From positions 24,811 through 88,810 of the forward strand of contig JAAYBB010000066.1 in the NCBI GenBank assembly GCA_012719075.1: a stretch of DNA of 64,000 bases. The letters are read 5' to 3'. The DNA is from Clostridiales bacterium (lineage in GTDB: Bacteria > Bacillota > Clostridia > Oscillospirales > Feifaniaceae). The stretch's first letter is position 1. Each line of letters opens with the position of its first letter. The position numbers and the translations under genes were made by a program. This document shows, one piece after another, positions 1-64,000 of this stretch. The notes beneath the pieces were generated by a model. The model saw only the letters and a list, made by a program, of their open reading frames with translations, searched no databases and was not told the origin of the DNA.

Positions 1-77
1 CAGCAGCCGATGGTGCGCACCAATACGTAGTTTTCAATCAGGATGGCGTTGATGGCGATGAGCAGCAGCTTTCCCAT
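1..77 (-). CDS. rnfA: Electron transport complex subunit RnfA, N-terminal fragment (runs off the left edge)
   Basis: Reverse complement from 77 reads MGKLLLIAINAILIENYVLVRTIGCC, typical RnfA start; follows rnfE. Confidence 0.85.
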   Translation of the reverse strand, partial: MGKLLLIAINAILIENYVLVRTIGC

Positions 78-80
78 GGG

Positions 81-722
81 TTACGCCCCCTCCCTTTTGG
101 CCCGGTGCATGATGTGCTGCACCAGCGCCATGATGCAGCCCAGCACCAGGAATCCGCCGGCCGAGCTGGTCATGAAGGCGGCCGGCTTGAAGGCGTCGCC
201 GAACAGGCGGACACCGAACAGCATGCCGCTGCCCAGCGGTTCGCGCACGACGGCCAGCAGGACCAGCGCCAGCGTGAAGCCCAGCCCCATGCCCAGCCCG
301 TCCACGGCCGAGGGCAGCACCGCGTTTTTCGAGGCATAGGCCTCGGCCCGCGCCAGGATGATGCAGTTGACCACGATCAGCGGGATGAAGAGGCCGAGCG
401 AGCGGGAGAGCTCGATCAGGAAGGCCTGCAGCAACAGGTCCACCGCCGTGACAAAGCCGGCGATAATGACGATGAAGGCCGCAATGCGCACCTGGTCGGG
501 CACAATCTTGCGCACCAGTGCGATGGCGAGGTTGCTGCAGACCAGCACCGCCGTGGCCGACAGCCCCATGCCGATCGCATTTTTCAGGCCGGTGGAGGTG
601 GCCAGCGTGGGGCACATGCCCAGCAACTGAATCAGCACCGGATTTTCAAAGAGCACACCGTTTGTCAGCACCTGGAGCAGGCCGGGTCCCTGCCGCCCCT
701 CCAAGCGCTCCTGATGGTCCAT
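81..722 (-). CDS. rnfE: Electron transport complex subunit RnfE
   Basis: ORF with NPVLIQLLGMCPTLATSTGLKNAIGMG and multiple TM helices; start chosen at MDHQERLEG. Confidence 0.93.
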   Translation of the reverse strand: MDHQERLEGRQGPGLLQVLTNGVLFENPVLIQLLGMCPTLATSTGLKNAIGMGLSATAVLVCSNLAIALVRKIVPDQVRIAAFIVIIAGFVTAVDLLLQAFLIELSRSLGLFIPLIVVNCIILARAEAYASKNAVLPSAVDGLGMGLGFTLALVLLAVVREPLGSGMLFGVRLFGDAFKPAAFMTSSAGGFLVLGCIMALVQHIMHRAKREGA

Positions 723-785
723 GAGGCACGTCTCCTTTCGCCGCCGGAGGCCGGCGGACCATGATGGTTTTGGCCCACGTTGCAA

Positions 786-1352
786 TCAGGCCGCGGACTC
801 GTCCGCCAGCCAGGTCTGCACGGCCTCGGCGGCCGCCTGTGCGCCCTCGCGCACGGCCGTCGAGCTGACGGTCGCGCCCGAGATGGCCTGCACCGTGTCA
901 AAGCGGTCCAGGCCGACATACTGTGCCCGGTAGCTCTCCTCTTCGATCTGTGTGCCGATGCCGGGCGTCTCGGCCATCGAGAGGAAGTCGATGCCCAGCA
1001 CCCGGGCCTCGAGGTCAAAGCCGACTGCCAGCTCCATGGTGCCGCCGTAGCCGCGCGGCACCACAATGACCGCGAAGCCGAGGGGCTCGCCGCCCTCGCC
1101 GGCCACGCGGTAGCCCTCCCGCAGCAGCGCGTTGGTGGGGTCCTCGGGCAGCTCGACAAAGTCCTGCGCCTGCGGAAACAGCGCCGAGAACAGCTCCCGC
1201 CTCGCCGCCACCTCATTTTCCGCAATGATGGGTGCCGTCACGCTGTTGACCAGCGCGAGCAGGGCCGAGATCACCAGCGCGATGCCGCCCAGCACCAGGG
1301 CCAGCCGCATGACCTCTCCGGCAGTGCCGGATTTTGCACGACCCTCCGTCAC
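786..1352 (-). CDS. rnfG: Electron transport complex subunit RnfG (FMN-binding)
   Basis: SGATVSSTAV flavinylation-type motif near the C-terminus; N-terminal TM; GTG start overlaps the rnfD stop by 4 nt. Confidence 0.9.
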   Translation of the reverse strand: MTEGRAKSGTAGEVMRLALVLGGIALVISALLALVNSVTAPIIAENEVAARRELFSALFPQAQDFVELPEDPTNALLREGYRVAGEGGEPLGFAVIVVPRGYGGTMELAVGFDLEARVLGIDFLSMAETPGIGTQIEEESYRAQYVGLDRFDTVQAISGATVSSTAVREGAQAAAEAVQTWLADESAA

Positions 1353-2374
1353 TGCGGCACCCCCCCTCCGAACCGCTTGGGCATAAAGGCCCGGTCGATG
1401 AACCAGACCCCCATATTCATAATCAGGATGGCAAACGAAACGCCCTCGGCCGAGGTGCCGAAGCGGCGGATGAAGACCGTCAGCAGTCCGCAGCAGACGC
1501 CGTAGAACAGCCGCCCGCTGCTGGGCAGCGGCGAGGTCACATAGTCGGTCGCCATAAAGAAGGCCCCGAGCAGCAGCCCGCCGCCAAACAGGTTGTAAAA
1601 GAGCGAGAGGGCGGGCGTTGCGCCCGTGGCCGGAAACAGCAGCGAGAGCAGGCAGACGGTGCCGAGGTAGCCGACCGGGATGTGCCAGGTGATGACGCCC
1701 CGCGCAATCAGGTAGAGCCCGCCCAGCATCAGCAAAATGCCGCAGGTCTCGCCCAGGCAGCCCGGTTTGACGCCGATGACCATGTTCCACAGCTGCTGCG
1801 CGCTCTTGGCCGCCTCGGGCAGCGGCTCGCCGCCCTTGAGCAGCGAGAGCGGCGTGGCCGTGCTCATCGCGTCGAGCGAGCGCGGCGTGGCCGCGGCCAG
1901 CGCGTCCAACTGGCTGGACCAGGCAAAGGGGTTGAGCAGCGGCCTTGACCAGGCCACCATGTCGGACGACCAGGAGTTGGCCAAAAAGACGCGCGCGGCC
2001 AGCGCCGGGTTGAGGAAGTTCTGCCCCAGCCCGCCGAACAGGTTTTTGACAATGACCATGGCAAAGAAGGCCCCGATCACCGGCATCCACAGCGGGATGT
2101 TGACCGGGAGGTTGAAGGCCAGCAGCATGCCCGTCACCGCCGCCGAGAGGTCGAACAGCGTCGAGGTCCTGCCGGTCAGCCTGCGGTAGAGCTCTTCAAA
2201 CAGCAGGCAGGAGGCGATCGAGACGGCGACCACCGCCAGCGCCCGCATGCCAAACAGGTAAATGCTGGCCAGCAGCGCGGGCGTCAGTGCGATCAGCACC
2301 TCCCGCATCAGGCCGGACGTCCTCTCCGCCCCCACAATGTGGGGCGGAGAGGACACCATGTAGCGCTCTTCCAT
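1349..2374 (-). CDS. rnfD: Electron transport complex subunit RnfD
   Basis: MEERYMVSSPPHI start; multi-TM; FNLPVNIPLWMPVIGAFFAMVIVKNLFGGLGQNFLNPALAARVFL. Confidence 0.93.
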   Translation of the reverse strand: MEERYMVSSPPHIVGAERTSGLMREVLIALTPALLASIYLFGMRALAVVAVSIASCLLFEELYRRLTGRTSTLFDLSAAVTGMLLAFNLPVNIPLWMPVIGAFFAMVIVKNLFGGLGQNFLNPALAARVFLANSWSSDMVAWSRPLLNPFAWSSQLDALAAATPRSLDAMSTATPLSLLKGGEPLPEAAKSAQQLWNMVIGVKPGCLGETCGILLMLGGLYLIARGVITWHIPVGYLGTVCLLSLLFPATGATPALSLFYNLFGGGLLLGAFFMATDYVTSPLPSSGRLFYGVCCGLLTVFIRRFGTSAEGVSFAILIMNMGVWFIDRAFMPKRFGGGVPQ

Positions 2375-3714
2375 CACCGCCCCGCCCCCTCTCGCTTTTC
2401 GGCCAGCGCGCGCTTGTTGGCGGCCAGCTCGGCCTTCATCAGCCTGAACTTTTGCAGCAGCGGCAGTCGGGCCGGACAGTTGTAGCTGCAGACGCCGCAC
2501 TCGATACAGTTGCCAAGGTCAAACTTCTCGAGCATCGCATAGTCGCGGGAATCGGCATAGATGTTCAAGTAGCAGGGCGAGAGCCGCATGGGGCAGCCCT
2601 GCATACACTTTCCGCAGTGGATGCAGCTGGTCCCCCGCAGGGCCTCCGCCTCCCGCTCCGTATACAGCAGCAGCGCGGAGCTGGTCTTGATGATGGGCGT
2701 ATCGAGCGTGTGCTGGGCAACGCCCATCATCGGGCCGCCCAGCACAATTTTGCGCGGCGCCTCCCGCAGCGGGCCGCAGTGCGCAAGCAGGTGGGCGATG
2801 GGCGTCCCGATCGGCGCCTCGACCACGCGGGCGGCCTCCAGCATGCTGCCCGCAACCGTGATGTAGCGCGAGGTCAGCGGCCGGCCGGTGGTGGCCGCCT
2901 CAAAGAGCGCGGCCGCCGTGCTCACGTTGACAATCAGGTATCCGCAGTCGGCCGGCAGCTTGCCCAGCGGCAGCTCATCGCCGCAGACCGCCTTGACCAT
3001 CACGCGCTCGCCGCCCTGGGGGTACTTGGTGCGCAGCGGCAGCACCTCGACGTCCGCCGCGCCGCCGACCTCTTTCTGCAGGGCCTCGATGGCGTCGGGC
3101 TTGTTGTCCTCCACGCCGATGACGATGCGGGGATGTCCAAGCGCCTGGCCGATCAACCGTGCGCCCCCCACCACATCGCCGGGGCGCTCGGTCATCATGC
3201 GGCGGTCGCTGCTGATCAGCGGCTCGCACTCGCAGCCGTTGATCAGCAGTGTTTTGACCCTTCCGATCGCCCCCTGCAGCTTGGCGTGCAGCGGAAAGCC
3301 CGCCCCGCCGAGGCCGACAATTCCGGCCTCCCGCGCAAGGTGGACGATCTGCTCCGGGGAGAGCGATTCAAGGTTTCCGGCCGGCTCAAGCCCCGGGCAG
3401 GGCGCTGTCTGGAAGTCGTTTTCAAGGACAATGGCGATACAGGCCGAAGCGGCCGGGTGGGGCCGCTCCTCGATCGCCAGCACCCGCCCCGAGACCGGCG
3501 CGTGCACCGGCGCAGAGATGGCGGCTTCGCTGTCGGCTATTTTCTGTCCCACTCGCACGTGGTCCCCAACCAAGACCAACGGCTTGGCCGGGGCACCTTT
3601 ATGCTGTAACAGTGGAAGGATGAGTTGTTCAGGGGGTGGGAGCGGCGCAATTCCGGACAAAAAGGGCGCTTTTGCCGGTTTGATCCGAACGCCCCCCTTA
3701 AAGGTGATTGCCAT
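2374..3714 (-). CDS. rnfC: Electron transport complex subunit RnfC
   Basis: MAITFKGGVRI start; GLGGAGFP motif; two 4Fe-4S motifs CIHCGKCMQGCP and CIECGVCSYNCP. Confidence 0.95.
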   Translation of the reverse strand: MAITFKGGVRIKPAKAPFLSGIAPLPPPEQLILPLLQHKGAPAKPLVLVGDHVRVGQKIADSEAAISAPVHAPVSGRVLAIEERPHPAASACIAIVLENDFQTAPCPGLEPAGNLESLSPEQIVHLAREAGIVGLGGAGFPLHAKLQGAIGRVKTLLINGCECEPLISSDRRMMTERPGDVVGGARLIGQALGHPRIVIGVEDNKPDAIEALQKEVGGAADVEVLPLRTKYPQGGERVMVKAVCGDELPLGKLPADCGYLIVNVSTAAALFEAATTGRPLTSRYITVAGSMLEAARVVEAPIGTPIAHLLAHCGPLREAPRKIVLGGPMMGVAQHTLDTPIIKTSSALLLYTEREAEALRGTSCIHCGKCMQGCPMRLSPCYLNIYADSRDYAMLEKFDLGNCIECGVCSYNCPARLPLLQKFRLMKAELAANKRALAEKREGAGR

Positions 3715-3800
3715 GCCAAATACTCCTTTTCCCATGCATCGCCTGCCGCGGCAGGGCCCCCGACAGGCTTCTACGGCAAAAATACCGCTTATTATTTTCT

Positions 3801-3829
3801 ATTTTATCAAATGCTGTTTCAAAATACAA
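3801..3829 (-). promoter_or_regulatory. Sigma-A-like promoter for the rnf operon
   Basis: Minus strand TTGTAT, 17-nt spacer, TAAAAT upstream of rnfC. Confidence 0.6.
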
Positions 3830-4017
3830 CATCTTTGGCGATCCCGCAACTGATATTTAAATGGAATTCCCAACATGCAGGATTTCCCGTGATCCCGTTA
3901 TGACCTGTCAGATACAGCATTGCGGCCGGCCGTGCCGAAGTCGCCCAAAAGATCTTTTCCAATAAAAAGAGGTCAAGCGGCTTCGGTTCCGCAGGCAGGC
4001 GCCTTTTTGTGCGCGCC

Positions 4018-4046
4018 TTGCCGCCGCCCCGCGGCTGTGGTACAAT
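4018..4046 (+). promoter_or_regulatory. Sigma-A-like promoter upstream of ybaK-like gene
   Basis: TTGCCG, 17-nt spacer, TACAAT with TGTG extension. Confidence 0.5.
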
Positions 4047-4069
4047 AGCCGCAAAGCGGCTATTGTACC
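4039..4069. repeat. Perfect 14-bp inverted repeat overlapping the -10 region
   Basis: ggtacaatagccgc-aaa-gcggctattgtacc. Confidence 0.9.
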
Positions 4070-4252
4070 GGTGATGCCCCCATCGCCTCCCGCGCTTCTC
4101 GCGGAACCGGCGAGGGATGACACAGCATACCCGTCGGCTGTGCCGACAGGGTATACTGGACCCAGTCAATTCGCGGCAGCCGGCGAAGGGCGCGGCGCAT
4201 GCGCCGTCCTCTGCCCGCAAAGCCGCCAGAACGGATCGGGAGGTCAACCAAG

Positions 4253-4732
4253 ATGTCAAAAGAATCGGTCTATCAATTTCTCGCGGACAGGGGCTTTGCC
4301 GACCACTACGTCGAGTTCGACGAGAGCTCAACCGCAACGGTGGCGCTGGCCGCACAGGCCATCGGCTGTGAGGAGGGTCGCATCGCCAAGACCATGTCGC
4401 TCTCCACCCGGGAGGGCGCCATCGTCGTCGTCTTCAACGGCGTGGCCCGCCTGGACAACCGCAAGTACAAGGACACCTTCCACGAAAAGGCCCGCTTCCT
4501 GCAAGGCGAAGAGGTGGTCGAGCAGACCGGCCACCCGATCGGCGGCGTCTGCCCCTTTGCCCTCAAGGCGGGGGTGCGCGTCTTTTTGGACGAGAGTCTC
4601 AAGGTGTACGAGTATGTCTATCCGGCGGCCGGCGCGCCCAACAACGCCGTCCGGCTGACCATCGGAGAGCTCGAGGAGCTGACCGGCGGCAGCTGGATCA
4701 GCGTGGCCAAGACGGCCGAGGCCGAGGAGTAG
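4253..4732 (+). CDS. YbaK/EbsC family aminoacyl-tRNA deacylase-like protein
   Basis: CEEGRIAKTMSL...GHPIGGVCPFAL pattern of YbaK/prolyl-tRNA editing family. Confidence 0.88.
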   Translation: MSKESVYQFLADRGFADHYVEFDESSTATVALAAQAIGCEEGRIAKTMSLSTREGAIVVVFNGVARLDNRKYKDTFHEKARFLQGEEVVEQTGHPIGGVCPFALKAGVRVFLDESLKVYEYVYPAAGAPNNAVRLTIGELEELTGGSWISVAKTAEAEE

Positions 4733-4759
4733 TCTTTTTTTGCAAAGGAGGGGCCGCCC

Positions 4760-4939
4760 ATGTGGGACCCGAGAATTCAGGCCGCCGCGGCCGCCCTGAT
4801 CGCCGGGGCGACCTCGGCCATGTTCGGCCTGCTGACCAGGCGGGACGACCGCAACCGGGGGCGCATGATCGGCGTGGGGGCGGCCGTCGCCCTGATTGCG
4901 GCGGCCTACCTGCTCTACCGCGGCGCCGCCGGATTTTGA
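4760..4939 (+). CDS. Small (59 aa) predicted membrane protein
   Basis: RBS aaaggagggg then ATG; MWDPRIQAAAAALIAGATSAMFGLLTRRDDRNRGRMIGVGAAVALIAAAYLLYRGAAGF, two hydrophobic segments; absent from the supplied ORF track. Confidence 0.65.
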   Translation: MWDPRIQAAAAALIAGATSAMFGLLTRRDDRNRGRMIGVGAAVALIAAAYLLYRGAAGF

Positions 4940-5031
4940 GCACCCGACCGCAAGACCATCCCTGAGCTGCAACGGGGGAGCGGGTCCTTTGGACCCCTCC
5001 CCCGCTTTTTGCAGGGGGACCCGTCCCGACG

Positions 5032-5622
5032 CTAGTCGGCGACCGCAAAGGGGTCGCTGTCCGGGTCCTCCTGCCAGATGTACTCAATGCGCGCGGCCAG
5101 CGCCTGCGCAAATGCCCGCCCGTGGCGGTCGGCCAAAAACCCAAGCGCCATGTCGGTGCCGGCCGAGACCCCCGAGGAGGTATAGACGTTTCCGTCCACC
5201 ACCCAGCGGGCGTTTGGCACCCACCGCACGACGGGGTTGACGCTGCGCACCCAGGCAAAGGAGCGCTTGTTGGAAGTGGCCCTTCGGCCGTCCAGCAGAC
5301 CGGTTTTGGCCAGCAGCGCCGAGCCGGTGCAGACGGTCAGCACATACGCGGCCGCCCCTGCGGCCGCGCCGATCAGGGCGATGAATTCGGCGTCCTCCAC
5401 GAGCTTTCGGGTCCCCATGCCGCCCGGCAACAGGAAGACGCCGGCCGGGTCGGCCTCGCTGAAGGGCCGGGTCACGACCTTGATGTTCTGCGCGCTCACC
5501 ACCTCGCCGCCCTTGGCCGAAAAGCAGTCCAGCAGGCAGTCGTCCGCGCGGTGCAGCACCTCGGCCGGCCCGAAGGCGTCCAGCGTCTCAAAGTCGTCGA
5601 ACAAAAGCAGATTGACCTTCAT
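5032..5622 (-). CDS. DJ-1/PfpI family protein
   Basis: VFLLPGGMGTRKL and VCTGSALLAKTGLLDGRRATSNKRS nucleophile-elbow motifs. Confidence 0.88.
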   Translation of the reverse strand: MKVNLLLFDDFETLDAFGPAEVLHRADDCLLDCFSAKGGEVVSAQNIKVVTRPFSEADPAGVFLLPGGMGTRKLVEDAEFIALIGAAAGAAAYVLTVCTGSALLAKTGLLDGRRATSNKRSFAWVRSVNPVVRWVPNARWVVDGNVYTSSGVSAGTDMALGFLADRHGRAFAQALAARIEYIWQEDPDSDPFAVAD

Positions 5623-5658
5623 GGGACTCCCCTCCCCTGTGTCCATGTTGGGTTTTGT

Positions 5659-6366
5659 CTAGTTGCCCGGCGTGAGCCGGTCCACCGCCTGCGTGATCCG
5701 CAGGCAGGCCACCGGGTCCAGCGCGTAGGCCGTCGGGCCGCCAAAGTCCTGCTGCCACTTGGTCGCGCTCAAAAACGTCAGGCCCGCAAAGGTCGGCCTG
5801 CCCATCTCCAACGTGAAGGGCAGCCCCTCGGTCCGCTGTCCGGTCAGCAGGCGGAAGATTGTGGCCGCAATCAGGTAGGAGCCCAGCGGGGACGCGTGTT
5901 CGCCGTCGCGGAAGTAGAGCTCGATCTCGGGGTGGCTGTGGCGCAAATCGTCCCAGACCAGCCCAACCGGCGCGAGCAGCATCTCGGGGTACTGCGCAAT
6001 CAGCGCCCGGTGGGCCTCGGTGATCTCGGCCTGCCGCTCGGGCAGCGCCTTTTCGCTCCAGGGCAGGTAGGCCACGAGCTTGGCGCCCGACCGCTCGAGG
6101 AAGGGCATCAGCAGGCCGGCGCCCTCGAGCAGGTTCTCCCTGCCCGGAAAGGGGTGCGCAATGTGCTGCAGCACGATATAGTCGTAGCGGCCGAACAGCA
6201 CGTTGTAGCGCACGTCGAACTGGGCGGCCTGCCAGTCCAGTCCCCGCCCGCCGGCGGTGTTCTGCACGGAGTCGATGTCGATGCCGCGCGCCTGCCCAAA
6301 CAGGTGAAGCATCTCGGGCATGTCGTTAAAGAAGGTGTGGCTGTTGCCGATGAAGAGGATTTTCAC
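5659..6366 (-). CDS. SGNH/GDSL-hydrolase-like protein
   Basis: MKILFIGNSHTFFNDMP block I; DGEHASPLGSYLIA catalytic D..H block. Confidence 0.75.
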   Translation of the reverse strand: MKILFIGNSHTFFNDMPEMLHLFGQARGIDIDSVQNTAGGRGLDWQAAQFDVRYNVLFGRYDYIVLQHIAHPFPGRENLLEGAGLLMPFLERSGAKLVAYLPWSEKALPERQAEITEAHRALIAQYPEMLLAPVGLVWDDLRHSHPEIELYFRDGEHASPLGSYLIAATIFRLLTGQRTEGLPFTLEMGRPTFAGLTFLSATKWQQDFGGPTAYALDPVACLRITQAVDRLTPGN

Positions 6367-6522
6367 GGTAGAAGGCCTCCTTTGATTTCAGGTGCTTTTC
6401 GTCCTGTAACAAGGGCTTGCGGCTAAAAAAGACTGTCTTTAGAAAGTATTATACTGCAAAGATTGGGCAAAGGCCAGCGGATGCCGCGGCCTTTTTTTTG
6501 CGCTGTCCCGCCCCCTTTTTGC

Positions 6523-6552
6523 TTGAAGCGCGCTGCCATTCTATGGTATGCT
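6523..6552 (+). promoter_or_regulatory. Sigma-A-like promoter
   Basis: TTGAAG, 18-nt spacer, TATGCT upstream of the transglutaminase gene. Confidence 0.45.
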
Positions 6553-6646
6553 GTAGAGGAAGGTTGCCAACCCTCCGGGGGGTTGGCCGGGTGGCTGTTG
6601 CGCCCGCCGCCATTTTAACCCATCCGCCCAAAGGTCGATTTCACAG

Positions 6647-8050
6647 ATGGTGAGGAGAATTCTTTTGCTGAAGAAACACATCCGAAGCGGGTTCTGTCTG
6701 CTGCTCTGCCTGATCCTTGCCTTCGCTCCGCTGCATACGCGGGCGCTGTCCACCCACTATGAACGGCTGATTTCCGAAGGCCTGGTGGAGCGCTACGACA
6801 TGGGCGACGCCGTGCTGAAGCTGGATGCCGCCGCCGACTGGGACATGAGCTTTCAGACCATCTCGGAGCTGGTCTCCTCGCTGCTGCCGCACAACCTCTT
6901 GTTCAGCGTGGAGGGGGACGACCGCTTTGTCACCTACGTCATCACACCGACCGAAACCCACACCCGCCATGAGCTCGAGCAGCTTGCGGCCGCGCGGCTG
7001 GAGCAGGTGATAACCCCCGGCATGTCGGACACCGACAAGCTGCGCGCCATGCACGACTGGCTGGTGCTGAACACCGCCTACAACTACGACGCCGCCGCGG
7101 CCGCCTCCTCCGTGGACCACTACAGCTATGTCTACACGGTCGAGGGCCCGCTGATTTACGGCTCGGCCGTCTGCGACGGCTATTCGCGCGCGCTGCTGCT
7201 GTTCTGCCGGCTGGAGGGCATCCCCTGCATCCGGCTCTCCTCCGAGGCCCTCAACCACTCCTACAACGCCGTGCTGGTCGAGGGGACGTGGCGGATCATC
7301 GACGTCACCTGGGACGACCCCGACCAGGGCGATACCATCTACTACGACAATTTCCTGAAATACCCCTCCGAAATGACGGTGCACCTGCCGGGGGACGGCT
7401 CGACCACCCACCTGCCGCTCGAGGAGTACTTTGACTTTGCACAGGCCTACTACGGCGTCTCCGCGCTCCCGGCGCCCATCCCTTCGCCGCTGGACGGCAG
7501 GTCCCAGGCCGAGCTGGCCGAGCTGCTGCGCGCACAGGGGCTGTTCCTGGGCACCGACCTGGGCTATGAGCTGGGTCGCGCACCGACCCGGGCCGAGCTG
7601 GCCGTGCTGTTTGTGCGGGTGCTCGGGCGGGAGGCGGCGGCGCTGACGGCCCCGGTGAGCACCCCCTTCACCGACCTGCCAGCCTGGGCGGCCCCGCACA
7701 TCTCCGACCTCTACGGCGCCGGCCTCGCCCGCGGCATGAGCGAGAACCTGTTCGGCGCGCAGGCCCCGGCCGCCGCAAGGGACTATGCCACCTTCCTGTT
7801 GCGCGCCATGGGCTACCGCGAGGGGACCGACTTTGACTGGGCCACCGCGATGGAGACCGCGGCGGCCATGTCCTTTGCACCAACACGGCAGACGCCCGGC
7901 AGCTTCACGCGCGGAGACGTGGTGGAGATGACGGCCAGGGCGCTCGCGGCCCCCATGGCCAAAACCGGCCGGACGCTGGCCGAGCACCTTGCGCAGCTGG
8001 GTGCGCTCGACCTGCAGCTGGCCTACGCGCAGGAGCTGATCCCGACCTGA
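6647..8050 (+). CDS. Secreted transglutaminase-like protein with SLH-type repeats
   Basis: Signal peptide; transglutaminase core YGSAVCDGYSRALLLFCRLEGIPC / HSYNAVLVEGTWRIIDVTWDDP; C-terminal SLH-like segments. Confidence 0.85.
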   Translation: MVRRILLLKKHIRSGFCLLLCLILAFAPLHTRALSTHYERLISEGLVERYDMGDAVLKLDAAADWDMSFQTISELVSSLLPHNLLFSVEGDDRFVTYVITPTETHTRHELEQLAAARLEQVITPGMSDTDKLRAMHDWLVLNTAYNYDAAAAASSVDHYSYVYTVEGPLIYGSAVCDGYSRALLLFCRLEGIPCIRLSSEALNHSYNAVLVEGTWRIIDVTWDDPDQGDTIYYDNFLKYPSEMTVHLPGDGSTTHLPLEEYFDFAQAYYGVSALPAPIPSPLDGRSQAELAELLRAQGLFLGTDLGYELGRAPTRAELAVLFVRVLGREAAALTAPVSTPFTDLPAWAAPHISDLYGAGLARGMSENLFGAQAPAAARDYATFLLRAMGYREGTDFDWATAMETAAAMSFAPTRQTPGSFTRGDVVEMTARALAAPMAKTGRTLAEHLAQLGALDLQLAYAQELIPT

Positions 8051-8093
8051 GCCCTGCCGTGCACTTGACCCGTTGCCACATGCCCAATCTGAA

Positions 8094-8127
8094 AAGGCGC
8101 CGACGCAGGATTCTGCGGCGGCGCCTT
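8094..8127 (+). terminator. Hairpin terminator downstream of the transglutaminase gene
   Basis: aaggcgccgacgcag-gatt-ctgcggcggcgcctt, one mismatch. Confidence 0.5.
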
Positions 8128-8235
8128 GTGCAGGGGTTGGCGGGCATCACGGCGGCGTGAACAGACCCTGCGGCGAGGCCGCCCCGGCACCTGGTTTGCC
8201 GTGCGTCTGTGCCCCCCTGCCCGGACAACTGAAAG

Positions 8236-8259
8236 GGACCGGTGACGGGTCACCGGTCC
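8236..8259 (-). terminator. Hairpin terminator downstream of the DUF3810 gene
   Basis: ggaccggtgac-gg-gtcaccggtcc perfect stem directly after the 8281 stop (minus strand). Confidence 0.5.
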
Positions 8260-8280
8260 TCAAACCATGCCTGCTGTGCT

Positions 8281-9444
8281 CTACGGGGTCGGCGTGGCCG
8301 CCTCCCGCCAGGCCACCAGCAGGTTGACCATCAGGCCGTAGCTGCGCACGCCCTCCTGCTGCCCGTTCGACTTCAAAAACAGGTCGTTGATGCGGCTGTG
8401 GGTCCGGCTGACCACGCCCTCGTACTCCGCGACGTGTTCGTGATAGGCCTGCAGGTCGGCGCGCACCTGCGCGTCAATCGACTGCAGCAGCCCGGCATAG
8501 CCGTCGGGGTCGGCCCTGCGGCAGGCCGGCAGCGCATAGAGCAAGCCCATAAAGTAGCCCGAGTACTGGATGGCGGGGTCCTCGCTCTCGACGCAGGCCA
8601 GAAAGGCCGAGAAGTTGGCCTCGTTCTCCCGCGCGATCTGGAGGCTGTGGGACATCTCGTGGGCCACCGTGAAGGCCAGCGACGGCGGCGTGGTGTCGGT
8701 GTTGATCAGCGCCTCGCAGGTAAAGGGGGAGTAAAGCCCCCCGATGCCGAGGTAGCTCATCGGCACCGACAGCAGGGCCGCCTTCGGCCGGGCCGGCCGG
8801 CCCGCAAAGACCGGATAGCTGCGCGCCAGCTCCCGGTACGTCTGCCGAAAGGCCGCTTCGTAGCCGCGCACGGTCCGGTCCGCGTAGTCGGCCCGCGGCC
8901 GAAGCGCGGCCGCGCGGTCGCCCATCAGCCGCGCCGTGTCGTACAGCACCTCTGCCGTGACCGGCACCTCCGGAAAGTCCAGCTGCCGGTCCAGCGTCAG
9001 CCCCGCGTACCCGAAGCCCATCGTGAGGTGGAACAGCGCCAGCATCAGCGCCAGCGTGGTGATGCCGGCCGACAGCGGGGGCAGCTCCTCCCTGCGGGCA
9101 TCCGCGCCCGCCGAAGCGCCGTCGAAGTCGATGAAGAGCAGCACCACCACCAGCACCGGCAGCAGGATCATCAGCAGCTCGAGCAGCGCAAAGGGCAGCA
9201 GCCCGCTGACCAGCTTGACCGGCAGCGAGATCGCCCTTGAAACCGGGATCAGCCAGCGCGTGACCGCCTGTTCGGACAGGCAGCGCGGGAGCAGGCGGCA
9301 GACGGCCCAAAACAGCACCGCCAGCAGCGGAACCAGCACCTTGCGCGGGATGCGCGTGTGCGGCTTTCCGGTGTAGTGGCTGCGCAGCGGCGCAATCCTG
9401 TTTCGCCTTCGCAAGCGGCCGGCCTCCCCTCTCGTCTTTGCCAC
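8281..9444 (-). CDS. DUF3810 domain-containing membrane protein
   Basis: N-terminal TM segments; SYLGIGGLYSPFTCEALIN; zinc-protease-like TVAHEMSHSLQIARENEANF. Confidence 0.85.
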   Translation of the reverse strand: MAKTRGEAGRLRRRNRIAPLRSHYTGKPHTRIPRKVLVPLLAVLFWAVCRLLPRCLSEQAVTRWLIPVSRAISLPVKLVSGLLPFALLELLMILLPVLVVVLLFIDFDGASAGADARREELPPLSAGITTLALMLALFHLTMGFGYAGLTLDRQLDFPEVPVTAEVLYDTARLMGDRAAALRPRADYADRTVRGYEAAFRQTYRELARSYPVFAGRPARPKAALLSVPMSYLGIGGLYSPFTCEALINTDTTPPSLAFTVAHEMSHSLQIARENEANFSAFLACVESEDPAIQYSGYFMGLLYALPACRRADPDGYAGLLQSIDAQVRADLQAYHEHVAEYEGVVSRTHSRINDLFLKSNGQQEGVRSYGLMVNLLVAWREAATPTP

Positions 9445-9446
9445 GC

Positions 9447-9995
9447 CTATTTTCCGGCCCGGCTGCTGAGCTCGTCAATGAACCTGCGGCGCTGATCCTC
9501 GCTTTCAAAAATGCGCAGCGGGATCGAAAAGGTGCCCTCCTTGCCGGCCGTGATCTGCAGGTACTCCCTTTGCCGCTCCACCCTTTTGATGGCATCGAGC
9601 GGGTAGACCTTTTGAAAGGTCTCCCCCTTGATTTTGAGCACCTGGCCCGACAGCGAGACGGTCCTGGGCAGCATGGCCTGTCTGCCGCTCTCCTGCCCGG
9701 CCAGCTTCTTGACATGCCGGCGCAGCATCAGGCGCACCAGCAGCGGAAAGGCGGCCAGCAGCAGCAGGCTGCTGGCGGCGCCACAGAGCACGGCGGCCAG
9801 CGAGAGCCCCTGCTTTCCAAAGGTGGCATAGAGCAGCAGGCCGACGAAAAAGGCGCAGATTCCATAGGTCGTCTTGGCCCTGCGCTCCACGCCCTTGTGA
9901 TCCTGCATGGCGTCGAGGGCCGACTGCAGCAGGTCCTGTTGGTCGGGGGTATAGCCAATCTCCAAAAAACTCCACTCCCAGGACAAAAATTGCAT
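9447..9995 (-). CDS. YcxB-like membrane protein
   Basis: Two TM helices then a C-terminal YcxB-like beta domain (GETFQKVYPLDAIKRVERQREYLQI). Confidence 0.55.
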   Translation of the reverse strand: MQFLSWEWSFLEIGYTPDQQDLLQSALDAMQDHKGVERRAKTTYGICAFFVGLLLYATFGKQGLSLAAVLCGAASSLLLLAAFPLLVRLMLRRHVKKLAGQESGRQAMLPRTVSLSGQVLKIKGETFQKVYPLDAIKRVERQREYLQITAGKEGTFSIPLRIFESEDQRRRFIDELSSRAGK

Positions 9996-10063
9996 TACAA
10001 ACTGTTTTCCATTGTACCACAAATGCGGCGGCCGAACCACGGGCCGATGAAAAATAATTGGCA

Positions 10064-10095
10064 AAAGGGGGCCCTCCGCCTGGAGGACCCCCTTT
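10064..10095 (-). terminator. Hairpin terminator downstream of spoIVB
   Basis: aaagggggccctcc-gcct-ggaggaccccctt on the plus strand, follows the spoIVB stop on the minus strand. Confidence 0.55.
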
Positions 10096-10131
10096 CCATT
10101 CGCCCGCTCAACGAGGGGCCGGCCCCGCGTT

Positions 10132-11205
10132 TTATCGCACTTCTTTCAGCATGGTTTCGATGAAGATGCCGTACCCCTTGGTGGGGTCCCCCAGCATGAC
10201 ATGGGTCACGGCCCCCACCAGCTTTCCTTTCTGGAGAATCGGGCTGCCGCTCATGCCCTGCACAATGCCGCCCGTCAGGGCAATGAGCCGCTCGTCGGTC
10301 ACCTGAATCGCCATGCTCTTGCCCGCCACACCGGAGTTCAACATCACTTTGTTGATCGTGATGCGGTACTCCTCGGGCAGACCGGAGGCCGAACAGATGA
10401 TGGTGGCCGGACCCTCCCTGACCTCATACTTTCCGGCGATGGGGACCGCCTGACGCTCAATGACGAGGGGGCTGTCGGCCATGCCGAAAATCCCGACCTC
10501 ACAGTTCTGATACAGCTTTCCAAACCGGATCTCCTCGTCGAAAATGCCGACCAGTTCCCCGGCCTCCCCCTTTTGCCCCCGCTTGACATCCACAACCTTG
10601 GCGCCGACCACCGTTCCGCTGTCGATCGGGACCACCTCGCCGGTGTCGATGTCACAGATGGCATGACCCAGGCCGCCAAAGCAGCCGGTCTCGGGGTCGT
10701 AGAAGGTCAGGGTGCCGATGCCGGCCGTACTGTCCCTGACCCAAAGGCCAATCCGATACTGATTGTCGGTCGAGAGCGCAGGCATGAGGGTGGCGTCAAA
10801 AAAAACGCCCTTTCGGCTGACCGTCACCGTAATGGGGCTTCCGCCACAGCCCGACAGGATGTCGGCAATCCGCTCCACCGTGTTGATCGGGTCGCCGTTG
10901 ACGGCGGTGATCACATCTTTGGTGCGGATTCCGGCGGCATAAGCGGGACTCTTGACCCCTTCGGCGGTGTTGATGTCCGAAAGGCCGACCACCATCACGC
11001 CGTTTGCATAGACCTTGACGCCAAACGCCTCGCCACCCGGCACCAGCATTTTGACGGGCTGCTTGAGCGCCGCCGCCTCCTGGGCCGGCAGCACCGCCGC
11101 GCTGTCAACCTGGACCGAAGCGGTTGTCACAAGGCCAAAGCAAAGCGCCATGCTTGCAACAAAAGAGCAGGTGAGAGAGAGTAGCTTTTTGGGTGAAAAA
11201 TTCAT
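10132..11205 (-). CDS. spoIVB: SpoIVB peptidase (PDZ + S55 serine protease)
   Basis: PDZ segment; GLGHAICDIDTGEVVPI; IVQGMSGSPILQKGKLVGAVTHVMLGDPTKGYGIFIETML active-site region. Confidence 0.95.
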   Translation of the reverse strand: MNFSPKKLLSLTCSFVASMALCFGLVTTASVQVDSAAVLPAQEAAALKQPVKMLVPGGEAFGVKVYANGVMVVGLSDINTAEGVKSPAYAAGIRTKDVITAVNGDPINTVERIADILSGCGGSPITVTVSRKGVFFDATLMPALSTDNQYRIGLWVRDSTAGIGTLTFYDPETGCFGGLGHAICDIDTGEVVPIDSGTVVGAKVVDVKRGQKGEAGELVGIFDEEIRFGKLYQNCEVGIFGMADSPLVIERQAVPIAGKYEVREGPATIICSASGLPEEYRITINKVMLNSGVAGKSMAIQVTDERLIALTGGIVQGMSGSPILQKGKLVGAVTHVMLGDPTKGYGIFIETMLKEVR

Positions 11206-11439
11206 GTGTCCGTCCCTCCCCGCACTCATTTTGGTCCGGGCCCGCTCGATTATGAAGCGCGGCGGATCATAAATTATTGTCAGCCGGCACGCAAATTTCG
11301 GCTTAAACTGACGCCGTAGCGATGAGGCGACATTGCCAGTTTAATCTCTTTGAAAGGAAAATTATGTAAAACGTTGCGGGACAAGCCCTGTGAAATGTAT
11401 CCTTATTTTCTGCCGCGCGGGCGGATTTTATGTAAACAA

Positions 11440-11465
11440 AAAAAGCGGTGCATTCACCGCTTTTT
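11440..11465 (-). terminator. Rho-independent terminator of the GNAT gene
   Basis: aaaaagcggtg-catt-caccgcttttt. Confidence 0.7.
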
Positions 11466-11508
11466 AACTGCTTTTTTATGGTTGGTTTGCAAAATTCGCG
11501 CACACGCG

Positions 11509-12024
11509 CTACGGCTGTGTCAAAGACCGGCCCTCCGGCTGCAAAAACTTTTGATAATGGCCCTGCTCGTCGCTGTAGACATAGCCGTTTGCGCGCAGCA
11601 CGGCCTGCGAGGCCTCGTTGCCGGGCTCGGGCTGCGCAATGATCCGGCGGGCCCCCTGCTGTGCAGCGCGGTCGGTCAGCAGCGCCACGGCCGCCTTGCC
11701 GTACCCCCTGTTCAGATAGGCGGCCTCGCCGATCAGGTAGTCGATGCTGAAGGTGTCGCGCGGGCGGTCGATCGCATACCAGTCCTCCTGCGCGTCGAAG
11801 CCGTCATAATACTGGCAAAAGCCGATGGGCCGCTGCCCACACAGCAGGATGAAGTGGCGGATGAAGGAGAATTCCCCGTGGTGGCCGCGCACCTCGCGCA
11901 GCCAGCTTTCCGGGTGCTCAAACCACCTTGCGACGTGGTCCCGGTACAGCCAGTCCCGCAGCAGCGGAATGTCGGCATCCTCAAATGGCCGGAGCGTCGG
12001 CGCGTCCATGCCCATCCCCCTCAC
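11509..12024 (-). CDS. GNAT family N-acetyltransferase (AAC(6')-like)
   Basis: LRPFEDADIPLLRDWL...FSIDYLIGEAAYLNRGYGKAAVALL...EPGNEASQAVLRANGY. Confidence 0.85.
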   Translation of the reverse strand: MRGMGMDAPTLRPFEDADIPLLRDWLYRDHVARWFEHPESWLREVRGHHGEFSFIRHFILLCGQRPIGFCQYYDGFDAQEDWYAIDRPRDTFSIDYLIGEAAYLNRGYGKAAVALLTDRAAQQGARRIIAQPEPGNEASQAVLRANGYVYSDEQGHYQKFLQPEGRSLTQP

Positions 12025-12389
12025 GTCAGCACCGCGCGCAGCACGGTGAACACGGCCAGTACGACAAAACAGCCCATGTTGAGAAAGGTCATGCGCAATA
12101 GCAGCCGCGTGTCCCGCCCCCTTTTGAGGCTGCCAATCAGCCGATACGCAAAGCCGCTCGCGAGCAGCGCGCAGGCAAACAGCACCGACAGCGGCAGCAG
12201 GTTGCCGGACACGGTCCCGCCCGCAAAGTGCCTCAGCAAAAATCGCACGGCCAGCGACAGCGCCGCCAGCAGGCCAAGGTAGCGCAGCGGCCAGGTCTTT
12301 GGCACCGGCGCCAGCGCCGGCTCGGGCACAGGCTGACCGCAGTCCGGGCAGCGGCCGGGATCGGGCGGCGGCATCCGGGCGTCAGGCAT
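12021..12389 (-). CDS. Small membrane protein with N-terminal CPDCG half zinc ribbon
   Basis: CPDCGQPVP then three hydrophobic segments; overlaps the GNAT start by 4 nt. Confidence 0.6.
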   Translation of the reverse strand: MPDARMPPPDPGRCPDCGQPVPEPALAPVPKTWPLRYLGLLAALSLAVRFLLRHFAGGTVSGNLLPLSVLFACALLASGFAYRLIGSLKRGRDTRLLLRMTFLNMGCFVVLAVFTVLRAVLT

Positions 12390-12442
12390 GGTGGATTCCC
12401 CTTTTGGTTTTGTGTTGTCGGCGCGCCTGGGCGGCCGGTCCC

Positions 12443-13438
12443 TCACGACGAGATGTCCTGCGCCATGCGGTAGAGCTCGAAGTCAAAGGTCCGCTTGCAG
12501 GCCAGCGCCTCCTCGATGTCGAGGTCGCAGACAGCGCCCTTCTGCACCGCGATCACGCGGTTGCCCCGCCCGGTGGACAGCAGCTCGGCCGCCAGGTAGC
12601 CCATCTCGGCGGCCATGATGCGGTCCCGCGCCGAGGGGATGCCGCCCCGCTGCACGTGCCCGAGCACCGTGCTGCGCACGTCCAGCCCGGTCTCCTGCGC
12701 AATGGCTTCGGCCAGGGCCTCGGCGTACAGAAAGCGGGCGTTCTCCCGCTTGAAGATGCCCTCGGCGGCCACGATGATGAAGTGGCGCTTTCCGGTCCGG
12801 CGGGTGTTCTCGATGCGCTCCACGACGTCCAGTTCGAAGTCAAAGTCGATCTCGGGCACCAGCACGGCGGTGGTCCCGATCGCCACGCCCGAGACCAGCG
12901 CGATGTTGCCGCAGGAGCGCCCCATGACCTCGATCACGCTGCAGCGCTCGTGGGACTGGGCGGTGTCCCGCAGCCGGTCGGCCATCTCGACCACGGTGTT
13001 GAGCGCGGTGTCAAATCCGATGGTGTACTCGCTGCAGGCGATGTCGTTGTCGATGGTGCCCGGGATGCAGGCCACCTCGATGCCGTGGCGCGCAAGCTCC
13101 AGCGCGCCGCGGAAGGTGCCGTCGCCGCCGATGACGGCCAGCGCGTCCACGCCGTGGCGCTCAAGCGTCCGCAGCGCCTTGAGGAAGCCCTCCGGCTTCG
13201 TGAACTCGGCCGAGCGCGCCGTGTACAGCGCGGTGCCGCCGCGGTGGATGATGTCGGACACCGAGCGCAGGCCGAGCTCGACCGTCGCGTCCTCGACCAG
13301 CCCCTGGAATCCGCGCTGGATGCCCAGCACGCGGCAGCCCCGCCCGATCGCGGTGCGGGCGACGGCGCGGATGGCCGCGTTCATGCCGGGCGCGTCGCCG
13401 CCCGAGGACAAAATGGCCAGGGTCCTGTTCTTCTGCAT
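12443..13438 (-). CDS. pfkA: 6-phosphofructokinase
   Basis: ILSSGGDAPGMNAAIRA; VIGGDGTFRGA; IPGTIDNDI; VIEVMGRSCGNIAL; LGHVQRGGIPSARDR. Confidence 0.96.
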   Translation of the reverse strand: MQKNRTLAILSSGGDAPGMNAAIRAVARTAIGRGCRVLGIQRGFQGLVEDATVELGLRSVSDIIHRGGTALYTARSAEFTKPEGFLKALRTLERHGVDALAVIGGDGTFRGALELARHGIEVACIPGTIDNDIACSEYTIGFDTALNTVVEMADRLRDTAQSHERCSVIEVMGRSCGNIALVSGVAIGTTAVLVPEIDFDFELDVVERIENTRRTGKRHFIIVAAEGIFKRENARFLYAEALAEAIAQETGLDVRSTVLGHVQRGGIPSARDRIMAAEMGYLAAELLSTGRGNRVIAVQKGAVCDLDIEEALACKRTFDFELYRMAQDISS

Positions 13439-13474
13439 GGGATCAACCCGCCTCTCTGTGTTGGTCGGGCAGGG

Positions 13475-16400
13475 CTACACGCCCTCGGGCTGGCCGATGA
13501 CGGCCACCCTGTCTTCGCCAAAGGCCTCGGCCAGCTGGGCGCGGAGGTAGTCGACCTGCCCCGCGCGCAGCGGGTGGCGCACCAGCCTGCCCGAGTCGGC
13601 CAGCCGAATGCAGACCGGCACCTGCCCCGAGAAGATGCGCAGCAGCTTTTCCAGCCGCCGCATCTCGTCGCAGTCCATGGCCGGCAGCTTGAGGTAGAGC
13701 CCCGGCTCGGGCCCTTTGCCGGCCTCGCCGCGAGAGAGCGGCACCGGCCGCTCGCCGCCGTTTTGCGCCCGCCGTCCGGCGCGCTCGGGCGGCGGGCCGT
13801 CCCGGATGTCCCCGACCTCCTGGCAGACCAGCGTGATGCCCTCCTCCTCCTTGCTCGAGACGCGGGCCCGCATGGCCACGACGGCGTCCTTCTGCAGCAG
13901 CGCGTCGACCTGCTGCAGCGTGGAGGCAAAGACGATGCAGTCGATGGCGCCCGACATGTCCTCGAGCGTCAAAAAGGCCATCTGGCTGTTGTTCTTGAGG
14001 GTCTTGAGCCGCCGCTCGGTCACCACCGCCGCCACCGTGACCGCATCGCCGTCCCGGTAGGGGGAGTCGGCGCTCTCGGCCCGCAGCAACTCGCGGATCG
14101 GGGTGCCCCCCACCCGCCTGACGTCGGCCGCGTAGGCCGAGAGCGGGTGCCCCGAGAGGTAGAAGCCGGTGACCTCCTTTTCGAGGTCTAGCTTCTCCTT
14201 GATCGGCAGCTCGGGCAGGCGGGGGTAGGCCGGCTCGGCCGGCCCCTCCGCGCCGCCAAACAGGTTGAGCTGCCCCGCCACATTGCTGCGCCGATCGCTC
14301 GAGGCGTCGTCCATCAGCCCCTCGTACACCGCCATCAGCTGTGCGCGGTTGTGTCCAAACTGATCAAAGGCGCCCGCCGCAATCAGCGAGAAGACCGCCT
14401 TTTTGTTGATGTCGTGGCCGCTCATGCGGTCGATGAAGTCGGCCAGGCCGCCGAAGGGACCGCCCTTCTCCCGCTCCGCGATCAGCCCCTCGATCAGGGC
14501 AAAGCCGATGTTCTTGACCGCCACCAGCCCAAAGCGGATGGCCTCGCCCGCCACCGAGAAGCCGGCGTCGCTCTCGTTGATGTCGGGCGGCAGCACCGGG
14601 ATGCCCATGCGGATGCACTCGCCGATGTACTCGGACACCTTGGCGCTGTTTTCCAGCACGGTGGTCAGCAGCGCCGCCATGAACTCCTTTGGATGATAGC
14701 ACTTGAGGTAGGCGGTGCGGTAGGAGACCAGCGCGTAGGCCGCGGCGTGGGACTTGTTGAAGGCGTAGCTCGCGAAGGGGGTGATCTCGTCGAAGATGCG
14801 GTTGGCCACCGCCTCGGGGACGCCCCGCCGCACGCAGCCGTCCACCTCGACGCTGCCGTCGGGGCGCAGGATGCCCTGCACGAAGTTGGCCCGCTCCTGC
14901 GCCATGACGTCCTGCTTTTTCTTGCTCATGGCGCGGCGCACCAGGTCGGCCCGGCCGGCCGAAAAGCCGGCCAGCTGGCGCAGGATCGCGAGCACCTGCT
15001 CCTGGTGCACGATGCAGCCGTAGGTCACCTTGAGGATGTCCTCGAGCATGGGGTGGGCATAGGTCACCTTTTCGGGGCTGTTCTTCCACTCGATGTACTT
15101 GGGGATCGAGTCCATCGGGCCGGGCCGGTAGAGCGAGATGGCCGCCACGATGTCCTCGAACTCGGTGGGCCTCATGCCCTGCAGCATGGCGCGCATGCCG
15201 CCCGACTCGAACTGAAAAATGCCCTCGGTGTCGGCCTTGGCGTAGAGCTCGTAGACCTTGGGGTCGTCGGGCTCCAGCGCCTCAATCGAGAAGTCCGGCG
15301 TGTGGCGGCGGATCATGTCGGAGGCCTTTTCGATCAGCGTCAGCGTGCGCAGGCCCAGAAAGTCCATCTTGAGCAGCCCGAGCTCCTCGAGCGTGCCCAT
15401 CGGGTACTGGGTGACCAGCAGCTCCTCCGACTTCTGGAGCGGCACGTAGCAGTCGACCGGCCGCCGTGTGATGACCACGCCGGCCGCGTGGGTGGAGCTG
15501 TGGCGCGGCATGCCCTCGAGCTTGACGGCCATGTCGACCAGGCCGCGCACGGCCTGGTCCTGCGCGTAGAGCTCGCGCAGCGGGCGGGAGACCTCCAGCG
15601 CGTGGTGCAGCGTCATGCCGAGGTCGGGCGGCACCAGCTTGGCCACCACGTCGACGTCGGCGTAGGACATGCCCAGCGCCCGCCCGGTGTCCCGGATGGC
15701 GGCGCGGGCCTGCATGGTGCCGAAGGTGACGATCTGGGCCACGTGGTCGCGGCCGTACTTTTCGGCCACGTAGTCGATGACCTCGCCGCGGCGCTCGTAG
15801 CAGAAGTCGATGTCGATGTCGGGCATGCTGACCCGCTCGGGGTTCAGAAAGCGCTCGAACAGCAGGTCGTACTTGAGCGGGTCAATGCCGGTGATGCCGA
15901 GGCAGTAGGAGACCGCCGAGCCGGCGGCCGAGCCCCGGCCGGGGCCCACGGCGATGCCCTGCTCCCGCGCGTGGCGGATGAAGTCCCAGACGATTAAAAA
16001 GTAGTCGGTAAAGCCCATGTCGCGGATGACCGAGAGCTCGTACTCCACGCGCTCCATGGCCTCGCTTTGCCCCGCCGGGTAGCGCTGCGCAAAGCCCTGC
16101 AGCGTGACAGTGCGCAGCAACCGCGCGCTGTCTGTCCCCTGCGGCAGCGGGAAGACCGGCAGGTGGTACTTGCCAAAGGCAAACTCGAGGTTGCAGCGGT
16201 CGGCGATGACCGAGGTGTTCTCGATGGCCCCCTCAAAGCCGGCAAAGCGCTCGGCCATCTCCTGCGCGCTCTTGAGGTAGAACTCGTCGGTCTCAAACAG
16301 CATGGCGGTCTCGTCCTCGAGGGTCTTGCCCATCTGCACCGCCATCAGCACGCGCTGGGCCTCGGCGTCCTCGCGCTCGATGTAGTGGCAGTCGTTGGTG

Positions 16401-17002
16401 GCCACCATCGGGATGCCGCAGTCGCGGGCCAGCTGCACGAGCCTCATCAGCACCCGCTGCTGCTCGGGCAGGCCGTGGTCCTGCAGCTCGATGAAGTAGT
16501 CCTCGCCGAACAGCGCGCGGTAGCGCAGCGCCACCCGCCTGGCCTCGGCCTCGTCCCCGCGCAGCAGCAGCTGCGGGATTTCGCCGGCCAGGCAGGCCGA
16601 CAGGCAGATCAGCCCCCCGGCATGCTGCTCGAGCAGTTCAAAGTCGATGCGCGGCTTGGCGTAAAAGCCGTTCACATGGGCCTCGCTGACCAGTTTAAGT
16701 AGGTTCTGGTAGCCGGTCTCGTCCTTGCAGAGCAGCACCAGGTGGTAGTTGGCGTCGTCGGTGCCGCGCAGCCGGTCCAGCCGGGAGCGGGGCGCCACAT
16801 AGACCTCGCAGCCGATGATGGGCTTGACGCCGGCCCTTTTGCAGGCCTTGTAAAAGTCGATCGCGCCGTACAGCACGCCGTGGTCGGTGATGGCCAGCGC
16901 ACGCTGGCCGAGGTCGGCCGCCGCCTGCGGCAGCCGCTCGATGCGGCAGGCGCCGTCCAGCAGGCTGTATTCGGTGTGGACGTGCAGATGGGTGAAGCCC
17001 AT
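13475..17002 (-). CDS. dnaE: DNA polymerase III subunit alpha
   Basis: 1175 aa; PHP start FTHLHVHTEYSLLDGA; MPDIDIDFCYERR; GPGRGSAAGSAVSYCLGIT. Confidence 0.97.
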   Translation of the reverse strand: MGFTHLHVHTEYSLLDGACRIERLPQAAADLGQRALAITDHGVLYGAIDFYKACKRAGVKPIIGCEVYVAPRSRLDRLRGTDDANYHLVLLCKDETGYQNLLKLVSEAHVNGFYAKPRIDFELLEQHAGGLICLSACLAGEIPQLLLRGDEAEARRVALRYRALFGEDYFIELQDHGLPEQQRVLMRLVQLARDCGIPMVATNDCHYIEREDAEAQRVLMAVQMGKTLEDETAMLFETDEFYLKSAQEMAERFAGFEGAIENTSVIADRCNLEFAFGKYHLPVFPLPQGTDSARLLRTVTLQGFAQRYPAGQSEAMERVEYELSVIRDMGFTDYFLIVWDFIRHAREQGIAVGPGRGSAAGSAVSYCLGITGIDPLKYDLLFERFLNPERVSMPDIDIDFCYERRGEVIDYVAEKYGRDHVAQIVTFGTMQARAAIRDTGRALGMSYADVDVVAKLVPPDLGMTLHHALEVSRPLRELYAQDQAVRGLVDMAVKLEGMPRHSSTHAAGVVITRRPVDCYVPLQKSEELLVTQYPMGTLEELGLLKMDFLGLRTLTLIEKASDMIRRHTPDFSIEALEPDDPKVYELYAKADTEGIFQFESGGMRAMLQGMRPTEFEDIVAAISLYRPGPMDSIPKYIEWKNSPEKVTYAHPMLEDILKVTYGCIVHQEQVLAILRQLAGFSAGRADLVRRAMSKKKQDVMAQERANFVQGILRPDGSVEVDGCVRRGVPEAVANRIFDEITPFASYAFNKSHAAAYALVSYRTAYLKCYHPKEFMAALLTTVLENSAKVSEYIGECIRMGIPVLPPDINESDAGFSVAGEAIRFGLVAVKNIGFALIEGLIAEREKGGPFGGLADFIDRMSGHDINKKAVFSLIAAGAFDQFGHNRAQLMAVYEGLMDDASSDRRSNVAGQLNLFGGAEGPAEPAYPRLPELPIKEKLDLEKEVTGFYLSGHPLSAYAADVRRVGGTPIRELLRAESADSPYRDGDAVTVAAVVTERRLKTLKNNSQMAFLTLEDMSGAIDCIVFASTLQQVDALLQKDAVVAMRARVSSKEEEGITLVCQEVGDIRDGPPPERAGRRAQNGGERPVPLSRGEAGKGPEPGLYLKLPAMDCDEMRRLEKLLRIFSGQVPVCIRLADSGRLVRHPLRAGQVDYLRAQLAEAFGEDRVAVIGQPEGV

Positions 17003-17041
17003 GCGCCCTCTCTCCCCTCATCGTCTTTCGTCGGCCGGCGC

Positions 17042-17950
17042 TCAGGCGTCGCCTGAAAGGTCCTCGGCGAGCGCCACGAGCTTGTTCAGGTTGCGGGCCA
17101 GCGTGGAGCGGCTGAACTCGCCCGACAGGGCGGACAGTTCGGCCAGCGTGGCCTCGGGGTTGTCCAGCCGCAGCGCGGCCGTGCGCTGCAGCGGTTCGGG
17201 CAGCGCCTGCAGCGCGCCCCGCCGCATGAGCGCCGCAATGGCCTCGCTCTGCGCGGCGCTGGCCACCGCCGTCTTGTTGAGGTTGGCCATGCTGCTGTTG
17301 ACCTGGCGGTTGACCGCGTTGTGGATGGCCCTTGTGCGCCTTGCCCGGCGCACCCGCTCGGCCGCTTGAGGCGCCCCCATCAACAGCAGCAGCGCCGAGA
17401 CGGCGTCGGCGCTCTTGAAGCAGAGCAGGTGCCGCCCCCGCCGCAGCGTGCGGATCGGGGTGAACTGCTGCTCCTGTAATAGCGCCTCGAGGTCGGTGCA
17501 GAGCTGGCGGTGACTGGTGACAAACTCGAGCCGGTAGCCCCGCTCGGGCTCGGTCACGGTGCCGCCGCTCAAAAAAAAGCCCCGCAGGAAGGCATGGACG
17601 CTCCGGGCCTCCTCGAGCGTGGCGCGGCCGATGCGCAGCGCCAGCGCCGTGGGCGAGAGGCCCATGCGCTCCAGGATGCGGGCCATGGCGGCCGGCTGCC
17701 CTTCCACCTGCGCCAGATAGGCCCCCGAGCCCTGGACCCCGACCTCGGCGAAGGCGCCGAGGTGCTCGCAGAGCAGCGCCATGCGCTTGGCGGCGTCGGC
17801 GCTCTCGGTGACCAGGCGGATGCGGCGGGCGGGGATGTCGATGCAGGGCAGCAGCATGCCCTGCGCCTCGGCGTCGAGCTCGCCGGCGCCGCTGCCGGCG
17901 CAGGCCGCAAGCTCGCGCTTGACCTCCTGTGTAAAGGACAGTGCCCCCAC
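17042..17950 (-). CDS. whiA: DNA-binding protein WhiA
   Basis: SFTQEVKRELA start, HTH_WhiA C-terminus LDNPEATLAELSALSGEFSRSTLARNLNKLVALAE; GTG start is an estimate. Confidence 0.93.
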   Translation of the reverse strand: MGALSFTQEVKRELAACAGSGAGELDAEAQGMLLPCIDIPARRIRLVTESADAAKRMALLCEHLGAFAEVGVQGSGAYLAQVEGQPAAMARILERMGLSPTALALRIGRATLEEARSVHAFLRGFFLSGGTVTEPERGYRLEFVTSHRQLCTDLEALLQEQQFTPIRTLRRGRHLLCFKSADAVSALLLLMGAPQAAERVRRARRTRAIHNAVNRQVNSSMANLNKTAVASAAQSEAIAALMRRGALQALPEPLQRTAALRLDNPEATLAELSALSGEFSRSTLARNLNKLVALAEDLSGDA

Positions 17951-18014
17951 CTCCACGCCCGCCCGATGCGGCCGGCGCCCTTTTATCGTCCTGACCGACT
18001 TCCGGCCAATCCCA

Positions 18015-18956
18015 TCAATCCCAGCGGCCAACCAGCCGCACCTCGGGCTCCAGCCAGATGCCGCTGTGCGCGAGCACCCGCTCCTGCACCAGCGCCATCA
18101 GCGCCCGCATGTCGGCGGCAGTGGCGCCGCCTGTGTTGACCAGAAAGCCGGCGTGCTTGGGGCTGACCATGGCGCCGCCCACCGAGAGGCCCTTGAGCCC
18201 GGCCTCGTCGATCAGCCGGGCGGCAAAGCCGCCCGGCGGCCGCTTGAAGGTGCTGCCGGCCGAGGGCTCCTGCAGCGGCTGCTTGGCGCGCCGCTCGGCG
18301 GCCAGCCGCTCCATCTCGGCGGCGATGTCGTCCCGGTCGCCCTCGCACAGCAAAAAGGTGGCGGCCAGCACGATGTCGCCGCTCTCCATCAGCGCCGTGT
18401 GCCGGTACTCAAAGCGGTGGTGGCTGTTTTTTAAAATGGCCATCTCGCCATCGGGCGACAGCACCAGCGAGCTCTCGACCACCCGGCCGAGCTCGCCGCC
18501 GTAGGCGCCGCAGTTCATCAGCACGCCGCCCCCCACCGTGCCGGGGATGCCGGCGGCAAACTCGAACCCCGCAAGCCCCTTCGCCTGCGCAAAGGCGGCC
18601 ACCTCGCCGAGCAGCAGCCCGGCGCCCGCCGTGATGCGGTCGCCCTCCCGCCGCAGCTTGCGCAGGCCGCCCTTGAGGCAGAGCACCACGCCCTCGATGC
18701 CGGCGTCGGCCACCAGCAGGTTGGAGCCGTTGCCCACCACCAGGCAGGGGATCTGCCCCTGCCGGCAGAGCTCCAGGACCCGGGCGGCGGCCGAGGCGCC
18801 CTGCGGCACGGCAAACAGGTCGGCCGGGCCGCCGATGCGCAGCGTGGTGTGCGCCGCCATCGGCTCGAGGGCGCGCAGCTCGCTGCACAGCGCCTCCTGC
18901 ACGAGCGTCTGCTCCAGCAGCGCCAGCCGGCCGGACAGCGCTCCCCGATCTTCCAC
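18015..18956 (-). CDS. murB: UDP-N-acetylenolpyruvoylglucosamine reductase
   Basis: HTTLRIGGPADLF; VVGNGSNLLVADAGIEG; AGIPGTVGGGVLMNCGAYGGE; GSTFKRP. Confidence 0.96.
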   Translation of the reverse strand: MEDRGALSGRLALLEQTLVQEALCSELRALEPMAAHTTLRIGGPADLFAVPQGASAAARVLELCRQGQIPCLVVGNGSNLLVADAGIEGVVLCLKGGLRKLRREGDRITAGAGLLLGEVAAFAQAKGLAGFEFAAGIPGTVGGGVLMNCGAYGGELGRVVESSLVLSPDGEMAILKNSHHRFEYRHTALMESGDIVLAATFLLCEGDRDDIAAEMERLAAERRAKQPLQEPSAGSTFKRPPGGFAARLIDEAGLKGLSVGGAMVSPKHAGFLVNTGGATAADMRALMALVQERVLAHSGIWLEPEVRLVGRWD

Positions 18957-18974
18957 AGCAATCCCCCCTGCCCG

Positions 18975-19904
18975 CTATTCCCAGTGGTTGATGGCCCGCA
19001 GCACACGGACGTCCAGCTCCTCGGCCGAGTTGTAGCCCATCATCTTCATGCGGGCGTTCATGGCGGCCACCTCGATGATCGTGGACAGGTTGCGCCCGGG
19101 GCGCACCGGCACCGTCATCGAGGGCACCTTGACGCCGAGGATTTCGTAGTACTGGTCCTCCATGCCCAGGCGGTCGTAGACCTTGTGTTCGTCCCAGAGC
19201 TCCAGCTGGGCCACCAGCAGCACGTTTTCATGCAGCTTGACGGCGCTCATGCCGAACAGGTTGCGCACATTGAGCACGCCGATGCCGCGGATTTCGATAA
19301 AGTGCCGGATGGTCTCGGGCGCGGTGCCCTGTAGCATGCCGGTGGGCAGCCGCTTGATCTCCACCGCGTCGTCGGCCACCAGCCGGTGGCCGCGCTTGAT
19401 CAGCTCCACCGCCGTCTCGCTCTTGCCGATGCCGCTCTGCCCGACCATCAGCACCCCCCAGCCGTAAACCTCCATCAGCACGCCGTGCACCAGCTCCCTG
19501 GGGGCCAGCATCACGCTGAGGTACTCGAACACCTGCGAGGTCAGCACGGTGGAGCTGCGGTAGGAGCGCAGCACCGGCATCTCGTGCTGCAGCGCCAGCT
19601 CCATCAGCTCGGGCACCGGCACCACGCCGCGGGCCAGCAGCACGCCGGGCGGCTTGCGCACGAACATGGCCTCCACCCGCTCCCGGCGCACCTCGGACGC
19701 CATGGTGCTCAGATAGGCCATCTCGCTGCGGCTGATCAGCAGCATGCGCTTGTTGTCGAAGTAGTCGGTAAAGCCGGCCAGCGCCAGCCCGGGGCGGTTG
19801 AGGTCGGCGCGGTAGACCGGGATGTCCTCCCCGCCCTCCGGCATGTAGAGCTCCTCGAGCCCAAAGGTCTCGACGATGTCGCCGAGCAAGACAGCGTACT
19901 GCAT
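18975..19904 (-). CDS. hprK: HPr kinase/phosphorylase
   Basis: Walker A GQSGIGKSETAVELIKRGHRLVADDAVEI; EIRGIGVLNVRNLFG signature. Confidence 0.96.
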   Translation of the reverse strand: MQYAVLLGDIVETFGLEELYMPEGGEDIPVYRADLNRPGLALAGFTDYFDNKRMLLISRSEMAYLSTMASEVRRERVEAMFVRKPPGVLLARGVVPVPELMELALQHEMPVLRSYRSSTVLTSQVFEYLSVMLAPRELVHGVLMEVYGWGVLMVGQSGIGKSETAVELIKRGHRLVADDAVEIKRLPTGMLQGTAPETIRHFIEIRGIGVLNVRNLFGMSAVKLHENVLLVAQLELWDEHKVYDRLGMEDQYYEILGVKVPSMTVPVRPGRNLSTIIEVAAMNARMKMMGYNSAEELDVRVLRAINHWE

Positions 19905-20431
19905 AGGCCCTCCGATGGTCGATGGTTCACTATAAGCGGCAGGCCGCTTTAATATGAGTATTATAGACGATTTTCCCGCCGCGCACAACAGCGGGCGGAA
20001 AATTGCGCCGGTTGGGGACGCCGGGGGGGCGTCCATGGAGGGGGGGGGGTGGGCCACCCGGGGAGACGGGGCGGCTGTCTGTGGAGACAGGGTGGTTGCC
20101 TGTGAAACGGCGCGGGTCCGCTGGTGGGGGGGCCCCGGGATAGCCAACGGCTGGCAGGCCCACCCGGGGACCCGCAACCGCTGCACAACCGCCAAATTCC
20201 GTGCCCACAGGGCGTCTTTGAAGACGGGCGCCGCCCCCTGTCCCAACCCGCCCGCAGTCGGTCATCTGCGCGCTTTCCACCGGCCTGTTCGCGCCCGTCG
20301 GCACAGGGGTTGTGCACGGCGCTGCAAATAGCGGGCGACACGGCCCTTTGGCCATGCCGCCCGCGGCTTATCGCCTGCCTCATCCGGCGCGCATCCACAG
20401 AGACGCCCGCTTGCAAGGCAGGCGCTTCGGT

Positions 20432-21196
20432 TCAGATGGTGGTCCAGCCGCCGTCAATCGTCAGGAGCTGACCGGTGGTGTAGCTCGAGGCATCCGAGGC
20501 GAAATAGACCAGCGCGCCGTCCAGCTCGCCGGCGCGGCCCGCACGCTTCATGGGGCAGTAGGCGTCGAGCACCTGCTGGAACGCGGGGTTCTCCAAAATC
20601 GCCTCGGTCAGCTCGGAGGGGAAGTAGGCCGGTCCGATGGCGTTGACGGTGATGTTGTGCTGCGCCCACTCGTTGGCCAGGTCCTTGGTCAGCATGTGCA
20701 CGGCGCCCTTGGTTGCGCAGTAGGCGCTCAGGCCGGCGCCCGGCATCGCCACACTGCTGTGAATCGAACCGATGTTGATGATCTTGCCGTACTTGCGGGC
20801 GATCATGCCCCTGCCGAACTCCCTGCTCGCGAAGTAAACCCCGTTGACGTTGACATCCATGGTCCACTTCCAGGTCTCATCATCCTGGTCTTCGGCGGGC
20901 ACGATCGAGCCCACGCCCGCGTTGTTCACGAGGATGTCCACCTTGCCAAACGCCTCTTCAACCACCTGAACGGCTTTTTTCAACGCCGCGGTGTCGGTCA
21001 CGTCACAGGGGACCGCGATGCAGCGCACACCCAGCGCCTCAATTTCCGCCTTTACCGTCTCGAGCTTCCCCACTCTGCGGGCCAGCAGCGCAATGTCGGC
21101 CCCCTGGCGGGCAAGTGCCCTGGCGAATTGTACACCCAGCCCCGAGGAGGCCCCGGTGACGACTGCGGATTTTCCTGTCAGATCAAATAAACCCAT
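20432..21196 (-). CDS. SDR family oxidoreductase
   Basis: TGASSGLGVQFA; VNNAGVG; YCATKGAVHMLTKDLANEW. Confidence 0.93.
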   Translation of the reverse strand: MGLFDLTGKSAVVTGASSGLGVQFARALARQGADIALLARRVGKLETVKAEIEALGVRCIAVPCDVTDTAALKKAVQVVEEAFGKVDILVNNAGVGSIVPAEDQDDETWKWTMDVNVNGVYFASREFGRGMIARKYGKIINIGSIHSSVAMPGAGLSAYCATKGAVHMLTKDLANEWAQHNITVNAIGPAYFPSELTEAILENPAFQQVLDAYCPMKRAGRAGELDGALVYFASDASSYTTGQLLTIDGGWTTI

Positions 21197-21645
21197 GAGA
21201 TTGTCTGCCTTTCGCTAAATGTGCATGACCGGACAACGCCCACATCTGCTCAAAACATTCCTCAGTTGGGGGGTTGTCATGTTAAAATCCACCGTGACAA
21301 CCCGTTTGGCGGTGTGGGTCGGGCAGGAGGGGACTCGTCCTGCCCGCCGGCATGCCTGAAGATTTCCCGTGCTATTTTTTCACCGGCCGGCAAAAATATG
21401 CCTATTTGCGGCATTTCGCGCACACGGATGCACACCTGTTCTCCACCCCAAGGGTCGCGCATGCAAAACGGCAAAACGCTTTTTCGACGTGCGTCAAACG
21501 GGCATCGCCAAGGCGGCGCCGAATGCCCTGGTCGATGCAGAGGCCGTTGCGATTTCCCGGGCGTTGCCCGACTCGTTCTTCTCACTGTAAAGGGAGAGGC
21601 TGCGGACCGCGGGCCGCAACCTCTCATGGAAACAGCAAATAAGAC

Positions 21646-21683
21646 GGCGCCTTGTCCGCGTGGCAAAGGCCACACAAGGCGCC
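21646..21683. repeat. Inverted repeat with perfect 10-bp outer stem
   Basis: ggcgccttgt...acaaggcgcc, with inner tggcaaaggcca pairing. Confidence 0.8.
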
Positions 21684-21856
21684 GCAGGGTCATGGGGTCA
21701 TGCGGGCAGTTTCTCCGGGCAGCGGCCCCCAAAGGGCCAACGGCCAAGCCGGCCATCACCCGGCCGGCCCATTGAACAAAGGGTCACGGGCGCAGCGCCC
21801 TTTGCCGTCTGGCAAACCTCCGCAGCGGCCGCCCGATCCAAGTGCCTTCGCCCCGC

Positions 21857-22045
21857 CTATACCGCGCGGGTGACCTTGCCCGACCGCATACAGCGGGTGC
21901 AGGCATGGATGTGCCTCGGCGATCCGTCCACCAGCGCCTTCACCCGCTTGACATTGGGCTTGAAGGTGCGGTTGGAGCGCCTGTGCGAGTGGGACACCTT
22001 GATGCCGAAGGCAACGCCCTTGCCGCAAATTTCACATTTGGCCAT
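21857..22045 (-). CDS. rpmB: 50S ribosomal protein L28
   Basis: MAKCEICGKGVAFGIKVSHSHRRSNRTFKPNVKRV...HACTRCMRSGKV. Confidence 0.96.
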   Translation of the reverse strand: MAKCEICGKGVAFGIKVSHSHRRSNRTFKPNVKRVKALVDGSPRHIHACTRCMRSGKVTRAV

Positions 22046-22169
22046 CTCTATTTCCTCCCATGCAGCAGCGCTGCGTTCAATTCAAATCAGGTTTTGCCCT
22101 CGCCCATGCCCCCGGGCGGGCAACGGAAGATATTATACCGTATCCTTTGGAAAAAATCAAGCGGGCGCC

Positions 22170-22787
22170 TCACCCGTATTTTTCCTCGTTCTCGTGCCGC
22201 TTGAAATCCAGCCTGGGCTCGGTCTTGCGCCGCAGGCGCTTGAAGTTGTCGCGGTGGAAGAACACCAGCAGCCAGCAGAGCATGACCGCGTAGATGTGCA
22301 GGCGCGGAATGTCGGGCCGGAAGTAGTACGATGCGACGGGCAGCGCCCAGCAGCCGATCGAGGTGGCCAGCGCGGCATAGCGCGTGACCAGCATGATCAC
22401 GATCCAGGCCGCCAGATAGCACAGCGCAATGCGGATGTCGATGGCCAAAAAGACCCCCCCGAGCGTCGCGGCGCACTTGCCGCCCTTGAGTCCGAAGTAC
22501 AGCGGGTAGCGGTGCCCGATAAAGGCCCCCGCGCCGGCCAGCAGCGCGCCGTCCCCCGGGGAAATGCGCCCGCCGATGTAGACGGCCAGCGCCCCTTTGA
22601 GCACGTCCCCGAGCAGCGTGAGGACGCCGGCCTTCCAGCCCAGGTTGCGGGCGACGTTGCTGGCCCCGGCGTTGCCGCTGCCGTAGCTGCGGATGTCGCC
22701 CCGCCCCGCGAATTTGGACACCAGCAGGGCAAAGCTGACGCTGCCGATCAGGTAGCCCACAATCATGGCGATCAGTTCGTTACTCAC
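22170..22787 (-). CDS. plsY: Glycerol-3-phosphate acyltransferase
   Basis: GYLIGSVSFALL; SGNAGASNVARNLG; GHRYPLYFGLKGGKCAAT. Confidence 0.95.
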   Translation of the reverse strand: MSNELIAMIVGYLIGSVSFALLVSKFAGRGDIRSYGSGNAGASNVARNLGWKAGVLTLLGDVLKGALAVYIGGRISPGDGALLAGAGAFIGHRYPLYFGLKGGKCAATLGGVFLAIDIRIALCYLAAWIVIMLVTRYAALATSIGCWALPVASYYFRPDIPRLHIYAVMLCWLLVFFHRDNFKRLRRKTEPRLDFKRHENEEKYG

Positions 22788-22833
22788 CGTATTCCCCCTC
22801 TTTTGGACAGGGCGGCGTCCGGGCGGTCACCGC

Positions 22834-24156
22834 CTAGGAGTCGCCGCGCTCCCGGATGATAAAGCGAATGGAGGTCCCCTCCAGGCCAAAGACCGAGCGG
22901 ATCTGATTTTCAAGATAGCGCTGATAGGAGAAGTGGAAGAGCTCGGCCTTGTTGCAGAAGATCACAAAGGTGGGCGGCTGGATGCCGACCTGGGTCATGT
23001 AGAGCACCTTGAGCCGCTTTCCACGGTCGGTGGGCGGCTGCACCTTGAGCGTCGCGTCGGCCAGCACCTCGTTGAGCCGCCCGGTCGAAATCCGGGTGCA
23101 GCTCTGCCGGTACACCTCGTTGATGAGCTCAAACAGGCGGGGCACCCGCTGCCCGGTCATGGCCGAGATGAACAAAATGGGGGCGTAGCTCATGAAGGCA
23201 AAGCGCTCCCGCACGTCCTTTGTCATCTCGTCCATCGTGCGGTGGTCCTTCTCCACGAGGTCCCACTTATTGATCACCAGTATGCAGGCCCGGCCCTGTT
23301 CATGCGCAAGGCCGGCCACCTTGGTGTCCTGCTCGGTCACGCCCTCGGTCGCGTCGATCAGAATCAGGCAGACGTCGGCGCGCTCGATGGCCAGGTTGGC
23401 GCGGATCACGCTGTAGCGCTCGATGTTCTCCTCGACCGAGCGCCGGCGGCGCAGGCCGGCCGTGTCGATGAAGACGTAGCGGCCGTGCTCGTTTTCAAAG
23501 GGCGAGTCGATGGCGTCCCGCGTGGTGCCGGCCACCTCCGACACGATGACCCGCTGCTCCCCCAAAATGCGGTTGACCAGCGAGGACTTGCCGGCATTGG
23601 GCTTGCCGATGACCGCCACGCGGATGACCGACTCGTCCTCCTGCTCGCCCTCCTGGACAGGCAGTCTGCGCACAATCTCGTCCAGCAGGTCGCCGGTGCC
23701 CAGCCCGTGCACCGAGGAGACCGGGTGGGGGTCCCCCAGGCCGAGGTTGTAAAACTCGTAGACGTCGGGCGGCGTCGGCCCGGTCTGGTCGACCTTGTTG
23801 ACGGCCAGCACCACCTCTTTTTGCGCCTTGAGCAGCCGTTCGGCCACGGCCTGGTCGGCCGCGGTCACGCCGGTTGAGACGTCGGTCAGCAGCAGCACGA
23901 GGTCGGCGGTTTCGATGGCGACCTCGGCCTGCAGGCGCATGTCGCGCAGCATGTCGTCGTCGGTCACCATCTCGATGCCGCCGGTGTCGATCAGCGTAAA
24001 GCTGCGCCCGCTCCAGCTGCACTCGCCGTAAATCCGGTCGCGCGTAACGCCCGGCGTGTCCTCGACGATCGAGAGCCGCCGGCCGATCAGTTTGTTGAAC
24101 AGCGTAGATTTGCCCACGTTGGGGCGGCCCACAATGGCCACAATTGGTTTAGACAT
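22834..24156 (-). CDS. der: Ribosome biogenesis GTPase Der
   Basis: Two GTPase domains: GRPNVGKSTLFNKL and GKPNAGKSSLVNRI; C-terminal KH-like domain. Confidence 0.97.
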   Translation of the reverse strand: MSKPIVAIVGRPNVGKSTLFNKLIGRRLSIVEDTPGVTRDRIYGECSWSGRSFTLIDTGGIEMVTDDDMLRDMRLQAEVAIETADLVLLLTDVSTGVTAADQAVAERLLKAQKEVVLAVNKVDQTGPTPPDVYEFYNLGLGDPHPVSSVHGLGTGDLLDEIVRRLPVQEGEQEDESVIRVAVIGKPNAGKSSLVNRILGEQRVIVSEVAGTTRDAIDSPFENEHGRYVFIDTAGLRRRRSVEENIERYSVIRANLAIERADVCLILIDATEGVTEQDTKVAGLAHEQGRACILVINKWDLVEKDHRTMDEMTKDVRERFAFMSYAPILFISAMTGQRVPRLFELINEVYRQSCTRISTGRLNEVLADATLKVQPPTDRGKRLKVLYMTQVGIQPPTFVIFCNKAELFHFSYQRYLENQIRSVFGLEGTSIRFIIRERGDS

Positions 24157-24166
24157 CTTGATTGAT

Positions 24167-25483
24167 TTACTCCAAAAATTCTACGACCGGCTGGCCGGTC
24201 AGTGCTGCGATCAGCGCCGCGCCGCTGTTTTCGACCACCGCCACCGGCGCGCCCACCGCCCGCTCGAGCGCCTCCACCGAAAGGTCGTCCAGAAAGCAGG
24301 CGCGGTCGTAGCGCAGCATGGCGGCCGGCACCAGCAGCGCGTCCCCCACCTGGCGGCCCTGCAAACGGCGCAGGATGTCCCGCCCGGTCACAAGGCCGGC
24401 CACCGTGATGGTGCGGCCGAAAAAGTCGTTCTCGACCGGCAGCAGCGCTGCGGCCAGTCTATTATGACATCGATTGACCACGGCGTCAAACAGTTTTGAC
24501 AGCGTGGGCGCCGCCAGCGTCCCGGTCACGCCGGTCACGCGGCGCGGCGCGGGCGGCGGGATCAGCCCGGGCAGCGCCTGCTCCACCTCGTCGCAGAGCA
24601 TGGCCAGCATGCCGACGCCGTTTTCAAGCTGGAGAAACTCCTCGTAAAAGTCGTAGTCCGGGATGGGCAGCCCCGCCTGCAGCAGCAGCTCGTCGGAGGG
24701 GTAGACCGTGCGCCGCCCCGTTTGCCCGAGGGCCCGCTCGCCCGCCGCGAGCACGCGGCGGCAGAGGTCCTGTGCCTGCGCCTGCGTGAAGGGCTCGAGC
24801 GGGTACAGCCCCTGCCGGTGGGCGGTCAGCCCGGCCGGCACCACCGCAATGCTGTCCACCGACGGCCCGAGGTCCAGCAGGTCGCACAGCGTGCGGCTGA
24901 GCTCCTCGCCGTCGTTGAGGCCGCTGCAGGCCACGATCTGGCAGTTGAGCGAGAGCCCGGCCTGCGCAAAGCGCCGAAGGTACCCGAGGCTCTCGCCGCC
25001 CTTGGGGTTGCCCAGCATCAGGCTGCGCAGCGACGGGTTGGTCGTGTGCACCGACACGTTGATGGGGCTGATGCGGTAGTCGATCATGCGGGAGACCTCC
25101 CGCTCGCTCAGGTTGGTCAGGCTGATGTAGTTGCCCATGAGGAAGGAGAGCCGCGCGTCGTCGTCCTTGAAGTAGAGCGTCTCGCGCATGCCCTTTGGCA
25201 GCTGGTCGACAAAGCAGAACAGGCAGTTGTTGTCGCAGCTGCGCTCGTCGTCCATCAAAAAGCGCTCAAAGGTCAGGTCGAGGTCGGCGTAGCGGGCCTT
25301 TTTGACCCTGAGCTCCAGCCGCCGCTGCCCGCGCAGCACCGTCAGCAGCGGGTCGCCGGCCGCCGAGTGGTGCATGTAGTCGAGCACGTCGGCAAGCGCG
25401 TACCCGTCGATGGCCAGCAGCCGGTCCCCCGGCAGCAGCAGCCCCGCGCAGGGGCTGTCGGCCGGAATGTCGCGAACCTGCAT
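24167..25483 (-). CDS. DUF512 family protein (PDZ + radical-SAM-like)
   Basis: CDNNCLFCFVDQLPKGMRETLYFKDDDARLSFLMGNYISLTNL. Confidence 0.93.
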   Translation of the reverse strand: MQVRDIPADSPCAGLLLPGDRLLAIDGYALADVLDYMHHSAAGDPLLTVLRGQRRLELRVKKARYADLDLTFERFLMDDERSCDNNCLFCFVDQLPKGMRETLYFKDDDARLSFLMGNYISLTNLSEREVSRMIDYRISPINVSVHTTNPSLRSLMLGNPKGGESLGYLRRFAQAGLSLNCQIVACSGLNDGEELSRTLCDLLDLGPSVDSIAVVPAGLTAHRQGLYPLEPFTQAQAQDLCRRVLAAGERALGQTGRRTVYPSDELLLQAGLPIPDYDFYEEFLQLENGVGMLAMLCDEVEQALPGLIPPPAPRRVTGVTGTLAAPTLSKLFDAVVNRCHNRLAAALLPVENDFFGRTITVAGLVTGRDILRRLQGRQVGDALLVPAAMLRYDRACFLDDLSVEALERAVGAPVAVVENSGAALIAALTGQPVVEFLE

Positions 25484-25575
25484 GTCCAGCGCCCCTCACC
25501 TCCCCTCTCCCGTCGGTCTGCGGCACCGGCGCCGCCCTTGGCCCTAGCATGCCCCGCCGCAGGCCCGAACATGAC

Positions 25576-25601
25576 AAAAAAGCGGGGACACCCCGCTTTT
25601 G
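25576..25601 (-). terminator. Rho-independent terminator after rpmF
   Basis: aaaagcgggg-aca-ccccgctttt. Confidence 0.6.
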
Positions 25602-25686
25602 CCTTCGGTCTTTTGTAGATCCCGAGAGCTTACAGGCCGCCCGGAGGGTCCCCCGGTCATCCCCAAGTCCCTTTCGATCCGGAGCT

Positions 25687-25872
25687 TCAGTCCTCCGACT
25701 TGACGACAACGGCCCTGCCGTCGTAAAAGCCGCAGTGGGAACACACCCTGTGGGGAGCGGTCAGCTCCTTGCACTCCCTGCAGCGCACGAGGGCGGGGGG
25801 CTTCAGCTTCCAGACCGCGCTGCGCCGCTTGTGCTTGCGCGCCTTGGACGTATAATGCTTCGGTACGGCCAT
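25687..25872 (-). CDS. rpmF: 50S ribosomal protein L32
   Basis: MAVPKHYTSKARKHKRRS...CRECKELTAPHRVCSHCGFYDGR. Confidence 0.95.
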   Translation of the reverse strand: MAVPKHYTSKARKHKRRSAVWKLKPPALVRCRECKELTAPHRVCSHCGFYDGRAVVVKSED

Positions 25873-25899
25873 GATGTCACCTCCCGGGGGGAATATTGT

Positions 25900-26412
25900 T
25901 TATCCGTTGTTTTCGGTGTCCGTAAGGGCTTGCAGCCCCTGCCAGCGCGGATCGATACGCCTGTGGTCGCAGCCGCACTCGCCGCTGTTCAAATCCGCGC
26001 CGCAGATGGGGCAAAGTCCCTTGCACGCCTCGCTGCAAAGCTGCTTGCTCGGCAGCTCCAGCAGAAGGGCGGTCTGCGCCAGGTGGTCCAGATCCAGCTC
26101 CTCGTTTTCGGCACGGACGAGCTTTTCGCTCTCCTCGGCATCGGGTTCTGCCGAGACCATGGACGAAAACGCAATGGAAAACGGCCGCTCAAACCGCTGG
26201 TTGCAGCGGTCACAGCGCAGCTGTAACACGCCGGAAATCGCAAACTCCAGCGTCACGGCGCCGTACGCCGAAAAGACGGCGCCGCACACCCGTACCGGCT
26301 GCGTCAACGGCCGCTCTCCGTAAGTCAGCTCGAGCCCGGACAAGTCGAGTTGTTCGTCGAATGTGATCCGCTCGTCGCTGTTTTTGAGCATGCTCGAAAT
26401 GGAAACCCTCAT
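25900..26412 (-). CDS. DUF177/YceD family protein
   Basis: LQLRCDRCNQRFERPF and CPICGADLNSGECGC; immediately upstream of rpmF. Confidence 0.88.
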   Translation of the reverse strand: MRVSISSMLKNSDERITFDEQLDLSGLELTYGERPLTQPVRVCGAVFSAYGAVTLEFAISGVLQLRCDRCNQRFERPFSIAFSSMVSAEPDAEESEKLVRAENEELDLDHLAQTALLLELPSKQLCSEACKGLCPICGADLNSGECGCDHRRIDPRWQGLQALTDTENNG

Positions 26413-26604
26413 GGTCGCACTCCCGTCGCAGGGCCAATCAAATGGGTGCAGGCCCCGCAGGCGCATTTTTCATTGTAGCAAACCAACTGCCCGGTTGTCA
26501 AGGGGCCAAATGGCCGTCCGCACAGCTTTTGCCGGCGTACCGGGACCACAGTGTATGCCGCCCCCCGCCGGATGGTGCCGGAGCTCTTCGGGCGGGCCCT
26601 TGGC

Positions 26605-27525
26605 CTACGCCTGTCCCGCAAACTTCTCCAGCACTGCCCTGTGGTAGGGCGTGGGGACGCCGGTCTGCTCCCCGAGCTCCACCATCCGGCCGACGACGTG
26701 GAACAGCTCGGTCCGGGCCGCCGGCTTTCCGCCGCTGAGGTCGCGGTAGAGCGAGGTCATGGTCTCGGGCGGCATCTTGGCAAACTCCGCAACGTACCGG
26801 TCGGCCGTGTCGGCCGGCAGCGCCACACCTCGGGCGGCGGCCACGGCGATCAGGTCCCCGATCACGGCGCGCAGCACCGCCTCGTGGCCGGGGTCCTCGT
26901 GCACGAGGCCGGCCGGGCCGTCGTAATGGCAGAAGACGACGCTGTTGCTGCACATGATGGCGTATTTGGACCAGCTGTCCAGCAGGATGTCCTGCGACAG
27001 AACGGTCTTGATCCCCGCGCCGTTGAGGAGCGCGGCCAGCTCTTCAAAGCCGGCCGGGCGGCTGCCGTCCTTCATGCCGAGGGCAATTCTGCACAGCCCG
27101 GCGCTCTGCACGATGTGCCCGGGCGCCTCCAGCCGGCTGAACACGTGGATGGTGCCGTCGGCCAGTACGCAGGGCGGCAGGTGGGGCGCCATCATCTCGG
27201 ACACCATGACGCCATTGAGCAGCGGGACCACAATGGTCTCGGGCCCGACCATCGGCGATATGGCCTCGCAGGCGGCCTGGAGGTCGTAGCCCTTGCAGGC
27301 CAGCAGCACGGCGTCCATGACGCCCAGCTCCTCCGCGCGGTCGGAGGCCATCTTTGGATGCGCCGTGAAGTCGCCCAGCGCGACTGACTGCACCCGCAGG
27401 CCGCCTTGGCGGATGGCCTCGAGGTTTTGCCCGCGGACATAAAAGTAGGTCTCGGGGTGGTGGTTTGCCAGCGCGCCGCCGACAATGCCGCCGACGCCGC
27501 CGATGCCAAATACGGCGATTTTCAT
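26605..27525 (-). CDS. 2-dehydropantoate 2-reductase family protein
   Basis: MKIAVFGIGGVGGIVGGAL Rossmann start; KYAIMCSNSVVFCH; PTPYHRAVLE. Confidence 0.88.
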   Translation of the reverse strand: MKIAVFGIGGVGGIVGGALANHHPETYFYVRGQNLEAIRQGGLRVQSVALGDFTAHPKMASDRAEELGVMDAVLLACKGYDLQAACEAISPMVGPETIVVPLLNGVMVSEMMAPHLPPCVLADGTIHVFSRLEAPGHIVQSAGLCRIALGMKDGSRPAGFEELAALLNGAGIKTVLSQDILLDSWSKYAIMCSNSVVFCHYDGPAGLVHEDPGHEAVLRAVIGDLIAVAAARGVALPADTADRYVAEFAKMPPETMTSLYRDLSGGKPAARTELFHVVGRMVELGEQTGVPTPYHRAVLEKFAGQA

Positions 27526-27630
27526 TACAACTCCTCCAAATACGGCGTTCGCTGCCGCCCAGAGCGGATTTTCTGCCGTTGTTTTCCAAAATTTTACCAC
27601 AGGCCCGCGCGCCGCGCAAGGGTGCCCCCC

Positions 27631-27724
27631 TGTCCGCGCGGTTTACATAAGGGGAGGGCGCTTTGGGCAGCAGCGCGATCAGCACGCCGAACCGCTTGTC
27701 CGCGAGGTTTACGTAGGGGGAGGG
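27631..27724. repeat. Imperfect 28-bp direct repeat
   Basis: tgtccgcgcggtttacataaggggaggg (27631) and tgtccgcgaggtttacgtagggggaggg (27697). Confidence 0.75.
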
Positions 27725-27982
27725 GCCGCGGACCCCTCCCCTGTCTGTCGCAAGGGGCAGCTTCTCCCGGTAGGCGGGTAGCGCCGCCCTGCTGTCAACT
27801 GTACAACATACTCGCCACTGCCTCTGCGGGACTGCGGTGCCGCTCCCGGCCCGCACGTCCATCCCTTAGGCGGTATCGATTGTCGCCATCTGCCCTGCAG
27901 TCGGAGCCACCCGAGTCCATCCCATGCGCACAGAGGAACCGTCTGTTGACCCTCAGCGGGACAGTGGCCGGGAAGCGCGCTG

Positions 27983-29056
27983 TTATAGGATGGGCATGTT
28001 TTGCTGCACAACAGACAGCATCACTGCGATGACAAGCCGTATTCCCGCTTCCGGCTGCCAAAGCCGCGCGCCGATCGGCAGATCTTTTCTGTGCAGCCGC
28101 CAGATTTTGAAGACATTGCCCGGCACCGCCCGGCTTTGCAGCTCCTCGCGCAGCGCCCGCAGCCTGCCCTCTATGTCGATCTTCAGGTTGTTTTCAAGAT
28201 GGTAGGCCTCCTGCGGGTCGTCGCTCCGGACGTCGGCGATGCACCAGCACCCATTTGCTTTTTCAAGCGTAAACGTATAGGTCGTCCACGAAAACCCAAC
28301 CAACTCGAGGTTGCCATACAGGGCGCTCTCCTCCTTCAGCAGCGTGACCGTCGCCGCACCGCCCGACACCCCGATCTCCGTGACCGTCGCTTGAATGCTG
28401 CGGATGTCCTGCCTGCCCGGATACTCCGGCCAGTTCATATATTCCTGTTCCCACCGCTTTTTAAACCGCAGGCGGTCCATAAAGTATGCCAGGCCAGGGG
28501 CCTGCTCCCCCGCCTTGAGGAAGCGCGAAAAGTCGTAGTCTTTCTGATCCCTGAAGTTTTTCTCTTCCAAAAAGAACAGGGCCTGCAACGTTGTCTCGAT
28601 GATCTCCTCATCCGAGCGATTGCCTGTGTAAAGTGCATCCACCTGTTGTTCCACCAGGACCTGCAGCTGGTAGTGCCGATCGTCGCCCAGCCCCTGGTTG
28701 GCCCGCAGTGCGACGATCTCGTCGGCGTCGAGCGAGAGCAGGTCCGCCAGCGCCCGCTCCTTCTCCAACACCAGCGCCCTGGTTGTCTCGAGCTCTTTGC
28801 GCTGCGCCGGCGTGATGTCGCGCGCCGGTTCGGTGTGCCCGACGTGTTCCTCTATCACAGGGGCCGGTGCACCGCTGTCCGCGATGCCCTCCGCAGATTC
28901 CCCTGCAACCTGCTGCCGCAGCTCCACCCCGGCGGTCTGCTCCGCAAAGGAGGGCTTCACGCCGGGCTGCGCGGCCGCTGGTGCGGCTGGCCATACAAGC
29001 CACGCCGCCAGCGCCGCCACAAGCAGCCGGGCGGCCCTTTTTTTCCGTTCCTGCAC
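27983..29056 (-). CDS. Secreted protein resembling the N-terminal region of amidase-domain proteins; possibly truncated
   Basis: Signal peptide RLLVAALAAWLVWPAAPAAAQ; FLEEKNFRDQKDYDFSRFL; SWTTYTFTLEKANGCWCIADVRSDDPQEAY; the ORF stops where a C-terminal domain would be expected; start uncertain (GTG at 29056 or 29065). Confidence 0.6.
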   Translation of the reverse strand: MQERKKRAARLLVAALAAWLVWPAAPAAAQPGVKPSFAEQTAGVELRQQVAGESAEGIADSGAPAPVIEEHVGHTEPARDITPAQRKELETTRALVLEKERALADLLSLDADEIVALRANQGLGDDRHYQLQVLVEQQVDALYTGNRSDEEIIETTLQALFFLEEKNFRDQKDYDFSRFLKAGEQAPGLAYFMDRLRFKKRWEQEYMNWPEYPGRQDIRSIQATVTEIGVSGGAATVTLLKEESALYGNLELVGFSWTTYTFTLEKANGCWCIADVRSDDPQEAYHLENNLKIDIEGRLRALREELQSRAVPGNVFKIWRLHRKDLPIGARLWQPEAGIRLVIAVMLSVVQQNMPIL

Positions 29057-29183
29057 CCCACTCACCCCACTCCTGCTGCTGCGCCACGTAAACAGATGGC
29101 CCGCCGTCCTTCTCCTGTCGAAAGCCCAGGGCTTTTTGACAAGCTCAAGGGGAGGGGCCGCGGGCCCCTCCCCTGTCTCTGCG

Positions 29184-30377
29184 CTAGCCCTCGAGCCGGC
29201 GGGCCTCGAGGTAAAACCGCTTGTCCTGCGCATGCCCCATCGAAAAACTCTTGCGCACCAGCAGGCCGCCCGCCCGCACCAGCGGGAAGAGCTCACCCTT
29301 GTCGTAGGGGGGCAGGATCAGCGCCACGCAGCGCTCGCCCTCGCCCAGCGCGCGCGCCTCCCGCTCGCCGTGGATGTAGTCGATGTCCGCCTCGGGGTGG
29401 CGGGCCAGAAAGTCGTCCAGCATGGGCTGCAGCACCTGCAGCCCGGGCAGCCGTTCGGGGTCGATGCCCTCGGCCGCCAGCTGCGCCTCCGTCACGCCGA
29501 ACAGCACCCGGTGGATCGACTCAAAGGCCAGCGCCGGGTCGTGCAGGTTGACCACCTCGCACAGTGCGTAGCGGGCGGGGTGGTCAACCTGCCGCGCCTC
29601 GGGCAGCGTCGGCTTTATCTGCTCCCAGCAGGCCTTGGCGGTGGCCAGCGAGTGGTTGCCGTCCCCCATGGCAAACAGCAGTCCCTCACCGCGCCGGCAC
29701 AGCGTCTCCAGCGCGCCGGCGACCTCAGAGAGCTGCGCGTCGTCCTTGACCTGCCAGCCGGCCAGCCGTCCGCTGTCCAGCATGAGCGGGAAGTCGTAGA
29801 GCTTCGGCAGCGCATTCAGTGCCCGCTCCAGCGGCCCCATCAGCAGGTCTTCGGGGTCGTCCACCAGCACCAGGATGTGGGGCAGCTCGATCGGCGCCGC
29901 CGCGCGGATCTCAACGCGCGGGGGCAGCCGGTCCAGAATGGTGCCCTCGGTCGCCCGGATCAGGCTTTTGGAGCCCGCCGCATAGTCGTACTGCTCCAGG
30001 TCCAGCGCCAGCACCAGCCCCCTGCGCAGGCCGGTCGAGGTCTGCCGGTGCAGGTAGACCATGCCCTCGCCGATGCTGCGCAGGACCCCCTCGTCGAGGT
30101 AGCGCCGCATGGCGCCGTGGATGTCGCGAAGGCGGCGCGCGCGGCCCTTCGCCCCGAGGTGGCACTCGGGCAGCATCAGGCGCAGGGCCGAGGGCGCGTC
30201 GCCCACCAGCGCCTCCACCTGCGCCCAATAGGCGGGGTTGGCCGAGTGCTGGTCGCAGGCCACCACCGCAAAGGTCGTCAAATCGACGCCGGGCGCCGGC
30301 AGCAGGATGTCGGGCAGGCCGACCGCCAGGGCCGCCAGGGCCTGCTTCAGCGCGGCCCGATCACTTGCCTGTGTCAT
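29184..30377 (-). CDS. DUF1015 family protein
   Basis: ACDQHSANPAYW; LLFAMGDGNHSLATAKACWE; ARYALCEVVNLHDPALAFESIHRVLF. Confidence 0.92.
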   Translation of the reverse strand: MTQASDRAALKQALAALAVGLPDILLPAPGVDLTTFAVVACDQHSANPAYWAQVEALVGDAPSALRLMLPECHLGAKGRARRLRDIHGAMRRYLDEGVLRSIGEGMVYLHRQTSTGLRRGLVLALDLEQYDYAAGSKSLIRATEGTILDRLPPRVEIRAAAPIELPHILVLVDDPEDLLMGPLERALNALPKLYDFPLMLDSGRLAGWQVKDDAQLSEVAGALETLCRRGEGLLFAMGDGNHSLATAKACWEQIKPTLPEARQVDHPARYALCEVVNLHDPALAFESIHRVLFGVTEAQLAAEGIDPERLPGLQVLQPMLDDFLARHPEADIDYIHGEREARALGEGERCVALILPPYDKGELFPLVRAGGLLVRKSFSMGHAQDKRFYLEARRLEG

Positions 30378-30405
30378 GAAAATCCCTCCCGTCGTTGGTC
30401 GGGCC

Positions 30406-31575
30406 TCAGATCACGCGCACCCGCACCACGCCCTCGATGGCTGCGATGCGCGCCACGCACTCGCTGCCCGGCCGCGTGGAGAGGTCCAGCAGCGTGTAGG
30501 CCCAGTCCCCCTTGCTCTTGTTGATCATGTGGTCGATGTTGTGGTTGTACTCGGCCAGCAGCGTGCCGATCTGCCCCACCATGTTGGTGACGTTGCGGTT
30601 GATGATGCAGACCCGGTGCACACTGGTGCGCGGGAAGTCGCACTCGGGCAGGTTGACCGAGTTGCGGATGTTGCCGTCCTCGAGGTAGTTTTGCAGCTGC
30701 TGCGCCGCCATGACGGCGCACTTCTCCTCCGACTCGGGCGTCGAGGCGCCGAGGTGCGGGATGGCCAGCACCCCCTCGACCCCCAGCAGCCGCTCGTTTG
30801 GAAAGTCGGTCACGTAGGCGCGCAGACGGCCCGTGGCCAGCGCCTCCAGCACCGCGCTGTCCTCCACCAGGCCGCCGCGGGCAAAGTTGAGCAGCACGGC
30901 CTTGTCCCGCATGGCCGAAAGCTCCTTGACGCCGATGATGCCCTCGGTCTTCTGGGTCAGCGGCAGGTGCAGCGTGAGGTAGTCGCACTCGGCAAAGAGC
31001 TGCTCGAGGCTGGAGGCCCGGATCACCGAGCGGGAGAGGCTCCAGGCCGCCGCCACCGAAATATAGGGGTCGTAGCCGAACACCTGCATGTTGAGCCCGT
31101 AGTGCGCCGCGTTGGCCACCTGGACGCCCACGGCGCCAAGGCCGACCACGCCCAGCTTCTTATCGGCCATCTCGGGCCCGACAAACTGCTTTTTGCCCTG
31201 CTCGACCTCCCGTTCGACGTCGGTCCCGTCACAGGAGAGCGTACCCAGCCACTCGATGCCCTCCACCACCCGCCGGCCGGTCAGCAGCATGCCGCAGAGC
31301 ACCAGCTCCTTGACGGCGTTGGCGTTGGCGCCGGGCGTGTTGAACACGACAATGCCGGCCTTTGAGCACTCCTCGACCGGAATGTTGTTGACGCCGGCGC
31401 CGGCCCGGGCCACCGCCACCAGGTCCTTCCCAAAGGCGTAGCCGTGCAGGCTGTAAGAGCGCAGCAGGATGGCGTCGGGGTTCTCGATGTCGGCCGCGAC
31501 CTGATAGCGCTCGGCCTGCAGGATCGGCTTGATCTTGGGGGAGATGCTGTTGAGCAATTTAATTTGATATTTCAT
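30406..31575 (-). CDS. serA: D-3-phosphoglycerate dehydrogenase
   Basis: VGLGAVGVQVANAA; HLPLTQKTEGIIG; NFARGGLVED; C-terminal ACT-like tail. Confidence 0.93.
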   Translation of the reverse strand: MKYQIKLLNSISPKIKPILQAERYQVAADIENPDAILLRSYSLHGYAFGKDLVAVARAGAGVNNIPVEECSKAGIVVFNTPGANANAVKELVLCGMLLTGRRVVEGIEWLGTLSCDGTDVEREVEQGKKQFVGPEMADKKLGVVGLGAVGVQVANAAHYGLNMQVFGYDPYISVAAAWSLSRSVIRASSLEQLFAECDYLTLHLPLTQKTEGIIGVKELSAMRDKAVLLNFARGGLVEDSAVLEALATGRLRAYVTDFPNERLLGVEGVLAIPHLGASTPESEEKCAVMAAQQLQNYLEDGNIRNSVNLPECDFPRTSVHRVCIINRNVTNMVGQIGTLLAEYNHNIDHMINKSKGDWAYTLLDLSTRPGSECVARIAAIEGVVRVRVI

Positions 31576-32657
31576 GGCATTCGATGCTCCATCTCAAAGT
31601 CTTTCATATAGGCCAACAGCGCCCGGACCCCCTCGATGGGCATGGCGTTGTAGACATTGGCGCGGATGCCGCCCACCAGCCGGTGCCCCTTGAGGTTGAT
31701 GAGGCCGCGGGCGGCCGCCCCCTTGGCAAAGAGGTCCGAGAGCGCCTCGTCGGGCAGCGTGAAGGTGATGTTCATGTTCGAGCGGTCCTGCGGACGGGCG
31801 GTGGGGGTATAAAAGGTGGAGTTGTCCAAAAATTCGTAGAGCAGGCCGGACTTTTCGTTGTTGCGGCGGGCCATCTCCTCCACGCCGCCCTCGCGGAGGA
31901 TCCAGTCCAGCATCAGGCCGGTCATATAGATGCCCCAGCAGGGGGGCGTGTTGTGCATCGAGCGCCCGGCCACCTGCACCTTGTAGTCCAGCATGGTGGG
32001 GACCTCTTCGGGCAGGTCGCGCAGCAGGTCGCGGCGCAGGACCACCACCGTGACGCCGGCCGGGCCCATGTTCTTCTGGGCGCCGGCGTAGATCAGCACA
32101 AAGTCCTCAATGTCATAAAGCTGCCCGAGCATGGCCGAGGAGAGGTCCCCGACCAGCGGCACCCCCAGCTGTGGCAGCCGGTGGTACTGGGTGCCGAACA
32201 GCGTGTTGTTGACGGTGATGTGCAGGTAGGCCGCATTCTGCGGCAGGTCCTCGGCCCGCACCTCGGGGATATAGCTGAACTTTTTATCGGCGCTGCTGGC
32301 CACCGTCACGGCGTTGCACCAGCGCGCGGCCTCCCGGATGGCCTTTTTGGCAAACTCGTCGGTCTCCACATAGGCCGCCGTCCCCGCCCGGTCCACCAGG
32401 TTCATCGGAATCATCGAGAACTGGGTCGTGGCGCCCCCCTGCAAAAACAGCACGGCATAGCTGTCGGGGATGGCACAGAGCGCGCGCAGATCGGCCTCGG
32501 CCCTTTCGATGATCGCCTCAAAGGCGGGAGATCGATGGCTCATCTCCATCACGCTACAGCCCGCTCCGGGGTAACAGAGCAGGTCCCGCTGTGCCCGTTC
32601 GAGCACCGGCAGCGGCATCATGGAGGGCCCGGCTGAAAAGTTGTACACGCGTTCCAT
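31572..32657 (-). CDS. serC: Phosphoserine transaminase
   Basis: YNFSAGPSMMPLPVLERAQ; YAGAQKNMGPAGVTVVVLR; HNTPPCWGIYMTGL. Confidence 0.96.
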   Translation of the reverse strand: MERVYNFSAGPSMMPLPVLERAQRDLLCYPGAGCSVMEMSHRSPAFEAIIERAEADLRALCAIPDSYAVLFLQGGATTQFSMIPMNLVDRAGTAAYVETDEFAKKAIREAARWCNAVTVASSADKKFSYIPEVRAEDLPQNAAYLHITVNNTLFGTQYHRLPQLGVPLVGDLSSAMLGQLYDIEDFVLIYAGAQKNMGPAGVTVVVLRRDLLRDLPEEVPTMLDYKVQVAGRSMHNTPPCWGIYMTGLMLDWILREGGVEEMARRNNEKSGLLYEFLDNSTFYTPTARPQDRSNMNITFTLPDEALSDLFAKGAAARGLINLKGHRLVGGIRANVYNAMPIEGVRALLAYMKDFEMEHRMP

Positions 32658-32719
32658 TGCAAGAGACCACCTTTACAGTTTATTGTCTTGCCAATCTCGC
32701 CCCGATCAAAAGCGATACA

Positions 32720-32767
32720 GCCACCAAATGTTGTGTCTTACAAAATTGCTCAACAACATTTGGTGGC
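32720..32767. repeat. Perfect 15-bp inverted repeat upstream of serC
   Basis: gccaccaaatgttgt (32720-32734) and acaacatttggtggc (32753-32767), 18-nt spacer. Confidence 0.95.
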
Positions 32768-32867
32768 CAAAAGGCTTTTCCCGGCCCTCTTATTATAACG
32801 TCGGACTGCATTTTTTACAAGGCTGTGCGCGGCGAGCTTCAAGATTTTGTCATTCTCAACAAAAATA

Positions 32868-32897
32868 TTGTGCGGCGGCAGGGGATCATGGTATAGT
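32868..32897 (+). promoter_or_regulatory. Sigma-A-like promoter upstream of typA
   Basis: TTGTGC, 18-nt spacer, TATAGT. Confidence 0.45.
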
Positions 32898-32911
32898 ATG
32901 TTGATCGGACG

Positions 32912-32939
32912 AAAAAAGAGCGGGGGGCCGCTCTTTTTT
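32912..32939. terminator. Terminator-like hairpin in the typA leader
   Basis: aaaaaagagcgg-gggg-ccgctctttttt, perfect 12-bp stem flanked by A and T tracts. Confidence 0.75.
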
Positions 32940-32983
32940 GAAGTGGCCCCGAAAAATTTGGATGCGTACAGGATGAGTGCCTT

Positions 32984-34807
<1,824 letters not shown>

Positions 34808-34832
34808 GGCGCGCGGTGCGTGGGGGCGGAGG

Positions 34833-34951
34833 CTTGGCCCTTACCCTTGGTCCTTAACTTGGCCCTTAACTTGGCCCTTAACTTGGCCTTTAACTTGGCC
34901 TTTAACTTGGCCTTTAACTTGGCCCTTGATTTGGCCCTTTGTCTTGGTCCT
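34833..34951. repeat. 12-bp tandem repeat, about 10 copies
   Basis: Unit cttggccctta(a) / cttggcctttaa, most regular from 34851 to 34932. Confidence 0.9.
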
Positions 34952-35164
34952 TGTGCCAGGTCAGGTCTCGCCCGACCCACCGGTTTTTTAGGATCGCCGG
35001 CATGAGACTTGGCCACAGAAAAGCTACCCCCTTATCCAGCCGCCCTTGAAAGGCTGCTGGTACAGGGCTTGCCCAGGCGCGCTGCTACCGGCCTTATTCC
35101 TCGCCCCCTTATAAGATCTCGGCCACGGGCCGCGGGGCAGGGGATCACGGCCTGCGGGCCGCTC

Positions 35165-35187
35165 GTACTTTTGGGCGTCAAAAGTAC
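35165..35187. repeat. Perfect 9-bp inverted repeat
   Basis: gtacttttg-ggcgt-caaaagtac. Confidence 0.8.
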
Positions 35188-35243
35188 CAAAACCGCCGGG
35201 GGGTATTGCGAGACCCCCCGGACCCCCCGGCGCCACTAAAGTA

Positions 35244-35275
35244 CAACAGGCCCCAAGGAAACTTGGGGCCTGTTG
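35244..35275. repeat. Perfect 14-bp hairpin with GAAA loop
   Basis: caacaggccccaag-gaaa-cttggggcctgttg. Confidence 0.9.
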
Positions 35276-35286
35276 CTATTGTCAGA

Positions 35287-35353
35287 GGAACACTTGAAAA
35301 ATCAGGACTCGCACCCTACGGGTGCTCAGACAGCTGATTTTTCCACGCGTTCC
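35287..35353. repeat. Long imperfect nested hairpin
   Basis: ggaacacttgaaaaatcag ... ctgatttttccacgcgttcc enclosing gcaccc-tac-gggtgc. Confidence 0.8.
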
Positions 35354-35453
35354 TCCCATCTGATACGCTTCGCGGCTGGAAGTGGTGGCTTACCGGCGGG
35401 GGCAAGTACTTTGGGCAGGGCCTCTACCGACCAGTTGGAAACCATCTTAGGTG

Positions 35454-35500
35454 ACACGCCAAAAAGGTCGCGGCCGTGGACCGTGACCTTTTTGGCGTGT
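35454..35500. repeat. Perfect 16-bp inverted repeat
   Basis: acacgccaaaaaggtc ... gacctttttggcgtgt, 15-nt loop. Confidence 0.95.
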
Positions 35501-35678
35501 AGCGTAAAATCAACGGCCGCCCGCCGACCTAATCGTCTTGGTCCCTACACTGGGTGTCTTGGTCCTCAACATAGGGAGGACCACTGGCAGCCTGATACTT
35601 TATATTTGGGTAAGATAGCGCCTTATTCCGGGCGTCCGACTCAGCCGAGGGCGCCCTTCCCGGCGTCCCCCTTCCCCC

Positions 35679-37235
35679 TTACAGCAGCGGTGCAAACAAC
35701 CGCCCCACCTGCCCGATCAGGCGCCGAGGCAGGCTGTAGATGTCGATGTCCTGCGGCCCGATCCTGCGGCACCACTCGAGGCAGATCTGGAAGTCCTCCT
35801 CGACCGCCGTAACGGCCGAGGCGTCCAGCAGGTAGCAGCCGCACTCCAGGTGCAAAAACAGGCTGCGGTAGTCGATGTTGATGGTGCCCACCACCGCGCG
35901 GTTGTCGTCCACGACAAAGCTCTTCCCGTGCATCATGCCCGGCTCGTACTCGTAAATTTTCACCCCGTCGCAGATCAGCTCGCGATAGTAGGTGCGGCCG
36001 ACGGTGCTGGCCACCCAGTTGTCCGAAATGGCCGGCAGGATCAGCGAGACGTCCACCCCCCGCTTGGCGGCGTAGCGCAGCCCCTGCGAGAGCTCGCTGT
36101 CGATGATCAGGTAGGGGGTCATGATGTGGACATACCGCTGCGCCGTGTGGATCATGTCGAGGTAGACCCGCTTGCCGGTGTCCTCCTCGTCAAAGGGGCT
36201 GTCGGCGTAGGGCACCACAAAGCCGTCCCTGGGCGCGCGGTGGTGGCGCAGATAGCACAGCATGTTTTTGCCGCCCCCCGGGTCGTACAGCGCCCAAGTG
36301 CGCAGGAACATCAGCGTCAGCGAGTTGACGGCGCCCCCCTCCAGCAGCACGCCGGTGTCCTTCCAGTGGTGGGGCAGCGCGATGTTGATATACTCGTCGG
36401 CGATGTTGATGCCGCCCGTAAAGCCCACCCGGCCGTCCACCACCAGAATCTTGCGGTGGTCGCGGTTGTTCTGCAGCGTCGAGAGCACCGGGTGCAGCGG
36501 CGCAAAGACCTTGCAGCGCACCCCCGCCCGCTCCAGCTCCTCGAGGTGGGTTTTGGGCAGCTTGCCGAGCGAGCCGAGGCCGTCCACCATCAGGCGGACC
36601 TCCACCCCCTGCGCCGCCTTGCGCTTCAACAGCTGCTTGACCTCCTCCCACATCACGCCCTCGGCCACGATGAAGGACTCGATGAACAGGAACTCCTCGG
36701 CCGTCTCCATCTGGCGCAGCATCTCCTCGAACATCAGCTCGCCGAGCGGAAAGTAGTGCACCGCCGTGTCGTCATAGGTCGGATAGTTGAGTTTTGCCAG
36801 GTAGCGGCAGACGCCGTCGGGGCCCTCGACGCCGGTGTCCACCGCCACGCGGTCGAGCTGCCTGGCCCGCCGGCTGACCAGGCAGGCACTGGGCTGCAGC
36901 TTGAGCACGAGGTAGAGCAGCACGCCAAAGACCGGCAGCACCGCGATGGGCAGGACCCAGGCCAGCTTGAAGTCGGGGTTTTCCTCGCGGTTGACAATGA
37001 AGAGGATGGCCACCGCCGCCAGCAGCGAAAAGCCGGTCATGCGATAGGCCGGGATCAGCAAAATGACCACCTGGGCCAGCAGCAGCAGCAAGGCCACCAG
37101 CGTCCGGCTGAAGATCACCCGCCGGATTACGGTCGAGAGCTCGATGCGCACGCCCTTGACGCCGCGGCGCCAGCGGCGGCTCCGGCCCTCCCGCGGGCCC
37201 GAATTGTGCTCCGTCGGATTTGAATGTTGCTCCAT
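35679..37235 (-). CDS. cls: Cardiolipin synthase
   Basis: Two PLD motifs: DHRKILVVDGRVGFTGGINIADEY and MMHGKSFVVDDNRAVVGTINIDYRS; N-terminal TM helices. Confidence 0.95.
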   Translation of the reverse strand: MEQHSNPTEHNSGPREGRSRRWRRGVKGVRIELSTVIRRVIFSRTLVALLLLLAQVVILLIPAYRMTGFSLLAAVAILFIVNREENPDFKLAWVLPIAVLPVFGVLLYLVLKLQPSACLVSRRARQLDRVAVDTGVEGPDGVCRYLAKLNYPTYDDTAVHYFPLGELMFEEMLRQMETAEEFLFIESFIVAEGVMWEEVKQLLKRKAAQGVEVRLMVDGLGSLGKLPKTHLEELERAGVRCKVFAPLHPVLSTLQNNRDHRKILVVDGRVGFTGGINIADEYINIALPHHWKDTGVLLEGGAVNSLTLMFLRTWALYDPGGGKNMLCYLRHHRAPRDGFVVPYADSPFDEEDTGKRVYLDMIHTAQRYVHIMTPYLIIDSELSQGLRYAAKRGVDVSLILPAISDNWVASTVGRTYYRELICDGVKIYEYEPGMMHGKSFVVDDNRAVVGTINIDYRSLFLHLECGCYLLDASAVTAVEEDFQICLEWCRRIGPQDIDIYSLPRRLIGQVGRLFAPLL

Positions 37236-37290
37236 GCGCCCCCCTGTCACCCCCTTCGGCGTCTATTTGGCCTCTAAATTAAGGTTGATT

Positions 37291-38523
37291 TCAACGGTCG
37301 AGCAGCGCCCCGACCTCCTCAAAGCGCCGGCGCACGGCCTCCACCGCCTCGGCCGAGGCGGCGAAGGTCCCCTGCGCGAAGAGGGCGCCGCCGCCCCCCT
37401 TGCCCACCAGCCGGCCCAGCAGGTCCTGCAGCCAGTCGCCGGCCTTGAGGCCGGTCGCCCCCTTGCTCTGGGCCATGACGACCGGCAGCTCGGCCCCCTT
37501 TTCGGAGGCCAGCAGCACCACGGCATTTCCCCGCTTGGTGATCTCCTCGGCCAGCGCGCGCAGCTCCCGCATGTCGCGGTCCTCGAGCAGCGCGGCCGCC
37601 AGCTTCACGCCGCCCACCGCGCGGCCCCGCTCGAGCAGGTCGGCGGCCTCAAAGGCCAGCAGCCGTTCCTCGAGCAGCCGCAGGCGGGCGGCCATGTCGT
37701 CCGACCGCTGCTTGAGGGCCTCCACCTGCTGCGGCAGGTCCTCGGGCTCGCCGCCCAGCAGGGCCGAGAGCTTATAAAATGCCCGGTTTTTAACGTGGTA
37801 GTCCTGTTCGGCCCGGCCGCCGCAGACAAAGTACAGCCGCATGGCGCCCTTGGCGGTCTTTTGGTCCGAGACGTCCTTTGCGTGTAAAATCTTGAGGCTC
37901 CAGACCTCGTCGGTGCGGGCCACGTGGGTGCCGCCGCAGCCGATCAGGTCAAAATCCTCGATCTCCACCAGCTGGATGACCTCGTGCGGCGCAATGGGCA
38001 GCCGCATCTTGGTCTGGTACTGCGCCATCTCCTCGGGCCGGATGCAAAAGCTGCGCACGGGCAGCCCCTGCCGGATGATCCGGTTGGTCTCCCGCTCGGC
38101 CTCCCTCAGCTGCTCCTCGCTCAGCGGTTTGGCGATGTCGATCTGGTTGATGCGCTCCTCGCAGCGAAAGATCGAGGTGTCGCTGTCAAACAGGTTCTCG
38201 ATGACGGTGGAGAGGATGTGCTGGCCGGTGTGCTGCTGCATCAGGTCAAAGCGGCGGTCGAAGTCCAGCGCAAGGCGCACCCCCTCGGTGCGCGCGGGCC
38301 GCTCGGCCACAACGTGCAGGATCTCCTCCCCTCGCTCGATCAGGTCGAGCAGCGGCTGCCCGTCCACCAGGCCGCCGTCCGAGGGCTGCCCGCCCCCCTT
38401 GGCGTGAAAAATCGTGTCCCGCAGCAGCAGCGCCCAGCCCTGCTCCGCCGGCTCGCAGGCCAAAACGTCGGTCACGGTCTCCTTGAGATAGGGATCTTGC
38501 TGGTAGAGGCGGTTGACGGCCAT
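37291..38523 (-). CDS. Alanyl-tRNA editing protein (AlaX-like, with DHHA1-like C-terminus)
   Basis: DTIFHAKGGGQPSDGG; QQHTGQHILS; LIGCGGTHVARTDEV; GGGGALFAQG C-terminus. Confidence 0.9.
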   Translation of the reverse strand: MAVNRLYQQDPYLKETVTDVLACEPAEQGWALLLRDTIFHAKGGGQPSDGGLVDGQPLLDLIERGEEILHVVAERPARTEGVRLALDFDRRFDLMQQHTGQHILSTVIENLFDSDTSIFRCEERINQIDIAKPLSEEQLREAERETNRIIRQGLPVRSFCIRPEEMAQYQTKMRLPIAPHEVIQLVEIEDFDLIGCGGTHVARTDEVWSLKILHAKDVSDQKTAKGAMRLYFVCGGRAEQDYHVKNRAFYKLSALLGGEPEDLPQQVEALKQRSDDMAARLRLLEERLLAFEAADLLERGRAVGGVKLAAALLEDRDMRELRALAEEITKRGNAVVLLASEKGAELPVVMAQSKGATGLKAGDWLQDLLGRLVGKGGGGALFAQGTFAASAEAVEAVRRRFEEVGALLDR

Positions 38524-38820
38524 GGGGTTCCCTCCCGTTTTGCATAGTTGGCGTTTGACAGGTGCATGCTGTTGTGGACGGCGGCGGTCTTGGGCCTGTC
38601 CGCCGGTCCGGCGCAGGCCCCGGCACAGGCCACGGTCAGGGCAATTATAGCACAGCGGCGCAAGCCCCTTCAATTTTTTCGGCAGCAAAATCGACCGCTT
38701 TATAATTGAGGCGACCCCTTCTGTTGTTGAACGCCGGCCGCCGGCAGCAGGATCGAGGGCGCACGGTCATTTTGAAAACCCTATTTTAAATCAAACTCTC
38801 CGCCTGCAGGCAAAAAAGAG

Positions 38821-38849
38821 TTGACAGCGCCCCTGCACCATGGTATTCT
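38821..38849 (+). promoter_or_regulatory. Sigma-A promoter of the GntR/ABC operon
   Basis: TTGACA, 17-nt spacer, TATTCT. Confidence 0.65.
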
Positions 38850-38853
38850 TCAT

Positions 38854-38876
38854 GTGTACCAACACTATTAATACAC
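38854..38876. promoter_or_regulatory. Candidate GntR (YtrA-type) operator
   Basis: GTGTA...TACAC dyad right after the -10 box. Confidence 0.35.
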
Positions 38877-38916
38877 TTGAATCGGCTATACGGTTACAGA
38901 AGGGAGTGCAAAACGC

Positions 38917-39309
38917 TTGATCTCCGTTGATTACAGGGATAAACGGTCCATTTACGAACAGCTTGTGGACCGCATCTCGGCGCTGGCGGCCAGCGGGGTC
39001 CTGCAGCCCGGCAGCCAGCTGCCCTCGGTGCGGCAGCTCTCGGCCGAGCTGTCCATCAATCCCAACACGGTCCAGCGCGCCTACGCCGAGCTGGAGCGGG
39101 AGGGGCTGATCTACAGCGTCAAGGGCCGCGGGAACTTTGTGTCGCAGGATGCCGTCCACCTTCAGCGAAAGCGTCAGGAGGCCCTGCTGGGCGAGGTTGG
39201 ACGCTCGGTCGACCGGGCCATGCAGTCCGGCGTTCCGGGCGGCGAGATCGTGGCCTATGTCGTGCAAAAAACCGGCTCAGCCGAGCCACTGGAGGGGGGT
39301 TCCCTATGA
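38917..39309 (+). CDS. GntR family transcriptional regulator (YtrA subfamily)
   Basis: RSIYEQLVDRISALAASGVLQPGSQLPSVRQLSAELSINPNTVQRAYAELEREGLIYS; TTG start. Confidence 0.92.
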   Translation: MISVDYRDKRSIYEQLVDRISALAASGVLQPGSQLPSVRQLSAELSINPNTVQRAYAELEREGLIYSVKGRGNFVSQDAVHLQRKRQEALLGEVGRSVDRAMQSGVPGGEIVAYVVQKTGSAEPLEGGSL

Positions 39310-40205
39310 TTGAAGCCATTTCGGTCACCAAGCGGTTCGACCAGATCATTGCCGTCAACGAGATCACCAGCCAAATCCGGCCGGGCGCGGTCTTCGGCCT
39401 GGTCGGCAGCAACGGCGCCGGCAAGTCGACCTTTCTGCGCCTGCTGGCCGGCGTGCTGAAGCCCGACGAGGGTAGCCTGACCATTGACGGGCAGCCCATT
39501 TTTGAAAACACCGGAATCAAGCGCCGCTGCTTTTACATCAGCGACGAGCAGTACTTCTTCCCCAACACGACGCCCGACGCGCTGCGCAGCTTTTACGCCA
39601 GCATTTACCCGAACTTCGACAACGCGCGCTTCTTCCACCTGATGGAGGGCTTTTCGCTCGACCCCAAGCGCAAGATCTCCACCTTTTCCAAGGGCATGAA
39701 GAAGCAGGTCTCGGTCATCTGCGCCATTTCGGCCGGCGTTGAGTACATCTTCGCCGACGAGACCTTCGACGGGCTGGACCCGGTGGCGCGCCAGGCCGTC
39801 AAGGGCCTGCTGGCCGCCGACATCGCCGAGCGGGGCATCACGCCGGTCATCGCCTCCCACAACCTGCGGGAGCTCGAGGACATCTGCGACCACGTGGGGC
39901 TGCTGCACCGCGGCGGCATCCTGTTCTCGCGGGACCTCGAGGACATGATGCAGGACGCCCACAAAGTGCAGGCCGCCTTCAGTGCGCCGGTCACGCGGGA
40001 GGACTTCCCCGAGCTCGACATCCTGCGCTTTGAGGCCAGGGGCAGCCTGGTGACCATGACGCTGCGGGGCCGCGCCGAGCAGATCGAGGCGGCCATGCAG
40101 GCGCGGACGCCGCTGTTCTGGGAGCTGCTCCCGCTCTCGCTTGAGGAAATCTTTATTGACGAAACGGAGGTGGTCGGCTATGACATCAAACGGCTCCTTT
40201 TTTGA
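39306..40205 (+). CDS. ABC transporter ATP-binding protein
   Basis: GLVGSNGAGKSTFLRLLAGV Walker A; SKGMKKQ signature; YIFADETFDGLDPVARQ Walker B. Confidence 0.95.
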   Translation: MIEAISVTKRFDQIIAVNEITSQIRPGAVFGLVGSNGAGKSTFLRLLAGVLKPDEGSLTIDGQPIFENTGIKRRCFYISDEQYFFPNTTPDALRSFYASIYPNFDNARFFHLMEGFSLDPKRKISTFSKGMKKQVSVICAISAGVEYIFADETFDGLDPVARQAVKGLLAADIAERGITPVIASHNLRELEDICDHVGLLHRGGILFSRDLEDMMQDAHKVQAAFSAPVTREDFPELDILRFEARGSLVTMTLRGRAEQIEAAMQARTPLFWELLPLSLEEIFIDETEVVGYDIKRLLF

Positions 40206-42399
40206 CCACGTCCAGTACAAGAGCCGCATGAAGCAGGGCTCCTGGCTCACGGGGCTGATCACCGGCGTCCTGTTCTTCACGCTGCCGGTCGCGCTGGCCA
40301 TGACCATCGGCAACTTCTCCCGCCGCTATGACCTGCCCACGCTCGAGCAAAAGGTCCGCATGATCGAGAACTTCTACAGCAACAGCCTGGCGCTCGTGAT
40401 GAGCTTTTCGATCCTCTGCGCGGTGCTGGCGGCGCTGAACGCCTGGGGTTACCTCAATTCGAGAAAGCAGATCGACTTTTACCACAGCCTGCCGGTCCGG
40501 CGCGGGGCGCTGTTCGGCGCGGGCTTCGCCTTTGGACTGTCGGCCTTCCTGCTGCCCTTTGCGGCCATGCTGGCCCTCTCGCTGCCGGTGGCGGCCATCA
40601 ACGGCTACTCGGCGCTGCTACCCTGGAGCCTGATCGGCCGGTATGTCCTTCGGGTCCTCTACCTCTACCTCGCCGTGTTCTGCCTGTCCACGGCGGCCAG
40701 CATGCTGTGCGGCCACACGCTGGTCGCGCTGATGGGCACCGGCGTGTTCCTGATCGCGCCGCCCGTGCTGATCCTGCTGATCAACTACACCTACCAGGTG
40801 TACTTCGAGACCTTCTTTTCGAACTCGGTGCTGCTCGAAAGCCTGCTGCGCAGAAGCTCGCCGGTCGTCGACCTCTTCATGTCGCTGAATGACGACCGCT
40901 TCGGGGCGCTGTGGTGGGGGCTGCTGATCCTGCTGCTGGCCGGACTGTCGGCCTTCGCCTACGTCCGGCGCCCCTCCGAGGGGGCCGAGCGGGCCATCGC
41001 CTTCCCGGCCGCCCGCCCCTTTATCCGCTTCCCGCTGATCTTCATCGCCTCGCTCGGCATGGGCTACTTCTTCGAGTCCATCGGCGACTACGAGGGCTGG
41101 CTGCTGTTCGGCTTTGCCGCGGGCGCCCTGTTCATGAACATGCTGGTGCAGTGCATCTTCGACTTCGACATCCGCTCGGCCTTTAAGGGGCTTCGGTCGC
41201 TGGGCGTCTACGCCCTGTGCTTTGCCGCCTTCTTCTCGGTCTTCCGCTTCGACCTGTTCGGCTACGACCGCCGACTGCCCAAGCTCGAGCGGGTCACCTC
41301 GGCCGCCGTCGTGCTGGACAGCACGACCAGCCTGTTGTGGGCGGCCGACGGCGACTATTACGGCTATCACCGGAGCCCCACCTTCGACATGCTCGAGCGC
41401 GTGGCCAGCGACGACCCCGAGGTCATCCGCCTGGCGGTGGAGCTGGCCGAGGCAGCCGTGGCCAACCCCCTGCCCGAGGCGCCTGGGCAGCTCATCCTGT
41501 CCTTCCGCCAGGGGACGGGGCGGCTGACCCGCGCCTACCGGATCAGCGAGGAGGCCGCCGCCGCTGCCCTGCGGCAGCTTTACGACCAGCCGGCCTTCCG
41601 GAAAAAGCTGTACCCGATCTTCCGCGGGGACCTGCCCGCGCTGATCCAGGTCGACGCGTACGACCCCTTCCGCTACGACCGCGGCGCCAACTACCGCAGC
41701 GCCGAACTGATCGAGGAGCTGACCCAGGCGCTGCGGCAGGACGTTGAGGCCACCTCCGCCGACGCGATGGCACAGGCCCGCTGTGTGCTGATGCTGAGCT
41801 TCTACGACGAAAGGACCGCCCCGCCCGAAGACGACCGCTATACCGGCTACAACCGGCTCAGCACCTGCTCGGTCGCCGTCTTTGACAACTACCGCAACAC
41901 GCTGGAGGTGCTGCGCCGCCACGGCGTCCCGCTGCCCGAGCGCCTTTCGGCCAATGAGGTCGAGTCGGCCTCGGTCTCCTACTCGCTCGAGAGGCTGGCC
42001 GACCAGTACCCCGTCCTGCACCCCTACCTGGCGGTGCTGCCGCCCGCCGACCCCGAGTACCAGGGTGATCCCGAGCTGTATGCAAAATACCCCGAAAAGG
42101 TCTCCGTTTACGAGTCCGGCATCTCCCGCTACTGGAACAACTACACCGCCCGCGACAGCGCGCTGATCGCGGCCCTGCTGGAGTCGCTGGAGCCCCGCTC
42201 GGCCCTCTACCTCAACCCGCTGCGCAGGGAGACCATGGCGCTGAGCGTCAACCTGTTCGAGCCGGACGGGCTGACCTACTCGCTGCAGGAGACCGCCATG
42301 CTCGAGGGGGAGGTTCCGAACGAGCTGATCGAGGCCATCGCCGCCAACCTGCGCGAGACGCTGGCCATTGCGGCGGGGGCCCCCGAACAGGCCTCCTGA
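40180..42399 (+). CDS. ABC transporter permease with large non-membrane C-terminal region
   Basis: About 6-8 TM segments in the first ~380 aa then ~360 aa hydrophilic; overlaps the ATPase gene by 26 nt. Confidence 0.8.
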   Translation: MTSNGSFFDHVQYKSRMKQGSWLTGLITGVLFFTLPVALAMTIGNFSRRYDLPTLEQKVRMIENFYSNSLALVMSFSILCAVLAALNAWGYLNSRKQIDFYHSLPVRRGALFGAGFAFGLSAFLLPFAAMLALSLPVAAINGYSALLPWSLIGRYVLRVLYLYLAVFCLSTAASMLCGHTLVALMGTGVFLIAPPVLILLINYTYQVYFETFFSNSVLLESLLRRSSPVVDLFMSLNDDRFGALWWGLLILLLAGLSAFAYVRRPSEGAERAIAFPAARPFIRFPLIFIASLGMGYFFESIGDYEGWLLFGFAAGALFMNMLVQCIFDFDIRSAFKGLRSLGVYALCFAAFFSVFRFDLFGYDRRLPKLERVTSAAVVLDSTTSLLWAADGDYYGYHRSPTFDMLERVASDDPEVIRLAVELAEAAVANPLPEAPGQLILSFRQGTGRLTRAYRISEEAAAAALRQLYDQPAFRKKLYPIFRGDLPALIQVDAYDPFRYDRGANYRSAELIEELTQALRQDVEATSADAMAQARCVLMLSFYDERTAPPEDDRYTGYNRLSTCSVAVFDNYRNTLEVLRRHGVPLPERLSANEVESASVSYSLERLADQYPVLHPYLAVLPPADPEYQGDPELYAKYPEKVSVYESGISRYWNNYTARDSALIAALLESLEPRSALYLNPLRRETMALSVNLFEPDGLTYSLQETAMLEGEVPNELIEAIAANLRETLAIAAGAPEQAS

Positions 42400-42424
42400 T
42401 TCCCCAAAACCTGCAAAACGAACC

Positions 42425-42460
42425 AAGAGGCCGCGCTTTAAAAAGCGCGGCCTCTTGTCC
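42425..42460 (+). terminator. Rho-independent terminator of the GntR/ABC operon
   Basis: aagaggccgcgcttt-aa-aaagcgcggcctctt. Confidence 0.8.
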
Positions 42461-42517
42461 TGTCTTTTAGATGTATTCCCCGGCAAGCCCTCCCTGGAAA
42501 GGGACGCCCGATTGCCG

Positions 42518-43318
42518 TCATACGCCGGAGGGGCAGCTCCGCTCGTTGGGCCTATGTGCGTTGCCGATGCGCTCGGTAAAGGCGGCGGCAAAGGTCTCAT
42601 ATTCCTCGAAGTTCGTGTGGCGGGCCCCGGTGGGGCAGACCTTCACGCAGCGGAAGCAGGAGATGCAGCGCTCCTCCAGCGCCTCGGAGGAGGGGTCCCC
42701 ACGATCGATGGCCCCGGTGGGGCACAACTGCGCGCAAAGGCCGCAGAGGATGCAGGCCTCCTTGTCGATGTGGGGGACCAGGCGCTTTTTGACGACCTCA
42801 CGGTAGGGGCGGTTTCCCTTGACCGCGGGGGCCTCAATCTCATCGACCGAGGCGGCCTGCTCCAGCAGCGCCCCGGCCTGCCGGCCCAGCTGCCCGGCCT
42901 CGGACAGGTCCTCCGCCGTGGGGCGGTCGACGGCGATCTCGCCCCAGGTGTGCCGGCCGACGAAGGCGCCGGCCGCCACCGGCACAAAGCCGTTGGCCGA
43001 CAGCGTGTCCATGAGCTCGAGCAGCGCGTCGTCATAGGCCCGGTTGCCGTAGGTGACCGTGACGATCGCCGGCGTCCCGTCGCCCGTAAATTGCTTGAAG
43101 CGCTCAATGGCCACCTCGGGGATGCGGCCGGAGTAGACCGGCGCGCCGACCACCACCGCCTCGTCACGGGTGAAGCAATTCCGGTCGAGCGCAAAGTCGT
43201 TCGCGGTAATGTCGGCCTCGGCCAAAGCCAGGCCCATGCCGCCAGCCACGGCCAGGGCGATTTTTTTGCTGTTGTCGGTCGCGCTGAAGTAGATGGCCGT
43301 CACCTGTTTTACGTTCAT
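42518..43318 (-). CDS. EFR1-type flavodoxin/ferredoxin fusion protein
   Basis: IYFSATDNSKK flavodoxin start; CILCGLCAQLCP and CISCFRCVKVCP 4Fe-4S motifs. Confidence 0.88.
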   Translation of the reverse strand: MNVKQVTAIYFSATDNSKKIALAVAGGMGLALAEADITANDFALDRNCFTRDEAVVVGAPVYSGRIPEVAIERFKQFTGDGTPAIVTVTYGNRAYDDALLELMDTLSANGFVPVAAGAFVGRHTWGEIAVDRPTAEDLSEAGQLGRQAGALLEQAASVDEIEAPAVKGNRPYREVVKKRLVPHIDKEACILCGLCAQLCPTGAIDRGDPSSEALEERCISCFRCVKVCPTGARHTNFEEYETFAAAFTERIGNAHRPNERSCPSGV

Positions 43319-43545
43319 CTGTCCCACCCTCTCGCATGCTGTTTTTCAGGATTTTATGCCGCGCCCCGTGCGGGCGCGGCCAACCTGCACGACTAGGTAT
43401 CCGTTCCGGCCAAAACATGCATTTTTCAACCGGCGCCTTCGTTCATTTTTTACTTGGCACTGACACGCACATGGGTATCAAACTTGTATAACACAGGGTG
43501 CGCAAAAATACAAGGGCTTTTGCAGGGCGGAATCGGGATCGTCAA

Positions 43546-44151
43546 CTACCCATCACAGGCATGCCAGCGGTAGTCATGATCCATTGCGCCGGGTTGATAT
43601 TTGTATAGGATCTGTCCGCCCTTGTCGTAGGCGGTTGCAAGAACCGGAGAAATGACGTTGCCAAGGGGAAAGATGACGATGCCATCCACAGGCACCGGGC
43701 GTGTCTGCCCCGGCTGTGCATCCGGGAGGGTCTGCCCCTGCACCGCGCCGAGTATTTCGCCGGGTTTTACGGCTGTGATATGGTGCACGGCCGGATCTTG
43801 GCTTCGAAACGAGACAAAGGTGATGAACTCCCTGCGGTCGCGTACGAAGCCCTGGCAGAGCGTTTCAATCTTGTCCCCGTATTTTTCAGCATGGAACGTA
43901 TCCCGCATGGCACGCCAAAGGCCAACCAAACTTTTTTTCACGGGAATGGTGCGGATCACATCCTGCTCTTCAAAAAAGACCAATATGTAGTCGCCCAGTG
44001 CAGACTCTCCAATGCAGGTGGATTCCTCATTGTAGGATGCGTTTTTCATGGCGGCTTTGAGGGGGGTCAGGCTCAGGCCGTTGACTAGGATGAGGAACAC
44101 AAGCAGCAGCAGGAGTCCCAGGGCGCCAACGGCGAAGTTTCGTCTCTTCAT
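43546..44151 (-). CDS. Membrane-anchored hypothetical protein
   Basis: N-terminal TM helix NFAVGALGLLLLLVFLILVNGL; no family recognised. Confidence 0.55.
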   Translation of the reverse strand: MKRRNFAVGALGLLLLLVFLILVNGLSLTPLKAAMKNASYNEESTCIGESALGDYILVFFEEQDVIRTIPVKKSLVGLWRAMRDTFHAEKYGDKIETLCQGFVRDRREFITFVSFRSQDPAVHHITAVKPGEILGAVQGQTLPDAQPGQTRPVPVDGIVIFPLGNVISPVLATAYDKGGQILYKYQPGAMDHDYRWHACDG

Positions 44152-44294
44152 GAATCCCCCCTATTGCACATTATGGCATAGAAAAATGACGAGCCCCGCG
44201 CCCCGTGCGGGGAGCGACGCAAGCGACTGCCCGGCCGTACAGGTGGTTTGACCGTTCAATTCCCCACGCTTCCCCCACGCCCACGCGCCGGTGC

Positions 44295-45389
44295 TCACAC
44301 GTTGAAGCGGAACAGCGTGACGTCGCCGTCCTGCATCACATAGTCCTTGCCCTCGCTGCGCACCAGGCCCCGCTCCTTGGCGGCGGCCAGGCTGCCGCAG
44401 GTCATCAGCGTGTCGTAGGCGATGACCTCGGCCCGGATGAAGCCGCGCTCGAGGTCGGTGTGGATCTTGCCGGCCGCCTGGGGCGCCCTGGTGCCCTTTC
44501 GGATGGTCCAGGCCCGCACCTCGGGCTCGCCGGCCGTCAGAAAGCTGATGAGCCCCAGCAGGCGGTAGCAGGCGGTCACCATGCGGTCGAGGCCGCTCTG
44601 CTCCAGCCCGATGTCGGCCAGAAACAGCGCCTTTTCCTCCTCCTCGAGCAGCGCGATCTCCTCCTCGAGCTTGGCGCAGACCGGCAGCACCTCGGCCGCC
44701 TCGGCCGCGGCGTGTGCGCGCAGCCGCAGCAGCGGCGCCAGGGTGTCGAGCCCGGCGCGAAAGTCCTGCTCGCCGAGGTTGGCGGCGTAGACGACCGGCT
44801 TGGTGGTCAGCAGCTGGGCGCCGCGCACGATGGCCATCTCCTCCTCGCCGGCCGGCAGACTGCGGGCGGGCTGCCCGCCCTCGAGGTGGCGGTACAGCCG
44901 CTCAAACAGCGCCACCTCGGGCAGCAGCTTGGCGTCCCCCTTGGCCGCCTTTTTGGCGCGGTCGATGCGGCGCTCGCAGGTCTCGAGGTCGGCAAACACC
45001 AGCTCGAGGCCGATGGTCTCGAGGTCGCGCATCGGGTCGACTCTGCCGTCCACATGGCTGATGTTGTCGTCCTCAAAGCAGCGCACCACGTGCACGATGG
45101 CGTCGACCTCGCGGATGTGGGAGAGGAACTTGTTGCCCAGCCCCTCCCCCTTGGAGGCGCCGCGCACCAGCCCGGCGATATCCACGAACTCGACGGTAGC
45201 CGGCGTGACCTTTTTGGGGTGGTAGAGCGCGGCCAGCTTGTCGAGGCGGGGGTCGGGCACCGCCACGACGCCGACGTTGGGCTCGATGGTGCAAAACGGA
45301 TAGTTGGCCACGCCGGCGCCGGCGTTGGTGATGGCGTTGAACAGCGTGCTCTTGCCCACATTGGGCAGGCCGATGATCCCGAGCTTCAT
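44295..45389 (-). CDS. ychF: Redox-regulated ATPase YchF
   Basis: MKLGIIGLPNVGKSTLFNAITNAGAGVANYPFCTIEPNVGVV; DIAGLVRGASKGEGLGNKFL. Confidence 0.97.
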   Translation of the reverse strand: MKLGIIGLPNVGKSTLFNAITNAGAGVANYPFCTIEPNVGVVAVPDPRLDKLAALYHPKKVTPATVEFVDIAGLVRGASKGEGLGNKFLSHIREVDAIVHVVRCFEDDNISHVDGRVDPMRDLETIGLELVFADLETCERRIDRAKKAAKGDAKLLPEVALFERLYRHLEGGQPARSLPAGEEEMAIVRGAQLLTTKPVVYAANLGEQDFRAGLDTLAPLLRLRAHAAAEAAEVLPVCAKLEEEIALLEEEEKALFLADIGLEQSGLDRMVTACYRLLGLISFLTAGEPEVRAWTIRKGTRAPQAAGKIHTDLERGFIRAEVIAYDTLMTCGSLAAAKERGLVRSEGKDYVMQDGDVTLFRFNV

Positions 45390-45497
45390 TTGTAACGACC
45401 CCTTTCCGCGAAAGGGCGGTCCCCGCCGCCGCAGCGGAGGGCGCGGCCGGCGGCGTGGCGATCCCGCCCCTGCCCGCTCCCCTTTTTTGCTGTCTTC

Positions 45498-45526
45498 ATT
45501 ATAGCGCGGGCCCCTATTTTTCGCAA
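45498..45526 (-). promoter_or_regulatory. Sigma-A promoter of ychF
   Basis: Minus strand TTGCGA, 17-nt spacer, TATAAT. Confidence 0.6.
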
Positions 45527-45691
45527 CCGATGTACTTTGCCATCCAATTGCGCTATAATAAAGACTAATGAAACGCTCGCGCGCCGCCCGTGCCGGCCCG
45601 CCGCTCCCCGGCGGCCCGCCCGGACCCCGGCCATCAAACGGGGCGGCCGGCCGAACGGCCCCGCCGCCCAATCTTTGGAGGGTTGGAGCCT

Positions 45692-46387
45692 ATGGAAAAT
45701 CTCAAGCTGCTGGTTGTCGACGACGACAAGAACATCTGCGAGCTCCTGCGCCTCTACCTGGTCAAGGAGGGCTACGGCGTCGTGTTGGCGCAGGAGGGCC
45801 ACCAGGCGCTCTCGCTCTTTGCCAGGGAGCAGCCCAACCTGGTGCTGCTCGACATCATGCTGCCCGGCCTGGACGGCTGGCAGGTCTGCCGCGAAATCCG
45901 CCGGACCTCCGAGGTCCCCATCATCATGATCACCGCCAAGGGCGAGACCTTTGACAAGGTGCTGGGGCTCGAGCTCGGGGCCGACGACTACATCGTCAAG
46001 CCCTTCGACACCAAGGAGGTGGTCGCGCGCATCAAGGCCGTGATGCGCCGCATCGGCACGCGGGACGGCGGCCGCAGCCCGCAGGAGGTCAGCTACGACG
46101 GCCTGACCGTCAACCTGGCCAACTACGAGCTCAAAATCCGCGGGCGGCCGGTGGACGCCCCGCCAAAGGAGCTGGAGCTGCTCTACCACCTGGCCTCCAA
46201 CCCCGGCAAGGTCTACACGCGCAACCAGCTGCTCGACGAGGTCTGGGGCTACGACTACTTCGGCGACTCCCGCACCATCGACGTACACATCAAGCGCCTG
46301 CGCGAAAAGCTGGACGGCGTCTCGGACAAGTGGGACCTCAAGACGGTCTGGGGCGTGGGCTACAAGTTTGAGCTGCTGGAGGGCTGA
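45692..46387 (+). CDS. OmpR-family response regulator
   Basis: KLLVVDDDKNICELLR; VLLDIMLPGLDGWQ; C-terminal winged helix VWGYDYFGDSRTIDVHIKRLREKL. Confidence 0.95.
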   Translation: MENLKLLVVDDDKNICELLRLYLVKEGYGVVLAQEGHQALSLFAREQPNLVLLDIMLPGLDGWQVCREIRRTSEVPIIMITAKGETFDKVLGLELGADDYIVKPFDTKEVVARIKAVMRRIGTRDGGRSPQEVSYDGLTVNLANYELKIRGRPVDAPPKELELLYHLASNPGKVYTRNQLLDEVWGYDYFGDSRTIDVHIKRLREKLDGVSDKWDLKTVWGVGYKFELLEG

Positions 46388-46589
46388 TCCGCGCGCTGAG
46401 CAGGCGGCGCTGCCGGCCCCTGAAAGCTGCCAAGCCCCCCTGTCAGGCTTCGCCCTGCTCCGGGCCGGGTCCGCGCGCGCAAGCATTCCCGGCGGCGGGC
46501 CGACGCCCGTCCGGAGGGATGACGGGGCCGGGCGCAAGTGAGACGCCGCGCAGGGCGGGCCCGGGCGATCACGCTTTGGTTTGAGGAGG

Positions 46590-48086
46590 ATGCATTTGAA
46601 CTCCAGGGTGTCGACCAGGTATATGGCCCAGATCCTCTTTGTCGTCATTTTTGGCTTTGTCGGGCTGGGGGCCTCCTTTTTCATCCTCTCGGAGACCTAC
46701 ACCAGGAAGCAGGCGACCGACGAGATGCTGCTCGAGGCCGACCGGCTGTCCGGCCTGGTCGCCGAGCTGCCGCGGCTGGAGATGCCCTTTCCGGCCGCAC
46801 TGCAGCACGACCTCGACTGGATTGCCGCCTCGGGCGAGCGGGAGGTGCTGCTGGCCGGCACGCAGGGGCAGGTGCTGATGACCTCGGCCTCGGCCTCTCC
46901 GATGCAGGGCTGGCTGCTGCCCGACGAGCTGCTGGCGCAGCTGCGGCGGGGCGAGCCGCTGATCGGCGGCCAGGTGCCCGAGCTGTTTGCGGCCGACCAG
47001 GTCGTGGTGGCCGTCCCGCTGCGCCACCGGGACCGCTTTGTCGGCGCCGCGCTGCTGGCCACCCCGCCCGGCGGCATCTCGGCTTCGGTGGGCAACTATA
47101 TGCGGGTCTTTGCCATGTCGGCCTACGGCGTGCTGGCCGTGACGCTGGCCATCCTCTATTTCACGACCGAGCGCATGGTCAAGCCGCTGCGCAGCATGAG
47201 CCACGCCGCCCGGCGCTTTGGGCAGGGACAGTTCGACGTCCGCGTGGAGGTGGGCGGCGACGACGAGATGGCCGAGCTGGCCGTGGCCTTCAACAACATG
47301 GCCGACTCGCTGGCCAAGAACGAGGAGATGCGGCGCAGCTTCATCGCCAACGTCTCCCACGACCTCAAGACCCCGATGACCACGATTGCCGGCTTTGTGG
47401 ACGGCATCCTCGACGGCACCATCCCGGTCGAGCTCGAGCTCCACTACCTCGGTCTGGTGTCGGACGAGGTCATGCGGCTCTCCCGCCTGGTCAACACGCT
47501 GCTCGATTTGGCCAAGTTCGAGACCGCCGAGGTGGAGCTGCGCATGGGGCCCTTCGACCTCTGCGAGACCGTGAGCCAGGTGCTGATCTCCTTTGAGCGC
47601 GGCATCGGCGACAAGCGCCTCTCGCTCAACCTGCTGTTCGGCGAGGAGCCCATCACGGCGCGCGGAGACGCCGACGCGGTCCACCGCGCCCTGTACAACA
47701 TCATCGACAACGCCATCAAGTTCACGCCCTACGGCGGAGAGCTGGCCGTCATCGTCGAGGAGCACGACAAGATGGCCTGGTGCACCGTGCGCAATTCCGG
47801 GGAGGGCATTCCCAAGGAGGATTTGCCCAACGTGTTTGACCGCTTTTTCAAGAGCGACCGCTCCCGCAGCCTCGACCGGCGGGGCTCGGGGCTGGGGCTC
47901 TACATCGCCAAGACCATCGTGGACCGCCACGGCGGCACGATTCGGGCCGATTCGTCCGAGGGCGCCTACGCGGCCATCACCTTTTCGCTGCCCCTCTACC
48001 AGCAGCGCAGCGCCGTGCCCGGCATTGGCGCGCTGACCGGAAAGGGGCGGGAGGAGCCGAGGAGCCGCGAGCTCCCGACCGACTGA
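46590..48086 (+). CDS. Sensor histidine kinase with HAMP domain
   Basis: H-box FIANVSHDLKTPMTTIAGFVDGI; NIIDNAIKFTP; RGSGLGLYIAKTIVDRHGG. Confidence 0.95.
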   Translation: MHLNSRVSTRYMAQILFVVIFGFVGLGASFFILSETYTRKQATDEMLLEADRLSGLVAELPRLEMPFPAALQHDLDWIAASGEREVLLAGTQGQVLMTSASASPMQGWLLPDELLAQLRRGEPLIGGQVPELFAADQVVVAVPLRHRDRFVGAALLATPPGGISASVGNYMRVFAMSAYGVLAVTLAILYFTTERMVKPLRSMSHAARRFGQGQFDVRVEVGGDDEMAELAVAFNNMADSLAKNEEMRRSFIANVSHDLKTPMTTIAGFVDGILDGTIPVELELHYLGLVSDEVMRLSRLVNTLLDLAKFETAEVELRMGPFDLCETVSQVLISFERGIGDKRLSLNLLFGEEPITARGDADAVHRALYNIIDNAIKFTPYGGELAVIVEEHDKMAWCTVRNSGEGIPKEDLPNVFDRFFKSDRSRSLDRRGSGLGLYIAKTIVDRHGGTIRADSSEGAYAAITFSLPLYQQRSAVPGIGALTGKGREEPRSRELPTD

Positions 48087-48245
48087 CGCAATTTTGTCAG
48101 GCGCTTTCGGAATAAGAGAGGCCCCGCTGCGGACAGAATAGGGGAGGACGGCCGTCCGCCCGCACGCCCTGCGGCGCTGTGGACGGACTTCCCGTTTGCC
48201 TGCCCGCCCGGCCGGGCGATTTTGACAACAGGAGGCTTTTCCAAA

Positions 48246-49574
48246 ATGCGGGAAGACAGAGATCCCACGGCGTGGGAACAGCAACCGGACGGATGGTCTT
48301 TTGACGACGACGGCCGCGGCGCTTCCGGCCCCGGCTACAACCCGGACCGGCGCCACGAGGCCTGGACCGGCGGCGATGCCCCCCCGCCGGGCGGGTCCGT
48401 CCGCCGGCGCGGCCGGGGCCCCAAGGTCTTTTTGCTCGCGCTGCTCTCGCTGTTTCTGGTCGGCCTGATGGCCCTCGGCTTCTCGAGGCTGCTGTCCGAC
48501 CTGCCCGATCCGCCCCCGCTGGGCTCGCCGTCCCCCGGCGGGACCCCGCAGCCCGACGAGCCGCCGCCCGACGCCAGGGGGCCGGTGGAGACCCTCTTCG
48601 GCACAGGCGACCTGCCGCGGCTGGCCATTGAGGACCGGCCGCAGTCGGCCATCTACAGCACGCAGGCCGGCGGGCTGACCATCCCCGAAATTGCGGCCAG
48701 CGTCGGCCCGTCGGTGGTGGGCATCGTCTCGGAGAGCCCCTACAGCCTCTCCTACGGCTCCGGCATCATCATCAGTGAAAACGGCTACATCGTCACCAAC
48801 GCCCACGTGCTGAACAGCGGCGCCACCATCACGGTGGTGACCGACCTGCCGCAGGAGTATGCGGCCAGCGTGGTGGGCATCGACAAGAAGACCGACCTCG
48901 CGGTGCTGCGCGTCGAGGCCGACGACCTGCCGGCCGCCGTCTTCGGCAACTCCGACCAGCTGGTGGTGGGCGATCTGGCCGTGGCCATCGGCAACCCCAT
49001 GAGCATGGAGCTGTTCGGCTCGGTCACGGCCGGCATCATCTCGGCGCTCGACCGCAAGATCACGCTGGAGGACCGCACCATGACGCTGCTGCAGACCGAC
49101 GCCGCCATCAACCCCGGCAACTCGGGCGGCGCGCTGGTCAACGCCTACGGGCAGGTGGTCGGCATCAACTCAATCAAAATGATTTCGGACAACTACGAGG
49201 GCATCGGCTTTGCCATCCCCTCAAACAGCGCCATGCCCATCATCGAGGCGCTGATCACGCACGGCTACGTGCCCGGCCGCCCAGTGGTCGGCATCGTGGG
49301 CGAGGACATCAGCGCCTACTACGCAAGCTACTGGAACGTGCCGCGCGGGGTCTATATCCACGGCACCACCGAGGGGACCGACGCCCACGGCAAGGGCCTC
49401 AAAAAGGGCGACATCATCATCGCCATCAACGGCCTGCCCATCGAGAACATGGCCCAGTTCAACCTCGAAAAGGACCTCCACCAGACCGGCGAGACCGTGA
49501 CGCTGACCGTCTACCGCAACGGGCAGACCTTCACAGTGGACATCCTGCTGACCGAGGCCGGCCCCCCTGCCTGA
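48246..49574 (+). CDS. HtrA/DegP-like S1C serine protease with PDZ domain
   Basis: TM anchor; GSGIIISENGYIVTNAHVL; DLAVLRV; TDAAINPGNSGGALVNAYGQVVGIN. Confidence 0.95.
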   Translation: MREDRDPTAWEQQPDGWSFDDDGRGASGPGYNPDRRHEAWTGGDAPPPGGSVRRRGRGPKVFLLALLSLFLVGLMALGFSRLLSDLPDPPPLGSPSPGGTPQPDEPPPDARGPVETLFGTGDLPRLAIEDRPQSAIYSTQAGGLTIPEIAASVGPSVVGIVSESPYSLSYGSGIIISENGYIVTNAHVLNSGATITVVTDLPQEYAASVVGIDKKTDLAVLRVEADDLPAAVFGNSDQLVVGDLAVAIGNPMSMELFGSVTAGIISALDRKITLEDRTMTLLQTDAAINPGNSGGALVNAYGQVVGINSIKMISDNYEGIGFAIPSNSAMPIIEALITHGYVPGRPVVGIVGEDISAYYASYWNVPRGVYIHGTTEGTDAHGKGLKKGDIIIAINGLPIENMAQFNLEKDLHQTGETVTLTVYRNGQTFTVDILLTEAGPPA

Positions 49575-49600
49575 CCTGCGCCCGAGAAAGGAGTCCCCAC

Positions 49601-50440
49601 ATGACACACATCCGCCGCATCGGCCGTCCGGCCGCGCTGCTGCTCTGCCTGCTGTGCGGCCTTGCCGCCTGCACACCAAAGGAGCCCGCCCGGGACACCC
49701 TGTTGGAGAGCAAGGGGTACACGCTCACGCTGCCCGAGGACTTTTACGCCGGGGTCACGGCCACGCCGGCCGAAGAGCTGGATGCATACACCCTCTTTGA
49801 ATTTTACCAGACCGCGACGGCCGAGCGCACGCCCGGCGCCGGCCTGCTGTTTCGAATTGCGCGGCGCACGCCGGCCGAGTTTGAGCAGTACTGGCCGGGG
49901 GCCGACCCGATCGGCGGCGTCACCCACTTCGCCAGGGACGACCAGTACTACTACTCCGTCGTGACCCCGACCGACGTGCAGGCCGACCCCTCGGTCATGG
50001 AGGACTACCAGGCGCTGTTTGCACAGCGCGAGGCCATTTTGGCCGACTTCATTGCGCAAAACGACCTGACCCCCTACGACCACCACGCGGCGGTCTACGC
50101 CTCCGACTACACCTATCCGGGCGCCCACGCGCTGTTCTCGGTCACCCTCTCGAACGATGCGGTGTTCGAGGTCGTGCTCTCGAAGCCTGTCCGGCAGGAC
50201 GAGGGCGGCATCTGGTGCGTCGAGCGCATGCACGACGCCTACGGCAACACCTATATCGCCATGCCGCAGACCGACGTCACGGCCATCGAGTATTACACGC
50301 AGCTGCAGGCCGAGGCCGACCAGGGCCACCGGCCCGGGCTGCTCGACCCCGCCGACGTGGCGCTGACCTACCTCGACGAGGTGTGGGACTTTGCCCCCCA
50401 CATCGCCGACACCCGCCTGACCTATGTGGAGGCCCCGTGA
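49601..50440 (+). CDS. Predicted lipoprotein of unknown function
   Basis: Lipobox LLCGLAAC after basic/hydrophobic N-terminus. Confidence 0.75.
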   Translation: MTHIRRIGRPAALLLCLLCGLAACTPKEPARDTLLESKGYTLTLPEDFYAGVTATPAEELDAYTLFEFYQTATAERTPGAGLLFRIARRTPAEFEQYWPGADPIGGVTHFARDDQYYYSVVTPTDVQADPSVMEDYQALFAQREAILADFIAQNDLTPYDHHAAVYASDYTYPGAHALFSVTLSNDAVFEVVLSKPVRQDEGGIWCVERMHDAYGNTYIAMPQTDVTAIEYYTQLQAEADQGHRPGLLDPADVALTYLDEVWDFAPHIADTRLTYVEAP

Positions 50441-50458
50441 ATAACCCTTTGGAGGTCG

Positions 50459-51124
50459 ATGCCCATGCAGCGCTTTCAAACCGTCCTGTTTGACCTGGAC
50501 GGCACCCTGACCGACTCCTCGAGCGGCATCCTCGGCACCTTAAAAGACACCCTGCGGGCCTACGGCATGGAGCCGCCGCCCGACGCGCGGCGCTTCATCG
50601 GGCCGCCGCTGCGCCATTGCTTTGCCGAGCTGCTGGGCGAGGACCTGGCCGACGAGGCGGTGGCCCGCTACCGGGCGCGCTACATTGCCGAGGGCCTGTA
50701 CCAAAACGAGGTCTACCCCGGCGTGTACACGCTGCTGGAGCGCCTGAGGGCCGAGGGGCTGCGGCTGGCCCTCGCCACCTCCAAGACCATCACGCCGACC
50801 CTCAAGATCCTCGAGCACTTTGACCTGGCGCGCTTCTTTGACGCGGTGGCCGGCGCGCCCGACGGCCCGGCGCGCAGCACCAAGCAACAGGTGATGGAGC
50901 AGGCCATGGCCCACTTTGCGGACCTCGACCGTGCGGCGACCGCCATGGTGGGCGACCGGCTGCACGACATGGAGGGGGCGGCGGCCTGCGGCGTTGCGGC
51001 CGTCGGCGTGCTCTGGGGCTTTGGCAGCCGCGGGGAGCTCGCGCGCTACCGCCCCGTCTTCCTGGCCGAGACCCCCGCCGCGCTGGCCGACTTTCTGTGC
51101 GTCCGCCCTGTGGCCGGCGCATGA
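50459..51124 (+). CDS. HAD family hydrolase (phosphoglycolate-phosphatase-like)
   Basis: VLFDLDGTLTDSSSGI; ATSKT; MVGDRLHDMEGAAACGVAAVGVLWGFGS. Confidence 0.92.
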   Translation: MPMQRFQTVLFDLDGTLTDSSSGILGTLKDTLRAYGMEPPPDARRFIGPPLRHCFAELLGEDLADEAVARYRARYIAEGLYQNEVYPGVYTLLERLRAEGLRLALATSKTITPTLKILEHFDLARFFDAVAGAPDGPARSTKQQVMEQAMAHFADLDRAATAMVGDRLHDMEGAAACGVAAVGVLWGFGSRGELARYRPVFLAETPAALADFLCVRPVAGA

Positions 51125-51176
51125 CATGGGCGACATAGACGGACCTGCCCTCCCCCGCCCACCTGGAGGTACTTAC

Positions 51177-52118
51177 ATGGCAACCACTCCGCTTGTCGTC
51201 TGCATCGGGGCGGCCAACGTCGACATCAACGGCTTTTCCACGGCCGCGCTGCTGCCCGAGGAGTCCAACCCCGGGCACATCCGGCTGTGCGCCGGCGGCG
51301 TGGCGCGCAACATCGCCGAAAACCTGGCCCGCCTCGGCAACCAGGTGGAGCTGATCTCGGCGCTGGGCGGCGACGGCCTGCAGCGCCTGATCATCGACTC
51401 CTGCAAGGCGGCCGGCATCGGCTACGCCCACTGCGCCGCCGACATTGCGCAGCCCTCCTCGAGCTACCTGGCCATTCTGGACGAGCGCGGCGAGATGGCG
51501 CTCGCGGTCTGCGACATGGGCATCACCGATCGGCTGATCACCCCCGCATTTCTCGAGCGGGAGGCCGCGCTGCTCGAGCAGGCCGCCCTCATCGTGGCCG
51601 ACGCCGGGCTGTTGCGCCCCACGCTGGCCTGGCTGTGCGGCCGCTTTGCCCACAAGGACCTGTTTTTGGACCCCGTCTCGATCCGGCGCTGCGCCAACGT
51701 CAAGGGGCTGCTGCCCCACTTCCACACGCTCAAGATGAACGGGCACGAGGCCGCCCACCTGGCCGGCTTCAAAGGGTCCCCCACCCGCGAGGACTACCTT
51801 GCGATGGCCGAGGGCTTCACGCGGCGGGGCAATTCGCGCATCTTCATCACGCTGGGGCCCCTGGGCGCGGTCTACGCCGCACAGGGGCAGCCGGCCGGCT
51901 GGCTGCCCGCCGTGCCGCTGCAGCCCAAGGGGGTCACCGGCGCCGGCGACGCCTTTATGGCCGGCGTCGTGCACGCCCACCTGCGGGGCTGGACCGCTGC
52001 GGAGGCCGCCCGCTTTGCGACCGGCGTCTCGGCCGTCGCACTCAGCAGCCCGCTGACCGTCAACCCAAAGGTCAGCGAGCGGGCCGCGCTCGACCTGCTG
52101 AAAACCCTGCCCGGCTGA
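51177..52118 (+). CDS. psuK: PfkB family carbohydrate kinase, likely pseudouridine kinase
   Basis: CAGGVARNIAENLARLG and VTGAGDAFMAGVVHA PfkB motifs; directly upstream of psuG. Confidence 0.88.
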   Translation: MATTPLVVCIGAANVDINGFSTAALLPEESNPGHIRLCAGGVARNIAENLARLGNQVELISALGGDGLQRLIIDSCKAAGIGYAHCAADIAQPSSSYLAILDERGEMALAVCDMGITDRLITPAFLEREAALLEQAALIVADAGLLRPTLAWLCGRFAHKDLFLDPVSIRRCANVKGLLPHFHTLKMNGHEAAHLAGFKGSPTREDYLAMAEGFTRRGNSRIFITLGPLGAVYAAQGQPAGWLPAVPLQPKGVTGAGDAFMAGVVHAHLRGWTAAEAARFATGVSAVALSSPLTVNPKVSERAALDLLKTLPG

Positions 52119-52157
52119 CGGGCCATACCGATCGAATTCCCCAAAGCGGAGGTGCCC

Positions 52158-53084
52158 ATGTCCACACGCCCGATCTCGCTTGCGCCCGAGGTGGCGCAGG
52201 CCCTTAAAAACGGCGACCCCGTCGTGGCGCTCGAGTCCACCATCATTTCGCACGGCATGCCCTACCCCGAAAACGTCGAGAGCGCGTTGCGCAGCGAGCA
52301 GACCATCCGCACGCACGGCGCCGTCCCCGCCACCGTCGGCATCCTGGGCGGCCGGCTCCGCATCGGCCTGACGGCCGGGGAGATCGACCACTTCGGCCAA
52401 AACAGCGGCATTCCCAAGGCCTCCCGCCGCGACCTGCCCCACCTGCTCGCAGCCGGCGGCGACGGCGCCACCACCGTGGCCACCACCATGATCGGCGCGG
52501 CCATGGCCGGCATCCGCCTGTTTGCCACCGGCGGCATCGGCGGCGTCCACCGCGGCGCGCAGCAGAGCTTCGACATCTCGGCCGACCTGCTCGAGCTGGC
52601 CGCAACCGACGTCGCCGTGGTCTGCGCCGGCGCCAAGTCCATCCTGGACATCCCCCTCACGCTGGAGGTGCTCGAGACCCACGGCGTCCCGGTGCTGGGC
52701 TACCGCACCGACGCCTTCCCGGCCTTCTACACGCGGGAGAGCGGCTGCGGCGTCGACGTCCGGCTGGACGCGCCAGAACAGGTCGCCCGGCTGCTGCACA
52801 GCAAGTGGGCGGCCGGCCTGGCCGGCGGCGTCGTGATCGCCAACCCCATTCCGGAGGCCTTTGCGCTGGACTCCGCCTACATCGAGGACATGATCGAACA
52901 GGCGCTCTTCGCCTGCGCGCAGCAGGGCATCACGGGCAAGCGGGTCACGCCCTTCCTGCTGGCCCACCTGCACGAGCACACCGGCAACAAAAGCCTGGCC
53001 GCCAACAAGCAGCTGGTCTACCACAACTGCGCCGTCGCGGCCGACATCGCCGCGGCCTATGCGGCGCTGTGCGCAAAACTGTGA
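52158..53084 (+). CDS. psuG: Pseudouridine-5'-phosphate glycosidase
   Basis: VALESTIISHGMPYPENV; FATGGIGGVHRGA; VVCAGAKSILDIPLTLEVLETHGVPVLGY. Confidence 0.96.
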   Translation: MSTRPISLAPEVAQALKNGDPVVALESTIISHGMPYPENVESALRSEQTIRTHGAVPATVGILGGRLRIGLTAGEIDHFGQNSGIPKASRRDLPHLLAAGGDGATTVATTMIGAAMAGIRLFATGGIGGVHRGAQQSFDISADLLELAATDVAVVCAGAKSILDIPLTLEVLETHGVPVLGYRTDAFPAFYTRESGCGVDVRLDAPEQVARLLHSKWAAGLAGGVVIANPIPEAFALDSAYIEDMIEQALFACAQQGITGKRVTPFLLAHLHEHTGNKSLAANKQLVYHNCAVAADIAAAYAALCAKL

Positions 53085-53109
53085 ACACCGTTAAGGAGGA
53101 GCACCGGTT

Positions 53110-54504
53110 ATGAAAGCATGGGAACGGGAGTACGCCTACATGAAGTCGCAGGTCCCCAAAAAGGACCCCGACCCCGACAACGAGAAGATCTGGGCCTCCG
53201 GCATGGAGGCCTTTGAGGCCGCGCAGGACGCCGGGCTGCGCATGCTCTGGGACTCCACGGTCCCCGGCTCCTATGCCAGGGAGCGGGTGATCGTGGGCGG
53301 CGTACAGGCCCTGGAGAACCGGGGCTACGAGGTGCCGGGCGCCGAGGCGCTGATCGAGCGGGGCATCGAGGCGCTCGAGGCCGGGGACATGACCGCCCTC
53401 TCGCTGGTCACCTGCGAGCTGCAGCTGGCCTGCCGGAACGCCGCCCGGGTCGACTGCGACCCCTACTGGCGCTTTACGGTCTACGAGGACTACGCGCAGT
53501 ACCGCGCCGCGGTCGAGCCGCCGCCCGCCGAGCCGGTGGACGTCGAGGCGGCCGACTTTCTCGACCGCACCCACGCCGGCTGGCTGGGCCAGGTCATCGG
53601 TGGGGCCTTCGGCACCGCGATGGAGGGCTACACCACCGACAACATCTTCAAGACGCTGGGCGAGGTGCGCGACTACCCCCGCAAGCCCAACACCTACAAC
53701 GACGACATCACCTACGAGCTGGCCCTGCTCGAGGGCGTCGAGCGCTACGGCCGGGACCTCACCTCCGACCAGATCGGCCTGCTGTGGACCGCGCTGATCC
53801 CCTTTGGCTGGTCGGCCGAGGACGTTGCGCTGCAAAACCTGCGCCGCGGCATCCGCCCGCCCGAGAGCGGCTCTTTCAACAACCCCTACCGCGAGTGGAT
53901 CGGCGCGCAGATGCGCGGCGGCGTCATCGGCATGCTCTGCCCCGGCGACCCCGGGCGGGCGGCCGAGCTGGCCTGGCGGGACGGCTGCGTCTCCCACCAC
54001 AACAACGGCATCCTGGGCGAGGTCTACAACGCCGTACTGGTCTCGCTGGCCTATGTGGAGTGCAACGTGCGCACGCTGCTGAAGCGGACCCAGGCCCTGC
54101 TCCCGCGGGACAGCCAGTACTACGACGTCGTGGAGTTTGCCATGCAGTGCTGCCGTCAGCACCGCTCCTGGCGCAACGCCTGGCTGTCCTGCGAGCGGCG
54201 CTTCAAAAAGTACAACTGGGTGCACGCCTACCCCAACGTGGCGGCCCAGATCATCGCCCTGTGGTACGGCAACGGCGACTTTGACGAGACGCTGCACCTG
54301 ATCGGCATGTGCGGGCAGGACGTGGACTGCAACGCGGCCCAGATCATGAACGCCCTCGCGGTCATGCTGGGGCGGTCGGGCATCCCCGAGCGCTGGCTGG
54401 CCCCCTTTGGCGACCGGCTGGACACCTATGTGCGGGGCATGAAGCAGATGAGCCTCTCGGGGCTGGCCGAGTGGACCGTAAAGCTGACGAAAAAATTGCA
54501 ATAA
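53110..54504 (+). CDS. ADP-ribosylglycohydrolase family protein
   Basis: GWLGQVIGGAFGTAMEGYTT; YNDDITYE; SHHNNGILGEVYNAV; GQDVDCNAAQIMNALAVMLG metal-site-like motif. Confidence 0.88.
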   Translation: MKAWEREYAYMKSQVPKKDPDPDNEKIWASGMEAFEAAQDAGLRMLWDSTVPGSYARERVIVGGVQALENRGYEVPGAEALIERGIEALEAGDMTALSLVTCELQLACRNAARVDCDPYWRFTVYEDYAQYRAAVEPPPAEPVDVEAADFLDRTHAGWLGQVIGGAFGTAMEGYTTDNIFKTLGEVRDYPRKPNTYNDDITYELALLEGVERYGRDLTSDQIGLLWTALIPFGWSAEDVALQNLRRGIRPPESGSFNNPYREWIGAQMRGGVIGMLCPGDPGRAAELAWRDGCVSHHNNGILGEVYNAVLVSLAYVECNVRTLLKRTQALLPRDSQYYDVVEFAMQCCRQHRSWRNAWLSCERRFKKYNWVHAYPNVAAQIIALWYGNGDFDETLHLIGMCGQDVDCNAAQIMNALAVMLGRSGIPERWLAPFGDRLDTYVRGMKQMSLSGLAEWTVKLTKKLQ

Positions 54505-54624
54505 TTTAAGCAATATGCCGAAGGGCGCCGGGGAGCGCGGTGCCCCTAGGGCAGGGGCGGCCGACTGTGGGCACTTTGTCATAATTTCATCACAAAAGAG
54601 TCAATTGATTTTACAGGCTTTTTC

Positions 54625-54653
54625 TTGAACTTGTCTGAAATCCGGCGTATAAT
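54625..54653 (+). promoter_or_regulatory. Sigma-A promoter of the BMP-family gene
   Basis: TTGAAC, 17-nt spacer, TATAAT. Confidence 0.7.
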
Positions 54654-54746
54654 AGGGCATGTAACGTCAACCCGCCCATAAAAATGTGGCCGGGCTTTGA
54701 CAAAAAAGCACCTCCATTGAACAAAAGAGTAAAGGAGAGCCAACCG

Positions 54747-55880
54747 ATGAAAAAGCTACTTGCGCTGCTTCTCTGCCTGACCATGGTGTTCGCTCTGGCC
54801 GCCTGCACCAAGAAGGACCCCGAAACCCCGCCGGCCGGCGGCGACGACGAAACCCCCGGGGACGAGGTGCGGCCGATCAAGGTGGTCAACCTGATCAACG
54901 GCACGCTGGGTGACCTCTCGTTCTTCGACTCGGCCGAAAACGGCATGAAGATGCTCAAGCAGGAGCTGGGTGACAAGTTTGAATACAGCACCCAGGAGCT
55001 GTCCTACGACAACAACAAGTGGGAGCCGGCGCTGCTGGACGCCTCCGAAGACCCCACGGTCGACGTCATCATCTGCGGCACCTGGCAGATGCAGGAAGTC
55101 CTTGAAAAGCACGCCGACGAGTTCCCGGAGAAGACCTATATCCTCTACGACGCCAGCGTGAACTGGGCCGGCGGCGACTATAAGAACGTCCACTGCATCG
55201 AGTACAAGCAGAACGAGGGCTCCTACCTGGCCGGCGTGCTGGCCGCCTCCATGACCCAGTCGGGCAAGATCGGCTTCCTCGGCGGCATGGACAATCCCGT
55301 CATCAACGACTTCCTGGTGGGCTATATCCAGGGCGCCAAGTCGGTCAAGGACGACATCAAGATCATGCAGTCCTTTGTCGGCAACTTCAACGATTCGGCC
55401 AAGGGCGCCGAGCTCTCGGGCGTGCAGTTTGCCTCGGGTGTGGACATCGGCTTTGCCTGCGCCGGCCAGGCCGGACTGGGCATGTTTGAGGCCGCCGTCA
55501 ACGCGGGCGGCAAGGACTCCGGCCTGCGCATGATCGGCGTCGACTCCGACCAGGCCATGGTGTTTGAGGAGAACGGCCAGCTCGACCGCGCCACCCTGAC
55601 CACCACCTCGATGCTCAAGCGGGTCGACATTTCACTGTACCGCGCCATCCTCGACTATATGGACGGCAAGCTGCAGATGAAGGTCACCAACCGCGTTGGC
55701 ATTGAAGAGGGCTGCATCGGGCTGGCCGACAACAAGTACTATCAGGAGCTGGTCCCGGACGAGGTCAAGACGGCCGTCAAGGCGGCCGAGGACGAGATCG
55801 TGGGCGGTTCGGTCACCGTCGTGACCGCGCTGGGCATGCCGCAGGACGAGCTGGATGCCTACAAGAACGCCGTGAAATAA
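54747..55880 (+). CDS. BMP family ABC transporter substrate-binding lipoprotein
   Basis: Lipobox FALAAC; DLSFFDSAENGMK; NEGSYLAGVLAASMTQSGKIGFLGGMDNPVINDFLVGYIQGAK. Confidence 0.92.
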   Translation: MKKLLALLLCLTMVFALAACTKKDPETPPAGGDDETPGDEVRPIKVVNLINGTLGDLSFFDSAENGMKMLKQELGDKFEYSTQELSYDNNKWEPALLDASEDPTVDVIICGTWQMQEVLEKHADEFPEKTYILYDASVNWAGGDYKNVHCIEYKQNEGSYLAGVLAASMTQSGKIGFLGGMDNPVINDFLVGYIQGAKSVKDDIKIMQSFVGNFNDSAKGAELSGVQFASGVDIGFACAGQAGLGMFEAAVNAGGKDSGLRMIGVDSDQAMVFEENGQLDRATLTTTSMLKRVDISLYRAILDYMDGKLQMKVTNRVGIEEGCIGLADNKYYQELVPDEVKTAVKAAEDEIVGGSVTVVTALGMPQDELDAYKNAVK

Positions 55881-55903
55881 GGCTTTTTGCAAAAAAGAGA
55901 CTG

Positions 55904-55938
55904 CCCCCTTGCGCAGCTGCGCAAGGGGGCGGTTTTTT
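55904..55938 (+). terminator. Rho-independent terminator after the BMP gene
   Basis: gcccccttgcgcagctgcgcaagggggc followed by ggtttttt. Confidence 0.85.
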
Positions 55939-56006
55939 ATCTGCACGGGTGCGCCTAACCGTATCGGCCGCCCACATGCGCGCGCATGTGCCCCCGGCCC
56001 GGGCGA

Positions 56007-56146
56007 GAACCCCCGGGCGGGGGTTCCCCGCTCCGGCAAAGCCGGAGCGGGTGCCTTTGGGCCGACCGGCCCGGGGGCAACGGGGGCCGGAACGGCCCCC
56101 GTTGGGCGGCCTCTGCAGCGAGGCCCCGCCGGGTTGCAGAGGCCGC
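56007..56146. repeat. Run of five consecutive hairpins
   Basis: Perfect stems at 56007-56026, 56027-56051, 56059-56072, 56079-56103 and 56106-56146. Confidence 0.9.
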
Positions 56147-56225
56147 AGGGCCTCCCACCGCCTCCATGCAATCGGAGCCACGTTCCCGGCCAGGGGGGAC
56201 AGCGCCGCTCTGTTGCCAAACGTCA

Positions 56226-56249
56226 AAGAGGCGCCCGCGGGCGCCTCTT
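56226..56249 (-). terminator. Terminator-like palindrome downstream of the DUF401 gene
   Basis: aagaggcgccc-gc-gggcgcctctt. Confidence 0.55.
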
Positions 56250-56292
56250 GTTATCTGTCGTCGACCCTTCCCCGAAAGGGGCTGCGCCCCCG

Positions 56293-57498
56293 CTACAGCA
56301 GGGCGGTCAGCAGCGCGTAGTAGCCGATCAAAATGGCGCAGAAGCTCAGCACGACCGGCAGCGTCTTGCGGATCAGCGGCGTCATGCCGATGCCGAAGTA
56401 CTCGGTCACGATGGCCAGGCAGATGTGGGTCGGGCTGAGCTGCATGGCGGCATAGGCGTACCCCATCAGCAGGACCAGCAGCGGCATGCCGGCGCCCGGC
56501 ACCGTGCTGAAGGCCAGCGCCGTGCAGGTGGCCGCGATGGTGTTGGCGCCGCCCACCAGCGTGCCGAAGAAGAACAGCAGCGCAAAGACCAGAAAGGAGG
56601 GCAGCGGCAGGCGGGCAAAGTAGGTCGGCATCACGTCGATGACGCCGACGTGGATCAACACGTCCTTGAAGATGAAGATCAGCAGCGTGTTGGAGATCAT
56701 GCGCTTGTCAAAGGCGCTTGCCGCCATGGGCAGCAGCTCGGCCGGCTTAAAGCGGTCGACCAGGATGTTCAGCAGCAGCACGATGCCGGTCGCCATCCAG
56801 ACCTTCATTTCAAGCACCAGGATCAGCGCGATGACCAAAAACAGCGTCCACACGCTGCGGAACAGGTTGACCAGGTCGTGGAGTCTGTTCTGGCTGGGCA
56901 CATCGCCGGTCTCGCGCGGCACCTTGCGCAGGTAAAAGAAGTGCCCCAGCGCCGCCAGCACCAGCACCATCGGGAACATGCCGGCCACAAAGGCGCCCAC
57001 CGACACCCCGCTCAGCGTGCAGGCGATGATGACACTGGAATAGGTGGGCAGGATGCTCTCGGGAATGTGGCGGTAGTAGCTGGTCACAAAGGTCTTCTCC
57101 TCCACCGAGAGGGCGTCGCCCACCGCGCTGTCGACGATTTCGCCGCAGATCGTGACGGCGGCGGCCGAGGGCAGCAGCCCGATGAAGATGGGGGCCAGCG
57201 AGGCGTTGATGCGCCGGTTGTTGAAAATGCCGTTGAGGGAGCGCTGGGCCCTCAGCAGCTGGCCGCGCTCTTCAAGCATGCGCTGCAGGTATGTAATCAG
57301 GTAGAGCACCAGCAGGATCTCCAGCGTCCCGAGTGAGGTGACCGCGTTCAGCGCCAGTTTTAAAAAGGTTCCGATCGGGATGCCATAGAGCGGTACCGCG
57401 ACAACAATGCCGCCGAGAATGGCCAAAAACAGCGGCCGACGCAGCCACATGAGCCCCAAAATGACGGCAAACACCGCCGCCAGCTTGACAAGCAGCAA
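56293..57498 (-). CDS. DUF401 family membrane protein (transporter-like)
   Basis: About 10 TM helices; IFIGLLPSAAAVTICGEIVD; SYYRHIPESILPTYSSVIIA; TTG start after GGGGGAG. Confidence 0.82.
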   Translation of the reverse strand: MLLVKLAAVFAVILGLMWLRRPLFLAILGGIVVAVPLYGIPIGTFLKLALNAVTSLGTLEILLVLYLITYLQRMLEERGQLLRAQRSLNGIFNNRRINASLAPIFIGLLPSAAAVTICGEIVDSAVGDALSVEEKTFVTSYYRHIPESILPTYSSVIIACTLSGVSVGAFVAGMFPMVLVLAALGHFFYLRKVPRETGDVPSQNRLHDLVNLFRSVWTLFLVIALILVLEMKVWMATGIVLLLNILVDRFKPAELLPMAASAFDKRMISNTLLIFIFKDVLIHVGVIDVMPTYFARLPLPSFLVFALLFFFGTLVGGANTIAATCTALAFSTVPGAGMPLLVLLMGYAYAAMQLSPTHICLAIVTEYFGIGMTPLIRKTLPVVLSFCAILIGYYALLTALL

Positions 57499-57683
57499 GT
57501 CTTCTCCCCCTTTTTTGTCAGGTCCCGGCCCCTGTAAAATCCGCACGCCACCGTGCCGGCCGACCCTGAATTTATTTATTTTAACTAAACAACTGCGCAG
57601 TTAATGTATTGTTTTTGGCTTTTTTGCCCAATTTCGCCACTGATAAAAAGTCACGCCCAACGTGACATCGGGCGTGACTTCTG

Positions 57684-57759
57684 TGGTGGACGCTAACGGA
57701 ATCGAACCGCTGACCCTTTGCACGTCAAGCAAATGCTCTACCGGCTGAGCTAAGCGTCC
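57684..57759 (-). tRNA. tRNA-Val (anticodon GAC), CCA encoded
   Basis: GGACGCTTAGCTCAGCCGGTAGAGCATTTGCTTGACGTGCAAAGGGTCAGCGGTTCGATTCCGTTAGCGTCCACCA folds as a cloverleaf; loop TTGACGT. Confidence 0.96.
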
Positions 57760-57947
57760 ACGAACCGGGTTGCAACGCCCTGCTTCGGGCGAAGCGATTT
57801 TTATTATATCGCCTTTTCCCCCGAAAATCAAGCCCCAGATTTTTCGATGCGCGCGGCGATGCGCGCGGCGGGCGGTTTGGACCCGGCTGCGCGTCTGCCG
57901 GCTTGCTGTTTTGTGACGACCTTGCCCCTTTGCGCCAAAACCGAGGT

Positions 57948-57976
57948 TTGACAAAACGGGCTTTGTCTAGTAAAAT
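57948..57976 (+). promoter_or_regulatory. Sigma-A promoter of the M23 peptidase gene
   Basis: TTGACA, 17-nt spacer, TAAAAT. Confidence 0.75.
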
Positions 57977-58139
57977 CAAGGGGAAGATTCCCTGTCCCTT
58001 GCAAAGAGGGGCGCTGTGTTGTCTCTTTTACATCCCTGGATTTAAATCCTTAGGCGATGCATCTCCGCCATTGTGTTTTTATTAAGGAAGGCAACTTGGC
58101 AGATCCCGAACTCAACCACCCGGCACCGAAAGAGAGAGG

Positions 58140-60446
58140 ATGAAGGCCGCCTTGCAAACCAAGCGATTTTTCGGCGCGCATCAGGAGAGCCCCCCCCCGG
58201 CAGACCGGCAGGACGCCGATCCGGCCGGAGAGGCCAGCCAGCAGGCAGATGCCCCGCTCATCGCACTTGATGACGCAGAGGAGCATGCGTTTTCGGAATA
58301 CCTTCGGGTCTTCCAGCTCCAGCCCACCGACCCACAGCTGCCCGAACCGCCGGCTTCGGCACTCCCTCAGCGGGAGCCCGCCGACCGGGAGGGCTGGAAC
58401 AGCAAAGCCCCGGCCGACTTCACGGCCGACTGGGAGCAGCTCCCCGAGCTGCCCCTGCCGGAGGAGTCGCTGGATATCCTGGGCGACTACCTCGCCCACC
58501 TGTCCGCCGACAGCGAAGAGGGTGCCCCGGCCGCGCAGTCGGGCGCGGGCATCAAGGAGCGCCTGCTGTCGGTCTTTCGGCGCGTAAAGCCGCGGCAGAA
58601 CCGGCAACAGGACGAGGCCGACCCTGCTCCACCCCCCGCCGACGAGCCGGCTGGGGAGGCCCCGGAGGGATCGCGCCCCACTGCGGCGCTGAGCCCCGTC
58701 TTCCAGCTGCGCCGTCCCCCTGTGCTCGACGCGCCCTGGCTGCAAAAGCTCTGCGCCTCGGCCGAGGCGCTGCTGCTGTTCCTGCTGATGCAGTGCTATC
58801 TGATGGGGCTGCGGGTCCGCAAGATCGCGGCCTTCTTCGCCGCCAGGTTCGTCGCGGCCTGGCGCACCGCGGGCAACTTTGTGCACTACCGGCGTTGGAA
58901 AAAGACCGCCAGGAAGCTGCGCACCGAACCGCTTGGGGAGGATGCCGCCCGCAACGCGCTGCTGCCGGCCCCCAGCTTTGACGTGGTGGCCGCCTTTGAG
59001 CGCATGGAGGCGCGCGCCCTCGCGCGGGGCATCTCGCTGCTCACCGGCATCCCGCGCAGCGAAATTGTCCCCTATGCCGACCGGCGCACGCGCAACCGCT
59101 ATCTGCGCACCTTTACCAAGCGCTGCACCACCGTCTTTATCCCGGCCGCCTCGGTGCTGCTGCTCTGTGCCCTGCTCTATTCGGTCAGGGACTACACGCT
59201 GGGCATCCGCGTCTTTCTCGAGGGCCAGGAGGTGGCCCTGGTGAAGGAGGAGGCCGACTACCAGGCCGTGGTCGCGCGCGTCGAGCGCTATGTCTCGGAC
59301 ATCACCGGGACCCGCTACGAGCTGCGCGCCGTCCCCACCTTCAATGTCGCCCTGCTGAACAAAAATGAGCTCGGCGACTACGAGGCGCTTGAGACGGCCC
59401 TGCTGCAGAGCGCGGGCGACGTGATCAAGGAGAGCTGCGGCCTCTATGTGGACGGGCAGCTGATCGCCGTCAACGACGACGGTGAGGCGCTGCGCCAACT
59501 GCTGGACTCCCTCAAGCTACGCTATGCCGAGAACCCCGGGGACGAGCTGCCCGAGTTTGTGCAGGATGTGCGGGTCGAGCCCGGCCTCTATGCCCGCAGC
59601 CTCTCGAAGTCGCTGCCCGACATCGAGGGCATTCTGACCTCCAGCGTGCAGGAGGAGGTCGTCTATGTCATTCAGCCGGGCGATCTGATGGGCACCATCG
59701 CCCCCCGGTTCGACATGACGGTCGCACAGCTCAAAGCCCTCAACCCGACGGTCGACGAGCGCCGCCTGCGCGAGGGCAACGAGCTGGTGGTCTCGCGCGC
59801 CACCCCCTTCCTGACCATCAAGGCGGTCAAGCAGCTGCAGTACAGCGAGCCCATCCCCTTCCAGCGCGAGGTGCAGTCGGACAGCAGCATGTACACCTAC
59901 GAGTCCAAAATCAAGGTAAAGGGGCAGGAGGGCCTGATCTCGGTCGTGGCCGAGGTCTGCGAGATTGACGGCATTGAGATCAGCCGCCAGGAGCTCACCC
60001 GCACCGTGCTCAACGAGCCCGTCACGCAGGTGGAGATCAAGGGCACGAAGACCCCGCCCGCCACCGCCCCCACCGGCTCCTTCCGGCAGCCGGTCGTCGG
60101 CGGCGTGGTCACCTCCCGCTTTGGCCTGCGGCGCGGCAGCCAGCACACCGGCATCGACATCGGCCTGCCGGTCGGCACCACCATCGTGGCGGCCGACGGC
60201 GGCACCGTGACCTTCGCCGGGTGGAGCGGCAGCTACGGCTATATCGTCAAGATCTCCCATGGCAGCAGCACCGAGACCTGGTACGCCCACTGCAGCGCCA
60301 TGCTGGTGTCGGCCGGGGACCAGGTGGCCAAGGGACAGCCCATCGCACGGGTGGGCAACACCGGCCGCAGCACCGGGCCCCACCTGCACTTTGAGGTGCG
60401 CATCGGCGGCCGGGCGGTCAACCCTGCCCCCTATATCGGCAGATAG
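58140..60446 (+). CDS. M23 family peptidase with LysM and G5 domains and a long N-terminal region
   Basis: VIQPGDLMGTIAPRFDMTVAQLKALNP (LysM); SRFGLRRGSQHTGIDIGLPVGT and GPHLHFEVRIGGRAVNP (M23). Confidence 0.93.
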   Translation: MKAALQTKRFFGAHQESPPPADRQDADPAGEASQQADAPLIALDDAEEHAFSEYLRVFQLQPTDPQLPEPPASALPQREPADREGWNSKAPADFTADWEQLPELPLPEESLDILGDYLAHLSADSEEGAPAAQSGAGIKERLLSVFRRVKPRQNRQQDEADPAPPPADEPAGEAPEGSRPTAALSPVFQLRRPPVLDAPWLQKLCASAEALLLFLLMQCYLMGLRVRKIAAFFAARFVAAWRTAGNFVHYRRWKKTARKLRTEPLGEDAARNALLPAPSFDVVAAFERMEARALARGISLLTGIPRSEIVPYADRRTRNRYLRTFTKRCTTVFIPAASVLLLCALLYSVRDYTLGIRVFLEGQEVALVKEEADYQAVVARVERYVSDITGTRYELRAVPTFNVALLNKNELGDYEALETALLQSAGDVIKESCGLYVDGQLIAVNDDGEALRQLLDSLKLRYAENPGDELPEFVQDVRVEPGLYARSLSKSLPDIEGILTSSVQEEVVYVIQPGDLMGTIAPRFDMTVAQLKALNPTVDERRLREGNELVVSRATPFLTIKAVKQLQYSEPIPFQREVQSDSSMYTYESKIKVKGQEGLISVVAEVCEIDGIEISRQELTRTVLNEPVTQVEIKGTKTPPATAPTGSFRQPVVGGVVTSRFGLRRGSQHTGIDIGLPVGTTIVAADGGTVTFAGWSGSYGYIVKISHGSSTETWYAHCSAMLVSAGDQVAKGQPIARVGNTGRSTGPHLHFEVRIGGRAVNPAPYIGR

Positions 60447-60560
60447 CGTACTGGCTTTTCGGCCTGTTCCACTCATCACGCCGATAAGTTTGGACAGGTA
60501 GGGCATTGATTTTTCAGCCGGTCCAGCCATCAGCGCCGATAACTTTGACGTTTTCCCCAT
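60446..60560. repeat. Imperfect duplicated segment of about 50 bp
   Basis: catcacgccgataagtttggac and catcagcgccgataactttgac with similar flanks (ttttcggcc / ttttcagcc). Confidence 0.6.
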
Positions 60561-60572
60561 GTCTTCTGCAGC

Positions 60573-60597
60573 GGGGCGGCCCCGACGGGGCCGCCCC
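60573..60597 (+). terminator. Hairpin downstream of the M23 gene
   Basis: ggggcggcccc-gac-ggggccgcccc. Confidence 0.6.
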
Positions 60598-60630
60598 TGT
60601 CTTGTCAAAAAGCCCCCCGTTGGGGGGTGC

Positions 60631-60717
60631 CTGCCCGCGCGGGCGCGCGGGTAGAATGTACCGCACGCCGGCGCCTCCTACGTAGTGAGCTTGTGTCTGC
60701 CCGCGCGGGCGCGCGGG
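60631..60717. repeat. 21-bp perfect direct repeat, two copies
   Basis: ctgcccgcgcgggcgcgcggg at 60631-60651 and 60697-60717. Confidence 0.9.
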
Positions 60718-60885
60718 CAAAATGCGGGCCGCGCGCGTGGCATGGGGGACATTCATCCAGGGGCTGCTCTTTACCGCCCGCGAGAAGGCGGCATTTTTTC
60801 CTGTGTAGCTCCGCCCTCCTTCTCCCCCTGCGCGCGTGCCGTCGGCCTTTATTTTGAAAAACGCCTGCATTTTTAAATTTCCCCT

Positions 60886-60914
60886 TTGCATTGTCGGCCC
60901 GTTTGTGGTAAACT
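60886..60914 (+). promoter_or_regulatory. Sigma-A-like promoter of rpsB-tsf
   Basis: TTGCAT, 17-nt spacer, TAAACT. Confidence 0.5.
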
Positions 60915-61060
60915 ATTGAAGCCGTTATTGGCCATTTCTCATTTCACACACCCCGACAGCCGCGTCCGGTGCCGTTTGGGCGGCGCGCTTCCTGCGCACC
61001 GACGGTGGGCGGTCAGGCCAAGGCGGGGTGGCGGAAAAACCAAAGGAGGAAATTTAACCC

Positions 61061-61798
61061 ATGGCTGTCGTATCCATGAAGCAACTGCTCGAAGCCGGTG
61101 TCCACTTTGGACACCAGACCCGTCGCTGGAACCCCAAGATGGCGCCCTATATCTTCACCGAGCGCAACGGCATCTATATCATCGATCTCCAGAAGACGGT
61201 CAAAAAGATTGACGAGGCCTACAACTTCGTCCGCGACGTCTCGACCGACGGCGGCGCCGTTCTGTTTGTCGGCACCAAGAAGCAGGCGGCCGACTCGATT
61301 CGCGAAGAGGCCGAACGCTGCGGCATGTACTACGTCAACGCCCGCTGGCTGGGCGGCATGCTCACCAACTACAAGACCATTCGCCACCGCATCGACCGCC
61401 TCTCCCAGCTGCGCAAGATGGAGGAGGACGGCACCTTCGACGTGCTGCCCAAGAAAGAGGTCATGAAGCTGGCGGCCGAGATCGACCGCCTTGAAAAGTA
61501 CCTCGGCGGCATCAAGACCATGGGCCGGCTGCCCTCGGCGCTGTTCGTGGTCGACCCGCGCAAGGAGCGCATTGCCATCGCCGAGGCCCGCAACCTGGGC
61601 ATTCCGATTGTCGCGATTGTCGACACCAACTGCGACCCCGACGAAATTGACTATATCATCCCCGGCAATGACGACGCCATCCGCGCCGTCAAGCTGATCT
61701 CCAGCATCATGGCCGACGCCGTGGTCGAGGGGCGCCAGGGCGAGCAGTTCGAGCTCGAAGAGGATGCCGCCCCCGAGGGGGAGCAGGCCGGAAGCTGA
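61061..61798 (+). CDS. rpsB: 30S ribosomal protein S2
   Basis: [43 protein letters not shown]. Confidence 0.97.
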
Positions 61799-61857
61799 CC
61801 AAATGACCGCCTCCTGCAACAGGGGCGACTTATAGACAGGTATAGGAGGAACAAGAG

Positions 61858-62760
61858 ATGTCTTTTACCGCAAAGGATGTCGCCGCCCTGCGCGAGAAAA
61901 CGGGCTGCGGAATGATGGACTGCAAAAAGGCCCTGACCGAGTCGGCCGGCGATGTGGACAAGGCGATTGAGTACCTGCGCGAGAAGGGGCTTGCGGCCGC
62001 CGCCAAAAAGGCCGACCGCATCGCCTCCGAGGGCGTGGTGGCCGCCCTTTCCGAAAATGGACGGGCCGTGCTGATCGAAGTCAACTCGGAGACCGACTTT
62101 GTCTCGAAGAACGAGGAGTTTCAGAAGTTTGTGGCCGGCTGCGCAAAGGCGGTGCTGGACAGCGACGCCGACACGGTCGAACAGCTGCTGACCGCCAGCT
62201 TTGGCGGGGCGGGAACCGTCGAAGAGGCCCTGCGCGAGAAGATTCTGACCATTGGCGAAAACCTCAAAATCCGCCGCTTTGTCAAGTACAGCGGCGTGAC
62301 CGAGAGCTATATCCACGGCGGCGGCCGCATCGGCGTGCTCTGCGCCTTCGACACCGACTGCGCCGACAAGGAGGGCTTTGCCGAGTACGCCAAGAACGTC
62401 TGCATGCAGATCGCGGCCGTAACTCCCCTCTATGTCCGCAAGGAGGAGATCCCGGCCGAGGTGCTGGCCAAGGAGAAGGAAGTCCTGATGGCGCAGGCCA
62501 TCAACGAGGGCAAGCCGGCCAACATCGCCGAGAAGATGGTGCAGGGTCGCATTTCCAAGTACTTCAAGGAGGCCTGCCTGCTCGACCAGCCCTATGTGCG
62601 CGACGACAGCCTGAGTGTCCAGCAGTACACCGAGCAGACGGCCCAGGCGCTTGACGGGCACATCTCGGTCGTCAAATTCGACCGCTTTGAAAAGGGCGAG
62701 GGCCTTGAGAAGCGCGTGGACGACTTTGCCTGCGAGATCAACAAGCTGACCGGCAAATAA
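61858..62760 (+). CDS. tsf: Elongation factor Ts
   Basis: MSFTAKDVAALREKTGCGMMDCKKALTESAGDVDKAIEYLREKGLAAAAKKADR. Confidence 0.97.
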   Translation: MSFTAKDVAALREKTGCGMMDCKKALTESAGDVDKAIEYLREKGLAAAAKKADRIASEGVVAALSENGRAVLIEVNSETDFVSKNEEFQKFVAGCAKAVLDSDADTVEQLLTASFGGAGTVEEALREKILTIGENLKIRRFVKYSGVTESYIHGGGRIGVLCAFDTDCADKEGFAEYAKNVCMQIAAVTPLYVRKEEIPAEVLAKEKEVLMAQAINEGKPANIAEKMVQGRISKYFKEACLLDQPYVRDDSLSVQQYTEQTAQALDGHISVVKFDRFEKGEGLEKRVDDFACEINKLTGK

Positions 62761-62864
62761 CTTCCCGGAAGGGATCTCTTGCGGCAAGGAGCCCGGCTCC
62801 TTGCCGCAGGTTTGTTTAAGGCCTTTTTGAGGCGGCGGCCTGTGTAGCCGCATGCGGGTTCCAA

Positions 62865-63030
62865 GAGGTTGACGGGCTTGCCTGCGGACTTGAAGTACCG
62901 TTGCCCCGGGTTTGGCAGGCTTTGCGTTCAAAAGCTGCTCTCCCCGGAATTGGCGGGCTTGCCCGTTTATTCGAAGTCGGCCGCTCCGGGTCTGACAGGC
63001 TTGCCCCTGCGCCCGAACAGGGCGACCCGA
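62865..63030. repeat. Degenerate tandem repeat, about 4 units of ~40-45 bp
   Basis: Recurrent ttgrcrggcttgcc ... ccggg blocks. Confidence 0.6.
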
Positions 63031-63345
63031 CCCGATCGTGCATGTGCAGTGCGGCGGCCCAAAGGGCCGGCAGGCGCTTGCCACAGGCCGGCGGCCGGGG
63101 ACATGCTTCCCGCCGCCGGTTTTAGTCAAGGTGGTTGGACCTCTCCGGCTTCGGCAGGTGCCGGCCGGACAGGACATGCCGGCCCCTATGCCTCCCCTCT
63201 CCTGCATGCTTGTGCGCTGCTTTTTCCCTGCCGCTGCCTGCGCACGGCCTTTCTCCACCGGCAGGCGCGCCCCCTGCGCCGGGCTAAAGTCCGGGGGCGG
63301 CAGGCAGACCTTTGTTCGGCACCCCAGAAGAATTGGAGTCCCCAC

Positions 63346-64000
63346 ATGGAAAAAACCGCAAAGATATGCGCCCTGCTGCTGGTTGTGCTGATGCTCTCGG
63401 CCTGCACGGCGCCTCCGGGGGGCGCCGCGGCGCCCGGCCCAAACGAGCCCTACCGCCCCGTGCTGGCCTATCACAGCCTGCGCACGGCCTCGGCCGTGGA
63501 CCCCGAAGCCGTCCCGTTTTACGGGCGCTTTTACCCGCTGCTCGGCGGCGCGCAGCAGGAGCTGCTGCTGCTGTACAGCGACATTGACCTCGGCGCCTGC
63601 TATGTCGAGGTCTGGACGCTGGCCGAGGGACAGCCCACGCTGCTGCTGGAGGACCGCCTCTTCACCTGCGAGGGCGGCAACCATGGGGCGCTTTCACTGC
63701 TTGTGCAGGACGGCACCGAATACCTTGTGCTCAGCGCCTCCAGCCCCGAGCCGGGAGCCCTGTGGACCGCAGGGGAGCAATACGCCCTCTATGCGCTGGC
63801 CCCGGATGCGCTCCACCTGTACGAGCACTACCGCTTTGCCTATCAATACCGCTACGGCGAGGAGGTCCCGCTCCCCGATCAGCCCCACGACCTGCGCTTC
63901 GGGCCGGAGGTTCTCTCCTTCGAGGCTTTTTCAGAGGCCCGTGCACAGCTGACGGCACCCGAGCGCCTGCTGCTCTGGTCGTCGGGGGAACTGCCGGCGG
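63346..64000 (+). CDS. Predicted lipoprotein, N-terminal part (runs off the right edge)
   Basis: Lipobox LMLSAC; open to the window end. Confidence 0.7.
   Translation, partial: MEKTAKICALLLVVLMLSACTAPPGGAAAPGPNEPYRPVLAYHSLRTASAVDPEAVPFYGRFYPLLGGAQQELLLLYSDIDLGACYVEVWTLAEGQPTLLLEDRLFTCEGGNHGALSLLVQDGTEYLVLSASSPEPGALWTAGEQYALYALAPDALHLYEHYRFAYQYRYGEEVPLPDQPHDLRFGPEVLSFEAFSEARAQLTAPERLLLWSSGELPA

Follow-up and report, generated by a model that had tools for sequence, protein, structure and literature searches.

Hairpins and Nested Fold at the Locus

Analysis of the window, the whole 64,000-nucleotide stretch of DNA under study, located a BMP-family lipoprotein gene (PF02608) at 54747-55880 on the + strand and a DUF401 gene (PF04165) at 56293-57498 on the - strand. 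The BMP-family gene is followed on the + strand by a terminator-like hairpin with a T-run (55902-55938), and a terminator-like palindrome lies on the DUF401 side (56226-56249). For the space between them, the first-pass annotation had proposed an array of five consecutive perfect hairpins at 56007-56146. All five stems were found: GAACCCCC at 56007-56026, CCCGCTCCGGC at 56027-56051, the 5-bp stem GGGCC at 56060-56073, AACGGGGGCCG at 56079-56103, and GCGGCCTCTGCA at 56106-56146. They are genuine and far exceed chance expectation; however, they do not constitute an independent linear array, and both the boundaries and the unit had been misjudged.

The conserved unit spans 55966-56111 and is a nested three-way-junction ("cloverleaf") element, hereafter family F1, delimited by a covariance model (R1) and by the DNA fold of both strands. 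R1 matched the window copy at 55962-56115 with 79.4 bits, and the opposite strand with 51.2 bits. The outer stem of the element, P1, is GC-rich (GGCCGCCC..GGGCGGCC) and surrounds three parts, namely hairpin X, a middle stem P3 and hairpin Y. Four of the five hairpins fall inside this one structure; P1, P3 and X (ACATGC..GCATGT) had been missed. The 5′ arm of P1 (GGCCGCCCA, 55966-55974) pairs with its 3′ arm (TGGGCGGCC, 56103-56111), as indicated by the consensus structure, covariation and the DNA fold. Hairpin X (CATGC GCGC GCATG, 55975-55988) was identified by covariation and DNA fold. P3 (55989-56079, with arms at approximately 55989-56005 and 56063-56079), recognized as inverted repeat I3 and in the DNA fold, carries two or three inner hairpins. 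In the window copy these are hairpin A (56007-56026, the first of the five; DNA fold), the 11-bp hairpin B (56027-56051, the second; covariation at helix 5 and DNA fold) and hairpin C (56053-56062; consensus structure and DNA fold), which is reduced in this copy. The GGGCC stem represents a weak alternative pairing, and GCC/GGC at 56053-56062 is preferred in the DNA fold. Hairpin Y (56080-56102, the fourth), of 10-11 bp, was identified by covariation (helix 7) and DNA fold. The fifth hairpin (56106-56146) is largely external to the element; it overlaps and competes with the 3′ arm of P1, and it is private to the window copy, being absent from the flanks of other copies.

Folding exceeded what shuffled sequences achieve. 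The RNA fold of 55950-56200 reached -170 kcal/mol with z = -5.3, and none of 200 shuffles was as good. For the DNA fold of 55964-56113, z was -7.8 (+ strand) and -9.4 (- strand), and both strands gave the same tree. Arrays of this density numbered 36 in 1.37 Mb of the genome, compared to none in an order-2 Markov control. GC-rich intergenic DNA makes hairpins cheap in a genome of 64% GC, and the array could in principle consist of chance palindromes or reflect an assembly artefact. This explanation can practically be dismissed, as a chance origin is rejected by the fold z-scores of RNA and DNA, by the Markov control, and by homologous copies with compensated stems that are dispersed over several contigs.

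Copies of F1 in the Genome

When the genome (1.88 Mb, 92 contigs; assembly 93% complete) was searched by blastn with the region, partial copies emerged elsewhere at 80 and 73% identity, and the best of them form the same tree from other stem sequences. Nine copies were aligned (alignment A1), and the consensus structure derived from their individual folds was used to build R1, which detected 12 distinct loci in unrelated gene contexts at E < 0.001. C54 scored E = 0.02 and shows no evident X, but visual inspection led to its acceptance as a 13th copy; a decayed copy is present on C84. Genome statistics were drawn from 1.37 of the 1.88 Mb together with whole-genome searches. The copies share 61-77% pairwise identity. 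Their ends are conserved (GCGGCCGCCC..GGGCGGCCGCTG) and their flanks unrelated at about a dozen loci, and the P1 core GGCCGCC/GGCGGCC is common to most of them. Single hairpins have been cleanly lost: copy C88b is without C, C70 is without A, and C48b has one inner hairpin left. The differing stem sequences had been taken earlier to argue against copying, which is misleading, since the stems are parts of one element that has itself been copied around the genome.

Two further observations were made during these searches. Tandem-type repeats of GCTCCAACGGGTGCGCCGCTT adjoin a truncated F1 copy consisting of X and a P1 arm only (L013:1341-1530; G000:C82, ~43800-44000). A collagen-like GXY-type repeat (L011; G000:C7:11491-14524) gave a spurious DNA match to the hairpins.

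Other Structured Repeats of the Genome

The genome contains other structured repeats. F2 is a second, longer hairpin-array repeat, of which approximately 35 segments were found, often at contig ends (window 34870-35433; L102, L126, L129, L059, and L050), with stems such as CCTCCTTTTGC..GCAAAAGGAGG and TCCAGGGGGTACCC..GGGTACCCCCTGGA. F3 is a repeat of approximately 205 bp with ends GCCTGTCAAAAAA..TTTTTTGACAG, present in 17 copies in 1.37 Mb (sites include L120:8186-8400, L065:8878-9093, L137:2411-2626, L109:4503-4718, L127:10190-10405, and L063:14055-14270). About six F3 copies are flanked on each side by a direct repeat of one entire terminator-like hairpin (25-35 bp), which would suit insertion of F3 with duplication of a long target that contains a terminator. 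Another structured repeat, with GGTATAC-type stems, has five copies (window 4036-4165; L065:2429-2566, L100:142-283, L124:9406-9544, and L134:3643-3728).

Covariation, Wobble Pairs and Inner Inversion

Covariation was evaluated over 65 pairs in the nine aligned copies, with shuffles and with pairing partners slid by 1-3 columns as controls. Paired cells amounted to 91%; the F1 stems are imperfectly maintained, given that 49 of 547 alignment cells were unpaired, many of them in P3. Two-sided changes occurred in 25 of the 65 pairs (shuffled mean, 11.7), the number of cells changed on both sides was 44 against 14.2 expected from shuffling, and the covariation score was 0.230 compared to 0.077. 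Sliding the partners abolished the signal. Hairpin Y was the clearest case, with 99% of cells paired and seven of 11 pairs compensated. The stems therefore covary across copies, which supports the earlier suggestion that structure rather than sequence is constrained.

The 44 Watson-Crick double changes were accompanied by only three G-U cells. In F3, a repeat from this genome too, double changes and G-U stood at 47:21, compared to 44:3 in F1 (Fisher p = 0.002), although F3 is an imperfect control whose copies are closer to each other. In the minimum-energy RNA folds of 13 copies, G-U made up 2.6% of all pairs, compared to 6.6% in shuffles. Constraint at the RNA level is commonly believed to work via G-U intermediates (PMC8794818). 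Because double changes so outnumber G-U cells, the near-absence of wobble points to maintenance at the DNA level rather than the RNA level.

From X to Y, the window copy and C10 carry the inner hairpins in the order A-B-C, whereas the remaining copies with a readable order carry them as C-B-A. The stretch enclosed by the P3 arms must thus have flipped at least once, and this difference may be one event shared by two related copies. Arm homogenisation and spacer inversion are two reported products of template switching between inverted repeats (PMC8604942). Both are seen in F1, for which template switching itself is the inferred mechanism.

Genomic Placement

All 14 F1 sites are intergenic according to our own codon-usage gene finder (P ~4e-10 at 79% coding density, the true P being somewhat larger as two sites share one gap). 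Seven of the sites lie in convergent gaps, six in tandem gaps and one in a divergent gap. Convergent gaps, which make up 18.5% of intergenic length, are over-represented among the sites (p = 0.007); the window is not the only convergent gene pair with such an element. Thirteen copies are downstream of one or both neighbouring genes. Of the six copies in tandem gaps, three point one way and three the other.

No target-site duplication was detected at F1, as flank similarity was 6.6 for own pairs and 6.8 for swapped pairs. Insertion into palindromes was considered and rejected, because the flanks paired no better than swapped ones. REP systems have a Y1 transposase. A search for Y1 (TnpA_REP, PF01797) gave no match in the genome (93% complete), and positive-control genomes were matched. 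The placement, the lack of target duplication and the lack of a Y1 gene agree with a view of F1 as an old passenger whose presence downstream of genes is tolerated.

F1 and Similar Folds in Other Genomes

Sequence searches for relatives of F1 were nearly all negative. No copies were found by blastn with the region in 58 relatives, R1 matched none of 394 genomes from the order at E < 1e-4, and viral contigs and phages contained no F1 sequence relatives. Plasmids gave one weak partial match (24% coverage, 76% identity). A pattern match in Georgenia was rejected as a relative, being without the hairpin array. In the sampled stretches of relatives, no conserved gene order was found from which orthologous gaps at F1 sites could be compared.

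Because the F1 sequence drifts, a sequence-blind descriptor was written, requiring P1 of at least 9 bp, P3 of at least 8 bp between X and Y, and X and Y together of at least 15 bp, all abutting. The descriptor is strict and recovers only five F1 copies in its own genome. In the parts of the relatives that were sampled, it detected five trees in 0.29 Mb of G005 and one in 0.09 Mb from G001, two species that belong to another genus of the same family. It detected none in 0.27 Mb of G003 (same family), in 0.1 Mb of E. coli, or in the Markov controls. One G005 tree (~L172:16564-16723) retains the P1 core GCCGCCC/GGGCGGC with its other stems changed. Two trees, L198:6556-6645 in G001 and L167:6644-6734 in G005, occupy the same locus in an 18-kb block of ~89% identity. 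This orthologous pair differs by four two-sided changes with no G-U in one large 21-bp stem, and in another intergenic hairpin of the block one pair is a wobble and one is broken. The architecture of the nested-cruciform repeat is shared within a bacterial family and across genera. Separately, G005 contains three consecutive very long perfect hairpins (up to ~24 bp) with no outer stem at L169:7628-7756.

Proposed Explanation and Alternatives

We propose, with a probability of about 0.6, that F1 is a non-coding, cruciform-forming intergenic repeat, a passenger that dispersed long ago and whose palindromes are kept up mainly by template switching during replication. The repeat of approximately 150 bp would fold on either DNA strand into a nested cruciform, in which P1 leads to a junction of X, P3 and Y, and a second junction inside P3 would bear up to three hairpins. 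A putative enzyme would have dispersed it as a MITE-like or REP-like passenger; at 61-77% identity, the copies are too diverged for recent mobility. The stems would stay perfect mainly at the DNA level, one arm being copied from the other and the spacer sometimes being inverted in the process. Template switching has been reported to create and maintain hairpins (PMC8794818). Copies would accumulate between genes, and above all downstream of genes, because they do least harm there, and any effects on transcription or supercoiling would be secondary. Against the proposal stand the failure to find a mover, with neither a Y1 transposase nor a target-site duplication at hand, and the unpaired cells of the alignment. 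Selection on the DNA fold would yield the same double changes as template switching, and the enrichment in convergent gaps would also fit a role in transcription.

Such a role corresponds to the earlier suggestion of a transcription barrier between convergent genes. The stable tree could stop read-through in both directions or block 3′-5′ exonucleases in mRNA decay, as proposed for E. coli BIMEs. The very stable RNA fold is compatible with this, as are the excess of F1 in convergent gaps and the location of 13 of 14 copies downstream of a gene; however, the same distribution is expected from a bias in where transposition is tolerated, and half of the copies lie in other kinds of gaps. An ordinary terminator-like hairpin with a T-run already stands between the BMP gene and the window copy, which lies outside it, and selection at the RNA level should tolerate more G-U than the three cells observed. 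We consider a barrier unlikely as the main explanation. A structured non-coding RNA or riboswitch-like element, kept for its RNA fold, would account for the strong covariation and the low folding energy. It is nevertheless disfavoured, and in our judgement very unlikely: there is no Rfam match (only a tRNA was found in the window), no promoter-like site and no conserved unpaired motif, the orientation relative to genes is random, both strands fold equally well, and almost no G-U appears among the changes.

The suggestion of a recombination or binding array comes closest in spirit, in the sense of a dispersed repeat that forms cruciforms; no enzyme for it was identified. In its stronger form, the three-way junction would be the substrate of a transposase or recombinase that keeps the fold as the sequence drifts, making F1 a hairpin-recognising mobile element or recombination site. 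The conserved ends with unrelated flanks at a dozen loci, and an architecture rather than a sequence common to genera, speak for such an enzyme; against it stand the lack of a Y1 transposase, of target duplication and of recent copies, and no longer gene-bearing element with the same ends was noticed in 1.37 Mb. This alternative is improbable as well, about on a par with the barrier.

Beyond the passenger repeat maintained by template switching, a broader proposal is advanced tentatively, at less than even odds: that one bacterial family harbours a class of intergenic elements in which only the nested three-way-junction cruciform fold is inherited. The sequence would turn over freely among the copies of one genome, from genus to genus and at an orthologous site, with template switching or a junction-recognising enzyme rewriting the two arms of each stem jointly. 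Sequence searches can overlook an entire class of intergenic element, which the structure descriptor detects in another genus. Template switching has been proposed to explain how perfect stems withstand random mutation (PMC8794818). F1 makes this upkeep testable and is well suited as a natural example for studying how DNA hairpins stay perfect: with a dozen diverged copies of a seven-stem fold in one genome and an orthologous site in a species pair, arm homogenisation, spacer inversion and single-hairpin loss can be counted directly.

Comparison With Known Repeat Systems

F1 shares features with several known systems. Like the SLS repeat families (PMC2267715), it is dispersed, mostly intergenic and characterized by a common predicted secondary structure. 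SLS families are, however, defined by sequence clustering (PMC2267715), whereas F1 keeps a whole multi-branch tree although its copies are only 61-77% identical, and between genera the architecture alone is retained; wobble pairs are almost absent. The REP, BIME and REPIN elements with RAYT (PMC3116915, PMC3733652) are likewise intergenic palindromes and hairpin arrays, and F1 resembles them also in that no target duplication was found. REP units are palindromes of 20-40 bp with a tag at one end (PMC3733652), whereas the F1 unit is approximately 150 bp long and nested, with ends GCGGCCGCCC/GGGCGGCCGC, in a genome with no Y1 gene; an unsystematic look at the printed flanks revealed no apparent GTAG or CGTC tag. 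Similar to MITEs, F1 is short, non-coding and dispersed between genes, and has terminal inverted repeats, namely the P1 arms of 9-13 bp that are conserved in most copies. It differs from MITEs in having no target duplication and an almost wholly paired interior, and no autonomous partner with the same ends was noticed in 1.37 of 1.88 Mb.

The repetitive hairpin-forming and double-hairpin elements of mitochondria (PMC2800124) are comparable as single, double or triple hairpin repeats spread intergenically without a known mover, but they belong to another genetic system, and their folds are simpler than the nested three-way junction of F1. Hairpin maintenance by template switching, known from quasipalindromes (PMC8794818, PMC8604942), shares with F1 the two-sided changes without wobble intermediates and the inversion of the spacer between arms; it is a mutational mechanism rather than an element family, and one that would apply to F1. 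F1 falls among the structured intergenic palindromic repeats, a kind already known.
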